Positions 1 to 64,000 of a stretch of 64,000 nt of DNA are shown here, piece by piece. The stretch is from Spirochaetota bacterium (GTDB taxonomy: Bacteria > Spirochaetota > UBA4802 > UBA5550). Both the position numbers and the translations under genes were made by a program. Below the pieces are notes generated by a model that was not told the DNA's origin, did no database searches, and was given only the letters and a program-made list of their open reading frames with translations. The stretch spans positions 204,064 to 268,063 of the forward strand of contig JAFGBT010000015.1 of the NCBI GenBank assembly GCA_016933025.1, in the 5' to 3' direction. Positions within the stretch are counted from its first letter, which is position 1, and the number at the start of each line of letters is the position of its first letter.

Positions 1-1436
1 AGCCTTCGCTGAAGTCTCTCACCCAGGCGGCCCTGGGAGGCTATGTCGATTATGATTTCGCCAATACGGATTATATACTGAGCTTTGGCGCGCGTCTCCT
101 CGAAGGATGGGGCTCTCCCTGCGCGATGAACAGGGCATTTGTGGACTGGAAGAAAAAGGGGACAAAACTGGTCCATGTTGACACAATCCGCACCCGCACG
201 GCGTCGATCGCCGACCAGTGGCTTCCCATCAAACCGGGAACCGAGGCTGTGTTGGCCCTCGGCATCGCCAACATCCTGAAAAGGATGGGCCGGGCCGCAG
301 GCGGATACGACTGGATGGCCGTCGTCAACGCCTACACCCCGGAAAAGACGGCCGAAATCACCGGCCTGCAGGTCAAACAGATTGAAGAGGTCGCAAATGC
401 TTTCGCCAGGGCACGCAATCCGATCGCCGTGGCGGGACGGGGAGGCAAGGGCGTATCGTCGTCCTCGGCCGAGATCATGGCGGTGTATGCCCTCAACGCG
501 ATGGTCGGCTCCCGCGGGGCCGTGCTGAAGAGAACCGCCGGTCTCGGCGAGCCGGCCCTTTCGGCCAACGCCGCGGCTTCACTTCGGGAGGCGAAAAGGC
601 ATGCCGGGCTGGATGATTTTATCAAAAACGGGAATTTCGAGATACTGTTCGTGAACGAGGCCGACCCCCTGTATAAGAGCGCATACGGCGCCGAGCTGGA
701 AGGGAAACTGGAGACGGCACTTGTGGTGGCGGTGACGCCGCTCCTGAACGATACCGCGCTGTACGCCGATTACGTATTCCCCTCCCTGAGCTTCCTCGAG
801 GCAGACACATCGGCCGGAAGCGCGCCCCTTAAGCCGTACCGCAAGGCGATACACGCCGGCGACGCCATCATCGGGTTGGCAAAGATGGTTGATGATATCA
901 AGGGGAGCTTCCCCTGGAACGCATATGTCGATCTGGTGAAAACGTACGGGGCGCCGATCGGCGCCGGCGGCGTCAATTACAACGCGCAGGTTCTAAAAGA
1001 GTTCCTCTCATCGCTGGAAAAGACCCTCAAGGCGTCGGAGGAGTTCCCGCTTTCCCTGGTCCCGGTCGAGCTGACCTTCGTGGGCGATGGGGACGGACTG
1101 GCATTTCCCTTTGTCCTTAAATCAATCGACGAGAAGACATACTCCCAGGGCAAGCTCTGGGTCCAGATTAACCGCGACACGGCCGACAGGGAAGGTGTTT
1201 CGGAGGGAGAGCGGATCGATATCGAATCGTCACGGGGAGAGATCGGGAGCGTCAGGGCCCATCTCACCGACACCGTGGCGCCGGACACGATAGCGGTTCC
1301 CCTGGGATTCGGCCACAAGGCCTACACCAGGTACGCCAGGGACAAGGGCGTGAATCCCAAGGAGATCATGGCAAACGATATCGACCCGCTGACCGGTGCG
1401 GCAAACTGGTGGCTCACCAGGGTCAAAATCAGTTAA
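1..1436 (+). CDS. Molybdopterin oxidoreductase catalytic-type subunit, C-terminal part (5' truncated)
   Basis: The reading frame is open from the left edge of the window (first full codon at base 3), so the methionine at 126 is internal and the true start lies outside. What remains is the C-terminal half of a complex iron-sulfur molybdoenzyme (CISM) large subunit. It includes the region AGRGGKGVSSSS around 430-480 and a C-terminal molydopterin-dinucleotide-binding barrel (about 1100-1430) with the typical sequence WVQINRDTADREGVSEGERI. The iron-sulfur-binding N-terminus is not visible, so cofactor content cannot be judged. A four-cluster ferredoxin subunit and an NrfD-type membrane subunit follow at 15 and 30 bases, the usual order of PsrABC/TtrABC/Qrc-like complexes. 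Substrate is undetermined; polysulfide, tetrathionate or quinone chemistry are all possible. Family confidence is high, specific function low. Confidence 0.88.
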   Translation, partial: PSLKSLTQAALGGYVDYDFANTDYILSFGARLLEGWGSPCAMNRAFVDWKKKGTKLVHVDTIRTRTASIADQWLPIKPGTEAVLALGIANILKRMGRAAGGYDWMAVVNAYTPEKTAEITGLQVKQIEEVANAFARARNPIAVAGRGGKGVSSSSAEIMAVYALNAMVGSRGAVLKRTAGLGEPALSANAAASLREAKRHAGLDDFIKNGNFEILFVNEADPLYKSAYGAELEGKLETALVVAVTPLLNDTALYADYVFPSLSFLEADTSAGSAPLKPYRKAIHAGDAIIGLAKMVDDIKGSFPWNAYVDLVKTYGAPIGAGGVNYNAQVLKEFLSSLEKTLKASEEFPLSLVPVELTFVGDGDGLAFPFVLKSIDEKTYSQGKLWVQINRDTADREGVSEGERIDIESSRGEIGSVRAHLTDTVAPDTIAVPLGFGHKAYTRYARDKGVNPKEIMANDIDPLTGAANWWLTRVKIS

Positions 1437-1451
1437 GAGGTAGACAGGTAT

Positions 1452-2255
1452 ATGAAAATGACAAGAAGATGGGGAATGGCTATAGATCTGGACAAGTGCA
1501 CCGGGTGCGGCGCCTGCGCCATCGCCTGTGCGCAGGAAAACAACATGCCTATATTCGAGGATGATTCAGATATTCCCAAGAGAGTTTCTTTTCTTGAACT
1601 CATGAAGGTGACTAACGACCGGGACGCGAAGTATCCGGACGTCGAGGTTTGCTATATACCGAAGATGTGCCAGCAGTGCGAGGGGAATGATCCGAAGAAC
1701 CCGAAACCGCCCTGCGTCTCCGTCTGCCCGGTGGTGGCGACCGACGTGGGAGACGATGGCATCGTGAGCCAGGTCTGGTCGCGCTGCATCGGTTGCCGGT
1801 ACTGCCAGGCGTCGTGCCCCTACGAGGCGCGGGCATTCAACTGGTGGAAGCCGAGATACGAGGGCGATTTCAAGAACTCGCTTAATCCGGAAGTATCGAT
1901 CGCTTCGCGCGGGACGGTCGTCAAATGCCAGTTCTGCAGCCATATCTGGAAGAGGGAGCGCGACAGGGCGGTGGAGAATGGCGTGCTCGACATCAACGCC
2001 GTCACCTACACCCCTGCCTGCGTCGCCTCCTGCCCGACAAAGGCGTTTGTTTTCGGCGATCTGAACGACCCTGATTCCGAACTGTGCCGGCTCCTTGAAA
2101 AAGAAAAAGACAGGAAATTCAGACTGGTCCACACGATAGATGAGAAAGACGAGAAAACCAGGGAAAAATTGATGCATATTAAGAATTTCCCGAATCCAAA
2201 GGTTTACTATCTCACCAGCAAGGCCTGGATCAGGGAAATGATGAGGTTTAAATAG
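1452..2255 (+). CDS. Four-cluster [4Fe-4S] ferredoxin subunit of the CISM complex
   Basis: This 267-residue protein should carry electrons between the membrane anchor and the molybdopterin subunit. Four cysteine groups are visible. The first is C16-x2-C19-x2-C22-x3-C26. The second has C73, C76, C88 and C92. The third is C112-x2-C115-x2-C118-x3-C122. The fourth begins at KCQFC and closes at PACVASCP near residue 190. This matches DmsB/PsrB/TtrB/QrcC-type subunits. There is no Tat or Sec signal, so export, if any, would be as a partner of the large subunit. The ATG at 1452 is preceded by an AAGAGGT element and lies 15 bases after the molybdopterin gene, so the two are surely co-transcribed. Confidence 0.92.
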   Translation: MKMTRRWGMAIDLDKCTGCGACAIACAQENNMPIFEDDSDIPKRVSFLELMKVTNDRDAKYPDVEVCYIPKMCQQCEGNDPKNPKPPCVSVCPVVATDVGDDGIVSQVWSRCIGCRYCQASCPYEARAFNWWKPRYEGDFKNSLNPEVSIASRGTVVKCQFCSHIWKRERDRAVENGVLDINAVTYTPACVASCPTKAFVFGDLNDPDSELCRLLEKEKDRKFRLVHTIDEKDEKTREKLMHIKNFPNPKVYYLTSKAWIREMMRFK

Positions 2256-2285
2256 ACTCCGATATTCATAGACAGGAGAAAAGCA

Positions 2286-3569
2286 GTGGGTAAACTCATA
2301 GGTTATATCAAGCAATACATAGCATTCGTCAAAAAAGAATTCAACGGCTATTCAAAGAACGTGAAAATCGCGATCTACGTGATGCTCTTTTTCACCGCCG
2401 GGTTTTTCGTATTCGGCATCCAGATCCTGTTCTGGGGACTGGGCTACACCGACATGAGCAACTTCTACCCCTTCGGCCAGTGGATCATCGGAGACCTCGG
2501 CCTGGTCGGCCTCGGCGGCGGCGCTTTTACGACAGGATTTTTACTCTATATTTTCAGGAATGACAAGCTGGAGCCGCTCATCAGCTCCACGGTGCTGATA
2601 GGGTTCCTCTGCTACCTGTTCACCTTCGTGTTCCTGGTTTTTGACATAGGCCAGCCAATACGGGCGTTTTTTATTTACATGTATCCGAACTGGGGACCCG
2701 GTCTCATGCCCGCTTCGATGCTTACAGAAGTAGCGTGGTGCCTCACCTTCTATTTCCTGATTCTCTGCGTCGAGCTGACGCCTGTCGTGCTGAAGCACAA
2801 GGTTCTGGATGCCATACCGGTGCTCAAGTATATCGGACATTACCTCCACCGGCTTATGTGGATTTTCGCGGCCGGCGGGACGTTCCTGTCGTTCTTCCAC
2901 CAGGGATCGCTGGGCGGCGGGATGTGGGACGTCATGTACGGAAAGGCATCGTGGTTCAGGGCCCATCACATATACTTCTTCGTGGTCATCATCCTGGCGA
3001 CCGCCGGCGGGACGGCCTTCATGACGCTGTGCGCCTACGTGGCCGGGAAGGTCATGAAAAAAGAGGTGGTGCCGAAAGAGACGTTCAACTCCATTGCGAA
3101 GGTTTCCGGCGTCATGTTCGTCGTGTATTTCGCAGCGCGTCTTGCCGATGTCATTCTCATGGGCACGTCCTGGGTGCCCCTGTTCGACAGGAGCTACCTC
3201 TCCAACCTGGGCGGATATTATGGACTCTGGATGATCGTCCTCGAGTTCATTTTTATCGCGGGGGCAATCGTATTGCTCCTTGTCAAAAAGTTCCGCGAGG
3301 ACGAGAAGACCTTCAGGCTCGGTATAATCAGCGGCGTCATGGTCATGCTGACCACGAAACTGCATGTAGTGCTGAACGGCTCGTCCGTGCCCAACTTCCC
3401 GTGGAAGGATTTTATCGGTTACAACCCGACAATCCAGGAATGGTTCATCATGCTGGGCGGCCTCTCAATTATGGCTTTGATTTATATGTGGTTCGTCAAG
3501 TATACCCCGCTTTTCCCGCACGTGGAACAGCACGGGCATCATGAAGGCGAGGCCAAGGCGGCGGAATAA
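2286..3569 (+). CDS. NrfD/PsrC-type polytopic membrane subunit of the CISM complex
   Basis: A 427-residue integral membrane protein with about ten hydrophobic segments, starting with IYVMLFFTAGFFVFGIQILF near residue 35. The pattern fits the NrfD/PsrC family, which exchanges electrons with menaquinone. The start is a GTG at 2286, supported by GACAGGAG just upstream. The C-terminus is short, hydrophilic and histidine-rich (PHVEQHGHHEGE). Third gene of the molybdoenzyme operon. Internal residues such as FDIGQPIRAFF and the histidine in FLSFFHQGSLGGG are compatible with a quinone site, but that is family-based inference. Confidence 0.9.
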   Translation: MGKLIGYIKQYIAFVKKEFNGYSKNVKIAIYVMLFFTAGFFVFGIQILFWGLGYTDMSNFYPFGQWIIGDLGLVGLGGGAFTTGFLLYIFRNDKLEPLISSTVLIGFLCYLFTFVFLVFDIGQPIRAFFIYMYPNWGPGLMPASMLTEVAWCLTFYFLILCVELTPVVLKHKVLDAIPVLKYIGHYLHRLMWIFAAGGTFLSFFHQGSLGGGMWDVMYGKASWFRAHHIYFFVVIILATAGGTAFMTLCAYVAGKVMKKEVVPKETFNSIAKVSGVMFVVYFAARLADVILMGTSWVPLFDRSYLSNLGGYYGLWMIVLEFIFIAGAIVLLLVKKFREDEKTFRLGIISGVMVMLTTKLHVVLNGSSVPNFPWKDFIGYNPTIQEWFIMLGGLSIMALIYMWFVKYTPLFPHVEQHGHHEGEAKAAE

Positions 3570-3574
3570 CGGGC

Positions 3575-3609
3575 GGCTGGACTCGCGCGGCATTGAGTCG
3601 CGCGCAGCC
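3575..3609 (+). terminator. Possible hairpin after the molybdoenzyme operon
   Basis: Arms GGCTG+GACTC (3575-3584) and GAGTC (3595-3599) with CAGCC (3605-3609) can pair as an interrupted stem. There is no U tract, so it is only a weak terminator or mRNA-stabilising candidate. Confidence 0.3.
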
Positions 3610-3632
3610 GTACGTTGAGCATGATATTGCGG

Positions 3633-3660
3633 GGCGTTATAAACGCCTTATGCTTATAAT
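3633..3660 (+). promoter_or_regulatory. Palindrome plus -10-like box upstream of the STAS gene
   Basis: A perfect 15-base palindrome GGCGTT-ATA-AACGCC (3633-3647) lies eight bases before a consensus TATAAT (3655-3660). No convincing -35 hexamer is present at normal spacing; the palindrome occupies that position. This could be an activator or repressor site for the STAS gene that starts 80 bases downstream. Confidence 0.4.
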
Positions 3661-3739
3661 ATAACATAAAGAATAACAGAATACCCAAACGTCCGGACGG
3701 TCCACGCGTCGGAATAATACTTATTAACCGGGTCTGATT

Positions 3740-4117
3740 ATGGTAAACCTTCAGATTGAAGAATTCGGCGACATCATAATCGTCACTATTGAAGGGATAT
3801 TCAATATTGACTGCCTTGGCAAGGTCGAGAAGATGTGGTCGGAGCAGGTCAAGAAAAGGCCGCGTATGATCGGCATCAATTGCATGAAGCTGGATTCACT
3901 CGATTCTTCGGCGATAGGGAGTATCGTCAAGTTTTTCAATTACGCACTCGGCAGGGGAATCACGATTATTTTTTACGATCTGAATCCGCTGTTGCAGAAG
4001 CTGTTTTCCACCGCAAAACTCAACCGCTATTTCACGATTACCACCCGGTCCGAGTTCGAGAACCGTTACATCCTCGAGCCGGCGGCCATTCTAGACTCGC
4101 CTGTCATGGGAGCATAG
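3740..4117 (+). CDS. STAS-domain protein (anti-sigma-factor antagonist type)
   Basis: A 125-residue single-domain STAS protein. The phosphoacceptor loop reads SLDSSAIGSIV, with D55-S56-S57 matching the DSS/DST motif of SpoIIAA and RsbV; S56 would be the serine phosphorylated by a cognate kinase. The region LNPLLQKLFSTAKLNRYFTITT closely resembles the end of the STAS protein encoded at 11120-11419 (SPFVKKIFEMIHISKFFTIT), suggesting two members of one subfamily. It is monocistronic, downstream of the molybdoenzyme operon and convergent with the AmrS gene. No sigma factor or RsbW gene is adjacent, so its partner is unknown. Confidence 0.88.
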   Translation: MVNLQIEEFGDIIIVTIEGIFNIDCLGKVEKMWSEQVKKRPRMIGINCMKLDSLDSSAIGSIVKFFNYALGRGITIIFYDLNPLLQKLFSTAKLNRYFTITTRSEFENRYILEPAAILDSPVMGA

Positions 4118-4133
4118 GCGAGGGTTTTGCCCG

Positions 4134-5132
4134 TTATCGCACAATGCGCAGATCATGACCGCATGCGGAGCAGGCGCTACCGTTCAGCTGCTCAACTTTC
4201 GTGAAATAGCCGCTTCTCCGTATGACCGTAGCCCCGCATGAAGGACAGTGGGTGTCATGCCCTTGCTCGCCGGCGGGGATGTTCCCGCAGTAGACGAAGT
4301 TCAGCTTTTTCTCCGCCTCCTCGTGGACCTTTGTCATGAAATGTATGTCCGTCGCCTTCCGGTCGTACTTGTAACTCGGATAGTACCGGGAAATGTGCCA
4401 TGGGATGTTCCGGTCGATTGAGGAGATGAAGTCAATGATGTCGCGCATTTCGTTCAGGTCGTCGTTGATGCCGGTAACGACCAGCGTCGTGAGCTCGATG
4501 TGGCATCCCTTCTCATAGACTCTTTTGATGGTTGCGATCACGTCGGCGAGGCGCGCCTTCTGAACCGTGCGCATTGTTTCCTCGCGAAAGGTCTTGAGGT
4601 CTATGTTCATCGCGTCTACGACTTCGAGGAGCCGGTCGAGCGGCTCCCGGTTGATAAACCCGTTAGTCACCATAACGTTCTTCAGGCCCTTCTTCCTCGC
4701 GAGGACCGAGGTGTCGTAGACGTATTCGAACCAGATAATCGGCTCGGAATAGGTGTAGGCGATTCCAATGGAGCCCTCGCGGAGGGCCGATTCCACAATG
4801 CTCTCAGCGGAATGGTAGGATGTGTGCGCTGCGGGGTCCTGGGATATGTGCCAGTTCTGGCAGTAGGGGCATTTCATGTTGCAGCCCTTTGTGCCGATTG
4901 AAAGGATGCTGCTGCCTGGATGAAAATGGTAGAGGGGCTTCTTCTCGATGGGGTCCATGGCGACTGCGGTGAGCCTGCCGTAGATCTCGCTTATGAGCGT
5001 GCCGCCATCGTTTTTCCTCGTGCCGCAGATGCCTGATTTTCCTTTCTGGATGACGCAATTGTGCGGGCAGAGGCCGCAACGGACAATTTCCCGGTCCAAT
5101 TTCTCGTAAAAAACGGCTTCGTGGCTGTTCAT
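4134..5132 (-). CDS. amrS: AmrS-like radical SAM enzyme (AmmeMemoRadiSam system)
   Basis: This 332-residue protein has an N-terminal cysteine group (CGLCPHNCVIQKGKSGICGTR) followed by the radical SAM cluster motif GCNMKCPYCQNW (C-x3-C-x2-C). It also has the AmrS-type stretches YTYSEPIIWFEY, MNIDLKTF and WHISRYYPSYK. A C-terminal zinc-ribbon-like region contains HCPSCGA and SACSACGH. Length and motif order fit the AmrS (TIGR04337-type) family, whose usual partners are MEMO and AMMECR1 proteins. Neither is in this window, and the reaction of the family is not established to my knowledge. The gene lies 16 bases downstream of the bactofilin gene on the same strand. Confidence 0.87.
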   Translation of the reverse strand: MNSHEAVFYEKLDREIVRCGLCPHNCVIQKGKSGICGTRKNDGGTLISEIYGRLTAVAMDPIEKKPLYHFHPGSSILSIGTKGCNMKCPYCQNWHISQDPAAHTSYHSAESIVESALREGSIGIAYTYSEPIIWFEYVYDTSVLARKKGLKNVMVTNGFINREPLDRLLEVVDAMNIDLKTFREETMRTVQKARLADVIATIKRVYEKGCHIELTTLVVTGINDDLNEMRDIIDFISSIDRNIPWHISRYYPSYKYDRKATDIHFMTKVHEEAEKKLNFVYCGNIPAGEQGHDTHCPSCGATVIRRSGYFTKVEQLNGSACSACGHDLRIVR

Positions 5133-5148
5133 GACGGAGCGCCTGTCA

Positions 5149-5595
5149 TTATAATTGGGCGGCTTCCCCGGTTGTCTCTTCCCTGGTCTCCGTTTTTTCA
5201 GCCGCCTCTTTATCGCCTTTTCTCGCGTCGCTCTTGATCATTTCGCAATTTCCCTCGAAGACGACACCGTCGGCTATCTGGAGCTTCGCGGTCCGGATGT
5301 TTCCGTAGAGTTTGCCCGTGCCGTGTATTTCGAGCTTGGAGGTGGCCTCGATGTTGCCGTGCACCGTGCCCATAAGGATGACCGTTTTGGCCTTAACATT
5401 GGCCTTCACGACCGCGCCTTCTCCCACCACTAGAAATCCTCCTGACGCGATTTCGCCCTCGAAGTATCCATTTATCTGAAGCGACTTCTTGAAGGTAAGC
5501 TCGCCGTAAAATTCAGCGTCCTTGCTGAATACCGTCGTCACCATCCCGATATCGTACACGGGATTCTTGTTTATTTGGATCACTTTTTTTGTCAT
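5149..5595 (-). CDS. Bactofilin family protein
   Basis: A 148-residue protein with the DUF583 bactofilin beta-helix repeat from about residue 20 to 115 (YGELTFKKSLQINGYFEGEI, VVKANVKAKTVILMGTVHGNIEA, LYGNIRTAKLQI). Bactofilins polymerise without nucleotide and act as scaffolds for cell-shape or envelope enzymes; in spirochaetes they are linked to helical morphology. The C-terminal 25 residues are highly charged (KSDARKGDKEAAEKTETREE) and probably disordered. The gene sits between a small TPR gene and amrS. No M23 peptidase gene, a frequent bactofilin partner, is next to it. Confidence 0.92.
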   Translation of the reverse strand: MTKKVIQINKNPVYDIGMVTTVFSKDAEFYGELTFKKSLQINGYFEGEIASGGFLVVGEGAVVKANVKAKTVILMGTVHGNIEATSKLEIHGTGKLYGNIRTAKLQIADGVVFEGNCEMIKSDARKGDKEAAEKTETREETTGEAAQL

Positions 5596-5614
5596 GGCAC
5601 CATACCGGAAAAAA

Positions 5615-5836
5615 TTATTTTGTCGTCATAACGTAGACGCCGTCCCAGTCAGGGCTGGGAGGCTCTTTTTTAAAGGCGCGCGAGCGCCTGAGGTATTCCG
5701 CGGAGGGACCGTCGCCCGGTTTGATGGCAAGGGCCTTTTCAAACGCCTGTATCGCCTCGTCCCATTTCCTCTGCTTGTATGCGGTCAGTCCAACATTGTA
5801 AAACTTGAGCAGTTCTTCCATTTCTTTGGATATCAT
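5615..5836 (-). CDS. Single-TPR microprotein with a cyclase-like tail
   Basis: A 73-residue protein made of one tetratricopeptide repeat (YNVGLTAYKQRKWDEAIQAFEKALAIKPGDGPSAEYLRRS), then the tail FKKEPPSPDWDGVYVMTTK. From memory, that tail resembles the C-terminal end of TPR-bearing adenylate/guanylate cyclases (xPPPxxWDGVxxMxxK), but no cyclase domain is present. It precedes the bactofilin gene by 19 bases, and both are probably on one transcript. A likely promoter lies at 5873-5900. Confidence 0.75.
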   Translation of the reverse strand: MISKEMEELLKFYNVGLTAYKQRKWDEAIQAFEKALAIKPGDGPSAEYLRRSRAFKKEPPSPDWDGVYVMTTK

Positions 5837-5872
5837 GGCTGTCTCCCTCGCGGGTATGGTCTCCTGTATCTA

Positions 5873-5900
5873 AATATAATTTCGCTCTGAATAATTACAA
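5873..5900 (-). promoter_or_regulatory. Candidate sigma-70 promoter for the TPR-bactofilin-amrS transcript
   Basis: On the minus strand TTGTAA (5895-5900) and TATATT (5873-5878) are 16 bases apart, about 37 bases upstream of the TPR start codon. Confidence 0.45.
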
Positions 5901-5944
5901 GATAATTTTAAAAAAATCTGTCTGGTAGCTTGCCTGGCGCCAGT

Positions 5945-6919
5945 TCAGTAATTTCTGCTCAGGAGAAAATCGGAAAGCTCGAACAGTATCTTCCGGTACT
6001 CGGAATCGGGGAAGGTGTTTAATATGCCGCGCGCCGCGTCGATGTAACGTTCGGCGAAACGGACCGAGTATGCCATGGCCCCGACAGCGGCGAGCCTCTT
6101 CTTGATTTCTGCCCATTCGGCCGGCATCGGGTTCGACGCATAGGCCTTCAGCAGGTCCAGGTCGCCCGGCGCGCCCTGCTCGATGAGGTAGATGAAGGGG
6201 AGGGTCACCTTGCCGTCCTTGAAGTCGCTCCCCACGTCCTTCCCGGTCTGGTCCGAGTCCTGCATGATATCGAGGGTGTCGTCGATAATCTGGAAGGCGA
6301 ATCCCCAGTTCAGGCCGAACCGGTAGAGTCGTTCGCATTCGTCGGGCCCCGCGCCGCCCTTTGTCGCCCCGAGCTTCGCGCACGATCCCATGAAGCGGGC
6401 GGTCTTGAGCTCGATGATCTGCAGGTAATGCTCGCGACGAACGCTGCCGATGTCAGAATACTGGATCTGGCAGAGTTCCCCCATGACCATATCCTTGGTT
6501 CCTATGACCATGAGGGGGAAGATTTTCAGGTCGCCGTCCTGAATTGCCGTGTCAAGCGCCACCGAGTACAGGTAGTCCCCGGCGAGGACCGCCACCTTGT
6601 TCCCCCATTTGCGGGGAACCGTCACGTCACCGCGCCGGAGGAGCGATTGGTCGATAATGTCGTCGTGTATCAGGGAAGAGGCGTGGACGATTTCCACCGC
6701 CGCGGCCAGTGGGATGATGCCGTTCGGGACGGAACCGCCCAGGCCGCTGGTAAGGATGACCAGCGACGCCCGTATTCTCTTGCCGCCGCCCGTGAAAAGA
6801 TGCAGGGCGCTCGAGTCGATTATGGGAATGCCGGTGTGTAGTCTTTTTTTTATTTCAGCGTCAACGCTTCTGAGATGCCCGTCCAGCGGCGCCAGAATTT
6901 TTTTTAAATCCGTGCTCAT
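5945..6919 (-). CDS. Trans-polyprenyl diphosphate synthase
   Basis: This 324-residue enzyme should condense isopentenyl diphosphate with an allylic diphosphate to make the long prenyl chain of menaquinone or a related lipid. Both aspartate-rich motifs are present: D86-D87-x2-D90 in HASSLIHDDIID, and D213-D214-x2-D217 in FQIIDDTLD. The GGGKRIRASLV stretch (44-53) binds the diphosphate. Length agrees with IspB/HepT-type medium or long-chain synthases; chain length cannot be read reliably from the sequence. It lies 12 bases downstream of a STAS gene on the same strand. Confidence 0.93.
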   Translation of the reverse strand: MSTDLKKILAPLDGHLRSVDAEIKKRLHTGIPIIDSSALHLFTGGGKRIRASLVILTSGLGGSVPNGIIPLAAAVEIVHASSLIHDDIIDQSLLRRGDVTVPRKWGNKVAVLAGDYLYSVALDTAIQDGDLKIFPLMVIGTKDMVMGELCQIQYSDIGSVRREHYLQIIELKTARFMGSCAKLGATKGGAGPDECERLYRFGLNWGFAFQIIDDTLDIMQDSDQTGKDVGSDFKDGKVTLPFIYLIEQGAPGDLDLLKAYASNPMPAEWAEIKKRLAAVGAMAYSVRFAERYIDAARGILNTFPDSEYRKILFELSDFLLSRNY

Positions 6920-6931
6920 ATCATATTGTTT

Positions 6932-7261
6932 TCAGTCAAAGGTGGACAGGCACTCTCGTTGGGATTCGTATATTTCGAAGACCTTGTCGAGCATGGTGGT
7001 TTCGAAAAGCCTCAGCAGGCTGTCGTTGACGACCACCAGTTTGATGTCTCCTTCGTTGTCCTTGATTTTACGCTTAATGGCCACCAGCACGCCGAGGGCC
7101 GAACTGCAGATATGCTTCACGTCCATCATATCGATGCATATGTTGTTTTTTCCCTTGTCAAGGCAGTCCTGCAGCATGCCTTCCAGTTCTTCGGAGCCTT
7201 CCTGGTCTATCCGTCCGTCGAGGATAAGAATTTCAACATTATCAGTTGATTTTCTTTTCAT
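6932..7261 (-). CDS. STAS-domain protein with altered phospho-loop
   Basis: A 109-residue STAS protein (RIDQEGSEELEGML, NNICIDMMDVKHICSSALGVLVAIKRK). The usual DSSG loop is CSSALG, so the conserved aspartate before the phosphorylatable serine (S53) is replaced by C52. Family knowledge suggests this could alter phosphorylation by an RsbW-type kinase, but that is inference. It is transcribed toward the polyprenyl synthase gene with a 12-base gap. The kinase or phosphatase partner is not evident; the ATPase at 8887-11013 is one candidate. Confidence 0.85.
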   Translation of the reverse strand: MKRKSTDNVEILILDGRIDQEGSEELEGMLQDCLDKGKNNICIDMMDVKHICSSALGVLVAIKRKIKDNEGDIKLVVVNDSLLRLFETTMLDKVFEIYESQRECLSTFD

Positions 7262-7388
7262 ATCTCCACTCCGTGAAGTAATTGTTTTTGAATTCTGTAT
7301 TGCCCATTCGTAGCGATTATCGCTGGAGCATTCATTTATAAACCGGCATCATCCCGGGGTCAATACTAATATTTTCTTGCACGTCAAT

Positions 7389-8105
7389 TTACGACATAAA
7401 TTGAAACTTATCAAGTCTTTTTATATCCGCCCGGGCCATAGTGATGGAAAATACCTTATGTGCCCCGGCGGAGCGGAGGATACGGGCGCATTCATTTATT
7501 GTCGCACCGGTGGTAAAGATATCGTCCAGGAGCAACACGGCATGTCCCCGCAGGTCGGCCCCCGGTAGGATTTCGTAGCGCCCGAGCGCGTTGAGAAACC
7601 TGTCCCGGAGTCCAAGTTCCCGCTGGGTCGCGGTTTTACTTCGCTCGGCGAGGAGGGGCGCGCAGGGGTATCCCAGTTTTTTTGAGATGTGCCGCGCGAT
7701 CAGTTCGGACTGGTTGAATCCCCGCTCCCATTTTTTCTTCTTATTCATGGGGATCCATGTCACCAAATCGGGCCTGATTCCCCGTCCGGTGAGCTCTTTC
7801 ACGGCGAGTCCCCCCAGGATGACCGAGAGACCCCGCAGCCGTAAAAACTTGAATCCGTGAAGCATTTTTTTCATGACGCCGCGGTATTCCGATACCGTGA
7901 TGTGCCGGTCCAGGTACCATCGTCGTTCACCGCAAACGGGGCAGGGTCCGTCATCGAGGGGCGCAGAGCAGACCGGGCAGCCAGGGGGCAGGGGGGCTAT
8001 CCTGCCGGCGCACTCACTGCAGAGATGGTGTTCACGGCAGCTGACCGGCGTGCCGCATGCGGCGCACCGGGATGGCGTGAGTATGTCGACAAGTATTGAA
8101 AGCAT
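7389..8105 (-). CDS. comF: ComF family phosphoribosyltransferase-like protein
   Basis: A 238-residue ComF-type protein. The N-terminal zinc ribbon has CAACGTPVSCREHHLCSECAG and CPVCSAPLDDGPCPVCGERR. The phosphoribosyltransferase domain carries the PRPP loop VLLLDDIFTTGATINECARIL and the family sequence WIPMNKKKKWERGFNQSELIA. ComF proteins act in DNA uptake or single-stranded DNA handling in competent bacteria; the enzymatic role is unsettled. Its start lies 3 bases after the queC stop codon, so the two genes are co-transcribed. Confidence 0.9.
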   Translation of the reverse strand: MLSILVDILTPSRCAACGTPVSCREHHLCSECAGRIAPLPPGCPVCSAPLDDGPCPVCGERRWYLDRHITVSEYRGVMKKMLHGFKFLRLRGLSVILGGLAVKELTGRGIRPDLVTWIPMNKKKKWERGFNQSELIARHISKKLGYPCAPLLAERSKTATQRELGLRDRFLNALGRYEILPGADLRGHAVLLLDDIFTTGATINECARILRSAGAHKVFSITMARADIKRLDKFQFMS

Positions 8106-8108
8106 GGG

Positions 8109-8792
8109 TCATGATGAACGGTAGCGGGTCGGGTCGGCGACGCCCGCCTCCAGGAATCCTTTTTTTCTGATGCGACAGCTGTCGCACGAGCCGCAGGCAG
8201 TCCCGTCAGGGCCCGGGTCATAGCAGCTGTGGGTCAGAGAATAATCGACGCCGAGCCTTGTCCCGGCGCGGATGATACCGGCCTTGCTCAAGCTGATCAG
8301 CGGCGTTTCAATCCGAATGCCCTTTCCGCTGGTGCCGGCTTTCGTCCCGAGGTCCGCCATCTCCTGAAAGGCGCGGAAAAATTCGGGCCGGCAATCGGGG
8401 TAGCCGCTGTAATCAACGGCGGTAGCTCCGATAAAGATCGAGACGGCGCCGCTGGATTCGGCGAAGGCGAGCGCATATGAGAGGAAGAGAATGTTGCGGG
8501 CCGGCACATAGGTGTCAGGGATATCGCCGCCGGGTTCGCGGTCACGGGGCACGCCGCGCGAGGCGTCGGTGAGGGCCGAGCTGAATATGCCAGTCGGGAT
8601 TTCGATAAGGGCGTGGCTTTTTATCTTGAAGAACGCGATGAGGCGCTTCGCCGCCTCGATTTCAACGCGGTGCTTCTGTCCGTATAAAAAGACGAGGGCA
8701 GAGAGCTCGAACCCCCGGTCTATGGCGATTGCGGCTGCGGTGGCGGAATCAATCCCGCCGCTCAGAAGCACGACCGCTTTTTTTTGGTTCAT
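8109..8792 (-). CDS. queC: 7-cyano-7-deazaguanine synthase QueC
   Basis: This 227-residue enzyme converts 7-carboxy-7-deazaguanine to preQ0 in queuosine synthesis. The PP-loop LSGGIDSAT sits at residues 9-17. The C-terminal zinc site is visible as HSCYDPGPDGTACGSCDSCRIRKKGF, with the four expected cysteines. Length is normal for the family. No queD, queE or queF gene is adjacent, but folE (GTP cyclohydrolase I), which supplies the pathway's first intermediate in many bacteria, is at 11690 on the opposite strand. Confidence 0.95.
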   Translation of the reverse strand: MNQKKAVVLLSGGIDSATAAAIAIDRGFELSALVFLYGQKHRVEIEAAKRLIAFFKIKSHALIEIPTGIFSSALTDASRGVPRDREPGGDIPDTYVPARNILFLSYALAFAESSGAVSIFIGATAVDYSGYPDCRPEFFRAFQEMADLGTKAGTSGKGIRIETPLISLSKAGIIRAGTRLGVDYSLTHSCYDPGPDGTACGSCDSCRIRKKGFLEAGVADPTRYRSS

Positions 8793-8886
8793 GGCAATTT
8801 TTCCGTGCTGTTGAGTGATGCCCCGTCGGCATCTTCATCTGTCTTATGAGTAAACGGCCGGGCCGAGGAAGTACGCAAATATTTTA

Positions 8887-11013
8887 TCAGGCCAATCCGT
8901 TTTTTTTGAATTTTTTTACCAGGCTGACCATATTCCCTTTCTCATTGTACTCGATGGAGTCGAAGATGTTGCGGGCCATGGATACCCCCCTGCCGTGGGC
9001 GTCCATGTCCCGGTTTGCGTCGCGAGAGTGGTTCCCGAGTACATTCCGATGGTCAAAGCCCGCGCCCTGGTCGGTTATGACATAGGTGACCCGCTCCGGG
9101 TCAAGCGAGTACTCGATGGTCACCTTGCGGTCCCTGCACTTCGGGTCCTGTCTCCTCTCCGCGATGAATTCGAAGTACCTGTCCTCCATGATCGACTCGG
9201 ATTTCTCCTGGTAGGTGATGCCGAGGTTGCCGTGTTCTATGGCGTTGATCACAATTTCCCGGAGCGCGATGCGAATCAGGCTGATCTGCTTCTGGTCCAT
9301 GTAGCGTTTCAGGTTTTTTGTTATCCGATCGGTCACGTCCTCCGCGGTCATCAGGTAATTCCCGATGGAGAATTTTTGCTGCTCGCTTTCGAAGGAAGCG
9401 AGGAGAACATCATCCTCAAGTCCTGTCGCCTTTCCAAGTATCTCATTTTTCCCCTCGATGGTGACACGCTCGAACCGGACCTGCATCTCCTTCGGCTCGG
9501 AGGCGATCGTTGATTTAAACATGACCCTGAGACTGAGCGGGGCGCTTGACTGCCGGAGGGCAACGATCTGCTGGCGGACGAGCTCCTTGCTCACCTTCGC
9601 CGCTGTCGTTTCATCGTACACGAGGTCCATGAAGTTCATGGATGTCACCGTGTCCGGGTTTATCCTGAGATGGTGCATGATGGCGGTGTTTGCCGTGATG
9701 AAGTTCAGCCATTCGTCGAGGGAAAATATAATGTCGCCCGACCCCTCAACCAGCAGCTTGTATTTTTCCTGGGCCCGGATCGTCGCGAGTTGAGCCTCTT
9801 TTTTCTCCTGGTTTATGATATTAAACCGGTCGGCCAGCGCGACGGAGATCAGCGTGACCTCGATGGCCGAACCGATCTGGTTTGCGTACTCGGTGATGAA
9901 CATGATCGGGAGGATGTTCAGCTTGTTCAGTGCGATCAGTATCATCCCGCAGAGGAAGAATAGCCAGGCCATCAGGAAAAAACGAGCCGGCCTGAAGCCC
10001 CGCCTCATGCAGATGACGGCCGAAATGATAATGATGACTGAAGTGAGCACCATCAGCTTCATGGCCGATTCTATTGCCGTGAGATAGTCGCCGAACAGGG
10101 AGTATGCCATGGTCCCAATGCCGACCGCCATTATCGCGTAAAACGAACGGTGCATGACGACGGTATGCTCCCTGGTATGGAGGAAGCTCTGGGAAAATAC
10201 CGCCATCCATACTATGGCGAGGCCGATGAGGAACGGTATGCTTATGTTGTGCCAGGCGGGCAGCATGGGCCAGAGGAGCTTGAAGGCCAGGCCGTTGTAC
10301 GCCATCTGGACCAGGCCGTACGTGAATATATAGATAACGTAGAAGAGATAGCTTCGGTCCCTGATAAAAAAGAAGATGAACAGGTTGTACAGTATCATGA
10401 CCAGGATGATGCCGTAGTATATTCCGAGATAGAAGTTTTCCGTGATGATCTTGTCGGCAAACGCGGACGGTTTCCAGAGCGTGAGCGGGAACTGCTTGGA
10501 GCATTTTCCCGAGAAGCGGAGATAGACCGCGCGGTCCTGGCCGGCCGGGACCGGTATCGAAAAGACGAAATTCCGGTAGTCGATTTCCCGCCGGTCAAAC
10601 GGGTAGATGTCGCCCGCGTTCTTCACGGTGAAGGCGCCGCCCTTTTCCCGGTAATACACTTCGATACTGTCCATGTGCGGGTATTCCAGCTCAAGGAACC
10701 ATTCCTCGTCGCGCGGGAGGCCGTTCCTGATCCGGAAGAGCGCCCAGTAGACGGTCTGGTCAAACCCGAAACTCGGAGAATCGTCCCTGCTCGGGACGAA
10801 GCGCGCCGCAGCAGAAGGAGCGGTCACATCGTCTATCGTCATGCCGCCGCCGTCGTCTTTCAGGATGGAAATGTGCCGCCCGAGTGGATAGCTTGATGTT
10901 TGTCCGTCCAGGACGACGCGCCCGGGGGTTCCGGCCAGAAGGGAATGGGAAGGGGCCGAGTGAAAGACCACAAAGATGGTTATGATGGCCGCGGCGGAAA
11001 AAGTTATTTTCAT
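8887..11013 (-). CDS. 7TMR-DISM sensor ending in an RsbW-like ATPase domain
   Basis: A 708-residue membrane sensor. An N-terminal signal sequence (1-25) precedes an extracytoplasmic 7TMR-DISM ligand-binding domain (about 35-170, with VYWALFRIRNGLPRDEEWFLELEYPHMDSIEVYY). Seven transmembrane segments follow (about 185-395), then a PAS-like region (about 405-520). The C-terminal GHKL ATPase domain (about 570-705) has the N-box EIVINAIEHGN, DQGAGFD and GRGVSMAR. There is no histidine phosphotransfer domain, so it resembles an anti-sigma-factor serine kinase of the RsbW/SpoIIAB type rather than a histidine kinase. A STAS gene lies 106 bases upstream on the same strand and is its obvious partner. 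Confidence 0.88.
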   Translation of the reverse strand: MKITFSAAAIITIFVVFHSAPSHSLLAGTPGRVVLDGQTSSYPLGRHISILKDDGGGMTIDDVTAPSAAARFVPSRDDSPSFGFDQTVYWALFRIRNGLPRDEEWFLELEYPHMDSIEVYYREKGGAFTVKNAGDIYPFDRREIDYRNFVFSIPVPAGQDRAVYLRFSGKCSKQFPLTLWKPSAFADKIITENFYLGIYYGIILVMILYNLFIFFFIRDRSYLFYVIYIFTYGLVQMAYNGLAFKLLWPMLPAWHNISIPFLIGLAIVWMAVFSQSFLHTREHTVVMHRSFYAIMAVGIGTMAYSLFGDYLTAIESAMKLMVLTSVIIIISAVICMRRGFRPARFFLMAWLFFLCGMILIALNKLNILPIMFITEYANQIGSAIEVTLISVALADRFNIINQEKKEAQLATIRAQEKYKLLVEGSGDIIFSLDEWLNFITANTAIMHHLRINPDTVTSMNFMDLVYDETTAAKVSKELVRQQIVALRQSSAPLSLRVMFKSTIASEPKEMQVRFERVTIEGKNEILGKATGLEDDVLLASFESEQQKFSIGNYLMTAEDVTDRITKNLKRYMDQKQISLIRIALREIVINAIEHGNLGITYQEKSESIMEDRYFEFIAERRQDPKCRDRKVTIEYSLDPERVTYVITDQGAGFDHRNVLGNHSRDANRDMDAHGRGVSMARNIFDSIEYNEKGNMVSLVKKFKKNGLA

Positions 11014-11119
11014 CCTTTGAATTGCCTGTTTGACGGCATCGGGGGCCTCCCGGCTGCCGGTATAATCCGGACAGTTGCTCCTGCGACCGCATGCGGCTGG
11101 AGGAGGGGCTGGCCGTGCG

Positions 11120-11419
11120 TCATGTTATGGTAAAAAATTTTGATATGTGAATCATTTCAAATATTTTTTTCACAAAGGGGGACGGGTTGATGAAAGAGAG
11201 TTCCCTTCCCGTTTCTTTAAGGTGGTTGTTGAAGTCCACCAGCATTGATATTGTTGATGAATCGAGAGAGGTGACGTTCTGGAGATTGATGATAATATTT
11301 TTATTATGAATGCGGGCGATCTCACTTAATTGCTGTTGAATCTCTCGAGAATTATGGATGTTCAGCATTTTAAGATTGATGGTAACGGTGACCGCATCCT
11401 GTACGTCAATCGTAAGCAC
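11120..11419 (-). CDS. STAS-domain antagonist paired with the 7TMR-DISM ATPase
   Basis: A 99-residue STAS protein with the phospho-loop SLDSSTISMLV (S54 is the expected phosphoacceptor). The start is a GTG at 11419 with a strong GGGAGG site 8 bases upstream; the nearby ATG at 11426 is out of frame. It is the first gene of the transcript leading to the 7TMR-DISM ATPase, which suggests the ATPase phosphorylates it in a partner-switching module. Its closest visible relative here is the STAS protein at 3740-4117. Confidence 0.87.
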   Translation of the reverse strand: MLTIDVQDAVTVTINLKMLNIHNSREIQQQLSEIARIHNKNIIINLQNVTSLDSSTISMLVDFNNHLKETGRELSFINPSPFVKKIFEMIHISKFFTIT

Positions 11420-11440
11420 GTAGCATCCCTCCCGTTCCGG

Positions 11441-11469
11441 ATTATGCCAGACATTTTATCGGAAATCAA
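11441..11469 (-). promoter_or_regulatory. Candidate promoter of the STAS-7TMR operon
   Basis: Minus-strand TTGATT (11464-11469) and CATAAT (11441-11446) are 17 bases apart, about 20 bases upstream of the GTG start. Confidence 0.45.
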
Positions 11470-11689
11470 CACATTTTTATGAGGGTCAAATAAAAATTTA
11501 TTCTCCTCATGCGCTTCATCTTCAGCGGCGAAGCGACCTGGGCAGCGGCCCGATTATTTGAGCGGTCGTGCAATATTTTTATTGAAAAATCGTCGCCTGT
11601 TCTCATAATGATGCACAGGTAAGATGCCGGCGGGAGGTGAAGACGGCCCGACAGGGTCTTCTCGGTGACCCGTCAGGGAGGTACAGGCC

Positions 11690-12244
11690 ATGGATAGGGA
11701 AAAAATCAGAAAGGCCGTGGTTGACATTCTTGAGGCGATCGGCGAGGACCCGCAGCGTCCGGGACTGCTGGAGACCCCGGAGCGGGTGGTACGCATGTAT
11801 GAAGACATCTTCGGAGGCGAGAAGACCGACGTTGCAGAGATCCTCGGCCGCACCCATGAGCTGGAGCATGACGAAATGGTGGTGGTGAAGGACATTAATT
11901 TTTACAGCATGTGCGAGCACCATCTCCTTCCCTTTTTCGGCGTCTGCCACATCGCCTATATCCCGGACAACAGGGAGATTGTAGGGATAAGCAAGCTGGC
12001 CAGGATCGTCGAGGTCCTCAGCAGGAGGCTTCAGGTGCAGGAGCGCTTTACCACCGAGATAGCGGACGCAATTATGAAACACGTAAGGCCCCGCGGCGTC
12101 GGCGTGGTGATGAAGGCCAGGCACCTCTGCATGGAGATGCGGGGCGTGCGCAAGCCGGGCACCAGCACCATTACCTCAGTCGTCCGGGGGAACTTCAGGA
12201 GCGACATCAGGACCCGCGAGGAATTTCTGAAGCTGATAGAGTGA
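11690..12244 (+). CDS. folE: GTP cyclohydrolase I FolE
   Basis: This 184-residue enzyme converts GTP to 7,8-dihydroneopterin triphosphate, the entry point to folate and, in many bacteria, queuosine. The zinc ligands are visible in [12 protein letters not shown] and HLCMEMRGV, and the family sequence [23 protein letters not shown] is intact. The ATG is preceded by CAGGGAGGTACAGGCC. It stands alone, divergent from the STAS-7TMR operon. No tetrahydrofolate or preQ1 riboswitch was recognised in the 270-base gap upstream. Confidence 0.96.
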
Positions 12245-12400
12245 ATTAATCTTGACAGTTGCGTGGGGACATAATTAACTCATGTCTGTGCCGTCGTCTC
12301 CGCCGAAACGGGAGCCCGCTCCGCCTGCGGGACGATTCGCGGCCCCGGGCGGGAGAGGGACCGGACCGATGATACATCCGTTTGACCGTAATTAAAGCAG

Positions 12401-13018
12401 ATGAAAAAAACCAGCATCGCGGTGCTCATATCAGGATCGGGGACTAACTTGCAGTCCATTATCGATAAGATGGAATCAGGGCACCTGCCGGTGGTTGTCA
12501 GGTGCGTTATTTCCGATCGGGAATCGGCGTTAGGGCTGGAGCGGGCCCGGAAGCACGGCATATCGGCGTATTTCGTAGACCCGAAGCCCTGCGGTTCACG
12601 CGACGCTCACGAGGTCGCCATACTGGAAATTTTGGATAAGCATGATGTCGAGCTGGTCGTGCTGGCCGGATATATGCGGCTCCTGACGGGCCGTATGATC
12701 GGCCGGTACCGTAACCGGATCATAAATATTCATCCCGCTCTGCTCCCCAGCTTTCCGGGCACCGACGGGTACGGCGACGCGTGGCGGTACGGAGTGAAGG
12801 TAAGCGGCTGCACCGTCCACTTCGTCGACGAGGGGTGCGATACCGGGCCGATCATCCTTCAGAGGGTGAATCCGATTGAGCCCGACGATACCTTTGAGAG
12901 TTTCAGGGAGCGCGGGCTGAAGATCGAGCACGGGGTCCTCCCCGAGGCGATCAGGCTCTACTGCGAGGGAAGGCTCAGGATCGAAGGTCGAAAAGTACAA
13001 ATACTGCCTAAGGAGTGA
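12401..13018 (+). CDS. purN: Phosphoribosylglycinamide formyltransferase PurN
   Basis: This 205-residue enzyme formylates GAR with 10-formyl-tetrahydrofolate. The phosphate-binding start LISGSGTNLQSII, the catalytic stretch NIHPALLPSFPG and the aspartate in DEGCDTGPII are all present. Length matches E. coli PurN. The next gene starts 3 bases after the stop codon, so purN heads a purine block with the two IMP-forming enzymes. Confidence 0.95.
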   Translation: MKKTSIAVLISGSGTNLQSIIDKMESGHLPVVVRCVISDRESALGLERARKHGISAYFVDPKPCGSRDAHEVAILEILDKHDVELVVLAGYMRLLTGRMIGRYRNRIINIHPALLPSFPGTDGYGDAWRYGVKVSGCTVHFVDEGCDTGPIILQRVNPIEPDDTFESFRERGLKIEHGVLPEAIRLYCEGRLRIEGRKVQILPKE

Positions 13019-13021
13019 ACT

Positions 13022-13741
13022 ATGGAAAAAGGTTTTGAAATTTTATCACAGATGGAATATCCCGGGCGCATTATCATCATGGGGACCAGCCCGGCGGGCG
13101 ATGACGTGGTCATGTATGCCATAACCGGCCGCAGCGCGTCCAGCCAGGCCCGGAAGCTCGAGAGAGAGCGGAAGACAGTGTTCGTCAAGCCTACCGATGA
13201 GAAGGCGGTACAGGGGGGCGATCCTGACCTCCTCATCTATCCTTCTATTATGGTCGGAAAGTTCAAGTGGATTGCCGTGAGCAACGGCAAGCAGACTCCG
13301 GATATTGCGGCGCAGTTCAAGAAGGGTGTCTCTCCCGTGGCGGCCCTCGGCAACGCCCTAAGGAACTGGGATTTCGAGCCTGACGCGCCGAACCACACGC
13401 CCCGCATCAGCGGCTGCCTCTGCGAGAGCGGCGCACTCTCGATCGTGAAGCGCGCCCCTGACGGAACAGTGCTTCGCGTCTACTACGAGGTGCCCAGGGC
13501 CGAGGGCAGGGGCAGGCTTATAGCGACCTACACGGGGAGCAACGCGGACCCGCTCCCGGTCTTTGCCGGGGAGCCGATGGAAATCGAAATACCCTATGCT
13601 TCCGCGAAGGAAGCGGCGGCGGCGTTCTGGAAGGCCCTGGCTCCCCCCAAGGGAAGAAACGATTACCGGGTAGCCGCGGTCGTTGCGTACCGCGACAAGG
13701 CGGGAAAAATAAAATTTACCCTGAAGAACAGGAATAAATAG
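13022..13741 (+). CDS. purO: PurO-type IMP cyclohydrolase
   Basis: A 239-residue protein of the IMP cyclohydrolase family first known from archaea (PF07826-type). The hallmark YPGRIIIMG...GDDVVMYAITGRSASSQAR lies at residues 13-41, and HTPRISG is near 120. It should close the ring of FAICAR to give IMP. Placement directly between purN and the free AICAR transformylase gene strongly supports the role. The enzyme replaces the N-terminal cyclohydrolase domain that is fused to the transformylase in classical bacterial PurH. Confidence 0.85.
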   Translation: MEKGFEILSQMEYPGRIIIMGTSPAGDDVVMYAITGRSASSQARKLERERKTVFVKPTDEKAVQGGDPDLLIYPSIMVGKFKWIAVSNGKQTPDIAAQFKKGVSPVAALGNALRNWDFEPDAPNHTPRISGCLCESGALSIVKRAPDGTVLRVYYEVPRAEGRGRLIATYTGSNADPLPVFAGEPMEIEIPYASAKEAAAAFWKALAPPKGRNDYRVAAVVAYRDKAGKIKFTLKNRNK

Positions 13742-13754
13742 AAATAGCCACACC

Positions 13755-13783
13755 CGTCCGGGACGGATCTGCCGTCCCGGACG
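13755..13783 (+). other. Perfect 12-bp hairpin between purO and the transformylase gene
   Basis: CGTCCGGGACGG (13755-13766), loop ATCTG, then CCGTCCCGGACG (13772-13783). The stem is perfect and GC-rich but has no U tract, so it may be an RNA-processing or attenuation element inside the purine operon rather than a terminator. Confidence 0.6.
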
Positions 13784-13808
13784 CCTATAGATTATCAGGA
13801 GTATTTTC

Positions 13809-14963
13809 ATGGCAACGGATGTTTCCTCATTCAAGGACGCCTACAAAAAGGCGATTAAAAGCGATTTTCCCTCAGAGGCGATGCTTGTCATCGGCGATAA
13901 AAAGTATCCGCTGAAAAAGGTGGCATATGAGCTGCGGTACGGGACCAATCCCCACCAGCCGTTTATAGCCTACGCTCCCGCCGGCGGGGAAAACCTCTCC
14001 GTGGGAGCTCTCGACATGCTGAAGGGAGGGAAAGAAGGGCTCTCCCTCACGAACATACAGGATATGAGCCAGGCGCTCAATATTCTCAAGTTTTTCAAAA
14101 AGCCGTCGTGCTCCATCATGAAACACGTGAACCCGTGCGGCTTCAAGGTCGAAACGAAGGGTGAGGCGCTCAGCGAGATATACCGGATCGCACGGAGCTG
14201 CGACGAGCGGAGCGCATTCGGCTCAATCATCGGCTTCAACGTGACAGTAGACGCTTCCACGGCCGAGGCGATCATGGAAAGTTTTGTCGAGGGGGTGATT
14301 GCCCCCGGCTACGATCCCGATGCGCTGGCGATTCTTAAGAAAAACGAAGGGACCAAGAAGCTGAACAACGCCATCAGGCTGGCCAGGGTTTCCAACATGG
14401 GCGCGATGCCGAAGTTTATCGGGGATGACGTGGAGGGCCACTACAACCTGCGCAATCTGGTGGACGGCTCTGTTACGGTGGAGGTGCCGTACCTCACCAG
14501 GATCAGGTCGTCAGCCGATTTTATAGTTGATCCCATGATCCCCAACAGCGACCCGGCGAAGTACGGCGGAAAGGACTTCGTGGTGAAGCGGCGGCCGACG
14601 GATGCCGAGCTTGACGACTGCCTCACCGCCTGGTACGTGAACATCAATGTTCGCTCGAACGGCATCGTGTTCGTAAGGGACGGCGCCGCGATAGCCGTCG
14701 GCACCGGCGAGCAGGAACGGATCGGGGCCGTGGAGCAGGCCATTGACAAGGCGCACAAGAAGGGCCATACCCTGAAGGGTGCGGTCATGTCGTCAGACGC
14801 CTTCTTTCCGCAACGCGACAGCATTGACGCCGTAGCCCGGGAGGGGGTCACCGCGGTCGTCTGGCCGGCCGGTTCACTCAACGACGCCCTGGTCATCGAA
14901 GCGGCCAACGAGCACGACATAGCGCTGATGGCCACGCTCGAGCGGTGTTTTCTTCATATCTGA
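13809..14963 (+). CDS. purH: Free-standing AICAR transformylase (C-terminal PurH domain only)
   Basis: A 384-residue protein corresponding to the AICAR transformylase domain of PurH without the cyclohydrolase domain. Conserved stretches are LRYGTNPHQPF (38-48), KHVNPCGFK, SAFGSIIGFN, and near the end MSSDAFFPQRDSID and VVWPAGSLNDALVIEAANEHDIALM. It transfers a formyl group from 10-formyl-tetrahydrofolate to AICAR. The missing ring-closing activity is supplied by the PurO-type gene just upstream. The gap between the two genes contains a 12-bp hairpin. Confidence 0.92.
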   Translation: MATDVSSFKDAYKKAIKSDFPSEAMLVIGDKKYPLKKVAYELRYGTNPHQPFIAYAPAGGENLSVGALDMLKGGKEGLSLTNIQDMSQALNILKFFKKPSCSIMKHVNPCGFKVETKGEALSEIYRIARSCDERSAFGSIIGFNVTVDASTAEAIMESFVEGVIAPGYDPDALAILKKNEGTKKLNNAIRLARVSNMGAMPKFIGDDVEGHYNLRNLVDGSVTVEVPYLTRIRSSADFIVDPMIPNSDPAKYGGKDFVVKRRPTDAELDDCLTAWYVNINVRSNGIVFVRDGAAIAVGTGEQERIGAVEQAIDKAHKKGHTLKGAVMSSDAFFPQRDSIDAVAREGVTAVVWPAGSLNDALVIEAANEHDIALMATLERCFLHI

Positions 14964-15061
14964 TTCTGCGCTACGACAAAATATCTTATATCCATCCCCA
15001 TATTGTTCAAAGACGGGGATTTTGTTCGATTGAAATGTCGCAGTCACATTATTTTCGGCCT

Positions 15062-15180
15062 CGCCCCCCAACCCCCCATAGGGGGGCTCAAAGAAAATTT
15101 ATATGACACCTTTTCCCCTCTCCCTGTGGGAGAGGGGAAGGGGGTGAGCGTAAGTCCCACTCTGGGGGATGTAGGGGGCT
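15062..15180. repeat. Foldback intergenic repeat, copy A
   Basis: About 120 bases with C-rich/G-rich terminal inverted repeats (GCCCCCCAACCCCCCATAGG at the left, and a G-rich complement TCTGGGGGATGTAGGGGGCT at the right). A perfect internal hairpin CCCCTCTCCC-TGT-GGGAGAGGGG lies at 15115-15137. A second copy occurs at 40660-40777. The layout is REP- or MITE-like and no coding potential is present. Confidence 0.75.
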
Positions 15181-15218
15181 GATACCGATCCTTTCAATCA
15201 ACCGCATGGAGACCGTGT

Positions 15219-17384
15219 ATGGGGAATCAGCGGATACTGATCGTTGAAGATGACATGGTGGCTGGAGTCTATTTCCAGCAGATGCTCGTGGAGCAGGGCT
15301 TTGATGTCGCTGGGCCGGCCTCGTCGGTCGAAGAGATGATGGCGAGCATTGCCGATGCCAGACCGGACCTGATAATCATCGATATAATCCTATCGGGAGT
15401 AAAAGACGGGATAGAAGCGGCGCGCTTTATCGCGGAGAGGCACGATATCCCCTTCATTTACCTGACCAGCCATACCGATCCCGACACTATAGCAAGGGCC
15501 AAGGCAACCGGTCCGTACGGTTTCTTGCTAAAGCCGGTCAATCCGAGCGAGCTTGCCGTGGCTATTGAATTCGCCATCTATCGCCACGGCATGGAGAAGG
15601 AGCTGAGGGAGCGCGAGCGGAAGTACCGGCTCCTGGCGGACAACATGCTGGACATGGTCGGTATGTGCGATCCATGGGGGATTTTTACCTACGTGAGCCC
15701 TTCATATGCCGCGGTGCTTGGGTACCCCGAGGAGGAGCTGCTCGGAAGACCGTTATACGCGATCATTCACCCGGAGGACCTTCCGGCCATACGGGATATC
15801 GCGACGCGCAGCGCGGACGACGATGCCAGCGGGATAGCCGCCTACCGGGTCATTCACCGGGACGGCCGCGTCCTCTGGTTCGAATCGAAATGGAAGGTGC
15901 TTACCGGGGAGGACGGCAGGACGCTGGCCGCCGTCTTTTCGATGCGCGACATCACCGATTTCAAGAGGATCGAGAGGGCCCTTCTCGAGAGCGAGGAAAA
16001 GTTCCGGTACCTCTTCGAGCTTTCGGCGGACGCCCAGCTCCTCGTCGACGGCGGCCGGATCATCGACTGCAACTCGGCAGCCGTCAACCTGTTCGGAGCC
16101 GTTTCGAAGGAGCAGATACTGGAGAAACGGCCCCATGAATTGTCCCCGGACATTCAGCCGGACGGGATGTCGGCTGAATCGAAGATGGATGAAATCCTGA
16201 AATTCGCGTACGAGCTTGAGAGCATCAGCTTCGAGTGGATGCACCTGTCCCTTGACGGCCGGCAGGTGCCCGTTGACACGACGTTCACGGTCATACCGAT
16301 AGCCGGGAAGCGCATCATCCATGCCGTGGTGAAAGATATAACTCTCCGCAAGCTTGCCCTGGAGGCCCTGCGGCGGAGCGAGGAGGGCTACCGCGTCCTG
16401 GTGGAGACCATGAGCGACGGGCTGGTCCAGGGGGACGAGGGTGGCTTTGTTAGCTTTGTCAACGACAGGTTCTGCGAAATGGTCGAATTTTCGAAGAATG
16501 AAATTTTCGGGAAATCGATCCTCGATTTCATACACGAAGACGACCGTGAGAATTTTCAGGAGCATCTATGCGGAACGAAGAGGATGGGTAGAGGCGGGCA
16601 GCAGATCGCGCTAAAGTCCCGCTCCGGCGGGAAGATCGACACCATTGTGTCTCCCCGGTCGCTCTCCGACGACCGGAGCCGCCCGAACGGGATTGTGGCC
16701 GTGTTTACCGATATCAGCGATCTCAGGCGTCTGGAGCGCCAGGTGCTCGAGACCAGCATGAAGGAACAGCAGCGGATCGGGCGTGACCTTCATGACGACC
16801 TCGGGCAGATCCTTACGGGGACCGGATTCCTCTGCGAGTCGCTGGTACGGAAGCTGGCGAACAAATCGCTTCCCGAGGCCGAGGACGCGCGCGGCGTGTT
16901 CTCTCTCATCAACGAGGCGAAGGAGCACACCCGTCTTCTCTCGCGCGGCCTGTCGCCGGTTGAGATTGATTCCGGGGGGATAGTCGCCGCCCTGGAACGG
17001 TTTGCCAGGACCATTGAAGGCGTCTACTCGGTATCGTGCGAGCTCCGCTGCGACCCGGGACTTGCCATCAATGACAGCATGGTGGAGACGCAGTTCCACT
17101 ACATCGTGCAGGAATCGGTGACCAATGCCGTCAGGCACGGAGGCGCGCGGCAGGTCCATATTGACCTCGGCAAAAACAAGGGCCAGATCCGCCTGTCAAT
17201 CACGGATGACGGCACCGGCATCCCGGCCGACGTTGATCCCCACAAGGGAATGGGGCTCAGGACGATGCGCTACCGGGCGAACGCCATCGGCGCCTCAATC
17301 ACTATCGCGAAGAACAGAGGGAAGGGGACCGCAGTAACATGCGTGTTGAGGGCTCCGGCAGTTCCCTTCGATAAAAAATATTGA
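15219..17384 (+). CDS. Receiver-PAS3 sensor histidine kinase, NarX/DegS type
   Basis: A 721-residue cytoplasmic signalling protein. An N-terminal receiver domain (1-120) has acidic residues at 10-12, D55 and the switch lysine in FLLKPVNPSE. Three PAS/PAC segments follow at about 135-250, 260-380 and 385-505. The HisKA_3 dimerisation domain contains RIGRDLHDDLGQ with the phosphoaccepting H525. The ATPase domain has QESVTNAVRHGGA, DDGTGIP and GMGLRTMRYRA. No transmembrane segment is seen. The response regulator gene begins 48 bases downstream, so the pair is a two-component system; the N-terminal receiver adds an upstream input. Confidence 0.93.
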   Translation: MGNQRILIVEDDMVAGVYFQQMLVEQGFDVAGPASSVEEMMASIADARPDLIIIDIILSGVKDGIEAARFIAERHDIPFIYLTSHTDPDTIARAKATGPYGFLLKPVNPSELAVAIEFAIYRHGMEKELRERERKYRLLADNMLDMVGMCDPWGIFTYVSPSYAAVLGYPEEELLGRPLYAIIHPEDLPAIRDIATRSADDDASGIAAYRVIHRDGRVLWFESKWKVLTGEDGRTLAAVFSMRDITDFKRIERALLESEEKFRYLFELSADAQLLVDGGRIIDCNSAAVNLFGAVSKEQILEKRPHELSPDIQPDGMSAESKMDEILKFAYELESISFEWMHLSLDGRQVPVDTTFTVIPIAGKRIIHAVVKDITLRKLALEALRRSEEGYRVLVETMSDGLVQGDEGGFVSFVNDRFCEMVEFSKNEIFGKSILDFIHEDDRENFQEHLCGTKRMGRGGQQIALKSRSGGKIDTIVSPRSLSDDRSRPNGIVAVFTDISDLRRLERQVLETSMKEQQRIGRDLHDDLGQILTGTGFLCESLVRKLANKSLPEAEDARGVFSLINEAKEHTRLLSRGLSPVEIDSGGIVAALERFARTIEGVYSVSCELRCDPGLAINDSMVETQFHYIVQESVTNAVRHGGARQVHIDLGKNKGQIRLSITDDGTGIPADVDPHKGMGLRTMRYRANAIGASITIAKNRGKGTAVTCVLRAPAVPFDKKY

Positions 17385-17408
17385 CATGAATGTCGCGCCG
17401 GCTACAAT
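17381..17408 (+). promoter_or_regulatory. Strong promoter candidate for the response regulator
   Basis: TTGACA (17381-17386) and TACAAT (17403-17408) are spaced 16 bases apart. The -35 box overlaps the stop codon of the kinase gene, so the regulator may be made independently of the kinase. Confidence 0.6.
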
Positions 17409-17432
17409 GCCGGTGCTGTAGCAGGCGGTTTC

Positions 17433-18086
17433 ATGGCGAAGAAAAAAGTATTTATTGTCGACGATCACCCCGTGGTAAGGCAGGGACTCGCTGCATTTAT
17501 CAACGGCGAGGATGATTTTGCCGTGTGCGGCGACGCCGAGGACGCTGATGGCGCCATACGCCTGATCAACAATCTGAGGCCCGACATCATCATCGCAGAC
17601 CTGTCCCTCAGGGGTACCGGAGGAATCGAGCTTGCCGCGGCAGTGAAGGCCCGCTTCAATATCCCGGTCCTAATCCTCTCCATGCACGATGAGAATTTTT
17701 ATGCCGAGCGCGCGATCAGGGCGGGAGCGCGGGGCTATATCATGAAAAAGGAATCGATGGAAACCGTCGTCGCGGCTCTTAGGGACATCCTTGCGGGCAA
17801 AATATACGTCAGCCCTGATTTAAAAGAGAGGCTCCTGGGGAGGCTCCTTACCGCCCACGATGCAACAAGTTCTCCGCTGGACAGCCTCACCAACCGGGAG
17901 ATGGACGTATTCAGGCTTGTTGGCCGCGGCCTGTCGAACCGCCACATCGCCAGGGAGCTCTCCCTGAGCGTAAAGACCGTGGAGACATACCGTTCGCGCA
18001 TGATTGACAAGCTTAAGCTGAAGGATTCAAGCGAACTTATTCAGTACGCGGTGCGGTGGAACCAGAGCCTCGATTCCGATCGTTAG
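17433..18086 (+). CDS. NarL/FixJ-family response regulator
   Basis: A 217-residue regulator with an N-terminal receiver (D10, D11, phosphoacceptor D56 in DIIIADLSLRG, and IMKKES) and a C-terminal LuxR-type helix-turn-helix (about 148-210: LTNREMDVFRLVGRGLSNRHIARELSLSVKTVETYRSRM). It follows its cognate kinase by 48 bases and has its own promoter candidate. Target genes are unknown. Confidence 0.95.
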   Translation: MAKKKVFIVDDHPVVRQGLAAFINGEDDFAVCGDAEDADGAIRLINNLRPDIIIADLSLRGTGGIELAAAVKARFNIPVLILSMHDENFYAERAIRAGARGYIMKKESMETVVAALRDILAGKIYVSPDLKERLLGRLLTAHDATSSPLDSLTNREMDVFRLVGRGLSNRHIARELSLSVKTVETYRSRMIDKLKLKDSSELIQYAVRWNQSLDSDR

Positions 18087-18184
18087 CGCGACGGTCATCG
18101 CGCGGACGGACGCTCTCCGTGTAGGCAAATTCCCCTACAGAAATAATCAAGCATTTCCCGACCATGCAATAACACTTTCAATGA

Positions 18185-18214
18185 TTGCGCAAATTTGCGG
18201 GCATGATATATATT
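18185..18214 (+). promoter_or_regulatory. Promoter candidate for the intergenic RNA
   Basis: TTGCGC (18185-18190) and TATATT (18209-18214), spacing 18. It would start a transcript at about 18221 that runs into the long inverted repeat. Confidence 0.4.
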
Positions 18215-18220
18215 AAATAT

Positions 18221-18418
18221 TGTTAACACACATAGTGTAATGGAGGTTATCTTTCATTTACGCTTGAGAGACAGTGCTAACACTCTGCTCTCGACAGCCT
18301 GCGGCATAAAAAACTTCACCTTGAAACAGAAGTGGATGAATGTGTTACCCATACAACAATGTTTCATATCCCCCCCATTCTTCTCCATGCCGCAGGTTGT
18401 CGATGAGCAGTTTTTATT
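18221..18418 (+). ncRNA. Candidate structured small RNA with long terminal stem
   Basis: The 356-base gap between the regulator gene and panB contains near-perfect inverted arms at 18285-18307 and 18387-18410 (left CTGCTCTCGACAGCCTGCGG..., right arm its complement with one mismatch and one bulge). They enclose a 79-base loop that has an internal GAAACA/TGTTTC pair and an exposed run of seven C residues at 18370-18376. The right arm is followed at once by TTTTTATT, as in an intrinsic terminator. A C-rich single-stranded loop is typical of regulatory RNAs that pair with Shine-Dalgarno sites, but that is inference. The overlapping 113-codon frame has no support as a gene. Confidence 0.45.
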
Positions 18419-18442
18419 AAACAATCCTTGGCCGCGCATCAT

Positions 18443-19279
18443 TCAGAGAGACTCGCGTAATTTCTTGAACTCTTCATCTTTCATTGAGAAGCATTCCTTT
18501 TCCGACGGGAAGGAGCCCGAACGGACATCGGCGACGTATTTTTCCACCCCGGCAAGGGCGTCGGCATACAGGTCCCGATAGATCCGCACAAATTTCGGGG
18601 TGAACCTCTTGAACAGGCCCAGCATGTCGTTGAGCACCAGCACCTGGCCGTCACAGAAAGATCCGGCGCCGATGCCTATGGTGGGGATGGTCAGGTTTTC
18701 GGATATGATTTTCGCTATCTGCCAGGGGACGCATTCCAGCACGATGCTGAAACAGCCCGCGGCCTGGAGGGATCTTGCCTGCTCGATCAGGCGTTTTGCA
18801 GTCTCAAAGTCCCTTCCCTGCACGATCGAGCTCCCGAGCTTGTCCGCAGTCTGGGGCGTAAACCCGATGTGTCCCATCACCGGGATAGTATCATGTATTA
18901 TTTTCTCCGTTACCTCAAGCGCCAGGTCGAACCATTCGAGCTTGACGGCCTGGCAGCCGGCCTCGTCGATAAAGCGGCGGGCGGTGGAGACGGCCTCTTC
19001 CGGATTGACCTGGTACGAGCAGTATGGCATGTCGCCGATCACGAGAGCGTGTTCCGAGCCCTTAACGACCGCCCCGCTGTGAAGGATCATCTCTTCGAGG
19101 CTGATCTCCTTGGTCGAATCCATCCCGAGAATGACGTTAGCCATTGAATCGCCCACCAGTATTATGTCTATCCCGGCCGCGTCCAGAATCGGCGCAAACG
19201 AGAAGTCATACGCTGTTAGCACGGTGATCTTTTCCCGCTTTTTTTTCTTATCCAGTATATCCTGTACTGTCAGTCTCAT
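18443..19279 (-). CDS. panB: 3-methyl-2-oxobutanoate hydroxymethyltransferase PanB
   Basis: This 278-residue enzyme makes ketopantoate, the first committed step toward pantothenate and coenzyme A. Family sequences LTAYDFSFAPILDAAGIDIILVGDS, GDMPYCSYQ, VMGHIGFTPQ and IPTIGIGAGSFCDGQVLVLNDMLG are intact. The start chosen is the ATG at 19279 (MRLTVQDIL), which has GAGG 8 bases upstream; an in-frame upstream ATG at 19318 adds 13 residues that do not fit the family. Single gene; panC is not in the window. Confidence 0.95.
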   Translation of the reverse strand: MRLTVQDILDKKKKREKITVLTAYDFSFAPILDAAGIDIILVGDSMANVILGMDSTKEISLEEMILHSGAVVKGSEHALVIGDMPYCSYQVNPEEAVSTARRFIDEAGCQAVKLEWFDLALEVTEKIIHDTIPVMGHIGFTPQTADKLGSSIVQGRDFETAKRLIEQARSLQAAGCFSIVLECVPWQIAKIISENLTIPTIGIGAGSFCDGQVLVLNDMLGLFKRFTPKFVRIYRDLYADALAGVEKYVADVRSGSFPSEKECFSMKDEEFKKLRESL

Positions 19280-19529
19280 GGCCGCCTCAATTATAGTTGA
19301 ATGTTCGGGTTTATACATGAATTGTAGCTCATTTACAAAGCCGAGTCAATGATTTTTCACGGTGAAGGCGGGGTCTCGCGCTCCCTCCTTCAATAACAGG
19401 CAAGCCCGGCCGCCATGGCGGGATATTTCCGCCTTGCATGAACATAATAATCCTGATAAATAAATAATTGACTTCTGGGTGTTGTTCGCATATCGTTTAA
19501 TATCCCGGCGGTCCGCCGGAGGAGAAGCC

Positions 19530-20711
19530 ATGGACCAGAAAATTTTAACAGCCCTCATCGCGGATACGAAGCGTTTTTTCGGCTTCTCTCAGGAATTGAA
19601 AAGTGCCCTGTCCCGACGCATTAACCAGTCGGGAAAATTGAAGGAGTTCATCGATCTATCCCTGCAGCTCTGCGATAAGATCATGCAGAAGAACGATCTG
19701 GCCCTGGAGGCCACCAATACACTTCGCGATCAGTTCAACACGATAAGCCATGTCTGCTCCCTGCTCAACATCAATATCAACAAGCAGAAGGAGTTGATCG
19801 GCAGCCTGTCGGCCCTTGACGCGATCGACCAAAAATTGGAAAAGAGGCTGATGTACAAGGTGCTCATGCTATCCGAGTCGATACAGAAGGGTCTCTCGTT
19901 TGTCCAAAGTATCATCGAGCGCAATAATGAGATCATACTTCTCGATTACCGCATCGGCAGGCATATAACCATGGTGACCGACCAGATGAAAAGATTCATT
20001 GACATGGGCAATCGGCTGCAAAAGTCGATCGCGGTCGACTGGAAGAATTACGGCGCCCGTGCCGTGAAAACAGGGGCGGCGGACGACCTGGCGGATCGCG
20101 TGGCCTCGTTTGCCGAATCTGAGAATGCGACCGGTTTCCGCAAGCTGGCCGCACAAATAAACGAGGAACTGGGGGCCGAGGAGGCCCTGTCGGGAAGCAT
20201 TGTCCCGCAGCTCCCTTTAATGGACGAGATAAGCCGGGCGGCTATCAATCTCTATTATGACGCCAACGCCGTCAGAAACCAGATTGACACAAAGAACGCC
20301 TATAACCGGGAAAGCCTTGAGGACATGGCCCAGCTTTCCGTCATTCTTTCCCTTGAAATCGGCGATTACGTCAGGGTGAACGATTTCATGGATCCGGTTA
20401 AATTCATGGAAAGCTCGCCAAACGAAATCAGCCTCATTTTCAAGGAACTTATCGTACTGTTTGATATCGCCGGAAATTCAATAGATAACCTGATAGAATT
20501 AAACCAGTATACGGTCGAGATTTTTGACAACAACGCCAAACGCGAGGACCAGGCAGTAGAGCTTTCCAACATGTTTCTCCGGTGCTATGATAATATCAGA
20601 AGGGAAGCCGAGGATGCGGCACAGTCGGCGAGCTTAATTTCAGAGGGAGCACAAAAAAATATTATAATCGGGCAAGTTTTAGAGAAGAACCTGAAAAAAC
20701 TCATGGATTGA
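19530..20711 (+). CDS. All-helical protein of unknown function upstream of flaB
   Basis: I do not recognise this 393-residue protein. The start is the ATG at 19530 with a strong GGAGGAGAA site; an in-frame TTG at 19479 is less likely. It has no signal sequence or clear transmembrane segment and is predicted by eye to be almost entirely amphipathic helix with heptad-like stretches (KLKEFIDLSLQLCDKIMQK, NRESLEDMAQLSVILSLEIG, DNIRREAEDAAQSASLISEG). It carries no catalytic motif. It lies directly before the flagellin locus on the same strand, separated by a 478-base promoter and leader region. A helical adaptor or chemoreceptor-like soluble protein is possible, but only by position. Confidence 0.75.
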   Translation: MDQKILTALIADTKRFFGFSQELKSALSRRINQSGKLKEFIDLSLQLCDKIMQKNDLALEATNTLRDQFNTISHVCSLLNININKQKELIGSLSALDAIDQKLEKRLMYKVLMLSESIQKGLSFVQSIIERNNEIILLDYRIGRHITMVTDQMKRFIDMGNRLQKSIAVDWKNYGARAVKTGAADDLADRVASFAESENATGFRKLAAQINEELGAEEALSGSIVPQLPLMDEISRAAINLYYDANAVRNQIDTKNAYNRESLEDMAQLSVILSLEIGDYVRVNDFMDPVKFMESSPNEISLIFKELIVLFDIAGNSIDNLIELNQYTVEIFDNNAKREDQAVELSNMFLRCYDNIRREAEDAAQSASLISEGAQKNIIIGQVLEKNLKKLMD

Positions 20712-21189
20712 CCCTCTCCAGGCCTGTTCACCATTAAACCATCCGAAAAAAAGCAGTACAAAAATATTCATTGTATATTTTTATCATGTATTATCAAAAA
20801 AATTAAAAAAAACACTCAATTTATTAAAAAAAACGGTATAGAGATATTATTTGCCATAAAATCATCATAATTTGATATAATCACTCCTGAATAGCTCTAG
20901 TAATCTTTAAAAGCCCTCAATCTCGTCACCAAAGGTGGCGAAAATTCGAATAAGGATAAATGTGTCCTATCTTTACTCTCGGGTCTTTGAAAACTTTTTT
21001 TGTTGTGTGGCTATTCAGGAAACAAGTGTTCCGGTCTTGTATGAGCCCAGATACAAGCCTGGAACTTCTTGTATCCCGGCTGTTGCTTAAGGCACCAGCC
21101 CTTTTACTGGTGGTATTCATCCTGTTCCGTCTGCCCTCGGGACAAGGATGGCATGGAAGCCAGAATACTTTTTTGCAAAGGAGTGTAAA
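20712..21189 (+). promoter_or_regulatory. flaB1 promoter and roughly 300-base structured leader
   Basis: This 478-base gap is AT-rich in its first half. TTGCCA (20851-20856) precedes an extended -10, TGATATAAT (20873-20881), at a long 19-base spacing. The implied leader is about 300 bases. It contains a boxA-like sequence GGGTCTTTGAAAACT (20981-20995), a 15-bp imperfect hairpin (21028-21042 with 21051-21065) and a smaller hairpin near 21093-21113 (CACCAG/CTGGTG). No open reading frame or known riboswitch was recognised. Confidence 0.5.
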
Positions 21190-22041
21190 ATGATTATCAA
21201 TCACAACATGAGTGCGATCAACGCCAACCGAACACTCAAATTCCGGGATTGGGACATCCGCGCAAACATGGAGAAGCTCTCTTCCGGAATGAGGATCAAC
21301 AGGGCGGGCGACGATGCGTCCGGTCTGGCGGTGTCCGAAAAAATGCGGACCCAGATCCAGGGCCTGCGGCAGGCTGAAAGGAACGCCGAAGACGGCATGT
21401 CTTTCATCCAGACCGCGGAAGGCTATCTCGACCAGACATCCGCGTTAATCCAGCGCATCAGGGTTCTCGGGATTCAGGCCGCTAACGGTATCTATTCTAA
21501 TGAGGACCGTCAGCTGATCCAGGTCGAGGTATCCGCCCTCGTGGACGAGGTTGACAGGCTCGCATCTCAGGCAGAGTTCAACAAGTTTAAGATACTGACT
21601 GGCGAATTCGCCAGGAACAATCCCAAAGCAAGCATGTGGTTCCACCTCGGTGCGAACATGCACCAGCGCGAGCGGGTCTTCGTGGGAACAATGACGGCTC
21701 AGGCCTTCAGGTTCCGCGACGGCTCCGGCAAGGTCGCCGTTTCCATTTCGTCACCGGGCGGCGCCAACAATGCTATTGGGATCATGGATGCGGCACTGCA
21801 GAAGCTCGGCAAGCAGCGTGCGGACCTGGGCGCCTATTACAACAGGCTCGAAATGACCGCGAGAGGTCTTATGAACGCCTACGAGAACACGCAGGCTTCG
21901 GAATCGCGGATTCGGGACGTTGACATGGCGGAAGAGATGGTCGGTTTTGCGAAAAACCAGATCCTCATCAGGACCGGCGCGGCCATGCTCGCGCAGGCTA
22001 ACATCCAGGGTCAATCAGTATTAAGATTACTCGGTGAATAA
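21190..22041 (+). CDS. flaB: Periplasmic flagellar filament core protein FlaB (copy 1)
   Basis: A 283-residue flagellin with the conserved N-terminal D0/D1 helices ([58 protein letters not shown]). The C-terminal helices are [20 protein letters not shown] and [19 protein letters not shown]. The central variable domain is almost absent, as in spirochaetal FlaB proteins, and [16 protein letters not shown] resembles Leptospira FlaB. There is no signal peptide; export is through the flagellar type III path. The ATG at 21190 has AAAGGAG upstream; an earlier in-frame ATG at 21148 is rejected. First gene of the flaB-flaB-flaG locus. Confidence 0.97.
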
Positions 22042-22354
22042 CAGCACCGATGCGTATCTCGGGAGTAAAGAAAAACAGGTTCTTTGAAAATTCATTACGG
22101 TTCTCATCCCTCCGTGTGCCCAGACTGTCCTGCGCCCGGCTGCTCCGGCAGCCCGTGATGCGGGGAGGGCATCACCGGCTGCCGGAAATTCCGGAGCCGG
22201 TGTTGCCGTGATTATGGGCAGTCATGGCGGCACAGCAAGGAGAAAACCTTCGGGCCGCGGGGCGGCCCCGGCCGCGCCATGATGGAGCGGTTGAAAAACC
22301 CTGACTGCAAAGAGAAATGTAAGGCGGTCAGGAAAACAACAAGGGAGGGAGCAC
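22042..22354 (+). promoter_or_regulatory. flaB1-flaB2 intergenic leader with a boxA-like motif
   Basis: A 313-base gap, GC-rich and highly foldable. It opens with GGTTCTTTGAAAATT (22078-22092), a 13-of-15 match to the motif in the flaB1 leader. Hairpin-forming stretches follow, including CCGGCTGCCGG/CCGGAGCCGG (about 22171-22200) and CCTGAC/GTCAGG (about 22299-22334). No terminator with a U tract was seen after flaB1, so read-through into flaB2 is plausible. No open reading frame of note. Confidence 0.45.
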
Positions 22355-23200
22355 ATGAGAATCAATCACAACATGAGCGCCGTATTCGCGAGCAGGCAGC
22401 TCGGGGAGGTCACGAACCGGCTGGACAGGAGCATTGAGAGACTCTCGTCCGGCGAGCTGATCAATCGTGCCGGCGACGACGCCTCGGGTCTGGCCGTGTC
22501 TGAAAAGATGCGGACACAGATCAACGGCCTGGTCCAGGCTGAAAAGAACGCGCAGAACGGGCTTTCTTTTATCCAGGTCACCGAGGGGTCGTACCAGCAG
22601 CTGAATGAGATCATGCAGCGGATCAGGGTTCTCGCGGTCCAGTCGGCAAATGGAATTTATTCCAATGAAGACCGGCTTCAGACGCAGGTTGAGGTATCTC
22701 AGCTTATCGATGAAGTCGATCGGATCGCGTCTTCCGCGGAGTTCAACAGGATGAAAATGCTGAGAGGAGAATACGCCCGGAACAGCAGGGCGGGAAGCAT
22801 GTTCTTCCATGTTGGCGCCAACCAGAACCAGCGAATCAGGGTGTATATCGCAACAGTCAGCTCGAAGGCCTTCAACCTGGTAAATGAGGGGAACAAAAAG
22901 CAGACTATCTCCACCGTGGCCGGGGCAAACGCGATGATAGGGTATGTCGATTCGGCCCTTGACAGGCTGAACCGGCAGAGGGCAGACCTTGGAGCGTATT
23001 TTAACCGGCTGGAGAATACGATACACGCCCTCGGGACAATGTACGAGAACATGATGTCCGCTGATTCGCGGATCAGGGATGCGGATATGGCGACTGAGAT
23101 GGTTGAATTCACAAAGGACCAGATTCTCACTCAGACAAGCGCAGCGATGCTGGCGCAGGCTAACACCAAGCCGAAGCTCATCATGAAGCTGTTTGATTGA
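22355..23200 (+). CDS. flaB: Periplasmic flagellar filament core protein FlaB (copy 2)
   Basis: A 281-residue paralogue of the preceding flagellin, with the same D0/D1-only layout: [53 protein letters not shown] and the C-terminal RIRDADMATEMVEFTKDQIL and MLAQANTKPKLIMKLFD. The start is well fixed by AAGGGAGGGAGCAC. Many spirochaetes build the filament core from several FlaB isoforms, so the two proteins likely co-assemble. A terminator-like stem follows at 23246-23307. Confidence 0.96.
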   Translation: MRINHNMSAVFASRQLGEVTNRLDRSIERLSSGELINRAGDDASGLAVSEKMRTQINGLVQAEKNAQNGLSFIQVTEGSYQQLNEIMQRIRVLAVQSANGIYSNEDRLQTQVEVSQLIDEVDRIASSAEFNRMKMLRGEYARNSRAGSMFFHVGANQNQRIRVYIATVSSKAFNLVNEGNKKQTISTVAGANAMIGYVDSALDRLNRQRADLGAYFNRLENTIHALGTMYENMMSADSRIRDADMATEMVEFTKDQILTQTSAAMLAQANTKPKLIMKLFD

Positions 23201-23245
23201 GGATCGTCTTAAACAGGGGGCTCCAAGCAGTGCGGACGTCCCCAT

Positions 23246-23307
23246 CCCTCTCCGGCTCCGGCGGCGGGAGCGCTACCGTTTCCGGCGGCCGGAGAGGGAC
23301 AACTTTT
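23246..23307 (+). terminator. Terminator-like stem after flaB2
   Basis: CCCTCTCCGG (23246-23255) pairs perfectly with CCGGAGAGGG (23289-23298), followed by ACAACTTTTT. The loop is large (33 bases) and GC-rich with further pairing. Confidence 0.5.
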
Positions 23308-23354
23308 TAAAGGGAGGTCGGATAATTTTTCAGGGGTAAACATGGAGGTTTACA

Positions 23355-23702
23355 ATGAACATCAAGGGTGTAAACTTTGACCCTGTTGACAGCGTGAGTA
23401 CCGGCAGGTACGCGCGCCACCAGGAGGCGGCCGAGACGAGAAGCGCGGCACGGACGCAGGCGCGCGTCCGATCGCTGAGCAGAGAGGAAGTGGCCGAAGT
23501 CGTCAACAGGCTAAACGAGGGCGTGCGCGACCTGCATGAGCGCCTGTCGTTTTCTTTTCATGAGAAAACGGGAAGGGTGATTGTCAAGGTGGTGAATGGC
23601 AGCACTGATGAAGTGCTCCGTGAGATTCCTGAGAAGGAAGCGATAAAGCTTCTCGAACATATTCAGGATTTCCTCGGTATGCTCGTTGACGAGACGCGAT
23701 AA
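23355..23702 (+). CDS. flaG: FlaG family flagellar protein
   Basis: A 115-residue FlaG-type protein with the conserved C-terminal block LSFSFHEKTGRVIVKVVNGSTDEVLREIPEKEAIKLLEHIQDFLGMLVDE. The N-terminal half is charged and poorly conserved. FlaG is thought to influence filament length and is often encoded between flagellin and fliD, as here. The ATG has a GGAGG site 9 bases upstream (23344-23348). Confidence 0.92.
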   Translation: MNIKGVNFDPVDSVSTGRYARHQEAAETRSAARTQARVRSLSREEVAEVVNRLNEGVRDLHERLSFSFHEKTGRVIVKVVNGSTDEVLREIPEKEAIKLLEHIQDFLGMLVDETR

Positions 23703-24267
23703 CCGACTATCGCGGACAGTTTGGTAATTAATTGCCATAATTAATGGTAGGGACAGATATGTCCCCCTCTCGATCTATACCCATCGAAATTATTTTCCCC
23801 TATCTGATCAATATGCGGCTTGAGTATTACTCGATAGCATGCTGTCTTATTACTGTCATTGCGAGGGTTTCGCAGAAACCCGAAGCATGCCTTGACTGAG
23901 TTTATCCCGAGCGGTTCGACAGGCTTGTCCTGAGCTTGCCGAAGGGCTCACCACAGGCTTACCGAGGGACTCGGCATGACATAGGGTTGTCACCCCGAGC
24001 GGAGTCGAGGGGAGACAATATCATACTTTACTCATAAAGCAGCCATCGACCGGATCGTTCAGGCATCCCTATTACATCGGGGTGGGCAGGTTTTTATAAA
24101 TGTACAAAAAATAAATTTTGAACATTTAAAGCAGTCTGATATATTAATACTATAATTTTATTTATACCAAAAATATCATCTAATTAAATTTCAATATTAT
24201 GTCGATAATTATGATGCAGGAGTATTATGTCCAGACAGTGCCATATTAAGCAAGGGAGGGCTTGTAT
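23703..24267. repeat. 565-base gap with composite hairpin repeats, then fliD promoter region
   Basis: Bases 23855-24015 are built of short hairpins: GGTTTC-GCA-GAAACC (23866-23880), TTCGACAGGCT pairing imperfectly with AGCTTGCCGAA (23915-23943), CCGAG-GGA-CTCGG (23962-23974), and CACCCCGAGCGGAGTCGAGG near 23991-24010. Similar strings occur as intergenic repeats in many unrelated bacteria. The last 150 bases are AT-rich and hold the fliD promoter candidate. No gene was seen. Confidence 0.6.
24181..24208 (+). promoter_or_regulatory. Candidate sigma-28 (FliA) promoter of fliD
   Basis: TAAT (24181-24184), 16 bases, GTCGATAA (24201-24208), compared with the consensus TAAA-N15-GCCGATAA. It lies 60 bases upstream of the fliD start codon. 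Confidence 0.4.
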
Positions 24268-26304
24268 ATGCCGGTAACAATGAGCGGAATGGCGTCCGGT
24301 ATGGACACCGATTCCATAATAGACAAGCTGGTAGATGTAGAAGCTAGGCCGATAAAACAGCTTGAGATAAGGAAAAAAAGCCACAACTTAAAAAAAGACG
24401 GTCTCAAGGTCCTGGGCAGGTACCTTGGCGACATCAATAGCGCTGCAAAGGAGCTGTACGGTTTCAGGGCAAGCTTTAATGACAAGAGCGCTTCGTCCTC
24501 GGACAGTTCTGCGCTTGAGGCAAAGGCAACCAGCTTGGCGGACAAGGGCCTGAGAAGAATAAAAATCATACAGATCGCCACGCCGCACAAGGTGTCCACC
24601 GACCCGATACAGGAGGAGGAAATCATCCCCGCGGGGAAGTTCACCATTGAGGTTGACGGCGAGAAGGAGACGATCAATTTCAAGGGCGGCAAGCTGAAGA
24701 GACTGGCAGAGCAGATCCAGGACACGGCATCCGACCTGGTCGCCACGACATATATCAGGAAATCGGGCGACGAGTATCTCATGACCATCCAGTCCAACAA
24801 GACCGGGGAAAAGGGCGAGATAAAGCTCACGGGCGACAAGGGTCTTCTCGATAAAATCGGTCTCACCGGCGGCGTGCGCAAGGAGAGCGTCGATGAAGTC
24901 AAGGTCTCATTTGACTCGAGATATTTCACATCATATATGGGAGACAGGAGGGCGGAGGCCGAGAACGGGTCTGTTCGCGTCGGCGAAAACGGTGTTTCGG
25001 TGACCGTGAAAGGCCTGATCTGGCGGGAATACGCCCTGCCGATTGAAATGGCGATCAAGGAGGACTCACAGTTCGAGTTTGAGCTCTCGTATCGCGACAA
25101 AACGGATGGTGAGGACGAGGGTATACCGCGGCGCCTTCAGGTTGGGCCCGAGGAAAAAATCAACATAAAGGGAATAATTCTCGAGGGTTACAATGTCGAG
25201 AGGACACGAGAAGGCAAGAAGGATGCAAGGAAGGTTTATGACAGCCTGATGGGCGTTGGCCTGGTTTCCTCGGAGGAGGGCAGGCGCGTCGAGCGGCTCT
25301 ACCCAATCGGCGGGGACGCCGCGGGGCTCATGAAGATCCCGGTCGGCAAGGACTTCTCGGCCGGCACAATAAGCAAGATCATCATCTACTGCAACCGCGG
25401 CGCCATGGAGGTCTCCCGGTTCCGGATAACAACGCCGGCCGCCAAAAAGGACTGGCCGCCGCTCAAGAACGTGATTGCCCTTCCCCGGGACGCGAAGATA
25501 TCCGTCGACGGCATCGAGATCACGCGCGACCGCAACGATAATCTCAATGACATCATAAAGGGTGTGACCCTGAGCCTCAAGCGCCCCACGCAGGGGGAGA
25601 TCGACCTGAGCGTCGAGAATGACACGGAGGCGTCCATCGAGAAGATAAAGAAATTTGTCGACGCATACAACAAATACCTCGATTACCAGCGCGAAGCAAC
25701 CAAGGCGGCGATCGCCAAGAAGCCGGGCGAGTATAAGGACGGCCTCTCGGAAAAGGGCCTCTTCGTGGGAGACACGACCCTCATGAGGCTGGAGAGCGCA
25801 CTCAGGATGACCGTAACCGACGCGTATCCGGGCGGCGGCGAAAAACCGATAAAAATGCTCTCGCAGATCGGAGTCACGACCGGCGCCATCAATGCCGAGT
25901 GGGAATCGATCAAGGCCGGCAAGCTCGTCATAGACGAGGCCGAGCTCAAGAAGGCGATCATTGAGAACCCGGATGGCGTGTCATCCTTCTTCGGGACGGA
26001 TACCGACGGCGATAACAGAACCGATAACGGCATGGCCTTCAAGGTGATCTATGTCCTGAAGCCCTACGTCTCGCCGGGGAAGAACATCCTCTCCGCCAAG
26101 ATCGAGCTGGAGGACAACTCCATCAAGCTCGCTGATGAGAGTATCAGGCAGAAGGAAGATCATCTGAAAAAGTACGAGGATAAGCTGCGGCGGAAATTCA
26201 GCCAGATGGAGCAGGCGATTACCCAGACCAATTCCCAGCGTCAGTGGATGCGCCAGCAGTTCGAGGGGATATCGGGCCTCGAAAGAGACGGTAAAGACAA
26301 ATAA
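24268..26304 (+). CDS. fliD: Flagellar hook-associated protein 2 (filament cap) FliD
   Basis: A 678-residue capping protein. The N-terminal block MPVTMSGMASGMDTDSIIDKLVDVEARPIKQLEIRKKS is typical of FliD, and the C-terminal FliD domain (about 400-670) includes VDAYNKYLDYQREA, LFVGDTTLMRLESALRMTV and a terminal coiled coil ending QMEQAITQTNSQRQWMRQQ. The ATG at 24268 is 7 bases from GGGAGGG; the TTG two codons earlier is too close to that site. Two genes of unknown function follow on the same strand. Confidence 0.95.
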   Translation: MPVTMSGMASGMDTDSIIDKLVDVEARPIKQLEIRKKSHNLKKDGLKVLGRYLGDINSAAKELYGFRASFNDKSASSSDSSALEAKATSLADKGLRRIKIIQIATPHKVSTDPIQEEEIIPAGKFTIEVDGEKETINFKGGKLKRLAEQIQDTASDLVATTYIRKSGDEYLMTIQSNKTGEKGEIKLTGDKGLLDKIGLTGGVRKESVDEVKVSFDSRYFTSYMGDRRAEAENGSVRVGENGVSVTVKGLIWREYALPIEMAIKEDSQFEFELSYRDKTDGEDEGIPRRLQVGPEEKINIKGIILEGYNVERTREGKKDARKVYDSLMGVGLVSSEEGRRVERLYPIGGDAAGLMKIPVGKDFSAGTISKIIIYCNRGAMEVSRFRITTPAAKKDWPPLKNVIALPRDAKISVDGIEITRDRNDNLNDIIKGVTLSLKRPTQGEIDLSVENDTEASIEKIKKFVDAYNKYLDYQREATKAAIAKKPGEYKDGLSEKGLFVGDTTLMRLESALRMTVTDAYPGGGEKPIKMLSQIGVTTGAINAEWESIKAGKLVIDEAELKKAIIENPDGVSSFFGTDTDGDNRTDNGMAFKVIYVLKPYVSPGKNILSAKIELEDNSIKLADESIRQKEDHLKKYEDKLRRKFSQMEQAITQTNSQRQWMRQQFEGISGLERDGKDK

Positions 26305-26322
26305 CATCGGCAGAGGTGAGAT

Positions 26323-27324
26323 GTGCAAGTCCTGATCAATGATTGTCCGGTCGATTTCAAGCTGGACGGCGGACAGAAGGTTTCCGACGTCGTAGAATCC
26401 GTTTCAGCCTGGACGCGGGAGCGAAATCTGATTTTCTACGAGCTCTACATTGACAATGACCGGTTCGCGATAGATGCGGTCCCCGACATGGGGCTCTCCG
26501 GGGTGAAGATCATCAACTGCATCGTGCAGTCCAGGGCTGATATCGTCTTCTCCTCCGTGGATGAGGCGGCCCGCTACTGCGAAAGGGCATCGTCGTTTGT
26601 TGCGCGTGCGCTCGAGACCGGCGAGCTGAAGCGCGAAGACGCGGAAAACATGGTGGGCGGCGTTTCCTGGCTTCTCGAGGTCCTTGCCAGGGTGATGAAC
26701 CTCCTCGGACTTGGCGGCGAAGACCTGAAATACAAGGATAGCGAGCTGTCGCGCCACGTCGAGTCCATCGAGGGGTTCCGCGACGCCCTTTCGTCCGCCG
26801 GCGACGCCGACAGGGCGCTCGAGATCGTCAGGGCGCAGGGAGACATCTACAGCGAAATCAAACAGATGTTCCGCATTCTCCTGCTGAGCGACGCCATGCG
26901 GTCGCTAATCGTACAGAGCATCGATTCTCCGGACGTTCTCATCGCCTCCATCAGGGAGACGAGGGAGGGGCTCGATGAACAGCTCGCCAACATACAGGCC
27001 GCCGCGGTTGCCTTCCAGACCGGGAAGGACAGGGAGGGCTCAGAGCGCCTCAAGAACTTCGTTGACTTCATCTACCGGTACACGCGGACCTGTTACCAGC
27101 TGGTGCCGATGTTTCGCCTGGACCTGGCGGAGGTCGAGGTCGACGGTGTCAGCCTGGAGACGAAAAACCGGGACCTGAGGAGCCTGCTCCACGAGGTCTC
27201 CTCGATCATGGAAAACAACGACATCATCAGTCTCTCGGACGTCCTCGAATACGAGATGCTTCCCTCCCTGGAAAATCTCGCAGCGTATATTGGGATTTTG
27301 CTGGACAGGATATCCAGGGATTAA
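26323..27324 (+). CDS. Conserved-looking unknown protein downstream of fliD
   Basis: A 333-residue protein I do not recognise. The start is a GTG at 26323 (overlapping an out-of-frame ATG at 26321), preceded by AGAGGTGAG. The first 70 residues look like a small beta-rich domain (MQVLINDCPVDFKLDGGQKV, then LIFYELYIDNDRFAIDAVPDM). The rest is predominantly helical with no signal peptide or catalytic motif. It lies 18 bases after fliD, so it is probably in the flagellar operon and may be a spirochaete-specific flagellar export or assembly factor. That function is inferred from position only. Confidence 0.8.
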   Translation: MQVLINDCPVDFKLDGGQKVSDVVESVSAWTRERNLIFYELYIDNDRFAIDAVPDMGLSGVKIINCIVQSRADIVFSSVDEAARYCERASSFVARALETGELKREDAENMVGGVSWLLEVLARVMNLLGLGGEDLKYKDSELSRHVESIEGFRDALSSAGDADRALEIVRAQGDIYSEIKQMFRILLLSDAMRSLIVQSIDSPDVLIASIRETREGLDEQLANIQAAAVAFQTGKDREGSERLKNFVDFIYRYTRTCYQLVPMFRLDLAEVEVDGVSLETKNRDLRSLLHEVSSIMENNDIISLSDVLEYEMLPSLENLAAYIGILLDRISRD

Positions 27325-27459
27325 TACCTTTCTCCTGCACGGCGTTTGCTGATCGCGCATACGCATCAATTTTAATGAGACGTTGTCAGAATTGACCGGG
27401 CACCTCGCGGTTTGGGGTTGTATTGCCGCGAAAAAAATAATGGGAATGGAGGGAGCGCT

Positions 27460-27879
27460 ATGGATGAGGGCGGGTGGAATTTATTTAAAGAGCATATCGG
27501 TTACACGGATGAAGAACTCAAGCTGTTTCGGGAGCGCGTGAAGGATGAAGAGCTGTCCAGGGCCATGGAGATAACCGGCAAGACGATAATAGCCGAGGTG
27601 GTCGAATCGCACGGGTGCAATAGCCGCCACCTGAAGGGCGATCGGTTCTTTCTGGACGGCGCCGGCAATCTGCTTTCGAAGCTGTGCCCGAAGAGAATGT
27701 GCATATATCTCATGGGTGCGCTCGAAACCGCCGTTTTCGGGGTCCAGGAATTATTTTACGCGGGCGCCGATCCCAATAACGTCCAGTTTAAGCGGTTCGG
27801 GTGCCGCGATGTCGGCGTGAAATGCGGCGGCTGGGGGCGCGTGGTCATGGAAATCAAAATGGTGGACCGGACCAAATAA
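27460..27879 (+). CDS. Small cysteine-rich protein, possibly TIGR04076-like
   Basis: A 139-residue protein. The ATG at 27460 has GGAGGGAG 6 bases upstream, which favours it over the in-frame TTG at 27412. The core, with SHGCNSRHLKGDRFFLDGAGNLLSKLCPKRMCIYLMGAL and FGCRDVGVKCGGWGRVVMEIKMV, resembles small TIGR04076-type proteins of unknown function (cysteine plus GD-F near the start, CP in the middle, a late cysteine). Five or more cysteines suggest metal binding or redox sensing. It is on the flagellar strand but 135 bases from the preceding gene and convergent with the thioesterase gene. Confidence 0.7.
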   Translation: MDEGGWNLFKEHIGYTDEELKLFRERVKDEELSRAMEITGKTIIAEVVESHGCNSRHLKGDRFFLDGAGNLLSKLCPKRMCIYLMGALETAVFGVQELFYAGADPNNVQFKRFGCRDVGVKCGGWGRVVMEIKMVDRTK

Positions 27880-27888
27880 CAAGCCGCA

Positions 27889-28332
27889 TCAGACGTCCGG
27901 GGCATTGTTGTGGATTCTGTCCGATTCTTCTTTTGAGACGGGAACGTACTTCCCGGTGGCCTTTACATATATTTCATTATTCATGTCGCTCACTTCTCCG
28001 AAGGTTATGCATAATATCTTCCTGTCGGAAAGTAGTCGTCCTTTTACAAGGTACGTCCCATTGGCGCTCATTGGTTTCAGGTATCGTACGGTAAATTCGG
28101 CTGTTACACAGAGCCGTTCTTTGGCTATAGTCGCGCTTAAAGCCATTGCCTCGTCCAGAAGGGCCGCTGATATGCCGCCGTGTATGAAGCCATGTCCGAT
28201 ATAATCTTCCCGCTGCTCAATTGTGGTGACGACATGCCCGCCCTCCAGCCAGAAGCGGTGTTTCAGCCCCCTGTGGTTTTGATCGCCGCAGACGTAACAC
28301 GCTTTGTGATTTGGGATGAGCACTTTATTCAT
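27889..28332 (-). CDS. PaaI-type hotdog-fold thioesterase
   Basis: A 147-residue hotdog thioesterase with the family stretch GHGFIHGGISAALLDEAMALSATIA (GxxHGG...DE catalytic helix) and AEFTVRYLKPM. The N-terminus has a C-x2-C plus H/C set (HKACYVCGDQNHRGL) seen in some PaaI relatives. It would hydrolyse an acyl-CoA or acyl-ACP thioester. It is the last gene of the minus-strand cluster, 2 bases after a radical SAM gene, and is a natural chain-release enzyme for that pathway. Confidence 0.9.
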   Translation of the reverse strand: MNKVLIPNHKACYVCGDQNHRGLKHRFWLEGGHVVTTIEQREDYIGHGFIHGGISAALLDEAMALSATIAKERLCVTAEFTVRYLKPMSANGTYLVKGRLLSDRKILCITFGEVSDMNNEIYVKATGKYVPVSKEESDRIHNNAPDV

Positions 28333-28334
28333 CG

Positions 28335-29663
28335 TTAACGTTCATGTGCCATCGCCGGCATGCCTGGCCGGCTGTTTTGCAGTTTTTTTATTCGCTGAAG
28401 GACTCTTCGTTTATTATAGTTATACGGGCTGTACACATTGCATATTGCATATTCATAAATGCCCATTAATTCTTCCCTGCTCATATGCGGATGCCTGAAC
28501 ACCACATGAAGTCCGTCATATTCGTCCCAGTTGTGGGACGTTATCAGTCCCCCGGTGAGCCATTCGCCGTATATCGGCAATTCGGGATATGGCGTGAATA
28601 TGATGAATATTATAATGTTTACGGGGAGCCTGCTCAGTTTATCGAGGTCTTCTTTTAACGACGGTACCGTGTCATTGGGAAGGCCCAGTATGTAGGTGCC
28701 TGACGTCGATACATTGTTTTCACGTAATTCGGAAAAGACCCTGTAGATCTTATCGCTCGATTGCCCTTTCTTCTGGTCCAGAAGGTTGGCGTCATTCATT
28801 GATTCAATCCCCATGTATACGCTGTCAAATCCGAATCTGGCGAGTTCCCTGACATTTCCTGTAATCAGGTCAACCCTTGAACTGCAAAACCACTTCATGC
28901 CGTATTTTTTCAATAATTCCAGTACTCTCCGGGCGTGTGTTCTGTGCTGCAGAAAGGTTTCGTCCCCGATATTGATATACCGGATTCCCATCTCTTTATA
29001 CGTTGCGAGCGCCCTTTCAATTTCTTTGATGGATAGTATATCTATATCAGGTGAGAATATTTTCGTGCAGCAGAATTCGCATTTGAACCTGCACCCTTTA
29101 ATCGTGAACAAGTATCCCGCCTCTTCCCCCGCCGGGAGCACCGAACTGAAGGGGGTTGTTATTATCGGGTGCCGGATGGCGTCGATTTTTTCGTTTTCTA
29201 TGAGCGATTTTAATTCGCGATCAGGATATCCGATGAATATTTTGTCGAAATGTGAAGAGGCGCCGGGCGTGAATGTGCCGTAATTGCCCGCCCAGACCTC
29301 CCTCACGCCGTTTTCCCGCGCTATCCCTGCCATTTTTACCGCGGCGTTGAAATTTGTTGTATAAAAGCTGATCCCCAGAACATCATAGCCCTGTTTTGTG
29401 GCGTCGTTGAATTCCCCCCACTCCGGGAACTCAAGAATGTCAACCGAGGGTATATTTTCCTTGAGAAAGCGGAGCCCGATAGCCGGCTGGCTTCTCCCGC
29501 CAAGGAATGATTCGTTATTCGCGATTTTAATGCATTCCTCAACGCTGGTTATCTTGGCCGGATCGATTTTCCTTCCCGGCACCTGGTTGACCATTGAGAT
29601 TTCAGGCATCGGTACCGTCGACAGGAGCACCTTTTTTCTTTTCTTTTTTACAATAAAATCCAT
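28335..29663 (-). CDS. B12-binding-domain-type radical SAM protein (cluster enzyme 3)
   Basis: A 442-residue radical SAM enzyme. The N-terminal Rossmann-like cobalamin-binding-type domain (about 55-165, GYDVLGISFYTTNFNAAVKMAGIA) lacks the DxHxxG cobalamin ligand motif. The cluster motif is C191-x3-C195-x2-C198 (GCRFKCEFCCTK), followed by ERALATYKEMGIRYINIGDETFL. The C-terminus has HVVFRHPHMSREELMGIYEYAICNVYSPYNY, similar in layout to the paralogues upstream. Its first 50 residues differ from theirs. The reaction is unknown; relatives include methylases and oxidative cyclases acting on lipids and tetrapyrroles. Confidence 0.85.
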   Translation of the reverse strand: MDFIVKKKRKKVLLSTVPMPEISMVNQVPGRKIDPAKITSVEECIKIANNESFLGGRSQPAIGLRFLKENIPSVDILEFPEWGEFNDATKQGYDVLGISFYTTNFNAAVKMAGIARENGVREVWAGNYGTFTPGASSHFDKIFIGYPDRELKSLIENEKIDAIRHPIITTPFSSVLPAGEEAGYLFTIKGCRFKCEFCCTKIFSPDIDILSIKEIERALATYKEMGIRYINIGDETFLQHRTHARRVLELLKKYGMKWFCSSRVDLITGNVRELARFGFDSVYMGIESMNDANLLDQKKGQSSDKIYRVFSELRENNVSTSGTYILGLPNDTVPSLKEDLDKLSRLPVNIIIFIIFTPYPELPIYGEWLTGGLITSHNWDEYDGLHVVFRHPHMSREELMGIYEYAICNVYSPYNYNKRRVLQRIKKLQNSRPGMPAMAHER

Positions 29664-29682
29664 GGCGGTAATTACTCACCTT

Positions 29683-31209
29683 CTAATAATTTACAGCCCT
29701 GGGCGCCCCCAGCAGCATGCTTCGTTCATGCAAATGCATTTTCAGAATGTTATTCAGCTTTTTCTGGTAGTCCTTTTCTTCTTCGGGATCCGGCTTATAG
29801 CAGGAGGGAAACTTGTACGATACATAATTAAAGCTCAGGTTTAACAGCAGGGTGTCTATCTTTTCTCTTATCAGCACGTTGCGAGGATTCGGCGAGAACG
29901 TGTCCCACAAATCCCACATCCCCATCAGCCTTTTCCAGATGTTTTTAAATGAATATACCTTTTGGTTTGCATAATAGTACCCGTCCTGAAGTTCATCCGG
30001 CGTCATTTTTTCGGGCATGAACTGAACAGTGGTACCCGTGTAGCGTTTCCAGTCATGAGACAGAACTCTTCCCTCTCGCTCTAAACGCTTCGTCAGAACC
30101 GTGCCCGGGAATGGAGTCACGCAGAAGAACTGCGGAAGACCCAGATGATTATCAATAACAAAATCCGCGGTATTTTCAAACACAGAAACGTCCTCGTTGT
30201 CATAACCGAGCACGAATGTGCTAATGATCGCCAATCCATATGATTGAATTTTTTTGATTTTCGTTGAATACTCTGCGATTTTATTCGCTGGATTCTTTTC
30301 CATGATCGCCAGTGTTTCTTCAGTTATGGACTCGAACCCGACTATCATCCTTGTGCCGCCGGACATCGCCAGTAGCTCGAGCAGTTCATTGTCATTGGCC
30401 ATGGCAAGGGATCCCTGGCTCATCCAGCTTATATTCAGCGGCGCAAGCGCGCGGCAGAGTTCTTTCGTGCGGCTCCTGATGGCCGAGATGTCGTCGTCGA
30501 CTATCATATACCGAGTGGTCTCTCCAAACCTGTCCTTGATCGACCTTATCTCCTCGATGACTTTTTCAATCGGTCTGAACCGGTATTTCGGGCCCCAGAG
30601 GAGGCTCACTGAGCAAAATTCGCATCTCATCGGGCAGCCCCTCATTGTTTGTATCATCGGGTTGTGATACGATTCCAGCTTAAGCTTGTCCCACCTGGGG
30701 AGCGGCTGGTCGGCGAGGTCTGGACGTTCGGATTCCTCCATCCTGTATATGCGCTTGAGAGAGCCGTTTTTGAAATCATTCAATATTGTGGCCATCAGAG
30801 TTTCAGCTTCGCCCAGGGCGAGGGAGTCGGCGTGTTCAAGCGCCTCATCGGGCATCATTGAGGCGTGATAACCGCCAATAATGACGGGTATCCCTTTTTC
30901 CCTGAATGTATCGGCAATGATGTAGCCGCGTGTCGCCTCGGTGGTAAAAAATGTTAATATCAACAGGTCTGTCTTTTTATCGAAGTCAATCTCCTCCACG
31001 TATTCGTCTATGAGCGTCACGTCAAATTCCTCCGGGACAAGGGACCCGAGAATTGCCAGGGTCAGAGACGTCCCGCTGGCCTTTTTTTTCAGGCTTCCCG
31101 ACATAACCGCAGCCCTGGATGAGTAGCCGAAGGCCAGATCCCAGAACTCAACCCGTTCGGGATCAAATAATTCTTTCTTTGGAAAAATTATCGTAATATT
31201 CTTTTTCAT
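29683..31209 (-). CDS. B12-binding-type radical SAM protein with DUF4070-like tail (cluster enzyme 2)
   Basis: A 508-residue protein. The N-terminal cobalamin-binding-type domain (about 50-150: FDVTLIDEYVEEIDFDKKTD, VIIGGYHASMMPDEAL, GEAE) has no DxHxxG motif. The radical SAM motif is C192-x3-C196-x2-C199 (MRGCPMRCEFCS). A C-terminal region (about 380-500) reads TVQFMPEKMTPDELQDGYYYANQKVYSFKNIWKRL, like the DUF4070 tail of HpnR-type enzymes. It is a close paralogue of the protein at 31290-32822, from which it is separated by an 80-base gap containing a hairpin. Substrate unknown; the neighbouring acyl carrier protein suggests a carrier-bound acyl chain. Confidence 0.87.
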   Translation of the reverse strand: MKKNITIIFPKKELFDPERVEFWDLAFGYSSRAAVMSGSLKKKASGTSLTLAILGSLVPEEFDVTLIDEYVEEIDFDKKTDLLILTFFTTEATRGYIIADTFREKGIPVIIGGYHASMMPDEALEHADSLALGEAETLMATILNDFKNGSLKRIYRMEESERPDLADQPLPRWDKLKLESYHNPMIQTMRGCPMRCEFCSVSLLWGPKYRFRPIEKVIEEIRSIKDRFGETTRYMIVDDDISAIRSRTKELCRALAPLNISWMSQGSLAMANDNELLELLAMSGGTRMIVGFESITEETLAIMEKNPANKIAEYSTKIKKIQSYGLAIISTFVLGYDNEDVSVFENTADFVIDNHLGLPQFFCVTPFPGTVLTKRLEREGRVLSHDWKRYTGTTVQFMPEKMTPDELQDGYYYANQKVYSFKNIWKRLMGMWDLWDTFSPNPRNVLIREKIDTLLLNLSFNYVSYKFPSCYKPDPEEEKDYQKKLNNILKMHLHERSMLLGAPRAVNY

Positions 31210-31232
31210 AGTATCTTCCCCTGATGAGTATC

Positions 31233-31260
31233 GGGACGCGACCGGGAGGGGCCGCGTCCC
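31233..31260 (-). other. Intra-operon hairpin between the paralogous radical SAM genes
   Basis: GGGACGCG (31233-31240) pairs perfectly with CGCGTCCC (31253-31260), with three further possible pairs inside. There is no U tract on the coding strand, so it is more likely a processing or stability element. Confidence 0.5.
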
Positions 31261-31289
31261 TGGGTGCCCGGCGGTCTTTACGGATCATG

Positions 31290-32822
31290 TCAAATGGCCG
31301 CAACATTCACTCCTGTATTGTTATCGACCACGGCGTTCATCATTTCGGTTCTTCTGCTGAGAAACCTCCGAAGCAGGGTGTTCAGCTTTTTCCTGTAATG
31401 CGCCTCTTCGTTGCTGTCTGCGTTGTAATTCAAGGGGTAACTGTAGGCGCATGCCCGGAAATTTTCATTGAGCAGCAAGGTGTCGATTTTTTCCTTAATT
31501 ATGACAGGTTCCCGCCTTCTTGCGTTTTCGTCCCACAGCCTCCAGAGCCCGTTTAACCGTTTCCATATGTTCTTATATGAATAGACTTTTTGAATCGTGT
31601 AGTAATACCCGTTTTGCAGTTGTTCCGGCGTCATGGTCTTTGGTATGAACTGCACCGTCGAGCCCGTGTAGAATTTCCAATCCCTGGAAAGTATTCTCCC
31701 TTCCTCCTCAAGCCTTTTTGTGAGGGCAGTTCCGGGAAACGGCGTCAGTGCGAATAATTGCGGCAGTGCAATGCAGTTATCAATGATGAAGTCCGCCGAA
31801 TTGTCGAAACTATCCATTCCGTCCGTGTCAAAACCGAAAACAAATGCGCCGATGATGGCCACTCCGTAGGATTGTATCTTCCTGATGTTTGCGATATAAT
31901 CCGATAATTTATTTGCCGGGTTTTTTTTCATTAGCCTGAGGCTTTCCTCGGATACCGATTCAAAGCCCATTATCATCCTCGTGCCCCCGGATTGCGTCAT
32001 GAGATCCAGGTATTCGTCGTCCTTCGCCATTGCCATTGAGCCCTGGCTCATCCATTGAATCTGCAGCGGGATCAAAGCCCTGAAAAGCTCTTTTGAGCGA
32101 TTTCTGTTCGCCGCAATATCATCATCGGAAATCATTATGAAGGTGTTTCTTCCGAAAGATTTTTTTAATGACTCTATTTCCTCGATGACTTTCTCGATCG
32201 GCTTATACCGGTACTTGGAGCCCCAATGAACCCGCACCGTGCAGAAATCGCATTTCATCGGGCAGCCCCTCATTGTCTGAATGGTCGGGTTAAAGTATGA
32301 GTTAAGCTTTAAGCAGTTGAAATGAGGTATAGGAAGATTGTCCAGGGCAGGCCTCTCATCATCATTTACCCTGTAAAATTTTTCCAATTTTCCTTTCCTG
32401 AAATCTTCAAGTATCTTCGGCAATAGAACCTCAGCTTCTCCGATGGCCACGGTGTCCGCATGAGTGATCGCTTCGTCCGGTGCCATGGAGGCATGGCAGC
32501 CTCCGATGACGACCGTTACATTTCGTTCCCTGAATGTATCGGCAATCGCATAACCCCTGGTAGCGGCAGTGGTGAAGAAGGTCAGCAGCAACAGGTCGGT
32601 TTCGATAGTAAAATCGATATCTTCGACGTTTTCATCGATCACCGTCACCTCAAAGTCGTCCGGTATTAATGAATGGAGTATCGGGAGGGCCATGGGCGTG
32701 CCGCTGTACTTGCGCTGCTGGATCCCGGCCGCCTTGGCCATAAATCCGAATTCCCAGAATTCCATTCTCCCCGGGTCAAATATCTCTCTTTTCGGCGAAA
32801 TTATCGTAATTTTATTTTTCAT
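31290..32822 (-). CDS. B12-binding-type radical SAM protein with DUF4070-like tail (cluster enzyme 1)
   Basis: A 510-residue paralogue of the next downstream protein, with the same order: start IISPKREIFDPGRMEFWEFGF, cobalamin-binding-type fold (FEVTVIDENVEDIDF, VVIGGCHASMAPDEAI), C187-x3-C191-x2-C194 (MRGCPMKCDFC), ISDDDIAANRNRSKELF, MIMGFESVSEESL and the tail TVQFIPKTMTPEQLQNGYYYTIQKVYSYKNIWKRL. Its start overlaps the acyl carrier protein stop by four bases (32819-32822), so the two are translationally coupled. That coupling supports a substrate carried on the ACP. Confidence 0.87.
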   Translation of the reverse strand: MKNKITIISPKREIFDPGRMEFWEFGFMAKAAGIQQRKYSGTPMALPILHSLIPDDFEVTVIDENVEDIDFTIETDLLLLTFFTTAATRGYAIADTFRERNVTVVIGGCHASMAPDEAITHADTVAIGEAEVLLPKILEDFRKGKLEKFYRVNDDERPALDNLPIPHFNCLKLNSYFNPTIQTMRGCPMKCDFCTVRVHWGSKYRYKPIEKVIEEIESLKKSFGRNTFIMISDDDIAANRNRSKELFRALIPLQIQWMSQGSMAMAKDDEYLDLMTQSGGTRMIMGFESVSEESLRLMKKNPANKLSDYIANIRKIQSYGVAIIGAFVFGFDTDGMDSFDNSADFIIDNCIALPQLFALTPFPGTALTKRLEEEGRILSRDWKFYTGSTVQFIPKTMTPEQLQNGYYYTIQKVYSYKNIWKRLNGLWRLWDENARRREPVIIKEKIDTLLLNENFRACAYSYPLNYNADSNEEAHYRKKLNTLLRRFLSRRTEMMNAVVDNNTGVNVAAI

Positions 32823-33106
32823 TTTGCCCTCGCTTGCGTCTCGATGCTTTTCGGAAGAACGCCTTCAGCCAGAATGAATTGATAAATATCGCCCATCGTC
32901 GCGATATTTTTAACCCTGTCTTCATCAATCGAAATTTCGAACCTGTCTTCGAACGACAGCATTATTTCGATTAAATCCAGTGAATCGGCCATCAGGTCAT
33001 CAACGAGTGACTTTTCCTCGGTGATCATCTGTATGGTGACGCCGTGCTTCTTGAGCACGCTTGCCACAACTTCATCAACGACTTGCTTGATTTCCTTGTA
33101 GTCCAT
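32819..33106 (-). CDS. Acyl carrier protein of the unknown cluster
   Basis: A 95-residue acyl carrier protein. The phosphopantetheine site is S42 in LMADSLDLIEIMLSFEDRF, matching the DSLDxxE motif. It is longer than housekeeping AcpP by an extended C-terminus (LPKSIETQARAK). It lies 31 bases after the degenerate KAS III gene and overlaps the first radical SAM gene by four bases. It is therefore a dedicated carrier for this pathway rather than the fatty-acid-synthesis ACP, for which no fab genes are present nearby. Confidence 0.93.
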   Translation of the reverse strand: MDYKEIKQVVDEVVASVLKKHGVTIQMITEEKSLVDDLMADSLDLIEIMLSFEDRFEISIDEDRVKNIATMGDIYQFILAEGVLPKSIETQARAK

Positions 33107-33137
33107 ATTTGTTCTCCTGAGGTTATTTTAGTGCGTA

Positions 33138-34028
33138 TCAGACCAGATACAGGCCGCATGCGGCCGTAAGCCCGGCTCCTGCGCCGATGAATAGTATCGC
33201 GTCATTGTCCCGCAGGTATCCCCGCTCACCCGCGATGTGATATCCCAGGATAAGGGCGGATGAATGCGGGTCGCCGAATTCGTCGTACAGATCGACCGTC
33301 TGGCTTCCGTCTATGCCGAGCGCTTTGGATAATTTTACGCTGAATCCGGAAACCGGCTGGGATGATATAATTGTTTTTATTTCCGATACCGGTATGGATC
33401 GGGATTGAAGGTAATCCCTGGCCGCAACAACGGAGAAATCATTAAGGCGGCCGTGATAATCATCGTCTATCTGGATGGTGACCTCCTTTCTTCCTTCATT
33501 GCCGAGTGCAATCAGGTCTGCGTACGAGCGCAGTCCGTGATTCCCGTCACTGGATGTCTTAAAGATGATTTCCCTGAACCCGTAGTTATTTGCTTCTGAA
33601 TGGGAGAGTAATACCGCGGCGCCGATTTTCGAGTAAGGAAATGCGGGGCTGTATTCCTTCGAGGGATGCACATCGCTGGAAATTATCAGGGCATTCGTAA
33701 TGGTGCCGTTTTTCATAAAATCTTCCACGACCCTGACGGCGTACAAAAAACCGCAGGCACCGTTCATAATATCGAAAGAGAATGTCGAGCCGCCGTTCGT
33801 ATTGTTCATTATGTCAAGGTTCATCCCGAGGCGATGCTGGATCAGGGCCGCCTGCGCCGGCTCGGCCATGTTGTCGTCCTTGTAGTTTCCTATACTTATC
33901 AGCATGTTGATCTCGTTCCTGTCAATTCCCGCTTTTTCCATGCACTGATCGGCGGCGCGAACTGCCAGGTCGATACAGCTTTTTATGCTGCAGTCTGTTA
34001 CAATTGAAGTTGATTTAATTCGCGCCAT
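33138..34028 (-). CDS. KAS III-like protein with incomplete catalytic triad
   Basis: A 296-residue thiolase-fold protein of the FabH group. The nucleophile C92 is kept (NGACGFLYA). The histidine position reads IISSQPVSGF, so S223 replaces the HQ histidine, and the asparagine loop reads FGDPHSS, with D253 in place of N. Condensation by the normal mechanism is therefore unlikely; acyl transfer, or a structural role beside the intact KAS III upstream, fits better. The ATG at 34028 has GGGAG 6 bases away and overlaps the upstream gene by 14 bases; an alternative in-frame start at 34049 would add seven residues. Confidence 0.83.
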   Translation of the reverse strand: MARIKSTSIVTDCSIKSCIDLAVRAADQCMEKAGIDRNEINMLISIGNYKDDNMAEPAQAALIQHRLGMNLDIMNNTNGGSTFSFDIMNGACGFLYAVRVVEDFMKNGTITNALIISSDVHPSKEYSPAFPYSKIGAAVLLSHSEANNYGFREIIFKTSSDGNHGLRSYADLIALGNEGRKEVTIQIDDDYHGRLNDFSVVAARDYLQSRSIPVSEIKTIISSQPVSGFSVKLSKALGIDGSQTVDLYDEFGDPHSSALILGYHIAGERGYLRDNDAILFIGAGAGLTAACGLYLV

Positions 34029-35058
34029 CTCGCACTCCCAGAGAGCCAATTTTTGCGGAAAGAAGTCCCAGCACCAAGCCGGATGCGGCGGAATAGAAGA
34101 GGACCCTGGACCCCCTGGGTATCTTTTTTTCCTTTATCGCATTGTGCAGGGCCACGAAATGGGACGTTGAAGCCGTGTTCCCGTATTCATCAACATTTAC
34201 GATTACCCCGCGCGGCTCCCAGTTAAAATAGTATTTCAGGTGTTGCCTGAAAAGCTCGATTACTTTTGGAGATGTCTGGTGATATATGTTGAAATCGTAG
34301 TCATCCATCTGGCTTTTATTGTTTTTCTCCAAAACGGTTTTCAGAAAAACGGGCAGGCGTTTAAAACTTTCGATATAAAGCTCCTTGGTTTTTGTGTACA
34401 TGGCGGGCCCGGGATTGCGGTTGCTCGGGACTCCGATGCAATGCTTCGCGAATGCCGCTATAGTGGTGAAATTAATGAATTCTATGCACTCGTTTTCATC
34501 ATCAGATCTATCAAGGATGAAGGCGGCGCCTGCATCGCCGACGGTAAGTGATGCGAGCTGGTCGTCATGCCTATCTTTTATTTCTTTGAGGGCCGTCTCG
34601 GAAATGGGCGTAATGCATTCTCCGCTTATGACCATGCCGTTTCTGACGCTGCCCGATCTGATCATATTATCCAGAATATACGCCCCGGTCAACATGCCTG
34701 CGCATGCGTTTGTGATGTCGAGGTTGATAGCCGAGTGTGCGCCCAGTCTGTTTTTTGCCAGGAGGCTTATTGCCGGCTCAAGATGATGCTTGAGCCCGCC
34801 GTGAAAACGGGTGATTGAAGAATAGATGACAACCTCGAGATCAGATGCCTTATATGACGAGTTCTTAAGGCAGTTCCCGGCCGCGGTTATCGCGATTTTT
34901 ACCGAATCCTCGGATTGTGCCCGCCATCTGCGCTTTTTAATTCCCGCTGTGTCTAATGCCAGGAGGATAGATGCATCCTTGCCGGTCAGAAGCTCTTCAT
35001 TTGTAACAATTTTCTCCGGAGTATAGGCGCCGATGCTTTCAAATTTGCTTTTATACAT
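34015..35058 (-). CDS. 3-oxoacyl-ACP synthase III-like condensing enzyme (intact triad)
   Basis: A 347-residue KAS III-type protein with all catalytic residues: C119 in TNACAGMLTG, H260 in NIYHQTSPKV and N294 in YGNTASTSH. It would join a primer acyl-CoA to a carrier-bound extender, or condense two acyl chains as OleA does; the sequence alone does not decide. It is the first gene of the minus-strand cluster and overlaps the degenerate KAS III gene by 14 bases, which suggests a heterodimer. The upstream 563-base gap has no clear minus-strand promoter. Confidence 0.88.
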   Translation of the reverse strand: MYKSKFESIGAYTPEKIVTNEELLTGKDASILLALDTAGIKKRRWRAQSEDSVKIAITAAGNCLKNSSYKASDLEVVIYSSITRFHGGLKHHLEPAISLLAKNRLGAHSAINLDITNACAGMLTGAYILDNMIRSGSVRNGMVISGECITPISETALKEIKDRHDDQLASLTVGDAGAAFILDRSDDENECIEFINFTTIAAFAKHCIGVPSNRNPGPAMYTKTKELYIESFKRLPVFLKTVLEKNNKSQMDDYDFNIYHQTSPKVIELFRQHLKYYFNWEPRGVIVNVDEYGNTASTSHFVALHNAIKEKKIPRGSRVLFYSAASGLVLGLLSAKIGSLGVRDGAN

Positions 35059-35621
35059 TGCTGTCCTGCCACTAATATGTTTTCAGAGTACCGTGGTGTT
35101 GCTGACATTTCATGTACCGATATGAATGGGCCAACGTGCGATACCCGCACTTTGCTCGCTGTCAGGCCGTCTGGAGGCTGACGTGAATGAGCAAGTGTTC
35201 AATTGGATCTGGTTTTATCCGGTATTTGTGTGAACAGGAGGAAATTTGAGGTTCTTTTATTGCGCCAACTCAAAAAAATAAATTGACAAATCAACCCTTT
35301 TTGATAAATTATTTAACAGATAGGGTTGATGTTTGTAGTATCCACCAAATACTCAAATTTCTTCCTATCATGGGGGGCGGTCAAGGCCCCCCGCTTATTA
35401 TATACCTCACCTTTTTACAAATTTTTGCATACCTTTGACCTCAATAAAATGTGAATTTATTAAATGGTAGTGGCGAGCCGCGTTCTGAAATAATTTTTGC
35501 TGTCTGTAAGGTTTTTTTATGTATATTTTTTTTATTTATTGAATAACAGATAACCGATTTTTCATATTTGTTTATTCTAACAGTTATTATGTCAACTATT
35601 TTTTAACGATTTTCCTTAAAA
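35059..35621. promoter_or_regulatory. 563-base AT-rich gap with inverted repeat and G/C hairpin
   Basis: A perfect 8-bp inverted repeat TCAACCCT (35291-35298) / AGGGTTGA (35332-35339) overlaps a plus-strand promoter-like pair, TTGACA (35283-35288) and TAAATT (35305-35310) at 16 bases. About 35 bases further is a strong hairpin GGGGGGC...GCCCCCC (about 35371-35391), followed by CGCTTATTATAT. This could give a short plus-strand RNA of about 80 bases, or be a regulatory region between the membrane-protein gene and the KAS III operon. No open reading frame was seen. Confidence 0.35.
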
Positions 35622-36053
35622 TCAGAGTTTTTGTTCAATCACTCTTGTTGCTTTAGACAGATAAAAAGCCATAAATACCAATGCAATGAGCAGGCCGATG
35701 ATTAAACATAAACCGTACATCCCATTATGAAGCATCATGAATAAAACGGTCAGCTGGGGAATCAGCAGTATAATCATTACGGCCCATCTCGCCCAGTTTT
35801 CTCCCTTCATTAAGGGTTGCTTGATCAGCATGATGGAAGCAATCCCAAGGGCGATAATTAAACTGCCCATTATTCTATAAGATGCAAATAGGAGCTGCAG
35901 CCATCGGGCGCTTACCTGTTCCTGTGTGATGCCCAGAAATTTTTCGTGGTATGGCAGCATTTTTTGCGTTAGCAAGTATACTGCGCCGATACACATTCCG
36001 GCCGCACAAACCGCATAAAAAAGCAGTGAAGCGATTTTTAAACGCTTGTTCAT
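35622..36053 (-). CDS. Small four-helix membrane protein of unknown function
   Basis: A 143-residue protein with four hydrophobic segments: IASLLFYAVCAAGMCIGAVY, IMGSLIIALGIASIML, WAVMIILLIPQLTVLFMML and GLCLIIGLLIALVFMAFYL. The ATG at 36053 has a strong AGGAGGG site, so the in-frame 26-residue extension to 36131 is rejected. There is no recognised family. It lies between the KAS III operon and the divergent acyl-activating enzyme and shares their AT-rich composition; whether it belongs to the pathway is uncertain. Confidence 0.75.
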   Translation of the reverse strand: MNKRLKIASLLFYAVCAAGMCIGAVYLLTQKMLPYHEKFLGITQEQVSARWLQLLFASYRIMGSLIIALGIASIMLIKQPLMKGENWARWAVMIILLIPQLTVLFMMLHNGMYGLCLIIGLLIALVFMAFYLSKATRVIEQKL

Positions 36054-36427
36054 TTTAACCCTCCTGGTCAACAATATGCCTCCATCGCGATCGATTTGCG
36101 ATCCGGGCTTTGTGAAACAGTTATTTCTCATGCCCGACTGAAGACGCCTTCTTCAAGGTGCAGGGCAATTCTTCAGGTATGGTATTGTTGAATTTTTTTT
36201 GTAATTACGGTTGAGCTGACTCGGAAAATTGTCAAGATAATTATTCAATCAACAGCCGACCGGCAGCGGTCCAAAATGATTATTCACGGCAAGGGGATGA
36301 ACAAAAACTTGACAACTGTAACGTTTTCCCCATACATGAAAAACCATACGGCCTGCTGCAATGCGCCAGTCACGTGCTCTATGTGCCGTGCGGGCTATGA
36401 TTTCAATATTGCGCTCTTATTTGAAAA
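36054..36427. promoter_or_regulatory. 374-base divergent control region
   Basis: Plus-strand TTGACA (36309-36314) and TACATG (36333-36338) at 18 bases could drive the acyl-activating enzyme gene. A perfect palindrome TGAAGA-CGCCT-TCTTCA (36139-36155) lies on the side of the membrane-protein gene. Nothing else was recognised. Confidence 0.35.
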
Positions 36428-37894
36428 ATGAAAATTGACACGCATGAAACAGCCAATATCCATAACCTGCTGGAACGTAATGCGGCGGAAAAACCCGACG
36501 CTCCTTTTTTTATTATTAATCACAAGGCCATTAGCTATTCCGCAGGTTTGTCAGTCGTGGAAAAGCTTGCGGGTTATTTGCGGAAAATCGGGATCTGCGA
36601 AGGCGACAGGGTTGTGCTGAACCTTGGGAACAATCCCGAGTTTATTTTCTGCTTTCTCGCCGTCGCGCAGATAGGTGCCATATCCGTTTTGGTAAATCCA
36701 CTGGCGAAAAGATACGAATTGGCGAGTTATGTAAACGCGTCGCGGCCCGCACTGGTGATAACTGATTCTTCACAGATGGGTAATTTCCAGATCAATAATG
36801 AGTTCATTTTCCCCGCTGACAAAATAATTAATATTGATAATAGCATGTCCGGCAACAATCTCCTGAGAGTGATTGAAGGCATGGAGCCTTATAAAGGCTA
36901 TAGTAAAAAGTCCGGGAAAGAGGCAGTGTCTATAATCTTCACGTCTGCGATCGAAGGCGAGCCCCTGGGCGCAATGGTTTCGCATGCCTGCATATGCGAT
37001 ACGTCGCTGGGCGTCGCGGATTATGCCCTGGATAATGATATGTTCATGGCGGTTCTCCCTCTGTTCCATATTTTTGGACTTATCTCGTCCTTTATTTCGC
37101 CCCTTTTGTGCGGTTTGCCCTTTTATCTGATCGGCTCGTTTTCTCCGAGGAAAATAATTGAGTTTTTCAGGTCCACGAAGGCCAGCATATTCATTGGTGT
37201 GCCGATAATGTATCAGATATTCGATATACTGTTTAAGGATAAAGTTGCTTTTCCTAATATGAGGCTGTGGATATCAGGCGGAGAGGCACTATCGCCAGCT
37301 TTGCAGATAAAATTTAGAGCCCAGTATAATATTGACATCAGGCAGGGGTACGGCCTGACTGAGGCATCTCCCATAGTTGCGTGGAATAATACCCGCATAG
37401 ATAACAAAATAGGAACGGTCGGCACGCCCATGCCGTGGAATGAAGTGAAAATAATGTTGGAGGGGAAAGAGGCGGCCACGGGGGAATCTGGCGAAGTTGT
37501 CGTCAGGGGGGATAGTGTTACGTCCGGTTATTACGGCAGGCCTGACAAAACAGCCGAAGTGCTTGCCGGTGGATGGCTTCACACCGGCGATATCGGATCA
37601 TTTGACGATGTCGGTTATCTGACCATTAAGGGCAGAAAAAAGAATATGATCATAAAAAACGGGTTGAATGTGTACCCCAGAGAGGTGGAGAGAATCATGA
37701 GACATCATCCCTCGATCAGAGAAGCGTATGTCAGGCCGGTCATATCTGAAAGCGATGGCGTCCCGGTTGAAACGCTTTCCGCAACGGTTTATTCTGCGGG
37801 GGGAGGAGCCCTTACGGTTGAAAATATTATCGAATGGTGCCAGGATAATATGTCCAAATATAAAATACCGGATGTCATTGTGATCAAGGACTGA
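36428..37894 (+). CDS. Divergent AMP-forming acyl-CoA/ACP ligase lacking the C-terminal catalytic lysine
   Basis: A 488-residue ANL-superfamily protein. The fold motifs are present: LPLFHIFGL, IFIGVPIMYQ, ISGGEALSP, GYGLTEASPIVAWN, GGWLHTGDIG and KGRKKNMIIKNGLNVYPREVE. Two features are abnormal. The ATP-gripping loop, normally YTSGTTGxPKG, reads FTSAIEGEPLGA (171-182), losing the lysine and most glycines. The chain also stops at YKIPDVIVIKD, before the TGK lysine that drives adenylation in the family. Neither other frame continues the homology. Loading of a fatty acid onto the cluster ACP, or a non-adenylating role, are both possible. Confidence 0.85.
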   Translation: MKIDTHETANIHNLLERNAAEKPDAPFFIINHKAISYSAGLSVVEKLAGYLRKIGICEGDRVVLNLGNNPEFIFCFLAVAQIGAISVLVNPLAKRYELASYVNASRPALVITDSSQMGNFQINNEFIFPADKIINIDNSMSGNNLLRVIEGMEPYKGYSKKSGKEAVSIIFTSAIEGEPLGAMVSHACICDTSLGVADYALDNDMFMAVLPLFHIFGLISSFISPLLCGLPFYLIGSFSPRKIIEFFRSTKASIFIGVPIMYQIFDILFKDKVAFPNMRLWISGGEALSPALQIKFRAQYNIDIRQGYGLTEASPIVAWNNTRIDNKIGTVGTPMPWNEVKIMLEGKEAATGESGEVVVRGDSVTSGYYGRPDKTAEVLAGGWLHTGDIGSFDDVGYLTIKGRKKNMIIKNGLNVYPREVERIMRHHPSIREAYVRPVISESDGVPVETLSATVYSAGGGALTVENIIEWCQDNMSKYKIPDVIVIKD

Positions 37895-37946
37895 ATCGTG
37901 CGTCTGGAGGGGCCGATGATGCCATGACGGGCGCGATGCTTCAGGT

Positions 37947-37970
37947 GCCAGCCCGTGCGCATGGGCTGGC
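37947..37970 (+). terminator. Hairpin after the ligase gene
   Basis: GCCAGCCC (37947-37954) and GGGCTGGC (37963-37970) form a perfect 8-bp stem around GTGCGCAT. The tail is not U-rich, so termination is uncertain. Confidence 0.4.
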
Positions 37971-38083
37971 GGGGCGCGAAGACGCAAATATGACTTGATT
38001 TATTTCATCATGCAATATATTATCCCGTGATAGTGAGGGCAGTTTTTCCGGAATAAAATTTTAAAAATACCGGCAGGAATGAA

Positions 38084-39469
38084 ATGACTGGTGAGAAGAA
38101 GAAGCCCTGGGGAGGGCGTTTCACCGGAGAGCTTTCGGGCATCGGGGAGAAGATTTCGGCGTCGATCGACTGTGATGCGCGCCTCTACCGCCAGGACATC
38201 CGCGGGTCGATGGCCCACGCGAAGATGCTGCGCCGCATTGGCATCCTCAGTGAGAAGGAATTGAAAGACATCCTCGCCGGCCTATCTGGCATCGAGAAGG
38301 AGATCGAGGCGGGGACCTTCACGTTTTCCCGTTCCCTGGAGGATATCCACATGAATATAGAGGCGGCGCTAACCGAGCGCGTCGGGGACGCGGGCCGCAA
38401 GCTCCACACGGCCCGCTCACGGAACGACCAGGTGGCTCTCGACACCCGCCTCTACATACGCGATGAATCGGCCGGGATCAGGGGCCTGATAAAGAGCATG
38501 ATCGGCGTCCTTATCAGCCAGGCGGAAAAGAATGCGGATGTTGTCATGCCCGGCTACACACACCTTCAGGTGGCGCAACCGGTCCTCTTCGCCCATCACA
38601 TGCTCGCCTACGCATGGGGGCTGCTGCGAGATGCCGGGAGGCTCGACGCGGCGGTTCGCTCTTGTGGAGAGCTGCCGCTCGGGTCCGGGGCCCTGGCGGG
38701 ACTCAATTACCCGGTGGACCGCGATTTCGTGCGCGGCGAGCTGGGACTTGACGGGATCGCCCGAAACTCCATGGACGCCGTGAGTGATCGCGATTTTGTG
38801 CTGGACTTCTGCTATTTCGCCGCCGTGTGCGGCGTCCGCCTCTCCCGTCTCTGCGAGGAGCTGGTCCTCTGGTCGTCGGCAGAGTTCGGATTCGTCCGTC
38901 TTTCCGATTCGGTTACCACAGGGTCCTCCATCATGCCGCAGAAGCGAAATCCCGACATTGCCGAGCTCGTCAGGGGAAAATCGGGAAGGCTTGCCGGGAA
39001 CCTTTCGGCGCTCATCACCATCCTGAAGGGGCTGCCGATGGCGTACAACCGGGACCTGCAGGAGGATAAGGAGCGGCTGTTTGACTCCATGGATACCATC
39101 AGGTTGGCCCTGGCCGGGATGATTGAGACGCTCTCGACGATGACGGTCAACGCCGCGCGGATGAAGGAGTCGGTCTACCGCAATTTCTCGACTGCGACGG
39201 ACATAGCCGACTATCTGGTCCGCAAGGGCGTCCCGTTCCGGAAGTCCCACGAGATCGTGGGTAACATCGTCCGTTCCTGCGAGGAGAGCGGGACCGACTT
39301 TTTCACCATGAAGGCGGCCGATTTCAGGAATTTTTTTCCGGATTTCGACGATGATATAACCGATGTCGTTGACCCGGCCCAGTCGATCGAGCGCAAGATA
39401 TCCCCCGGGGGGACGTCGAAGAAAGAAGTTATGGCTCAGATAGAGGATCTGAAGAAGCGAATCAGGTGA
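38084..39469 (+). CDS. argH: Argininosuccinate lyase ArgH
   Basis: This 461-residue enzyme cleaves argininosuccinate to arginine and fumarate. The fumarase-superfamily signature GSSIMPQKRNPDIAELVRGKSGRLAGN is intact. HTARSRNDQVALDTRLY and GYTHLQVAQPVLFAHH carry the other active-site residues. The start WGGRFTGELS is typical. The GC-rich composition returns here after the AT-rich cluster. No other arginine gene is adjacent. The stop codon overlaps only an unsupported upstream extension of ilvE. Confidence 0.97.
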   Translation: MTGEKKKPWGGRFTGELSGIGEKISASIDCDARLYRQDIRGSMAHAKMLRRIGILSEKELKDILAGLSGIEKEIEAGTFTFSRSLEDIHMNIEAALTERVGDAGRKLHTARSRNDQVALDTRLYIRDESAGIRGLIKSMIGVLISQAEKNADVVMPGYTHLQVAQPVLFAHHMLAYAWGLLRDAGRLDAAVRSCGELPLGSGALAGLNYPVDRDFVRGELGLDGIARNSMDAVSDRDFVLDFCYFAAVCGVRLSRLCEELVLWSSAEFGFVRLSDSVTTGSSIMPQKRNPDIAELVRGKSGRLAGNLSALITILKGLPMAYNRDLQEDKERLFDSMDTIRLALAGMIETLSTMTVNAARMKESVYRNFSTATDIADYLVRKGVPFRKSHEIVGNIVRSCEESGTDFFTMKAADFRNFFPDFDDDITDVVDPAQSIERKISPGGTSKKEVMAQIEDLKKRIR

Positions 39470-39612
39470 CGCGCGCCCGACCGGTCTTGCCGCCCGGCGA
39501 AAATTTATCCGCCCGCATCTTTATCCTTGACATTTTTTGTCATGATGATCAAGACTATCCCTTAACCAAAAAATGCATATACGGGCGTGAGTTATACAAG
39601 CAGGACACGGAT

Positions 39613-40647
39613 ATGAACAAGCAGGCAAAGACAAAAGCGGCACTGGACTGGAAAAACTTGCCGTTCGATTATCACAAGACGGATTTCAACATCCGCTATT
39701 ACTGGAAAAACTCGTCATGGTCGGCAGGGGAACTGGTTTCCGACGAGTATATACCCCTCCACATGGCGGCCCCGACCCTCCATTACGGTCAGGAGGCCTT
39801 TGAGGGATTGAAGGGATTTGAGACCGCTGACGGCAGGTCGGTGGTCTTTCGTCCGCTGGAAAACGCCCATCGTCTCCAGAGAAGCAGCGAGCGGCTGTTC
39901 ATTCCGCCGATTCCCGACGAGTTGTTCATGGAAGCGGTGCATAAAGTGGTGCAGGCAAACATAAAGTACCTGCCGCCATACGGCACCGGGGCCAGTCTTT
40001 ACATACGCCCCCTGGTCATCGGCATCGGGGCGAGGGTCGGCCTCGGCCCGGCTTCAGAGTACCTGTTCATAATGTTCGCGACGCCGGTAGGCCCCTATTA
40101 TAAGGGTGGCTTCAAGCCGATCAAGGCGCTGGTCGTGGAGGATTTCGACCGGGCCGCTCCGATGGGAGTGGGAGACTGCAAGGTCGGCGGCAATTACGCG
40201 GCCGGTCTGGGCGGCGCGCATTTTGGCAAGGAGCGGGGCTATCCGATAGTGCTCTACCTTGATTCGCGAGAGAAGCGGTACATCGATGAGTTCAGCACGT
40301 CGAACTTTATCGCCATCAGAGACAACAGCTATATCACGCCCAAGTCGCGCAGCATTCTGCCGAGCATCACCAACGACAGCCTTTCGGTCATCGCTCAGGA
40401 CATGGGCATGATCGTCGAGCGGCGCCCTGTTGAGATACGCGAGCTCGAGACTTTTAACGAGGTCGGCGCGGTGGGCACCGCTGCGGTCATCACGCCGGTT
40501 AACCTGATACGCTACCGCGACAGGGAGTACAGTTTCGGCGACACGGAGGACGCGGGCCCGGTGATCAAGAAGCTGTACGACCGCCTCACGAGGATACAGA
40601 CCGGCGACTACGAGGACAAGTTCGGCTGGCTGTACGAAGTGAAATAA
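39613..40647 (+). CDS. ilvE: Branched-chain amino acid aminotransferase IlvE
   Basis: A 344-residue fold-type IV PLP enzyme that makes leucine, isoleucine and valine from their 2-oxo acids. The PLP lysine is in GDCKVGGNYAAG. Other family stretches are HYGQEAFEGLKGF, YIRPLVIGIG, YIDEFSTSNFIAI and GTAAVITPV. The start chosen is the ATG at 39613, which gives the normal N-terminus (ALDWKNLPFDYHKTDFN); the in-frame extension back to 39466 does not resemble the family. A foldback repeat follows the gene. Confidence 0.95.
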   Translation: MNKQAKTKAALDWKNLPFDYHKTDFNIRYYWKNSSWSAGELVSDEYIPLHMAAPTLHYGQEAFEGLKGFETADGRSVVFRPLENAHRLQRSSERLFIPPIPDELFMEAVHKVVQANIKYLPPYGTGASLYIRPLVIGIGARVGLGPASEYLFIMFATPVGPYYKGGFKPIKALVVEDFDRAAPMGVGDCKVGGNYAAGLGGAHFGKERGYPIVLYLDSREKRYIDEFSTSNFIAIRDNSYITPKSRSILPSITNDSLSVIAQDMGMIVERRPVEIRELETFNEVGAVGTAAVITPVNLIRYRDREYSFGDTEDAGPVIKKLYDRLTRIQTGDYEDKFGWLYEVK

Positions 40648-40659
40648 TAATTGTTGATC

Positions 40660-40777
40660 AACCCCCCTAAATCCCCCCAAGGGGGACTTGAGTAATTTAT
40701 CATGAAACCAACACCCCTCTCCCTGTGGGAGAGGGGCAGGGGTGAGGGCAAGCCCCCCTCTGGGGGGTTGGGGGGCT
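40660..40777. repeat. Foldback intergenic repeat, copy B
   Basis: Second copy of the element at 15062-15180. It has the same order: C-rich left end CCCCCCTAAATCCCCCC, spacer with AATTTATCATGA, the identical core hairpin CCCCTCTCCC-TGT-GGGAGAGGGG (about 40714-40736), GGGGTGAGGGCAAG, and the G-rich right end CTGGGGGGTTGGGGGGCT. It lies between convergent ilvE and an SGNH lipoprotein gene. Confidence 0.75.
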
Positions 40778-40785
40778 CGCCGGAG

Positions 40786-41436
40786 TTATCTCCCCATGTA
40801 TTTCTTCAATATCCCTGCCAGTACGTCCTGGCCCGTCTTGTTAAGGTGGACCGGGTCAATTGCGTAATTCGGGTTGAGACCCCCGTCTTTGAAGAGACTC
40901 GGATATACATTGACGTAGATCGCGCCCCCCCTGCGGCACGTGCGCTCAAGCAGGGCGTTCAGCCGCTGTATGTCCATGTTCGTGACGATGATCTTCGGGT
41001 TGACCGGAAGATTGCTGATACAGTAGACCTTTCTGCAGAACGACCGGTAGTAGCCTATGATTTCGGCGTAATTGCGGCCGATCTTCTCTTGAGGGGTCAT
41101 CTTCAACAGGTCGTTGCCGCCGACCAGGAGGACGATGGCGACTGGCTGCAGGCGACGGACCTTCTCCTTTCGTTTGAGCACGTCTTCTGAGGTGCTGCCG
41201 CGGTACGCCAGATTACAGGCCGGTTGATTGAAATAGCACTGGAAGTCGGTCAGCTCCACATTGCTGTCGCCTTCAAAGACCAGGCACCCCTCGATGCAGG
41301 CCTTTTTGTTGTTCTCCTGGATTTTTGCGATGTGCTGCCTGATTTTTTCCAGGTTTCTCGTCTGTTTCCGTGCGCAGCCGAAGGCGACCGCAGTCGCGAC
41401 AATGCACGCGAATAGTATAAGCCTGTTCTGTTTCAT
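40786..41436 (-). CDS. SGNH/GDSL-family hydrolase lipoprotein
   Basis: A 216-residue probable lipoprotein (signal MKQNRLILFACIVATAVAFG, lipid cysteine C21). The SGNH blocks are present: GDS with S58 in VFEGDSNVE, GGND with N108, and D194-x2-H197 in DPVHLNKTG. Block II (glycine) is probably GSTSEDVL. It should be an esterase or acylhydrolase acting in the periplasm or at the outer membrane, perhaps on a polysaccharide or lipid; the substrate is unknown. It is a single gene, 9 bases from copy B of the foldback repeat. Confidence 0.87.
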   Translation of the reverse strand: MKQNRLILFACIVATAVAFGCARKQTRNLEKIRQHIAKIQENNKKACIEGCLVFEGDSNVELTDFQCYFNQPACNLAYRGSTSEDVLKRKEKVRRLQPVAIVLLVGGNDLLKMTPQEKIGRNYAEIIGYYRSFCRKVYCISNLPVNPKIIVTNMDIQRLNALLERTCRRGGAIYVNVYPSLFKDGGLNPNYAIDPVHLNKTGQDVLAGILKKYMGR

Positions 41437-41558
41437 AACGTCTCTGTTTCCAGGATTGAATTCAGCAATTCCGAAACCGGCGGGTATGCAGAGAGCACGC
41501 CTGTTTTTCGCTTCGGGTCGCCGCCGTCGGAGAACGCGGCATCGGCGCCCCGGAAACG

Positions 41559-41753
41559 TTATGTAGACGTTACCCTCTCGGCCTGTACGGCGAGATATTT
41601 GACCAGGGTTTGTTCGGTTATTGCACCCATGGTGACCAGGATGATCCCTATCAGGCCTCCCTCTTTTTTCTGGATCTCTATGGCCTTATCCAATTGTTCC
41701 TTGGTAATTTCCTTGCTTTCAAGGAGTATCTCACCCAATAACGGTCTCGACAT
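41559..41753 (-). CDS. Free-standing MshEN/GspE N-terminal-like domain
   Basis: A 64-residue protein consisting only of the repeat seen at the N-terminus of type II secretion/type IV pilus ATPases: LGEILLESKEITKEQLDKAIEIQKKEGGLIGIILVTMGAITEQTLVKYLAVQ. In MshE-type ATPases this domain binds cyclic di-GMP, but the exact RLGxx(x)LL-type residues are only partly matched here. It is not linked to a secretion ATPase gene. It might act as a small cyclic di-GMP-responsive adaptor; binding is unproven. Confidence 0.75.
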   Translation of the reverse strand: MSRPLLGEILLESKEITKEQLDKAIEIQKKEGGLIGIILVTMGAITEQTLVKYLAVQAERVTST

Positions 41754-41865
41754 GGCCTTCCTCCCACATTAATGATATCAGGCATAAAAAAAGTGATTTG
41801 CCGTATAATTTCTTCCATGACCCCGCGGCAGCGCGCTCACGATGCTGCCCGTCGGCCGTATCGTA

Positions 41866-43353
41866 TTATAATAACAGTCTCGTGATCGCGTCTTTCCAGA
41901 TGGCGATCTGGTGTTCCCGCTCAGACTTGCTCATCCCCGGGCTGAACTTCGACGATATTATATTGTTTTTCGCGATATCGCCGATGGTGCCGAACACCCC
42001 GCCCGTTATTCCGGCCAGATAGGCGGCCCCCAGGGCGGTGGATTCAGTAATCTCGGGGAGGAGCACCGGTATATTCAGGATGTCCGCCTGGAACTGCATT
42101 AGGAACCCGTTCTTGGTGGCCCCTCCGTCGACGCGCAGCTCCTGCACCGCCGTGCCAGTGTCCTCCTGCATCGCCTCGACCAGGTCTCGCGACTGGAGCG
42201 CAATGGACTTGAGCGCCGCCATCACAATTTCCTCCCGAGTGGTGTCTCTGGTCAACCCAAAAATCGCTCCCCGGGCGTTCATGTTCCAGTGCGGGGCCCC
42301 CAGCCCGACAAATGCGGGGACAAGGACCACATTGCTCTCCTTGGCGACGGATTTTGCCATCTCCTCCGATTCGGCGCTGTTGGCGAAAAATTTTAGATAG
42401 TCCCGGAGCCACTGGACGACGGCACCGGCGATGAATACCGAACCCTCCAAGGCGTAGACCGGGCGGCCATGGTTATCGCAGGCCAGCGTCGTGAGGAGGC
42501 CGTTTTTGGAGATGGTGAAATCGTCGCCGTTGTTCATGAGCAGAAAGCAGCCGGTGCCGTAGGTGTTTTTCGATGTCCCCGGCGTTACGCAGTTCTGGCC
42601 GACCATGGCCGCCTGCTGGTCCCCGGCGATGCCGCCGATAACGATACCGTCCGGGAGGCCGGGGGCGTTTTTCGTGACGCCGAATCGGGAAGCGGATGCC
42701 TTCACCTCGGGGAGGACCTTTTTGGGCACTGACAGTATCTCGAGCAGGTCGGAGGACCACTTTTTTCGTTTTATATCGAACATGAGGGTGCGGGACGCGT
42801 TGGTGAAGTCTGTCGCGTGCGTTTCGCCTCCGGTCAGCTTCCATAATATCCAGGTATCGATGGTGCCGAACAGGAGCTTACCGCTCTCGGCGAGTGTGCG
42901 CGCTCCCTGCACGTTGTCAAGGATCCACTTGACCTTGGTGCCGGAAAAGTAGGCGTCGATAACCAGGCCGGTCGTCTCCCTGAAGGTCTTTTCGTGCCCC
43001 CCCTTTTTCAGCTCGTTGCAGAGGTCGGTGGTGCGGCGGCACTGCCACACAATGGCATTGTATACCGGTTTGCCGGTATTCCTGTCCCAGAGGAGCGCGG
43101 TCTCCCTCTGGTTGGTAATGCCGATCGCGATGGCGTCCGAGGGGGAAAGGCCGCCCTTCTCAATGGCCTCGGGGATGAGGGCGCTCACGGACGTCCAGAT
43201 CTCTTCCGCGTCGTGCTCCACCCATCCCGGCTTGGGGAAATACTGGGTGAACTCCCTGTAGGCGCTGGAAACAGGGAGGCCATTTTCGTCAAAGCAGTAC
43301 ACCCTGTTTCCCGTCGTGCCCAGATCGATCGCGATTATGTAACGTTTTCCCAT
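41866..43353 (-). CDS. glpK: Glycerol kinase GlpK
   Basis: A 495-residue FGGY-family kinase that phosphorylates glycerol. Typical segments are IAIDLGTTGNRVYCFDENG, FPKPGWVEHDAEEIW, AIGITNQRETALLWDR, IVWQCRRTTDLC, GLGAPHWNMNARGAIFGLTR and VDGGATKNGFLMQFQADIL. Length matches E. coli GlpK. No glpF or glpD is adjacent. One unusual point is the residue after DLGTT, where most homologues have serine (DxGTTSSR) and this one has glycine-asparagine (GNR). A promoter candidate lies at 43394-43423. Confidence 0.95.
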   Translation of the reverse strand: MGKRYIIAIDLGTTGNRVYCFDENGLPVSSAYREFTQYFPKPGWVEHDAEEIWTSVSALIPEAIEKGGLSPSDAIAIGITNQRETALLWDRNTGKPVYNAIVWQCRRTTDLCNELKKGGHEKTFRETTGLVIDAYFSGTKVKWILDNVQGARTLAESGKLLFGTIDTWILWKLTGGETHATDFTNASRTLMFDIKRKKWSSDLLEILSVPKKVLPEVKASASRFGVTKNAPGLPDGIVIGGIAGDQQAAMVGQNCVTPGTSKNTYGTGCFLLMNNGDDFTISKNGLLTTLACDNHGRPVYALEGSVFIAGAVVQWLRDYLKFFANSAESEEMAKSVAKESNVVLVPAFVGLGAPHWNMNARGAIFGLTRDTTREEIVMAALKSIALQSRDLVEAMQEDTGTAVQELRVDGGATKNGFLMQFQADILNIPVLLPEITESTALGAAYLAGITGGVFGTIGDIAKNNIISSKFSPGMSKSEREHQIAIWKDAITRLLL

Positions 43354-43393
43354 TGAGGCCTCGGTCGTAGGGGCTTTAATTAAGCGCAGTCTG

Positions 43394-43423
43394 ATAGTAG
43401 TAGGCAGTAAAATACAATGTCAA
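43394..43423 (-). promoter_or_regulatory. Candidate glpK promoter
   Basis: Minus-strand TTGACA (43418-43423) and TACTAT (43394-43399), spacing 18, about 40 bases upstream of the glpK start. Confidence 0.45.
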
Positions 43424-43618
43424 TTAAAAATTAATCCAATCGGGTTGATAATTAGCTATAAATTTACGTGCGTGAACGGCATTTCCTCAATCCCTGTGCG
43501 GGAACGGCTTTTTACTTGGCGCCACCCTTTCTTTTGTCGATATTATAATAGCGGATTCCGCTGTATTCGGACTGCGGGAAGGTCTGGCAATACGATTCAA
43601 ATATTCGGTAACCAACTG

Positions 43619-44653
43619 ATGCTTGAGGATATCATACAAACGAAGAGAAGAGCGATTTATATCGCCGAGATCGGGATGAACCATAACGGCGACATGGAGA
43701 CCGCGCGCGCCATGATCGCGGCGGCCGCAGGAGCAGGAGCCGATGCGGTGAAATTTCAGACCTTTGTGCCGGAGCTGATGAACTCTCCATATACCGCCGA
43801 TCTTCTCGAACGAGGCAGCGATCATAAACGGGATACGGGCATCGTCGATTTTTTCCGGAGCTTCGTTTTCAGCAGTGAAGAGTACCGCGAGCTGAAAGGC
43901 GCGGCCGAAGGGGCGGGACTCGTCTTCTTTTCATCCGTGTTCGATACGGATTCCCTCTCGCTCATGGAGGGGCTTGGCGCGTCGCTCTACAAACTGGCCT
44001 CCTCCGAGGTGACCAACCATCCCTTGATCGAGGCGGTGGCCGAAACAGGGAAGCCGCTCATCCTTTCGACCGGCATTTCCACGGAGGAGGAGATCGGCAT
44101 GGCGGTGGAGCTCTTCCGGATGCGAAGCGAAGCGGAGCTGGTCCTGCTCCATTGCGTGTCGCTCTACCCGACGCTCCCGGAGCAGGCGAACCTGGCTCGA
44201 ATCCCGGCGCTTGCAGGGCGGTTCGGCGTGCCGGTCGGCTTCTCGGATCATTCGCGCGAGGCAGTCGCGCCGATGCTCGCGGCGGCCCTGGGGGCCCGTA
44301 TTTTTGAAAAGCATTTTACTATTGACAGATTTCACGAATGTCCGGATAAAGATATTTCGTGCGCGCCGGATGAATTCGCCCGCGTCATTGAGTCGGTGGA
44401 GAAAGCGGTGGCGATGACCGGCAGCGGGGAGATATCCTACGGGAGCGCCGAGTCCGGCACCGCACGGGCGGCCCGCCGGAGCCTTTTCGCCCGGAGGCAT
44501 ATCCCCCGGGGAGCGGTGGTCCGGGAGGACGACCTGGTGGCGCTGAGGCCGGGGGTGGGGATTCCCGTGTACGGCATGAAGCAGGTCGCCGGGAAGCGAA
44601 GCAGGGTCGACATACCGGCCGGAGCAATCATAAAAAAAGAGCATATAGAATGA
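43619..44653 (+). CDS. NeuB/SpsE-family sialic-acid-type synthase
   Basis: A 344-residue NeuB-family enzyme that would condense phosphoenolpyruvate with a hexosamine derivative to a nonulosonic acid. The barrel domain shows AEIGMNHNGDMETA, DAVKFQT, FFSSVFD, LYKLASSEVTNHPL, LSTGISTEEEI, LLHCVSLYP, GFSDHS and FEKHFTID. The C-terminal SAF (antifreeze-like) domain starts at RRSLFARRHIPRGAVVREDDL. The ATG at 43619 is preferred because it precedes the family's start; the upstream in-frame region is not protein-like. No NeuA or NeuC is nearby, so the sugar product is unknown. The next gene overlaps by four bases. Confidence 0.88.
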   Translation: MLEDIIQTKRRAIYIAEIGMNHNGDMETARAMIAAAAGAGADAVKFQTFVPELMNSPYTADLLERGSDHKRDTGIVDFFRSFVFSSEEYRELKGAAEGAGLVFFSSVFDTDSLSLMEGLGASLYKLASSEVTNHPLIEAVAETGKPLILSTGISTEEEIGMAVELFRMRSEAELVLLHCVSLYPTLPEQANLARIPALAGRFGVPVGFSDHSREAVAPMLAAALGARIFEKHFTIDRFHECPDKDISCAPDEFARVIESVEKAVAMTGSGEISYGSAESGTARAARRSLFARRHIPRGAVVREDDLVALRPGVGIPVYGMKQVAGKRSRVDIPAGAIIKKEHIE

Positions 44654-45234
44654 TGGGGAGCGTGTCGCCGATGAAACTGAAGGGAGTTATCGCAGTGCTG
44701 TCGTGCCTCTTCCTGGTGAGGTGCGCCACCTACTACCACTTCTTCAGCTTTACTCAGCCGAAGAGTGTTTTTTATACCGAGCAGGAAAAGGAGATCCTTG
44801 ATAAAACGACCAGGTCGATTGATTTCGATTACGGGTTCGACCAGGACCTGGAGTTGGATTACGTCTATCCGGTCTCACAGGGATATGCCGCGTTCAAGAC
44901 GAACGATAGGGAGATGGCAAAGGCGCTGAATGGGATCGGCGGAGAAACGCTCATGGAGTATGCCGGGAAGATGTATCTCCTGAAAAAGAAGACCATCATG
45001 AAGATGGAAAAGTACGGGGCGAGCAACGACTGGAGCAGTTACACCTTTATCAATAAATACCTGCTCCCCCCGCTGGACCATTATTCCACACAGATAGAGA
45101 AGCAAGCTATAAAGAGGGGCGGGGCCTCCCAGCATGAAATAGAAAATTTAAAGAAGGCCGTGGATAAAAAAGTCAAGATCGATAAAATGCGAGAGGAATT
45201 CGAGGAAATCTGGAAGAATGATTACAATTCGTGA
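44650..45234 (+). CDS. Lipoprotein of unknown function coupled to the NeuB-family gene
   Basis: A 194-residue protein with a lipoprotein-like signal (MKLKGVIAVLSCLFLVRC, cysteine in LVRCATYY). The first ATG overlaps the stop of the NeuB-family gene (ATGA); a second in-frame methionine at codon 8 may be the real start. The mature part is charged, has KSVFYTEQEKEILDKTTRSIDFDYGFD and a helical C-terminus (ENLKKAVDKKVKIDKMREEFEEIWK). I do not recognise the family. Translational coupling suggests a role with the nonulosonate synthase or the polysaccharide deacetylase that follows. Confidence 0.75.
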   Translation: MMGSVSPMKLKGVIAVLSCLFLVRCATYYHFFSFTQPKSVFYTEQEKEILDKTTRSIDFDYGFDQDLELDYVYPVSQGYAAFKTNDREMAKALNGIGGETLMEYAGKMYLLKKKTIMKMEKYGASNDWSSYTFINKYLLPPLDHYSTQIEKQAIKRGGASQHEIENLKKAVDKKVKIDKMREEFEEIWKNDYNS

Positions 45235-45403
45235 GACCGGCACTGCTTCCCGTTCGCTCCGCCGCGTATATGCGTCCATGCATAACGCGGCTGCCGGCGG
45301 CCTCCTGCCGCCTGCTCACCGGGAAGCAGCGCCGGTCCCATCGTGGAATATCCGCACATGCCGTTTCATTGGAGCGTTCACTGCAAAAAAGCGTTATAAA
45401 TGG

Positions 45404-46756
45404 ATGAAAAAACATATTGCTGTGATGCTGCTGGGATCAATGGCGGTAAGCGCCGCGATAGCGGCGCCGGCACGGGCGCAGCCCTCCGTAAGCGTACTCT
45501 GCTATCATTCGTTCATTGACAAGAAGAAGGACATCTACAGCTTCAGCATCGACGAGCTGAACTCCCACATCAACCGGCTGAAAAACGAAAGATTCAATTT
45601 CGTTTCAATCAATGACATCATCATGGGGAGAGTGTCGGGGACCAGGAACGTCCTTATTACGGTGGATGACGGCAATAGAAGCGTGATTGAGGCGCACCGC
45701 AGGGTCTTTCGGCCCAACGGGATAAGGCCGCTCCTCGCCATATACCCGAACATCATCGTCAGCAAGAGGAGATACGCACTCACGTGGGAAGAGCTGCGCG
45801 AACTCGCGGATTCCGGATGCGATATCGCGGCCCACGGCTACTGTCATCGGAAGATAAGTAAAAAGCTCCGCGACGAGAATCCCGGGGATTTTAATACAGA
45901 GATATACTTCTCCAAGAAGATCATTGAGGAAAAATTGGGGCGAAGGGTCAACGTTTTTGTGTATCCCTACGGGATGCGGGACGATGCAACGATCGCCGCC
46001 CTCAAGGACGCCGGGTACCGCTACGCCTTCACCATAGACCGGGGGCCGATAGACCTGCCGCTCTCGTATTACAGTGAACGGCTGCTCGAGCTCCCCCGGT
46101 ACATGGTTACCAGGGAGCGTTGGAATTACTGTTTCGCCAAGCTGATGCAGAATGCCAAGCGGCGGGAGGGCGTCATGGTCGCCGCCGGTGGGGCGCGGGC
46201 GCCGGTGGCCGCGGTGGACGGTGCGAGGGACATCCGTGATGGGGAGCGTGGCGCGAGCGAGATTCGGGCGAAGCAATCGGTGGGGAACAACGATCGCGCC
46301 CGTAAGGCGACATCCCTCCCGGGTGCGGTCGCCGCGGAGGAACGCGGACGCCAGCAGGCCGATGAAGGCGGGAATCTCGTTTTCGCCCGCGATGCCGGCG
46401 CCATCTCCATCGCCTCGCCGGTCCAGAGGGTGCTCAGCAACGTCAGGCGTGACGTCCTTGAGCCGGAGCGCGCCGAAAGCTTTCCGCCTCGCGAAGGGCC
46501 GACCTCCGCCGGCTTTATCGATTCATCGCCGTTGGGAACGGTATCGGACATGCCGTCGCTTCTGGCTGACCGGGTCGACACGCTGAAGGGGAGGGTGGAC
46601 GCCGGCTGGAGTTCTTGCTACCCGAAGATGAAAAACCAGTACCGGAGAATCAATTCGCGCTCGCTCGAAACCTACCATGATATTTTCGGGATTGTTAAAG
46701 GAAAGATAAAGAGAATCAAGCGCCGTATACGGGCGTTTGTGATGAGCAACTTGTAA
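45404..46756 (+). CDS. Polysaccharide deacetylase (NodB-type) with long low-complexity tail
   Basis: A 450-residue exported enzyme (signal MKKHIAVMLLGSMAVSAAIAAPARA). The NodB homology domain (about 28-235) has the metal and base aspartates D88-D89 in ITVDDGNRS, the H144-x3-H148 motif in AAHGYCHRK, and YPYGMRDDATIAALKDAGYRYAFTIDRG. The ATG at 45404 is chosen because it begins the signal sequence; the in-frame extension to 45218 overlaps the preceding gene. Residues 250-400 are rich in Ala, Gly, Arg and Glu and look disordered, then a basic tail (KGKIKRIKRRIRAF) closes the protein. It probably removes N-acetyl groups from a surface glycan. Confidence 0.87.
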   Translation: MKKHIAVMLLGSMAVSAAIAAPARAQPSVSVLCYHSFIDKKKDIYSFSIDELNSHINRLKNERFNFVSINDIIMGRVSGTRNVLITVDDGNRSVIEAHRRVFRPNGIRPLLAIYPNIIVSKRRYALTWEELRELADSGCDIAAHGYCHRKISKKLRDENPGDFNTEIYFSKKIIEEKLGRRVNVFVYPYGMRDDATIAALKDAGYRYAFTIDRGPIDLPLSYYSERLLELPRYMVTRERWNYCFAKLMQNAKRREGVMVAAGGARAPVAAVDGARDIRDGERGASEIRAKQSVGNNDRARKATSLPGAVAAEERGRQQADEGGNLVFARDAGAISIASPVQRVLSNVRRDVLEPERAESFPPREGPTSAGFIDSSPLGTVSDMPSLLADRVDTLKGRVDAGWSSCYPKMKNQYRRINSRSLETYHDIFGIVKGKIKRIKRRIRAFVMSNL

Positions 46757-46789
46757 TTATCCGCTCAAGAGCAGGCCGGTGCCGGGTGG

Positions 46790-47533
46790 TCAATCCCGCT
46801 CAAGAATCTCTTCCGTCAGCTTCATGTAGTCTTCAGCGCCGATGCTTCCCGGCTTGTATTCGAAGATGGTCTTGCCCCAGCTGGGGGCCTCCTGAAGGGC
46901 GACGTTTTCCCTGATCATCGTCTCAAACAGCTTGCCGGGGAGGCGGTTCTCGGTCTCCTCGATGACCTCCCGGTTTATTGCACGCTTCGCGTTGTACATG
47001 GTGCCGATGATTCCGGTCACGTCGATCTTCTTGTTGAGGCGCCGTTTTACCACCTGTACCGCCTCGAACAGATTGTACATGCCGTGGAAGGGAAGGAACT
47101 GCACTTGAAGTGGCACCAGTATTTCCATGGAATAGGCCATGGCATTCATGGTGAGGATGCCCAGGGAGGGCGGGCAGTCGATGAGGATAAAATCGTACAA
47201 GTTCATCTCCTCCAGGGCGTCCCTGAGGAGGAATTCCTTGGCAGGGATCGGCAAAAACTCAACGTCTTTCAGCTCCTGGCTCGCCGGGAGGAGGTGCATG
47301 TCGTTGCGGTCGATAAGTATTTCATCGTACGGCAGCTCGCCCTTGAGGACGTGGAATATCGATTTTTTTATCTGCTTGGGATTGTAGCCAAGGTGGTAGG
47401 TGGCCTGCGCCTGGTGATCCAGGTCTATGACGCAGACCTTCTGCCCCTTGATCTGCAGGGCGGCGGCGATGTTCACCGTGCTGGTGGTTTTGCCCACACC
47501 CCCCTTGTTGTTGGAAATGGCGATTATTCTCAT
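46790..47533 (-). CDS. ParA/Soj-family ATPase without a ParB neighbour
   Basis: A 247-residue ParA-type ATPase with the deviant Walker A KGGVGKTTSTVNIA (10-23), the Walker A' IDLDHQAQAT and Walker B LIDCPPSLGILTMNAM. No ParB gene is adjacent. Orphan ParA proteins position chemoreceptors, flagella or other cargo, and the chromosomal Soj usually sits with Spo0J, so this is likely a cargo-positioning or plasmid-derived paralogue. The start at 47533 has AGGTACCC upstream. It is convergent with the deacetylase gene. Confidence 0.9.
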   Translation of the reverse strand: MRIIAISNNKGGVGKTTSTVNIAAALQIKGQKVCVIDLDHQAQATYHLGYNPKQIKKSIFHVLKGELPYDEILIDRNDMHLLPASQELKDVEFLPIPAKEFLLRDALEEMNLYDFILIDCPPSLGILTMNAMAYSMEILVPLQVQFLPFHGMYNLFEAVQVVKRRLNKKIDVTGIIGTMYNAKRAINREVIEETENRLPGKLFETMIRENVALQEAPSWGKTIFEYKPGSIGAEDYMKLTEEILERD

Positions 47534-47655
47534 GGGTACCTCGGGATTAAGCTATCCCGAGGGCGTCTCTTTTGTCAATGAATAAAATAGAGGGCCGGGG
47601 CGTCTTCGGCGACGCGCAGTGGATATGGGCTTTCTATGCTCTGCGGCGAGTTCAT

Positions 47656-49068
47656 TTAGAACTGGTACTTGGCGCGCACCCTGATGATGTCCCTCGAGTT
47701 GTAGCTTCCAAAAAGCGTTTCCGGGCTACCGCCGAATATTCCTCCTTCCGCCTCGATGAGAAGCCCGTTGCGGAAATCGTAGCCGATCGACGGCATCAGC
47801 AGAAAGTCGAGGTCCAGCGTCATCATCCCCTGCAGCCGGACGCGGAGTGAGCTGTTGAGGAACCTCTTTTCCACGCGCGCGATGACGAGGTCGGATATAA
47901 GCGGATCGATAAACCGGTGCGGCCGCACCAGGTACATGCTTTTGTTGATCTCGAGGGTTACATTGAAGTCCTCGCCGTCGATGAGCCAGTTCAGGCCTGC
48001 CGCCATGTTCAGGTAATGGGTTGGTTCGATCCCGGAGAAGCTGGCTCTCTGCAGGTCCGGCTGGGTCACCCCGTTTTTATTGAACGAGTAGGCCGCCTCC
48101 GCCTGCAGGGTGATATCGCCCGTCGCGACCGCGATGTCGAACCCGACGCATGTCAGGTTGCGGTATCGAGGCGTCACGTAGACGGTCGTGAGCGGCCCGC
48201 GGATGTCCACGGTCGGCATCAGGAGCACGTCCCGGTCGATGCCGCGGTACGCGGAGAACGAGAAGTCGACGATCGACGCGCTGCCTGAAAAACGGCCCCC
48301 GTAGCAGATATTGGCGCCGCTTTTCGGTATATCCGGGGCCCGGTAGTAGTAGTGGAGGGGCACGTGGTGCCGTCTTGACAGCTTGACGTACCACGGGCTG
48401 TACGTGGAGGGAAGGAGCGTGGCCGACGCTATCGGCTCGCACACGAGCTGGAGGGAATAGTCGCCGAAGAGCAGGGCCAGTGAGACTGCGTGGACGCCCA
48501 GGAACATCTCGTCCTCGTCCTTGAAGAAGACCTCGCGCAGGTCGAGGGGGGTGAAGTAGGAGGTGGGGTTGATGACGTCGGCCGTGCCCCACCTGATTGT
48601 CTGCGTGCCGATCTTCAGGTCGGTATGCGCGGTGAGCCAGCGCAGGTAGAGCTCGTTCGCCAGAAACCGGTTCTTGAGATATTCCGCCTCGTTGCCCGTC
48701 GGGTAGAGATACCCGTGGACCGCTCCGCGGGCGTGTATCGTGTCCGTACCCACCCTCAGGTCAAGGTACCCGTGCGCCTCGACCTTGTTAAACAGGTGCT
48801 GGTTGCGCTCCACCTTCGCGGGCTTTCCTGAAACGCAGAGGTATTCCGACTTCTTCAGGCCCCTCCCGAACATGATGAAGTTCTCGGATTCGACGTACCC
48901 GGACAGTTCCCAGAGCTTCTCCTTTTCGCCGCCCTCGGCATCCCCGCCGGACGGCTCCTCGATGCCCTCGGAATCTTCCGGCGTATCCTGAGCATGCAGT
49001 CCCGGCGGGCCGATACACACGGCCAGCGTCAGGATCAGGGCCGCGCGGATGAAAAGGAAACCCCGCAT
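47656..49068 (-). CDS. Outer-membrane beta-barrel protein, DUF1302-like
   Basis: A 470-residue protein with a signal peptide (MRGFLFIRAALILTLAVCIGPPGLHAQ), an acidic linker (PEDSEGIEEPSGGDAEGGEKE), and many amphipathic beta strands with aromatic girdles. Sequences LWELSGYVESENFIMFGR, IGTQTIRWGTADVINPTSYFTPLDLREVF and the terminal beta-signal IIRVRAKYQF fit a DUF1302-type barrel. It is the last gene of the TetR-RND operon and overlaps the LolA-like gene by one base. It probably acts as the outer-membrane partner of the RND pump or lipid exporter. Confidence 0.82.
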   Translation of the reverse strand: MRGFLFIRAALILTLAVCIGPPGLHAQDTPEDSEGIEEPSGGDAEGGEKEKLWELSGYVESENFIMFGRGLKKSEYLCVSGKPAKVERNQHLFNKVEAHGYLDLRVGTDTIHARGAVHGYLYPTGNEAEYLKNRFLANELYLRWLTAHTDLKIGTQTIRWGTADVINPTSYFTPLDLREVFFKDEDEMFLGVHAVSLALLFGDYSLQLVCEPIASATLLPSTYSPWYVKLSRRHHVPLHYYYRAPDIPKSGANICYGGRFSGSASIVDFSFSAYRGIDRDVLLMPTVDIRGPLTTVYVTPRYRNLTCVGFDIAVATGDITLQAEAAYSFNKNGVTQPDLQRASFSGIEPTHYLNMAAGLNWLIDGEDFNVTLEINKSMYLVRPHRFIDPLISDLVIARVEKRFLNSSLRVRLQGMMTLDLDFLLMPSIGYDFRNGLLIEAEGGIFGGSPETLFGSYNSRDIIRVRAKYQF

Positions 49069-49802
49069 CAGAGCGTTCCCTTGTTAAACAGGGAGTCGTT
49101 GACCGGGATGTTATGCTTCACCGACGTTACGGTTATCTCGGTCTTGCCCTTGCCGTCAGGAAGCGACATGACCATCCTGAGCGGCGTCAGTATGCCGTCG
49201 ATTGATTTGATGTCATAATTCGTAAGGAATTTCAGGAGCTTCCCTTTCTGATAGAAGTTCACCCTGACGACGAAATAGTCCGATTTTCTCACGAAGAGTT
49301 CGATCCTGTCGTACACCTTGTCGCCGCTTTTTTTCGCCGCTTCCACCTTGTAGCATTCCCCGCCCGGGATACTTTCCTCTCCGCGGAGCGTGTAGTTGTA
49401 GTCGTCTATCTCCCTCCCCTTCAGGTCTTCATAGAAGAAGTGCGAAAGGACGAAGGGCTTTCCGCTGTCGGAGCCGACTATTTTTTTCGGCTTGCCGCTG
49501 CTGGTCTTGAGCCACTGGAGATCCTCCCTGCTCTTGTAGGAGTGGGTCAGGAACTTGATTTTCGTCGGTCTGATGAACCTGATGAGGACGCGGGAGTCCT
49601 GGCCGTACTTCTTGCTGTACATCTGGAACTCCTTGGTCTCCTTGAGCGCCCCGTTCCGGTAGATTTTCATTACCGCGCGGCTTTCAGTGCTGGCCGGGTC
49701 CGGGAGAGCGTCGCTCTTCTCCATGATCTCCCTGCCGGTCAGTGCGTAGAGAACGCCCGCTCCGGCGATAATGGACGCGACGCAGATAATCATTCGTTTC
49801 AT
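49068..49802 (-). CDS. LolA-like outer-membrane lipoprotein-sorting-type protein
   Basis: A 244-residue periplasmic protein with an N-terminal signal (MKRMIICVASIIAGAGVLYALT). The LolA/LppX-like half-barrel shows RIFYRPTKIKFLT-type strands (VLIRFIRPTKIKFLTHSYKS), GKPFVLSHFFYEDLKGREIDDYNY and LRMVMSLPDGKGKTEITVT. This family, often called outer membrane lipoprotein-sorting protein, is commonly encoded beside MMPL/RND transporters and a beta-barrel, as here. It may shuttle a hydrophobic molecule across the periplasm. Confidence 0.85.
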   Translation of the reverse strand: MKRMIICVASIIAGAGVLYALTGREIMEKSDALPDPASTESRAVMKIYRNGALKETKEFQMYSKKYGQDSRVLIRFIRPTKIKFLTHSYKSREDLQWLKTSSGKPKKIVGSDSGKPFVLSHFFYEDLKGREIDDYNYTLRGEESIPGGECYKVEAAKKSGDKVYDRIELFVRKSDYFVVRVNFYQKGKLLKFLTNYDIKSIDGILTPLRMVMSLPDGKGKTEITVTSVKHNIPVNDSLFNKGTL

Positions 49803-49823
49803 ATATTCCTCCTTGTTGGCGCC

Positions 49824-52493
49824 TTAATCAAAATTAAAAAATCGTCCGATATAAAAATATTTCCAGAATTTGGATTTAGATTTGCTCTTCTCGAGCGAGA
49901 CCCCCGTCGCCTTTATGACCGAGGGGAGTATCAGCAGAGCGCCCAGGGTCGTGGCGGTCATGGTGATGGAGACGAGCATGCCGAACAGTATAATCGGCTT
50001 GAAGTTCGAAAGGACGAGGATTGAAAATCCCATGACAAGCGCGAGCGATGTATAGATAATCGCTTTTCCGGAAATCGAGAGCGTCTTCCTGATGGTTTCG
50101 TCGACGCTGAGCCTGCGCTCCCTGAAATGGCGGAAGGTGTTGAGAAAATGGATGGTGTCGTCGATGCCGATGCCGATGGTGATACCGGCGATGATCGCCG
50201 TGGCGGAATCGAGCCGGATGCCGAACCATCCCATGATGCCGAAGCTGACGGTGACCGCGAACCCGATCGGAATCACCGAAACAAGACCGGCCTTCCAGTT
50301 CTTGAAGAGCAGGATGACGATGATAAGAACGACCATCAGGCTGAAGAGGAGGCTCAGGAGCTGCCCCTTCACCACGTAGCTGGAAAGGGCTATGATGATG
50401 CGCGGATCTCCCGTGATCCTGGTGGAGTAGGGCTTTGGCACGGTTTTGCGCAGGTGTGACTCCACCTTGTCAAGGATGACCTGCAGGTCCGAGGTGTAGA
50501 GAAAGTTGTCCATCGGGCTCGTCATCTTGGCGAAGATCATGGCTGTCCGATAGTCTTCGTCCAGCAGGGACTCAAACTCGTCGATGCGTCCGTCGAAGTC
50601 GCTGTCGTTGCCGGAGAATATCTCGAAGTATTCCCTTATTGTCGTGGCTGAATCGGGGATCCGGTAATATGCCGGGTCGTCGTTGTGCATGGCCCGGTTC
50701 ATGGTCTTGACGATGTTGGTGATGGAATCGGCCCTGCTCACATACAGGTCCCTGTTTTTCTCCAGGCGCAGCCATTCACTGATGCGGTCCAGCTCTCGAA
50801 GAAAGGCCGGGTCCTTGATGCCGTCCCGCTGCCCGGAATCGACGAGAATGTTCATGCCCATGGCGCCGCCGTACTTGCGTATCTCGGGTATGGAACTCCT
50901 GATGTAATCGTCCTTTTTAAAGTAGGTCAGCACCGACGTCTCCACCTTTATCATGCTCACGCCGATCAGCGAAATCACCGCGATCGCGGCGAAGACCGCG
51001 ACAACGGCGCGGGAATGATTGACCGCCAGTTTCGAAAAGAGCCGCACCGCCCGGTCTATCCATGTCTCCCGCCGGCTGTCCTTTCCGCCGGTACGGGTGA
51101 GGATAAAACGCCCGCTGAGCGCGCTCTGCGGGAGGAGCGCGAGCATGGCCGGTATCAACGATGTCGCGATGACCACCGCGAACAGGACGCCGATGGCCGA
51201 GGTTATCCCCCATTCCCGTATGCCAGTGACCTGGTTGGTCGCCAGCGAGAGGAAGCCGAAAAATGTCGTTATGCCGGCGAGTAGCACGGTCACCGATATG
51301 TGGGCTATCGATCGCCGCAGGCCTTCCCTCTTTTCGATTTTCATGATGGTAGTAAGGTCGATGTAGTACTGGTTCAGAATATGAATTGAATAGGAGCTGC
51401 CGACTGCCACCATGAGGGTGGGGAGCGACGTGGAGATCATGTTGAGCTTGATGTTCAAGAAGCCCATGAGCCCCATGATCCAGATATCTGCGATGACCAG
51501 AGTCGCAAAGGGGAGAAGTACCCCGCGCGGGGTCCTGAAATTCAGAAAGAAAACAATGATCACCACGAGAAGCACGAGCGGGAGAAAGGTCTTAAGGTCG
51601 TGCATCATGTAGTCATTCATGAACTTGGTCACGATGGGAATCCCGTGCGGCGTAACCGAGAGCTGCCCGTCGTAGCTTTTAAGCAGCCGCCATATTTCGT
51701 CCGATATCTCCCCCATGTCCTTGGTGTCCTTCAGGCGGAGATGGAGCCCGAAGCCGGTTATCTTTCCCGTGGCCGGGTCCTCCGCGTAGAGGGCGGCCTT
51801 GAAGGAAGGATTGTGGCGCAGCTTTTTCTCGAATGCCGCGAAGTCTTTGTCCGATTTCGGGAGTATTCTCCTGTCGTCATCGTCTTTTTCGACAAGGTCG
51901 ACCGCCGAGAGCGTGTCATCCTTTCCGCTGATATCCTTCGCGGTCAGGGGCGACAGGATGACGTCGATGAGCTCCTTCTTCTTCAGTCGATAGGAGCGGG
52001 CCATGTCCCGGCGAAGACTTCGCATCCCCCATTGCCCCAGCGTGTCCGCGTTGCCGAAGAGACGGTCCATTGCACGGGCGAGGGTCCTCTGAAAGGGCGG
52101 GTCATCACTGAATCGGCCGAGGATCTGCTTGCGCGTTACCTCTTTCCCGGCGAGGAGCGCGTCGAGTTTTTTCAGACGGGCCTGTTCGCGGGTTGCATCG
52201 AAGCTCTTGTACTCTTCGAGGTCGGTTATCATGTTGTCCAGCGCCGCGAAAAAACGGGGCGTCCAGACCGAGTCCGCTGTCGTGTTGGCCACGATGAACT
52301 TGCCTATGTTTCCGTAGGTCTCAATTATTTTTTTGTAGTAGATGTATTCCCTGTCTTCTTTCGGCATCATGACTTCGATGGAGTTGTCGAATTTCAGCCT
52401 GGGTATGCCGAAGCCGAGGCCTATAGTAATCGTAATTATCGCGGCCAGGACCGGGACCGGGTATTTCAGGACGAATCGGAGGTATCTATCCAT
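49824..52493 (-). CDS. MMPL/RND-family transporter
   Basis: An 889-residue RND-superfamily protein with two repeats of one membrane helix, a large periplasmic domain and five membrane helices. Helices are visible at 12-30 (PVPVLAAIITITIGLGFGIP), 300-450, 490-510, 715-740 and 745-870. The duplicated signature VAVGSSYSIHILNQYY and AGITIGIGIDDTIHFLNTFRHFRERR are typical of the MMPL/HpnN group. It lacks the size and partner fusion protein of drug-efflux AcrB, so lipid or hydrophobic-molecule export is likelier. It overlaps the TetR gene by eight bases. Confidence 0.92.
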   Translation of the reverse strand: MDRYLRFVLKYPVPVLAAIITITIGLGFGIPRLKFDNSIEVMMPKEDREYIYYKKIIETYGNIGKFIVANTTADSVWTPRFFAALDNMITDLEEYKSFDATREQARLKKLDALLAGKEVTRKQILGRFSDDPPFQRTLARAMDRLFGNADTLGQWGMRSLRRDMARSYRLKKKELIDVILSPLTAKDISGKDDTLSAVDLVEKDDDDRRILPKSDKDFAAFEKKLRHNPSFKAALYAEDPATGKITGFGLHLRLKDTKDMGEISDEIWRLLKSYDGQLSVTPHGIPIVTKFMNDYMMHDLKTFLPLVLLVVIIVFFLNFRTPRGVLLPFATLVIADIWIMGLMGFLNIKLNMISTSLPTLMVAVGSSYSIHILNQYYIDLTTIMKIEKREGLRRSIAHISVTVLLAGITTFFGFLSLATNQVTGIREWGITSAIGVLFAVVIATSLIPAMLALLPQSALSGRFILTRTGGKDSRRETWIDRAVRLFSKLAVNHSRAVVAVFAAIAVISLIGVSMIKVETSVLTYFKKDDYIRSSIPEIRKYGGAMGMNILVDSGQRDGIKDPAFLRELDRISEWLRLEKNRDLYVSRADSITNIVKTMNRAMHNDDPAYYRIPDSATTIREYFEIFSGNDSDFDGRIDEFESLLDEDYRTAMIFAKMTSPMDNFLYTSDLQVILDKVESHLRKTVPKPYSTRITGDPRIIIALSSYVVKGQLLSLLFSLMVVLIIVILLFKNWKAGLVSVIPIGFAVTVSFGIMGWFGIRLDSATAIIAGITIGIGIDDTIHFLNTFRHFRERRLSVDETIRKTLSISGKAIIYTSLALVMGFSILVLSNFKPIILFGMLVSITMTATTLGALLILPSVIKATGVSLEKSKSKSKFWKYFYIGRFFNFD

Positions 52494-53097
52494 TGGCTTT
52501 CTTTCCTTTTTTTCTTTCCGCCGCCGGCCTCTCTTTCAGAAGGCCCGACAGCATGATATCCTGGAAGCTATGAAAGATTTCATTGAGGGTCATGTTGTTT
52601 TCCAGAATGAACGTCGAGTTGATCACCTGTCTGCCGGCCCCGGATAGGAACGAGGCGACGAATGACGGGTTGATATCCTTGAAGTACCCCGCCCTGACTC
52701 CGCTGATGAAGGCGTTCATGAGAGTCTTCCTGTGGCTGTCCCGTATTCCGTTCAGGCGCTTTTCGATATGAGGGTAGAGGAGTGTGACGTCTTTTACCAG
52801 CGGCGTTGAGATATCCCCGAAAAGCGCGTATGACAGCTCGATGAGGCTGTAGAGCTTATCAAGGGGGTCCATCACCCCGGTGTCGATGGCGGCGAGGCCC
52901 TTTCTGTATTCGGCGAGCATGTCGTCCAGAATGGACTCGGCCAGCTCGTCCTTGCTCGCGAAGAATTTGTAGAAGGTCTTTTTGGCTATTCCGCATTCAC
53001 GCGCGATCATGTCGATGGTTATTCTTCGTATCCCCATCTTGAACGAGAGCTCGCGGAATCGCTCCTTGATGATGGTTTTCATCTGCCTGTCGTCCAT
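52486..53097 (-). CDS. TetR-family repressor of the RND operon
   Basis: A 203-residue TetR-type regulator. The N-terminal helix-turn-helix (about 10-55) reads GIRRITIDMIARECGIAKKTFYKFFASKDEL. The C-terminal ligand domain is variable. The start is the ATG at 53097 with AGGGACGC; the in-frame extension to 53172 would run through the operator and promoter and is rejected. It overlaps the RND gene by eight bases, so it is the first gene of the operon it most likely represses. A 30-base palindrome lies 31 bases upstream. Confidence 0.9.
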   Translation of the reverse strand: MDDRQMKTIIKERFRELSFKMGIRRITIDMIARECGIAKKTFYKFFASKDELAESILDDMLAEYRKGLAAIDTGVMDPLDKLYSLIELSYALFGDISTPLVKDVTLLYPHIEKRLNGIRDSHRKTLMNAFISGVRAGYFKDINPSFVASFLSGAGRQVINSTFILENNMTLNEIFHSFQDIMLSGLLKERPAAERKKGKKANG

Positions 53098-53128
53098 GCG
53101 TCCCTGCCGCCTGCGGTCTGTCGAGTAA

Positions 53129-53158
53129 TGGAAACTAAAAATACTATTATAGTTTCCA
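53129..53158. promoter_or_regulatory. TetR operator palindrome
   Basis: Perfect 9-bp arms TGGAAACTA (53129-53137) and TAGTTTCCA (53150-53158) separated by 12 bases. It overlaps the -10 region of the minus-strand promoter candidate, the expected position for autorepression. Confidence 0.7.
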
Positions 53159-53172
53159 GGGTATTTTGTCAA
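53146..53172 (-). promoter_or_regulatory. Promoter of the tetR-RND operon
   Basis: Minus-strand TTGACA (53167-53172) and TATAAT (53146-53151), both consensus but only 15 bases apart; the -10 box is inside the operator palindrome. Confidence 0.55.
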
Positions 53173-53363
53173 GTATATTATTATTCCGGCCGGGGCGGGG
53201 TTGAAGATGCTCCGGCACTTACGAAGAATGCGGAGGGGAAATTTTGTCTATGATTTTACCCGCACCCCCTATTTTACAGGGGAATTTTAGCCATAATGTA
53301 TTGACATCCCTGCCGTTATGGTCCATCCTGTTTTTATCCTGCTTGTAAATAGGATGGTTAACC

Positions 53364-53549
53364 ATGAAGAATCAAGCCGATAAGGACAGGACAATGGCGC
53401 AGCGGTGCGTCGAATGCCCCGTATGCTCCCGGGCCCGGAGGAGGCAGCGCGGCCTGGCCTACTGGTTTGTCAAGAACATCGAGAACGGCGTCTGCCCCTA
53501 CTGCGCTGCCTACGAGCGCGTCTACGGCAAGAAGGCGCACGAGGCCTGA
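53364..53549 (+). CDS. Cysteine-rich zinc-binding microprotein
   Basis: A 61-residue protein with C15-x2-C18-x2-C21 and C44-x2-C47 (CVECPVCSRARRRQRGLAYWFVKNIENGVCPYCAAYERVYG), likely a single zinc site of ribbon type. The arrangement looks like a constrained domain rather than chance, with AYWFVKNIE between the cysteine groups. The ATG at 53364 has AGGATGG upstream; methionine 11 is an alternative start. It precedes the hydantoinase-family gene by 18 bases. Function unknown. Confidence 0.7.
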   Translation: MKNQADKDRTMAQRCVECPVCSRARRRQRGLAYWFVKNIENGVCPYCAAYERVYGKKAHEA

Positions 53550-53567
53550 TAGCGGGAAACGGCTGCC

Positions 53568-55241
53568 ATGGGGAAATCAGATCTGTATCTCGGCCTTGAC
53601 GTCGGCGGCACGCACACCGACGCGGTACTCGTCGGCGAGAAGGGGATCGTTTCCCACTACAAGGCGGTCACGGACCACGATAACCTCCTCCTCTCGGTGC
53701 GGAGGGCGATCGAGGAGATCACCTCGGGCGTCGATCATAAGAAGATCAAGAGGGTGAACCTCAGCACCACCCTGTCGACCAACGCCATCGTTGAGAACAG
53801 GCTGGAGAACGTCTGCGTGATCATCTCGGCCGGCCCCGGGATTGACCCGGATAATTTCAAGATCGGAAAGAGCTTTCACGCGATTGAGGGATCGATCGAC
53901 CACCGCGGGGCCGAGATCGCGGGCATCGATGACGACGCCGTGGCGAAAATCGCTGGCGACGCCGCCAGGAAAAAGATAAAGACCTTCGCCGCGGTCACCA
54001 AGTTCTCGACCAGGAACCCGGACCACGAGGACGCCGTCGCCGAGATCCTGGGGACCTCGGCCGATTTCATCACCCTGGGACACAAGTTGTCGGGACAGCT
54101 CGGCTTCCCGCGCCGCATCGTAACCGCCTATTTCAACTCGGCGGTCTGGCGCCTGTACAATTCCTTCGCGGACGCGATCGAGTCGGGCCTCGGGGAGATG
54201 GGAATCCAGGGAGAGGTAAACATCCTGAAGGCTGACGGCGGCACCATGCCCTTCTCCCTGTCGCGGGAGGTCCCGGTTGAATCGATCCTCTCCGGTCCGG
54301 CCGCCAGCGTCATGGGCATAGTCGCCCTCTGCGACATCACCCGCGATTCCGTCGTCCTTGATATCGGCGGCACCACCACGGACATCGCCATTTTCGCCGG
54401 CGGCATACCATTGATCGAGAAAGACGGCATATCGCTCCAGGAGTATCCGACCCTGGTGCGCGCGCTCAAGTCGAGATCGATAGGGGTGGGGGGCGATTCG
54501 GCGGTCCGCGCGAGCGGCAAAGAGGTCACGGTGGGGCCGGACCGGAAGGGCCCGGCCCTGGCGGCGGGCGGGAGCCAGCTCGCCCTGATTGACGCCATGA
54601 ACTACCGTAACATCGTCAGCTTCATGGACACCAGGGCGTCGGCCGAGGGAATATCCGTGCTGGCGAAAAAGAGCGGCCTGGCGCCGGCGAAGCTCGCCGA
54701 TACGGCGATTGCGCTCGCCGTGAAGAGGATCAAGTACGAGGTCGACGCCATGCTCGATGAGATCCGGAACCGGCCGGTCTATACCATCCACGAAATGCTC
54801 GAGGGAAGGGAGATCAGGCCGGAGAAGGTCTACGTCATGGGGGGGCCGGCAGAGGCCTTCCGGGGGCTCCTTGCCGACGCGTTCGGGGTGGAGGTGGTCG
54901 TACCGCAAAATTACGACGTGGCCAACGCAGTCGGCGCCGCCCTGGCGAAGACCACCATTGATATCGAGCTCTTCGCCGACACCGGGCGGGGCACGATGCT
55001 GATACCGAACATCGGGGTGAAGAAGAGCATACAGCACGGCTATGCCCTCGCCGATGCGGAGCGGGACGCGCGCGCGTATCTCGCGGAGCACCTCAACGGC
55101 CTCGGCGTGACCGCGCGCGCGGATGAGACCGAAATCATCGAATCATCATCATTCAACATGGTCGAGGGATTCTACAGCTCGGGACGGGACATCAGGGTGA
55201 AGTGCCAGATCAAACCGGGCGTGATGGCGAGGCTGGCATGA
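53568..55241 (+). CDS. Hydantoinase/oxoprolinase-family (HyuA-like) protein
   Basis: A 557-residue ASKHA-fold protein of the hydantoinase A/oxoprolinase group. The phosphate loops are LGLDVGGTHTDAVLV at the start and VLDIGGTTTDIAIFAGG near residue 265, with LSTTLSTNAIVE, ADGGTMP, ESILSGPAASVMG and VYVMGGPAEAF between and after. It is shorter than oxoprolinases and lacks the HyuB-type partner gene, so it is probably an ATP-dependent lactam or amide enzyme of unknown substrate. The HDAC-family gene overlaps its stop codon (ATGA). Confidence 0.9.
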   Translation: MGKSDLYLGLDVGGTHTDAVLVGEKGIVSHYKAVTDHDNLLLSVRRAIEEITSGVDHKKIKRVNLSTTLSTNAIVENRLENVCVIISAGPGIDPDNFKIGKSFHAIEGSIDHRGAEIAGIDDDAVAKIAGDAARKKIKTFAAVTKFSTRNPDHEDAVAEILGTSADFITLGHKLSGQLGFPRRIVTAYFNSAVWRLYNSFADAIESGLGEMGIQGEVNILKADGGTMPFSLSREVPVESILSGPAASVMGIVALCDITRDSVVLDIGGTTTDIAIFAGGIPLIEKDGISLQEYPTLVRALKSRSIGVGGDSAVRASGKEVTVGPDRKGPALAAGGSQLALIDAMNYRNIVSFMDTRASAEGISVLAKKSGLAPAKLADTAIALAVKRIKYEVDAMLDEIRNRPVYTIHEMLEGREIRPEKVYVMGGPAEAFRGLLADAFGVEVVVPQNYDVANAVGAALAKTTIDIELFADTGRGTMLIPNIGVKKSIQHGYALADAERDARAYLAEHLNGLGVTARADETEIIESSSFNMVEGFYSSGRDIRVKCQIKPGVMARLA

Positions 55242-56548
55242 TCAAGTCGCAAAAAAGGATGGGCCTCATATTTTTCCCGGCGTACGACTGGGCAATATCC
55301 CCCACGCACCCGGAGCGCGAGGAGCGCCTCCTCTACACCCAGGACCAGCTGCGCGAGGAGGGGATATTCGACATAGACGGGCTCGTCGAGTTCAAGCCGG
55401 ATATCGCCACCGAAGAGGACGTGATGCGGACCCATTTCTGCTTCCCGGACGTGGCCGCCGTCACGACCGAGTCGCACATGATATCGGCCGGCGGCGCGCT
55501 GAAGGCGGCGCGCATCGTGCTCGACGGCCAGGTCGACCGGTCCTTCGCGCTGGTGCGGCCTCCCGGACACCATGCCATGAAGTCGGTCCATGGGAACCGG
55601 GGCTTCTGCAACATCAACAACGAAGCGATCATGATCGATTACATCCGTGACCGCTACGGCATGAAGAAGATAGCAATCGTTGACACCGACTGCCACCACG
55701 GGGACGGGACGCAGGATATTTACTGGAACGATCCCGACATCCTCTACATCTCCATACACCAGGACGGGAGGACGCTCTATCCCGGCTCCGGGCACGTCAA
55801 CGAGCTCGGCGGGCCGAACGCCGTCGGCAGGACCATCAATATCCCCCTTCCGCCCGAGACCTCGGACGAGGGAATCCTCTTCGCCATAGACGAGATGGTC
55901 CTTCCGATCCTCAAGGACTTCAAGCCCGAGCTCATCGTCAATTCCGCAGGCCAGGACAACCACTACACCGATCCGATCACCAACATGAATTTCTCGGCGC
56001 AAGGGTACGCGGCGCTGAACGACAAGCTGAACCCGCACATCGCGGTGCTCGAGGGCGGCTACTCGATACAGGGAGCGCTCCCCTACGTGAATCTGGGGAT
56101 TATCCTCGCCATGGCGGGCGTCGATTATTCCTGCGTTAAGGAGCCGGATTACCGGCCCGGCGCGCTTCGCCAGGACGCGCGGATCACCGACTACATCAAG
56201 AAGCTGAAGGACGTGGTGCTGGGCGCCTATTTCGAGCCCCCGGCCTACCAGGGCCTCCCGCCTTACGGCGAGTTCATGACGCGGAAAAAGAACATCTACT
56301 ATGACACGGACGGCATACGCGAAACGCAGATGGAGTCGATCCTTCGCTGTAAAGAGTGCTCCGGCCTCTTCAGCCTGGAGACGTTCTCCACGGTCTACTC
56401 GCTGTCGCTCGGCGTCGAGATCCCGATCGGCGCCTGCCCGGCGTGCCGCAAGGAAGGGGGAAAGCTCATCGCCTCGGCAAAAAAATCGGGGAAGTACAGC
56501 ACCATCCAGGTGATTGACCGGGTGAAGAAGGAATACTATCGGGTATAG
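55238..56548 (+). CDS. HDAC-family amidohydrolase with C-terminal zinc ribbon
   Basis: A 436-residue protein. The histone-deacetylase-fold domain (about 8-330) has the histidine pair H111-H112 in RPPGHHAM, zinc ligands D151 and H153 in VDTDCHHGDG, the third ligand D240 in NSAGQDNH, and the catalytic tyrosine Y275 in LEGGYS. A C-terminal ribbon adds C371-x2-C374 and C400-x2-C403. Bacterial relatives deacetylate polyamines, acetoin-linked or other small N-acyl substrates. The ATG at 55238 overlaps the hydantoinase-family stop codon by four bases, so the two proteins are surely made together. The ribbon fusion is unusual. Confidence 0.9.
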   Translation: MIKSQKRMGLIFFPAYDWAISPTHPEREERLLYTQDQLREEGIFDIDGLVEFKPDIATEEDVMRTHFCFPDVAAVTTESHMISAGGALKAARIVLDGQVDRSFALVRPPGHHAMKSVHGNRGFCNINNEAIMIDYIRDRYGMKKIAIVDTDCHHGDGTQDIYWNDPDILYISIHQDGRTLYPGSGHVNELGGPNAVGRTINIPLPPETSDEGILFAIDEMVLPILKDFKPELIVNSAGQDNHYTDPITNMNFSAQGYAALNDKLNPHIAVLEGGYSIQGALPYVNLGIILAMAGVDYSCVKEPDYRPGALRQDARITDYIKKLKDVVLGAYFEPPAYQGLPPYGEFMTRKKNIYYDTDGIRETQMESILRCKECSGLFSLETFSTVYSLSLGVEIPIGACPACRKEGGKLIASAKKSGKYSTIQVIDRVKKEYYRV

Positions 56549-56551
56549 CGC

Positions 56552-57211
56552 TCAGTCCTCGAGCACGAAGGTGATGGGGAGTCTCATCAGCATTTTCACC
56601 GGCCTGCCGCCGATCTTGCCCGGCCTGAACCGGAGCCTGCCGACAACTTTCATCGCGGCCTCGTCGAACCCGTAGCCCGAGGGAGGGGAGACGATCTTGG
56701 CGCTTTTGATGGTGCCGTCTTCGTTCACCTGCATCTGGACCAGCACCGTCCTGCGCGTGATGTTGGCCGAGCGCGCCGCCTGCGGGAAATACCTGTTCAG
56801 ATCAAAATCGAGTATCGGGATCGGCGGGCGGTCACTCAGGTCCGCGAACATGTAGCCGTCCTCGTCGGTGCCGTCGCCCGAGAGCTTGTTGATGTCTATG
56901 TCGGTGCTTTCCGCGTCGGGCTTGTCCGTTCCCGTGCCCTCGATCCACTCCTCCTTGTGAACCGGAGCCGGATTCGAGTCGCCGCCGAGCGGGATCGACG
57001 GCAGGTCGATGTAATCGATCTCGACATCCTTCATCTTGATCCTGTCGGCGTTGATCAGCGCCTCGTCATCGTCGATGAGCGACGGCATGTTCGAAATATA
57101 ATACGCGAGGCATCCCGCGCCGTGCAGGACTATCGAGACGGTCAGGCATATCTGGAAGAGGTCCATGCCGCGGACCTTCGCGATGATGCGGTGAATTACG
57201 CGCGCTGACAC
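56552..57211 (-). CDS. tonB: TonB-family energy transducer
   Basis: A 219-residue TonB-type protein. One N-terminal membrane anchor (about 15-42, MDLFQICLTVSIVLHGAGCLAYYI) has the conserved S/H pair region SIVLHG. An acidic linker replaces the usual proline-rich spacer. The C-terminal TonB fold (about 135-217) reads ARSANITRRTVLVQMQVNEDGTIKSAKIV and MKVVGRLRFRPGKIGGRPV. It is the last gene of the exbB-exbD-tonB operon and would energise outer-membrane receptors, none of which is in the window. It is convergent with the HDAC-family gene, 3 bases apart. Confidence 0.9.
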   Translation of the reverse strand: MSARVIHRIIAKVRGMDLFQICLTVSIVLHGAGCLAYYISNMPSLIDDDEALINADRIKMKDVEIDYIDLPSIPLGGDSNPAPVHKEEWIEGTGTDKPDAESTDIDINKLSGDGTDEDGYMFADLSDRPPIPILDFDLNRYFPQAARSANITRRTVLVQMQVNEDGTIKSAKIVSPPSGYGFDEAAMKVVGRLRFRPGKIGGRPVKMLMRLPITFVLED

Positions 57212-57225
57212 GGGTATATCCTGTT

Positions 57226-57627
57226 TCAGTGTTTTACCGAGAGGGCGATGCGGGTGACTCCCGACTGCCTGATGAGGCCCATCACGCGCGCAATGGTCCC
57301 GTACGGCAGGCGCTCGTCCGCGGAGAGCGTCACCCTCATGTTCGGTCTGTATTTCGATTCCCGGGAGAGCTTTGCGACCATCGTCTCCTGGGTCGTTTCG
57401 GTGTCCTCCATCATCAGCTTGCCGTCCTTGGTGATGGCGATCTGGATGGACTGCATGACATTCGGGTCGGACGCGTTCACTTTTGGAAGGTTGATGTTGA
57501 TCGACTCCATCTTGATAAAGTTCGCCGTGACCATGAAGATGACCAGGAGTACGAGGAGCACGTCGACCATCGGGGTAATGTTTATATAACCGATTTCGTC
57601 GTCGTCCCCGCCGGGTAGCAGTGCCAT
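57226..57627 (-). CDS. exbD: Biopolymer transport protein ExbD
   Basis: A 133-residue ExbD/TolR protein with a single N-terminal membrane segment and the essential aspartate in NITPMVDVLLVLLVIFMVTA. The periplasmic domain ends GTIARVMGLIRQSGVTRIALSV. It starts 4 bases after the exbB stop codon and is part of the proton channel driving TonB. Confidence 0.94.
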   Translation of the reverse strand: MALLPGGDDDEIGYINITPMVDVLLVLLVIFMVTANFIKMESININLPKVNASDPNVMQSIQIAITKDGKLMMEDTETTQETMVAKLSRESKYRPNMRVTLSADERLPYGTIARVMGLIRQSGVTRIALSVKH

Positions 57628-57631
57628 GTGA

Positions 57632-58291
57632 TTACCTCCGTGCCTTCTTGGGTTTTGCGGCGGCCTCCGTCTTTCGCGCGCGCAGGCCGGCGCTGATTTC
57701 CCGGGAAAGTATTTCCAGCTGCTGTATGATGACCTTGACTTTTTTGGAGAAGTAGTTGTTCGCCATGACCACCGGGATAGCGATGAAGAGGCCGGCCGCC
57801 GTCGCCAGCAGCGCCCTCGATATGCTCCTCATGACGACGTCGGCGCCGGTGCTTCCGAGTGTGCCGAGGCCGTGGAAGGCCTTGATGACGCCCAGGACCG
57901 TTCCGAGGAGGCCGATGAAGGGAGCGTTGTTGCCGAGCGTGTTCAGTATGGTCAGCCGTTTCTCGAGGTCGATCTTCTCCTCTATGATTTTTCCCGACAT
58001 CAGGTCGCTGAGCCCGTGGGTGTCCTTGACGGCATGGTCGATGGCAAACAGGGCAAAGCGCGTGTACGCGTTCTCGCCCGATTTCTTAACCAGGTCCGCC
58101 GCCGTCTTGAGGTCTCGCTTCCTGAAAAGCCTGATGAGCTCTTCGGCGAAAAGGGAAATTTGTTTATTCGAGTTTTTTCTGAAAACGATCGCCCGCTCCA
58201 TTCCGACCGCCAGGGCCAGGACGCTTGCGAAGACGAGCACGATGAAGACGAAGGTCTCTCCGTAACCGACAAATAAAAGGATATCTGACAT
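57632..58291 (-). CDS. exbB: MotA/TolQ/ExbB proton channel protein
   Basis: A 219-residue ExbB with three membrane helices and the family block NTLGNNAPFIGLLGTVLGVIKAFHGLG...SRALLATAAGLFIAIPVVMANNYF. The start is the ATG at 58291 (MSDILLFVGYG); the in-frame extension to 58354 would run through an upstream palindrome. First gene of exbB-exbD-tonB. Confidence 0.94.
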   Translation of the reverse strand: MSDILLFVGYGETFVFIVLVFASVLALAVGMERAIVFRKNSNKQISLFAEELIRLFRKRDLKTAADLVKKSGENAYTRFALFAIDHAVKDTHGLSDLMSGKIIEEKIDLEKRLTILNTLGNNAPFIGLLGTVLGVIKAFHGLGTLGSTGADVVMRSISRALLATAAGLFIAIPVVMANNYFSKKVKVIIQQLEILSREISAGLRARKTEAAAKPKKARR

Positions 58292-58315
58292 AGGCTCTCT
58301 CTGGTAAACTTGATT

Positions 58316-58331
58316 ATCTGTTAGAACAGAT
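58316..58331. promoter_or_regulatory. 16-base palindrome upstream of exbB
   Basis: ATCTGTT-AG-AACAGAT is a perfect inverted repeat 24 bases upstream of the exbB start codon. It does not resemble a Fur box (GATAATGATTATC). Likely an operator for an unidentified repressor. Confidence 0.5.
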
Positions 58332-58482
58332 GAGTATCGCGACAAAGGACACATTATTAACCGGAAGGTTAAGACTGCAATACATTTTTTTGTCGTTCCT
58401 CTATTTGTAGGATAATGGACACGCCGTCAGGTTACAATACTGTGCGGCCGCGCGCGGGTACGCGGGGCGTCTCGTCGGCGCG

Positions 58483-59856
58483 CTATTCCAGGGTATGGAA
58501 GACCCACGGGTCGTTATAATGGCCGTAGAGGGCAGATATCGTCCTTTCCGACAGGTCCATCAGAACAACATGCTGCTGAACTGACTGGGTAGGGTCGGTG
58601 CTGTAGTCCGTGTCATATCCGATATGGTAGGGGCTGGGCGGGTGCATATAGTCGATTATTTCCCTTCCGGATGCCGGGTCCAGCGTTCCATAGGCGTCGA
58701 GAAGGAGGCCGGTCAGAATGCCGTAGCGGGCCGCTGAGCCGGGTCGGCAGTCGTCAATAGGATACATCTCCGGGGTGAAGGCATGGTTGGTGACGACCAC
58801 GAGGTCGTCTTCCGCTTCTATGGGGTCGGGGGCGGCCGCATCATAGCTGATCCAGTCCGCGTACCTCGCCGACACTCGATGATCATAGACCTCGAACACG
58901 GCGCCCGCGCCTGCGGCGTCCCCTATGATATAGAAGCAGGGGGCTGTCTCGTCGGCCTCGCGGATCATGGCCTCAGCGTCCGCCATGCTGCCCGAGTACT
59001 GCAGTAATTTCCTGTCGAGGAGCCACATCCCGATCCCGCCGGGGAATCCCGATCGGTCGCTCGCACGGAACATGTTGGAGCCCACGCCGATGCCTGTGGA
59101 ATTGAGTCCGGTGATCACTCCGACCATGCCGGGGAAGGTGACCGCGACAAAGCGTCTCCCCCGTCGGGGGACGTATTCGGCCAGACAGGTGATCGAATCG
59201 AGCGGGTCGGGGGTCCACATGAAATGGCGGCCCATGAGCGCTCTTCCATCAATGGTCGCGTCGCCGAAGGCGATGAAACCCTGGCACGATTCGAACAGTG
59301 AGCTCAGGAGCGAGGCGACCAGGTCCGAGGTCAGAAGATACTGCATTGCCGGGAGGAAATTGACCAGGAGCACGTGGTGATAGGTGACCGGCTTGATCGC
59401 GGCCGATTTTTTCCCGAGGGCCGCGTTCGTGCCGTCGGCGATTCCGCGCATCTCTTCCCTGTATTCATCGGGCACGTCAGCTGCCATGAGGTCGAGAAGG
59501 TCCTGGATCGCCTTTATACGTAATAACAAGTCCAGGCCGTCCGCCGTCGCTTCGACGTCAGTTATGCCCAGCGAGGGCATGATGAGATTTAGCACGTTTA
59601 CCACGTAATCGCCGTGGCAGAGCTTCACCACGTCGTCCGGCCTGAAATGGCCGATGGCGTAGCCGATCTGGTAGGGCGTTCCCTCCAGGTGCATCAGGTA
59701 TTTGCCGGTGTCGCCGATTTCGGTGATAGAGCTCTTCGGGCTTATCGGCGCCGGGCGGCCGCAGGTGAAGCCGGCGAGGCCGCTTATAATGAATAACACA
59801 AGGAAGACGCGGATCAGTGTCCGCATCCGGATTTCTCTCGTTTTATTGAACAGCAT
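58483..59856 (-). CDS. C45-family (acyltransferase/amidohydrolase, NTN-type) lipoprotein
   Basis: A 457-residue protein. The hydrophobic N-terminus ends SGLAGFTCGRP, a relaxed lipobox with C32. The autocatalytic nucleophile of the C45/AAT group is probably C191 in FESCQGFIAFGDATIDGRALMGRHFMW, followed by TFPGMVGVITGLNSTGIGVGSN. Earlier, EGTPYQIGYAIGHF and EEMRGIADGTNAA fit the family. It should be an exported N-terminal-nucleophile hydrolase acting on an amide such as an N-acyl amino compound. The ATG at 59856 has AAGGAGG 7 bases upstream. Monocistronic. Confidence 0.88.
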   Translation of the reverse strand: MLFNKTREIRMRTLIRVFLVLFIISGLAGFTCGRPAPISPKSSITEIGDTGKYLMHLEGTPYQIGYAIGHFRPDDVVKLCHGDYVVNVLNLIMPSLGITDVEATADGLDLLLRIKAIQDLLDLMAADVPDEYREEMRGIADGTNAALGKKSAAIKPVTYHHVLLVNFLPAMQYLLTSDLVASLLSSLFESCQGFIAFGDATIDGRALMGRHFMWTPDPLDSITCLAEYVPRRGRRFVAVTFPGMVGVITGLNSTGIGVGSNMFRASDRSGFPGGIGMWLLDRKLLQYSGSMADAEAMIREADETAPCFYIIGDAAGAGAVFEVYDHRVSARYADWISYDAAAPDPIEAEDDLVVVTNHAFTPEMYPIDDCRPGSAARYGILTGLLLDAYGTLDPASGREIIDYMHPPSPYHIGYDTDYSTDPTQSVQQHVVLMDLSERTISALYGHYNDPWVFHTLE

Positions 59857-59871
59857 GACGGGCCTCCTTGT

Positions 59872-59900
59872 CGTATAATCAAGGCTGAGACCGAACGCAA
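59872..59900 (-). promoter_or_regulatory. Candidate promoter of the C45-family gene
   Basis: Minus-strand TTGCGT (59895-59900) and TATACG (59872-59877) at 17 bases, just upstream of the ribosome-binding site. Confidence 0.35.
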
Positions 59901-60430
59901 CGCAATGGTGCCGGGGATATCCAAACGATATACGGCATATGCTTAAAAAAGATGTAGGGATGGATGGATTTATATGTATGGTTTCTTATACAAATTGGGG
60001 TTGTGCGCGTCAATTAATTTTTAGGGCAGGGTGGCGGCTCGCGGTTTCGCCGCAAGCCGGCGCTGAAGAGAGCGCAATCAAGCTGTTATTTCCGAATTGC
60101 GACAAGGGGATCTTTTCCCATGATGCTGCCGATAATATTTTTTACATCGAAACAAATTTTGCTTGATATGCCATGGGTTCGCCGGTTATTATTATACATT
60201 GAAAAGTTTCCTGCTGGGCACCCGGATCTGTTTAACAAACGGCAGCTGCGTGGAGTTAAAACAGAATAGTATCGAATAGTTCATGGTGATGCCTGTTTTC
60301 AATTACTTCCCGACAAATTGGGCGTGTAATATTCCGTTGATCCTTTACATCTAACGCAATCCTGTATCATGCGGAAATACAGAAACCGACGTTACCGCGT
60401 CTGAATATATATATTAATTTGGAGGTGGCC
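59901..60430. other. Gene-free region between the C45 and peroxidase genes
   Basis: This divergent gap of about 530 bases becomes AT-rich toward the peroxidase gene. A 75-codon plus-strand frame at 59939 has no ribosome-binding site and no protein-like pattern. No repeat, RNA or convincing promoter for the peroxidase gene was recognised. Confidence 0.5.
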
Positions 60431-61576
60431 ATGAATCGATATCTGTTTGGTATATGCATCGCAACCGTATTGATAGCCGGTGTGAAGCCGGAGGCGAAGT
60501 TCAATCTCTCCGAATTTCTGGTGAACGACGCGCAGCTCGGCCTGCCGGCGATGAAGGTACCGGGAGACAATCCAATCACTAAAGAGAAAGTCCTCCTGGG
60601 TGAAAAATTATTCCTCGATGAACGGTTCAGCTCGACCGGCAAGGTGTCATGCGCCACCTGCCATCTGCCGGAAAAAGCCTTTACCGACAGCCCCCTGAAG
60701 GTGTCCGAGGGCATTGACAAGCTGACGGGAACGAGAAACGCCCCGACCGTCATCAATGCCGCCTTCAACAAGATGCAGTTCTGGGACGGGCGTTCGCCGG
60801 ACCTCGAGGACCAGGCGCTGCACCCGTTCGTGAATCCCGTGGAAATGGGGCTTGAGAATCATGACCCAATATTGAAAATCGTCAGGACGGACCCCGAGTA
60901 CGTCAAACAGTTCAAGAATGTTTTCAAGATAGATCCGCAGCAGATAGCAATCAAGCATGTGGTGATGTCGATCGCCGCTTTCGAGCGGGTGATTATATCG
61001 TCAAACAGCCGTTTTGACCGCTGGTATTTCAGGGGTGAAAATGTTTTAAGCGAAAAGGAAAAACAGGGTTTCGATATTTTCATTAACAAGGGACGCTGCG
61101 TTTCCTGCCATATTGTCGAGTACACGACCGCTCTTTTTACCGACGGCAAGTTCCATAACGTCGGGGTCGGGATCAATACCGTGCCCGAAGATGAAATAGC
61201 CCGTCTGTCCGCTGAGTTTTTGGAGGCCAAATACAACCGGACGGACGTTGACCTGAAAGTGCTGGGCGATCCGCAGGCGTCTGAGCTGGGCCGCTTCGCC
61301 GTGACGCGAAACGTCTCCGAGATGGGCGCCTTCAAGACGCCCATGCTGAGGGACATCGCCCTGACCGCGCCCTACATGCACGACGGCTCTCTGAAGACTC
61401 TTGAGGATGTCATTGACCACTACAACCGCGGGGGAGCCAGCTCCGACAGTGAGAAAATAAATCCATATCTCAGCGGCGGGATCAGGCCCCTGGACCTGAC
61501 GGATGATGAAAAGGCCGCGCTGGTCGCCTTCATGAAAACGCTGACCGGCAAAAAGTTCGAAAAATTTCAACAATAA
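60431..61576 (+). CDS. Di-haem cytochrome c peroxidase family protein
   Basis: A 381-residue exported protein (signal about 1-22) with two haem c motifs, C74-x2-C77-H78 (CATCH) and C223-x2-C226-H227 (CVSCH). Between them are TGTRNAPTVINAAFNKMQFWDGRSPDLEDQA and HPFVNPVEMG, hallmark stretches of bacterial CCP/MauG enzymes; FKTPMLRDIALTAPYMHDGSLKTLEDVIDHYNRGG is near the end. It reduces peroxide in the periplasm or oxidises a substrate, as MauG does. The ATG at 60431 has GGAGGTGG; the TTG at 60419 is inside that region and rejected. First gene of a three-gene operon. Confidence 0.95.
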   Translation: MNRYLFGICIATVLIAGVKPEAKFNLSEFLVNDAQLGLPAMKVPGDNPITKEKVLLGEKLFLDERFSSTGKVSCATCHLPEKAFTDSPLKVSEGIDKLTGTRNAPTVINAAFNKMQFWDGRSPDLEDQALHPFVNPVEMGLENHDPILKIVRTDPEYVKQFKNVFKIDPQQIAIKHVVMSIAAFERVIISSNSRFDRWYFRGENVLSEKEKQGFDIFINKGRCVSCHIVEYTTALFTDGKFHNVGVGINTVPEDEIARLSAEFLEAKYNRTDVDLKVLGDPQASELGRFAVTRNVSEMGAFKTPMLRDIALTAPYMHDGSLKTLEDVIDHYNRGGASSDSEKINPYLSGGIRPLDLTDDEKAALVAFMKTLTGKKFEKFQQ

Positions 61577-61586
61577 GGAGCCCGCT

Positions 61587-62690
61587 ATGTCCAGAGATAT
61601 AAGCAGAAGAACGTTTTTGGGAAGGAGCGCTCTCGGCGCGGCTGCGGCCCTTCTGCCGGTGACCTTGGTGAATGTTGTTTTTGGCCAGAAGAAGGGGGGC
61701 GCGGCACAAAAGGCGAAGGCGGCCGGCGACAAAACCGACTTCACCTTCGCGTATATTTCAGACGCCCACATACAGCAGATTTCGGGGAATAAATTCGTGC
61801 GCAACTGGGACCAGGGGCTCAAGCGCGCGGTCGCCGAAGCAAATTTGCTCATACCGAGGCCGGATTTCGTCATGTTCGGAGGCGACCTGGGCCAACTCGG
61901 CAAAAAGGAGGAACTCGACCATGGCGCGGAAATAATGTCGGCGTGCAAATACAAAACGCACTACGTTATGGGCGAGCATGACTTTTACCTGGACATGGGA
62001 GCCTGCTGGGAAAAGCTCTTTGGAAAGCAGTATTACAGCTTTGACCACAAGGGGGTCCATTTCATCGTGCTGAACAGCATCCTGACCTACGACAGCTGGA
62101 ACAAGAAATGGCCAAGCGCCATGGAACGCATGGTCCAGATGGCCGGCCTGGACAATCCCCTCGGCTCCCCGTTCATGGTGGGGGAGGCCCAGAGAAAATG
62201 GCTCGCCGCCGATCTCGCGAAGGTCGATAAGAACGTTCCGGTGATTCTTTTTTCGCATTCACCGATACAGAAGATATACAAGGGATGGAACTTCTGGACC
62301 GAGGACGCCGAAAAGGTCCAGGCCCTGCTCAAGCCGTTCAAGAAGGTGACTGTGATATACGGGCACGTTCACCAGATTCAGTACAACCAGATCGGCAATA
62401 TCTCCTTCAACTCGGTGATGGCGACCGCCTGGCCCTGGCCCTATCCGCAGTCCTATGCCCTGGCCAAGAGCAGCCTGCCCGTCCTGACCGTACCGATGAA
62501 CAGGGCGGACCCCTTCTTTGAAAGGGACGCCACGGGATGGCAGTTCATCGACGTGAACAGCGGGAAGGTCGCCGCCAACTACCTCCTGACGGACAATGAA
62601 AACCGGACCGTGAAGTACAACCGGAAGACGGGGAGGCCGGAGGACGTGAAGTACCAGAACAAAAGAACTGCCGCTCAGGAACATTATTGA
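61587..62690 (+). CDS. Tat-exported metallophosphoesterase
   Basis: A 367-residue calcineurin-like phosphoesterase. The Tat signal is SRRTFLGRSALGAAAALLPVTLVNVVFG, with arginines at 7-8. Metal-binding motifs are YISDAH, GGDLGQLG, MGEHDFY (in place of GNHD), ILFSHSPI and IYGHVHQIQYN. It should act on a phosphoester in the periplasm, folded with its metals before export. It lies 10 bases after the peroxidase gene and 19 before a cytochrome c gene. The link between a phosphoesterase and two cytochromes is not explained by known pathways I can name. Confidence 0.92.
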   Translation: MSRDISRRTFLGRSALGAAAALLPVTLVNVVFGQKKGGAAQKAKAAGDKTDFTFAYISDAHIQQISGNKFVRNWDQGLKRAVAEANLLIPRPDFVMFGGDLGQLGKKEELDHGAEIMSACKYKTHYVMGEHDFYLDMGACWEKLFGKQYYSFDHKGVHFIVLNSILTYDSWNKKWPSAMERMVQMAGLDNPLGSPFMVGEAQRKWLAADLAKVDKNVPVILFSHSPIQKIYKGWNFWTEDAEKVQALLKPFKKVTVIYGHVHQIQYNQIGNISFNSVMATAWPWPYPQSYALAKSSLPVLTVPMNRADPFFERDATGWQFIDVNSGKVAANYLLTDNENRTVKYNRKTGRPEDVKYQNKRTAAQEHY

Positions 62691-62709
62691 TATCGACAGG
62701 AGAATCAAC

Positions 62710-63117
62710 ATGACAAGAAACAGTATCATCATAAGCGGCGTTATGCTGCTTGTATTCGGCTTCATTTATGCCGATACCTTCACGAAGGAAGATGTCATCC
62801 GCTGGCAGAAGGAGTTCGACGCCGCCGCTAAATACGGGAGACAGCTCTGGGAAAATTCGGCATCCTTCAAGCTGGGGACCAACAATGTCGCCTGCGCCCA
62901 GTGCCATCCGAACGCGACGAATACGCACCCCGAGACGTATCCGAAATTCCAGAAACAGCTGGGAAGGGTCGTCTCACTGGCGGAAATGGTTAACTGGTGC
63001 ATTATCAATCCGCTGGAAGGGAAGCCGCTGAAGCTCGATTCAAAAGAGATGGTCGCCCTGCTTGCGTATATCCACTCCGAACGCAGGGGCGTCAAGCTGG
63101 CGCCGGGGAAACATTAA
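62710..63117 (+). CDS. Monohaem c-type cytochrome
   Basis: A 135-residue exported cytochrome (signal about 1-21, ending FIYA) with one haem motif, C62-x2-C65-H66 (CAQCH), and SLAEMVNWCIINPLEGKPLKLDSKEMVALLAYIH, a SoxX-like pattern with a possible distal methionine in that helix. As third gene of the operon it is a natural electron donor or acceptor for the di-haem peroxidase. An extra cysteine (NWC) is present. Confidence 0.9.
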   Translation: MTRNSIIISGVMLLVFGFIYADTFTKEDVIRWQKEFDAAAKYGRQLWENSASFKLGTNNVACAQCHPNATNTHPETYPKFQKQLGRVVSLAEMVNWCIINPLEGKPLKLDSKEMVALLAYIHSERRGVKLAPGKH

Positions 63118-63140
63118 AAAGGGGCGCCTTCCGGCGCCCC
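63116..63140 (-). terminator. Intrinsic terminator of the glutamine synthetase gene
   Basis: GGGGCGCC-TTCC-GGCGCCCC (63121-63140) is a perfect 8-bp stem. On the minus strand it is followed by TTTTT (63116-63120). It lies between convergent genes and may also stop the cytochrome transcript. Confidence 0.8.
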
Positions 63141-63148
63141 CTGGATTC

Positions 63149-64000
63149 CTAGTTCACAAACAGCATCTCCCAGAACTTGGGCATGGGCCAGAGGTCGTCG
63201 GCGGTGTGGAGCTCGAGTTCGTCCGCCAGCTTCCTGATGCCGTCCATGGCCGGCCTTACTTCGGCGCACATGAACTCGGCTTTTTGATATTCGTGCAACC
63301 CGCCCGCTTTTTCCAGCTTCGATTTCAGGGTCCCTGCCGATGACCGGATACCGCAGATCAGCTCGGCGACGCATTTGAGCAGTTCCCTCTGCGGTCCGAG
63401 GTCCAATCCGGCTCCGAGGACCTTCTCTGTGCCGGCGACCGACTCCGAAAGGTCCTTCTGATACCTGACCGCTGCCGGGACCACCTGGCTCGATATGATA
63501 TTATAGAGGGCCTTCGCCTCTATCTCGATGTCTTTGCAGTATTTTTCGATCTTGATCGTGTACCGCGATTTCAACTCGACCTGGGAGAGGACCTTGTACT
63601 TTTCGAAAAGCACGTGCGCCTTGTCGGTCATGAGCGCCTTAAGGGCCTCAGGCGTGGTCTTGAGGTTCGGGAGCCTGCGCCGTTCCGCTTCCTTCTGCCA
63701 TTCATCGGAGTAGTTGTCGCCCATGAACAGGATCGGCTTGACCTTCGGGATCTCCTCCTTCAGCACGTCAATCACGGCCTCCTTGATGTTGATCGCCCCC
63801 CGCTTCTCGATCATGTCCGCGATTTCATCGAGGGCCTCCGCCATGATGGTGTTGAGGACGGTCGCGGGGAAGGATATGCTCTGCGACGAGCCGACGGCGC
63901 GGAACTCGAACTTGTTGCCGGTGAAGGCGAAGGGTGAGGTCCGGTTGCGGTCGGAGTTGTCCCTGCTCACCACGGGCAGGGAGGATATGCCGAGGTCTAT
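63149..64000 (-). CDS. glnN: Type III glutamine synthetase, C-terminal part (truncated by window edge)
   Basis: The frame is open through the right edge (bases 64000 to 63974 encode IDLGISSLP), so the N-terminal part is missing. The stretch DNSDRNRTSPFAFTGNKFEFRAVGSSQS is the type III (GlnN) signature, distinct from GlnA, and the C-terminal 200 residues are the long helical extension of that family, ending PMPKFWEMLFVN. It makes glutamine from glutamate and ammonia. A strong terminator lies 8 bases after the stop codon. No ammonium-transport or GlnB gene is in view. Confidence 0.94.
   Translation of the reverse strand: MDLGISSLPVVSRDNSDRNRTSPFAFTGNKFEFRAVGSSQSISFPATVLNTIMAEALDEIADMIEKRGAINIKEAVIDVLKEEIPKVKPILFMGDNYSDEWQKEAERRRLPNLKTTPEALKALMTDKAHVLFEKYKVLSQVELKSRYTIKIEKYCKDIEIEAKALYNIISSQVVPAAVRYQKDLSESVAGTEKVLGAGLDLGPQRELLKCVAELICGIRSSAGTLKSKLEKAGGLHEYQKAEFMCAEVRPAMDGIRKLADELELHTADDLWPMPKFWEMLFVN

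Follow-up and report, generated by a model that had tools for sequence, protein, structure and literature searches.

We describe an island of about ten kilobases in the genome of an uncultured spirochaete, in which two adjacent KAS III genes (KAS1 and KAS2) are followed by genes for a dedicated acyl carrier protein (ACP), three radical SAM enzymes (rSAM1 to rSAM3) and a thioesterase. Judged by its sequence, the KAS1-KAS2 pair is a KAS III pair of the LstA/LstB (OleA) kind and as such already known; what is new is that the ACP, the three rSAMs and the thioesterase stand in the place of OleB, OleC and OleD, in a set that was seen once. The product is probably an unusual long-chain lipid, so far undescribed. 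Our preferred reading, towards which we lean without full conviction, is that the LstAB-type pair joins two acyl chains head to head and without decarboxylation, and that an ACP-bound chain is tailored by radical chemistry. Olefins and beta-lactones such as lipstatin are the products for which head-to-head condensation is known so far. The island ties it to a dedicated ACP and rSAMs, which would open a route to modified-chain products and possibly to an ACP-dependent form. All positions refer to the window, the whole stretch of 64,000 nucleotides that was analysed.

Operon layout and genomic setting

Seven intact genes occupy positions 27889-35058 on the minus strand, in the order KAS1, KAS2, ACP, rSAM3, rSAM2, rSAM1 and hotdog thioesterase. 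All genes named in a preliminary description of this DNA were found where it had placed them, with intact reading frames, and the overlaps of 14 and 4 bases and the 2-base gap reported there are borne out by the measured spacings. KAS1 and KAS2 overlap by 14 bases if KAS2 starts at the ATG at 34028 (a TTG further upstream, at 34049, could serve instead), ACP and rSAM3 overlap by 4 bases, and rSAM1 and the thioesterase are 2 bases apart. The other gaps measure 31 (KAS2-ACP), 80 (rSAM3-rSAM2) and 19 bases (rSAM2-rSAM1). A scan for consensus promoters gave matches at chance level. Overall, our results support the view of one compact operon, built around an acyl carrier and containing radical SAM enzymes, that matches no described gene set and is probably lipid-related.

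The genome encodes flagellins of the spirochaete type. The operon lies within a block (27325..37985, right end approximate) that is inserted relative to five congeners. In all five the flagellar gene on the left and argH on the right are neighbours and the block is missing; the gap between them is roughly 130-290 bases in four congeners, and the fifth carries a different small insert. Similarity to the congeners resumes near 37990, about 100 bases before argH. The genes of the block (thioesterase to AMP-ligase) have a GC content of 0.43-0.51 against 0.57-0.60 in the flanking genes, and a GC3 of 0.50-0.61 against 0.74-0.79. Because the GC content is below that of the flanks and the block is absent from the same site in five congeners, the simplest reading is that this is probably an acquired island, although the block may have been lost in the congeners instead of gained here. 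No integrase was seen at the island. At the left end of the block a 155-aa ORF (27412..27879, plus strand) has no family match and no counterpart at the same site in the congeners.

A check proposed earlier was whether unrelated genomes share the whole set, and the outcome was negative. The complete set is absent from the 28 KAS2 loci of a scan across approximately 85,000 species genomes (one KAS2 motif was used, and distant pairs may escape it), from 393 Spirochaetota genomes and from 345 genomes of a second phylum. Only sub-modules recur: the KAS1-KAS2 tandem, the pairing of an ACP with an adjacent cobalamin-type rSAM, and that of rSAM1 with an rSAM2/3-like neighbour. A search of open-access papers turned up no description of the gene set. 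The single occurrence of the complete set counts against our preferred reading.

The KAS1-KAS2 pair and its relatives

KAS1 (34015..35058, minus strand) matches PF08541 and PF08545 above cut-off and has the features of the catalytic subunit of LstA/OleA type, with a triad of C119, H260 and N294. The spacing of this triad (C-H 141 and H-N 34 residues) closely follows that of LstA (143 and 34), where the triad is C128/H271/N305; both C128 and H271 of LstA, as well as E60 of LstB, are essential for activity (review, PMC12141560). In KAS2 (33138..34028, minus strand) the His and Asn of the triad are lost, these positions being Q and D, and Glu56-Pro57 is kept. In OleA the Glu117-Pro is supplied by the partner subunit (PMC7064751).

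The preliminary description had taken KAS2 for a degenerate KAS III, which proved to be wrong. Its 37 distinct relatives, which come from Spirochaetota, Desulfobacterota, Actinomycetota and other groups, all have the Glu(-Pro), and the Cys varies; in the partner KAS1 proteins it is the C-H-N triad that is invariant and the Glu that varies. The tandem arrangement is present at 32 loci, over which the distances among KAS1 proteins track those among KAS2 proteins (Mantel r 0.95, 0 of 2000 permutations), with shared genome ancestry contributing to this correlation. An AlphaFold model of KAS2 (pLDDT 89) shows a complete KAS III fold with Z scores of 31-34 to FabH, OleA and PqsD. Given the invariant Glu, the co-evolution with KAS1 and the complete modelled fold, we interpret KAS2 as a conserved second subunit rather than a degenerate copy, which would dimerise with KAS1 and is the putative donor of a Glu to its active site. 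The conservation of this subunit in several phyla led us to reject a pseudogene. KAS1 shares 46-51% identity with the KAS1 proteins of other tandem pairs, and its position within the spirochaete group of the KAS1 tree is weakly resolved.

The closest match for the pair itself is LstA/LstB of lipstatin biosynthesis in Streptomyces toxytricini. There too the two KAS III genes are adjacent (about 21-23% identical to each other), and the full C-H-N triad resides in A and the Glu in B (E60 there, E56 here), at a similar triad spacing. The lipstatin cluster further encodes an acyl-CoA ligase, a 3-beta-HSD-type reductase, an NRPS and a formyltransferase, whereas in the window their place is taken by the ACP, three rSAMs and a thioesterase.

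Similarity to the OleABCD system is apparent from the genomic context of other pairs. The genome of the window holds three further KAS1-KAS2 pairs, on contigs C38, C41 and C20, of which the C38 pair (L036) heads an OleB-OleC fusion and OleD (NCBIfam scores of 657 bits for OleC and 451 bits for OleD, below the curated cut-offs yet far above other families). In four Desulfobacterota loci (L120, L126, L127 and L128) KAS1-KAS2 is likewise followed by OleB, OleC and OleD, so that the pair takes the place of OleA. Classical OleA is a homodimer, unlike the two-gene KAS1-KAS2. The claim that the cluster is unlike known KAS III systems is therefore incorrect, as the pair is of LstA/LstB-OleA type and the same tandem heads OleB/OleC/OleD clusters. 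OleB, OleC and OleD are absent from the island, but the exclusion of Ole chemistry was wrong for the KAS genes, whose paralogues head an OleBC-OleD cluster.

Other contexts are also found. In the same spirochaete family one pair (L042) is accompanied by OleC and OleD only and another (L041) by aconitase X, an OleD-like reductase and an old-yellow-enzyme-type protein, and the C41 pair (L038) of the window genome is stand-alone, without Ole partners. Among the KAS1-KAS2 loci retrieved, none but that of the window combines the pair with an ACP and rSAMs; cobalamin-type rSAM genes near the pairs in L120, L124 and L126 were discounted as evidence, being too common in such genomes. A single uncultured spirochaete family therefore presents the LstA/LstB-type pair in at least four contexts (OleBC-OleD; OleC/OleD only; aconitase X with an OleD-like reductase; ACP with rSAMs), which form a ready-made natural series for probing the substrates of the condensation.

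Carrier protein, radical SAM enzymes and accessory genes

The ACP (32819..33106, minus strand) matches PF00550 with 33.0 bits against a cut-off of 20.8 and has its phosphopantetheine serine in the motif ADSLD. It is followed by rSAM3 (31290..32822), rSAM2 (29683..31209) and rSAM1 (28335..29663), all on the minus strand and all with an intact CxxxCxxC (in rSAM1 C191/C195/C198, from the alignment). rSAM3 matches PF04055 and PF13282 above cut-off. The preliminary description counted two DUF4070 genes, and this domain indeed exceeds its cut-off in rSAM2 and rSAM3 only, not in rSAM1, a divergent radical SAM protein. Its assignment of all three to the cobalamin type stood for the CxxxCxxC but less so for the cobalamin-binding domain: PF02310 reaches 22.9 and 27.6 bits in rSAM2/3 against a cut-off of 32.1, and rSAM1 has no Pfam B12-binding match. 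Cobalamin binding is likely, and rSAM3 is probably of the cobalamin type; the sub-cut-off models count against our preferred reading.

rSAM2 is approximately 60% identical to rSAM3 and its sister with full support in the rSAM tree, and we take the two to be a recent tandem duplicate. Both fall in the HpnJ/BchE/ladderane-rSAM superfamily, where no curated family assignment applies to them. Scores against the ladderane rSAM model TIGR04072 are 83, 80 and 36 bits for the three rSAMs, against a cut-off of 360. Ladderane-type clusters (Kuenenia, Desulfotalea) resemble the island in that a cobalamin-type rSAM has ACP and ketosynthase genes as neighbours, but they differ in that rSAM2/3 score just 80-83 bits and the window lacks FabF, FabZ, FabG and desaturase genes. 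Relatives of rSAM1 are rare, with one in a congener and a few in another phylum: they were found only in G002, G509 and G675, with a weak match in G202. In the congener G002 the relative lies next to an rSAM2/3-like gene, a FabK-like NMO protein, FabG, ACP, FabZ and two FabF. No KAS pair is seen near those in G509 and G675, on contigs of just 5-7 kb. A structure model of rSAM1 (pLDDT 45) was discarded.

At seven Spirochaetota loci, the window included, a B12-type rSAM gene is immediately preceded by an ACP gene. Five of the six others sit in a conserved module with an AMP-ligase, found in the same genus (PilZ-methyltransferase/ligase/ACP/B12-rSAM/HK-HD-GYP; L107, L106, L110, L118 and L140). 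This module is similar to the island in having a PLGA P-loop AMP-ligase without A10, an ACP and a B12-type rSAM in a row, and differs by the absence of a KAS or thioesterase. Its ligases show the same altered P-loop as the window ligase (compared in four of the five) and lack the A10 motif. The module rSAMs are monophyletic and form a separate clade with rSAM2/3 outside it, which leaves a derivation of the ACP-rSAM part from this module unsupported. Since rSAM2/3 do not cluster with the other ACP-adjacent rSAMs, the adjacency in the window is a parallel association that arose separately, which counts against our preferred reading. Its recurrence, like the gene neighbourhood in G002, nevertheless supports rSAMs acting on an ACP-bound substrate.

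The thioesterase (27889..28332, minus strand) has a hotdog (4HBT) fold (PF03061, 36.4 bits; HGG..LLDEA motif), and its nearest solved structures are hotdog thioesterases. Its earlier designation as PaaI holds for the 4HBT domain, but not for the PaaI equivalog TIGR02286 (23.9 bits against a cut-off of 118.9). The small membrane protein reported upstream (169 aa, 35622..36131, minus strand) is present and intact inside the island; its membership of the operon is unsupported, as 563 AT-rich bases separate it from KAS1, and it has no Pfam or NCBIfam match. The divergently encoded acyl-activating enzyme was confirmed as an AMP-ligase-like protein (36428..37894, plus strand; PF00501, 214.9 bits), but without the usual lysines. 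Its altered P-loop reads TSAIEGEPLGAMVSH, with GEPLGAMVSH replacing the PKG motif and the P-loop lysine absent, and its C-terminus lies at KYKIPDVIVIKD, before the A10 lysine motif. The lack of two motifs normally required for adenylation counts against our preferred reading.

Proposed pathway and competing readings

From gene order, gene families, the triad, the partner Glu and the inserted block we infer dimerisation, substrates, order of steps and product as follows. KAS1 would load one long acyl group on Cys119, and KAS2 would give Glu56 as base across the dimer interface. A second acyl thioester would then be joined head to head with its CO2 kept, yielding an alpha-alkyl-beta-keto acid or thioester. 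The role of the dedicated ACP would be to carry either the product or one of the acyl partners, and it may be loaded by the AMP-ligase-like protein. The three rSAMs, probably cobalamin-dependent, would alter unactivated carbons of the ACP-bound chain, for instance by C-methylation, and the hotdog thioesterase would free the product or clear stalled thioesters. Because the island is without a reductase or beta-lactone synthetase, the beta-keto acid may be an end product, may lose CO2 after release to give a branched long-chain ketone, or may enter the OleB/C/D enzymes encoded on contig C38. The absence of OleC, OleD and a ketoreductase from the island counts against this scheme, and so does the acyl-CoA substrate of LstAB and OleA, whereas acyl-ACP use is supposed for the island pair. 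More tentatively, and with the odds somewhat against it, the island could make a new class of head-to-head condensed lipid. The LstAB-type pair would couple two chains, of which one or both sit on the dedicated ACP and have unactivated carbons modified by the three rSAMs, acting as cobalamin enzymes. The outcome would be a ketone, beta-keto acid or olefin, branched or carrying a ring, that is not yet known from nature.

Two other readings are unlikely but deserve consideration. The KAS pair might join an acyl chain to another nucleophile, as PqsBC or pyrone-forming KAS III enzymes do, giving a heterocycle or signalling molecule rather than a head-to-head lipid. PqsBC is a heterodimeric KAS III with a different acceptor (2-aminobenzoylacetate), relationship to PqsC and PqsD can be detected, and KAS2 has PqsD among its best structural matches. 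Nonetheless, KAS2 carries the OleA/LstB signature in its invariant Glu-Pro, and the closest relatives of the window pair head Ole clusters. It is similarly improbable that two separate pathways are encoded, the KAS pair feeding Ole enzymes elsewhere and the ACP, rSAMs and thioesterase forming an unrelated lipid-modifying set from the same insertion. Such a division would fit the KAS pair without Ole partners at C41, the OleB/C/D enzymes encoded at C38 and the ACP-rSAM modules that exist without KAS genes; it fits poorly with seven codirectional genes that overlap or are separated by short gaps, just 31 bases in the case of KAS2 and ACP.

It seems very unlikely that the island is decaying or has lost its function. 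The gene set is unique and the AMP-ligase has lost its P-loop and A10 lysines, but all frames are open, the motifs of KAS1, ACP, rSAMs and thioesterase are intact, and a five-gene module elsewhere retains ligases with the same end, which argues against simple decay. Hardly credible is an ordinary FabH-type starter role of KAS1 in fatty acid synthesis: it does match FabH models, but FabD, FabG, FabZ and FabF are absent from the island, KAS1 is paired with KAS2, and all FabH model scores fall far short of the cut-off (137.7 against 249).

A five-gene module with a PilZ-methyltransferase

A conserved module of five genes is present on another contig of the same genome (C27; locus L107, 4046-13346) and recurs at L106, L110, L118 and L140. 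Within the genus, four members carry it, and it is also present in one distant family of Spirochaetota. The module encodes a PilZ-methyltransferase of about 1180 aa, an AMP-ligase without the A10 motif, an ACP, a B12-type radical SAM protein and a hybrid histidine kinase with an HD-GYP domain. The module appears to be a system tied to c-di-GMP, in which a signal derived from an acyl chain is both produced and sensed.

Relatives of the island genes at other loci

A complete head-to-head hydrocarbon cluster, comprising a heterodimeric OleA (the tandem KAS III pair KAS1-KAS2), an OleB-OleC fusion and OleD, is found on contig C38 of the same spirochaete genome (L036, 9937-15599). In genome G004 a KAS1-KAS2 pair is accompanied by both parts of aconitase X, a reductase resembling OleD and a fused old-yellow-enzyme/pyridine-nucleotide oxidoreductase (L041, 1593-8506).

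Genes resembling rSAM1 and rSAM2/3, the island radical SAM genes, occur in genome G002 (L105, 8068-19803) beside genes for a FabK-like NMO protein, FabG, ACP, FabZ, two FabF and 2-hydroxyacyl-CoA dehydratase components, possibly forming an anaerobic lipid-modifying cluster. At three Desulfobacterota loci, B12-type radical SAM genes (L126, 4529-6085; L120, 13440-14921; L124, 12777-14339) each lie a few kilobases or less from a KAS1-KAS2 pair. This closeness may be due to chance, because those genomes hold many such genes.

Unassigned elements of the island

At the left end of the island, an ORF of 155 aa (window 27412-27879) has no family match, nor a counterpart at the same site in congeners. 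A GC-rich inverted repeat (35371-35393), inside the AT-rich 563-base gap from the membrane protein gene to KAS1, could be a plus-strand terminator or else a regulatory hairpin.
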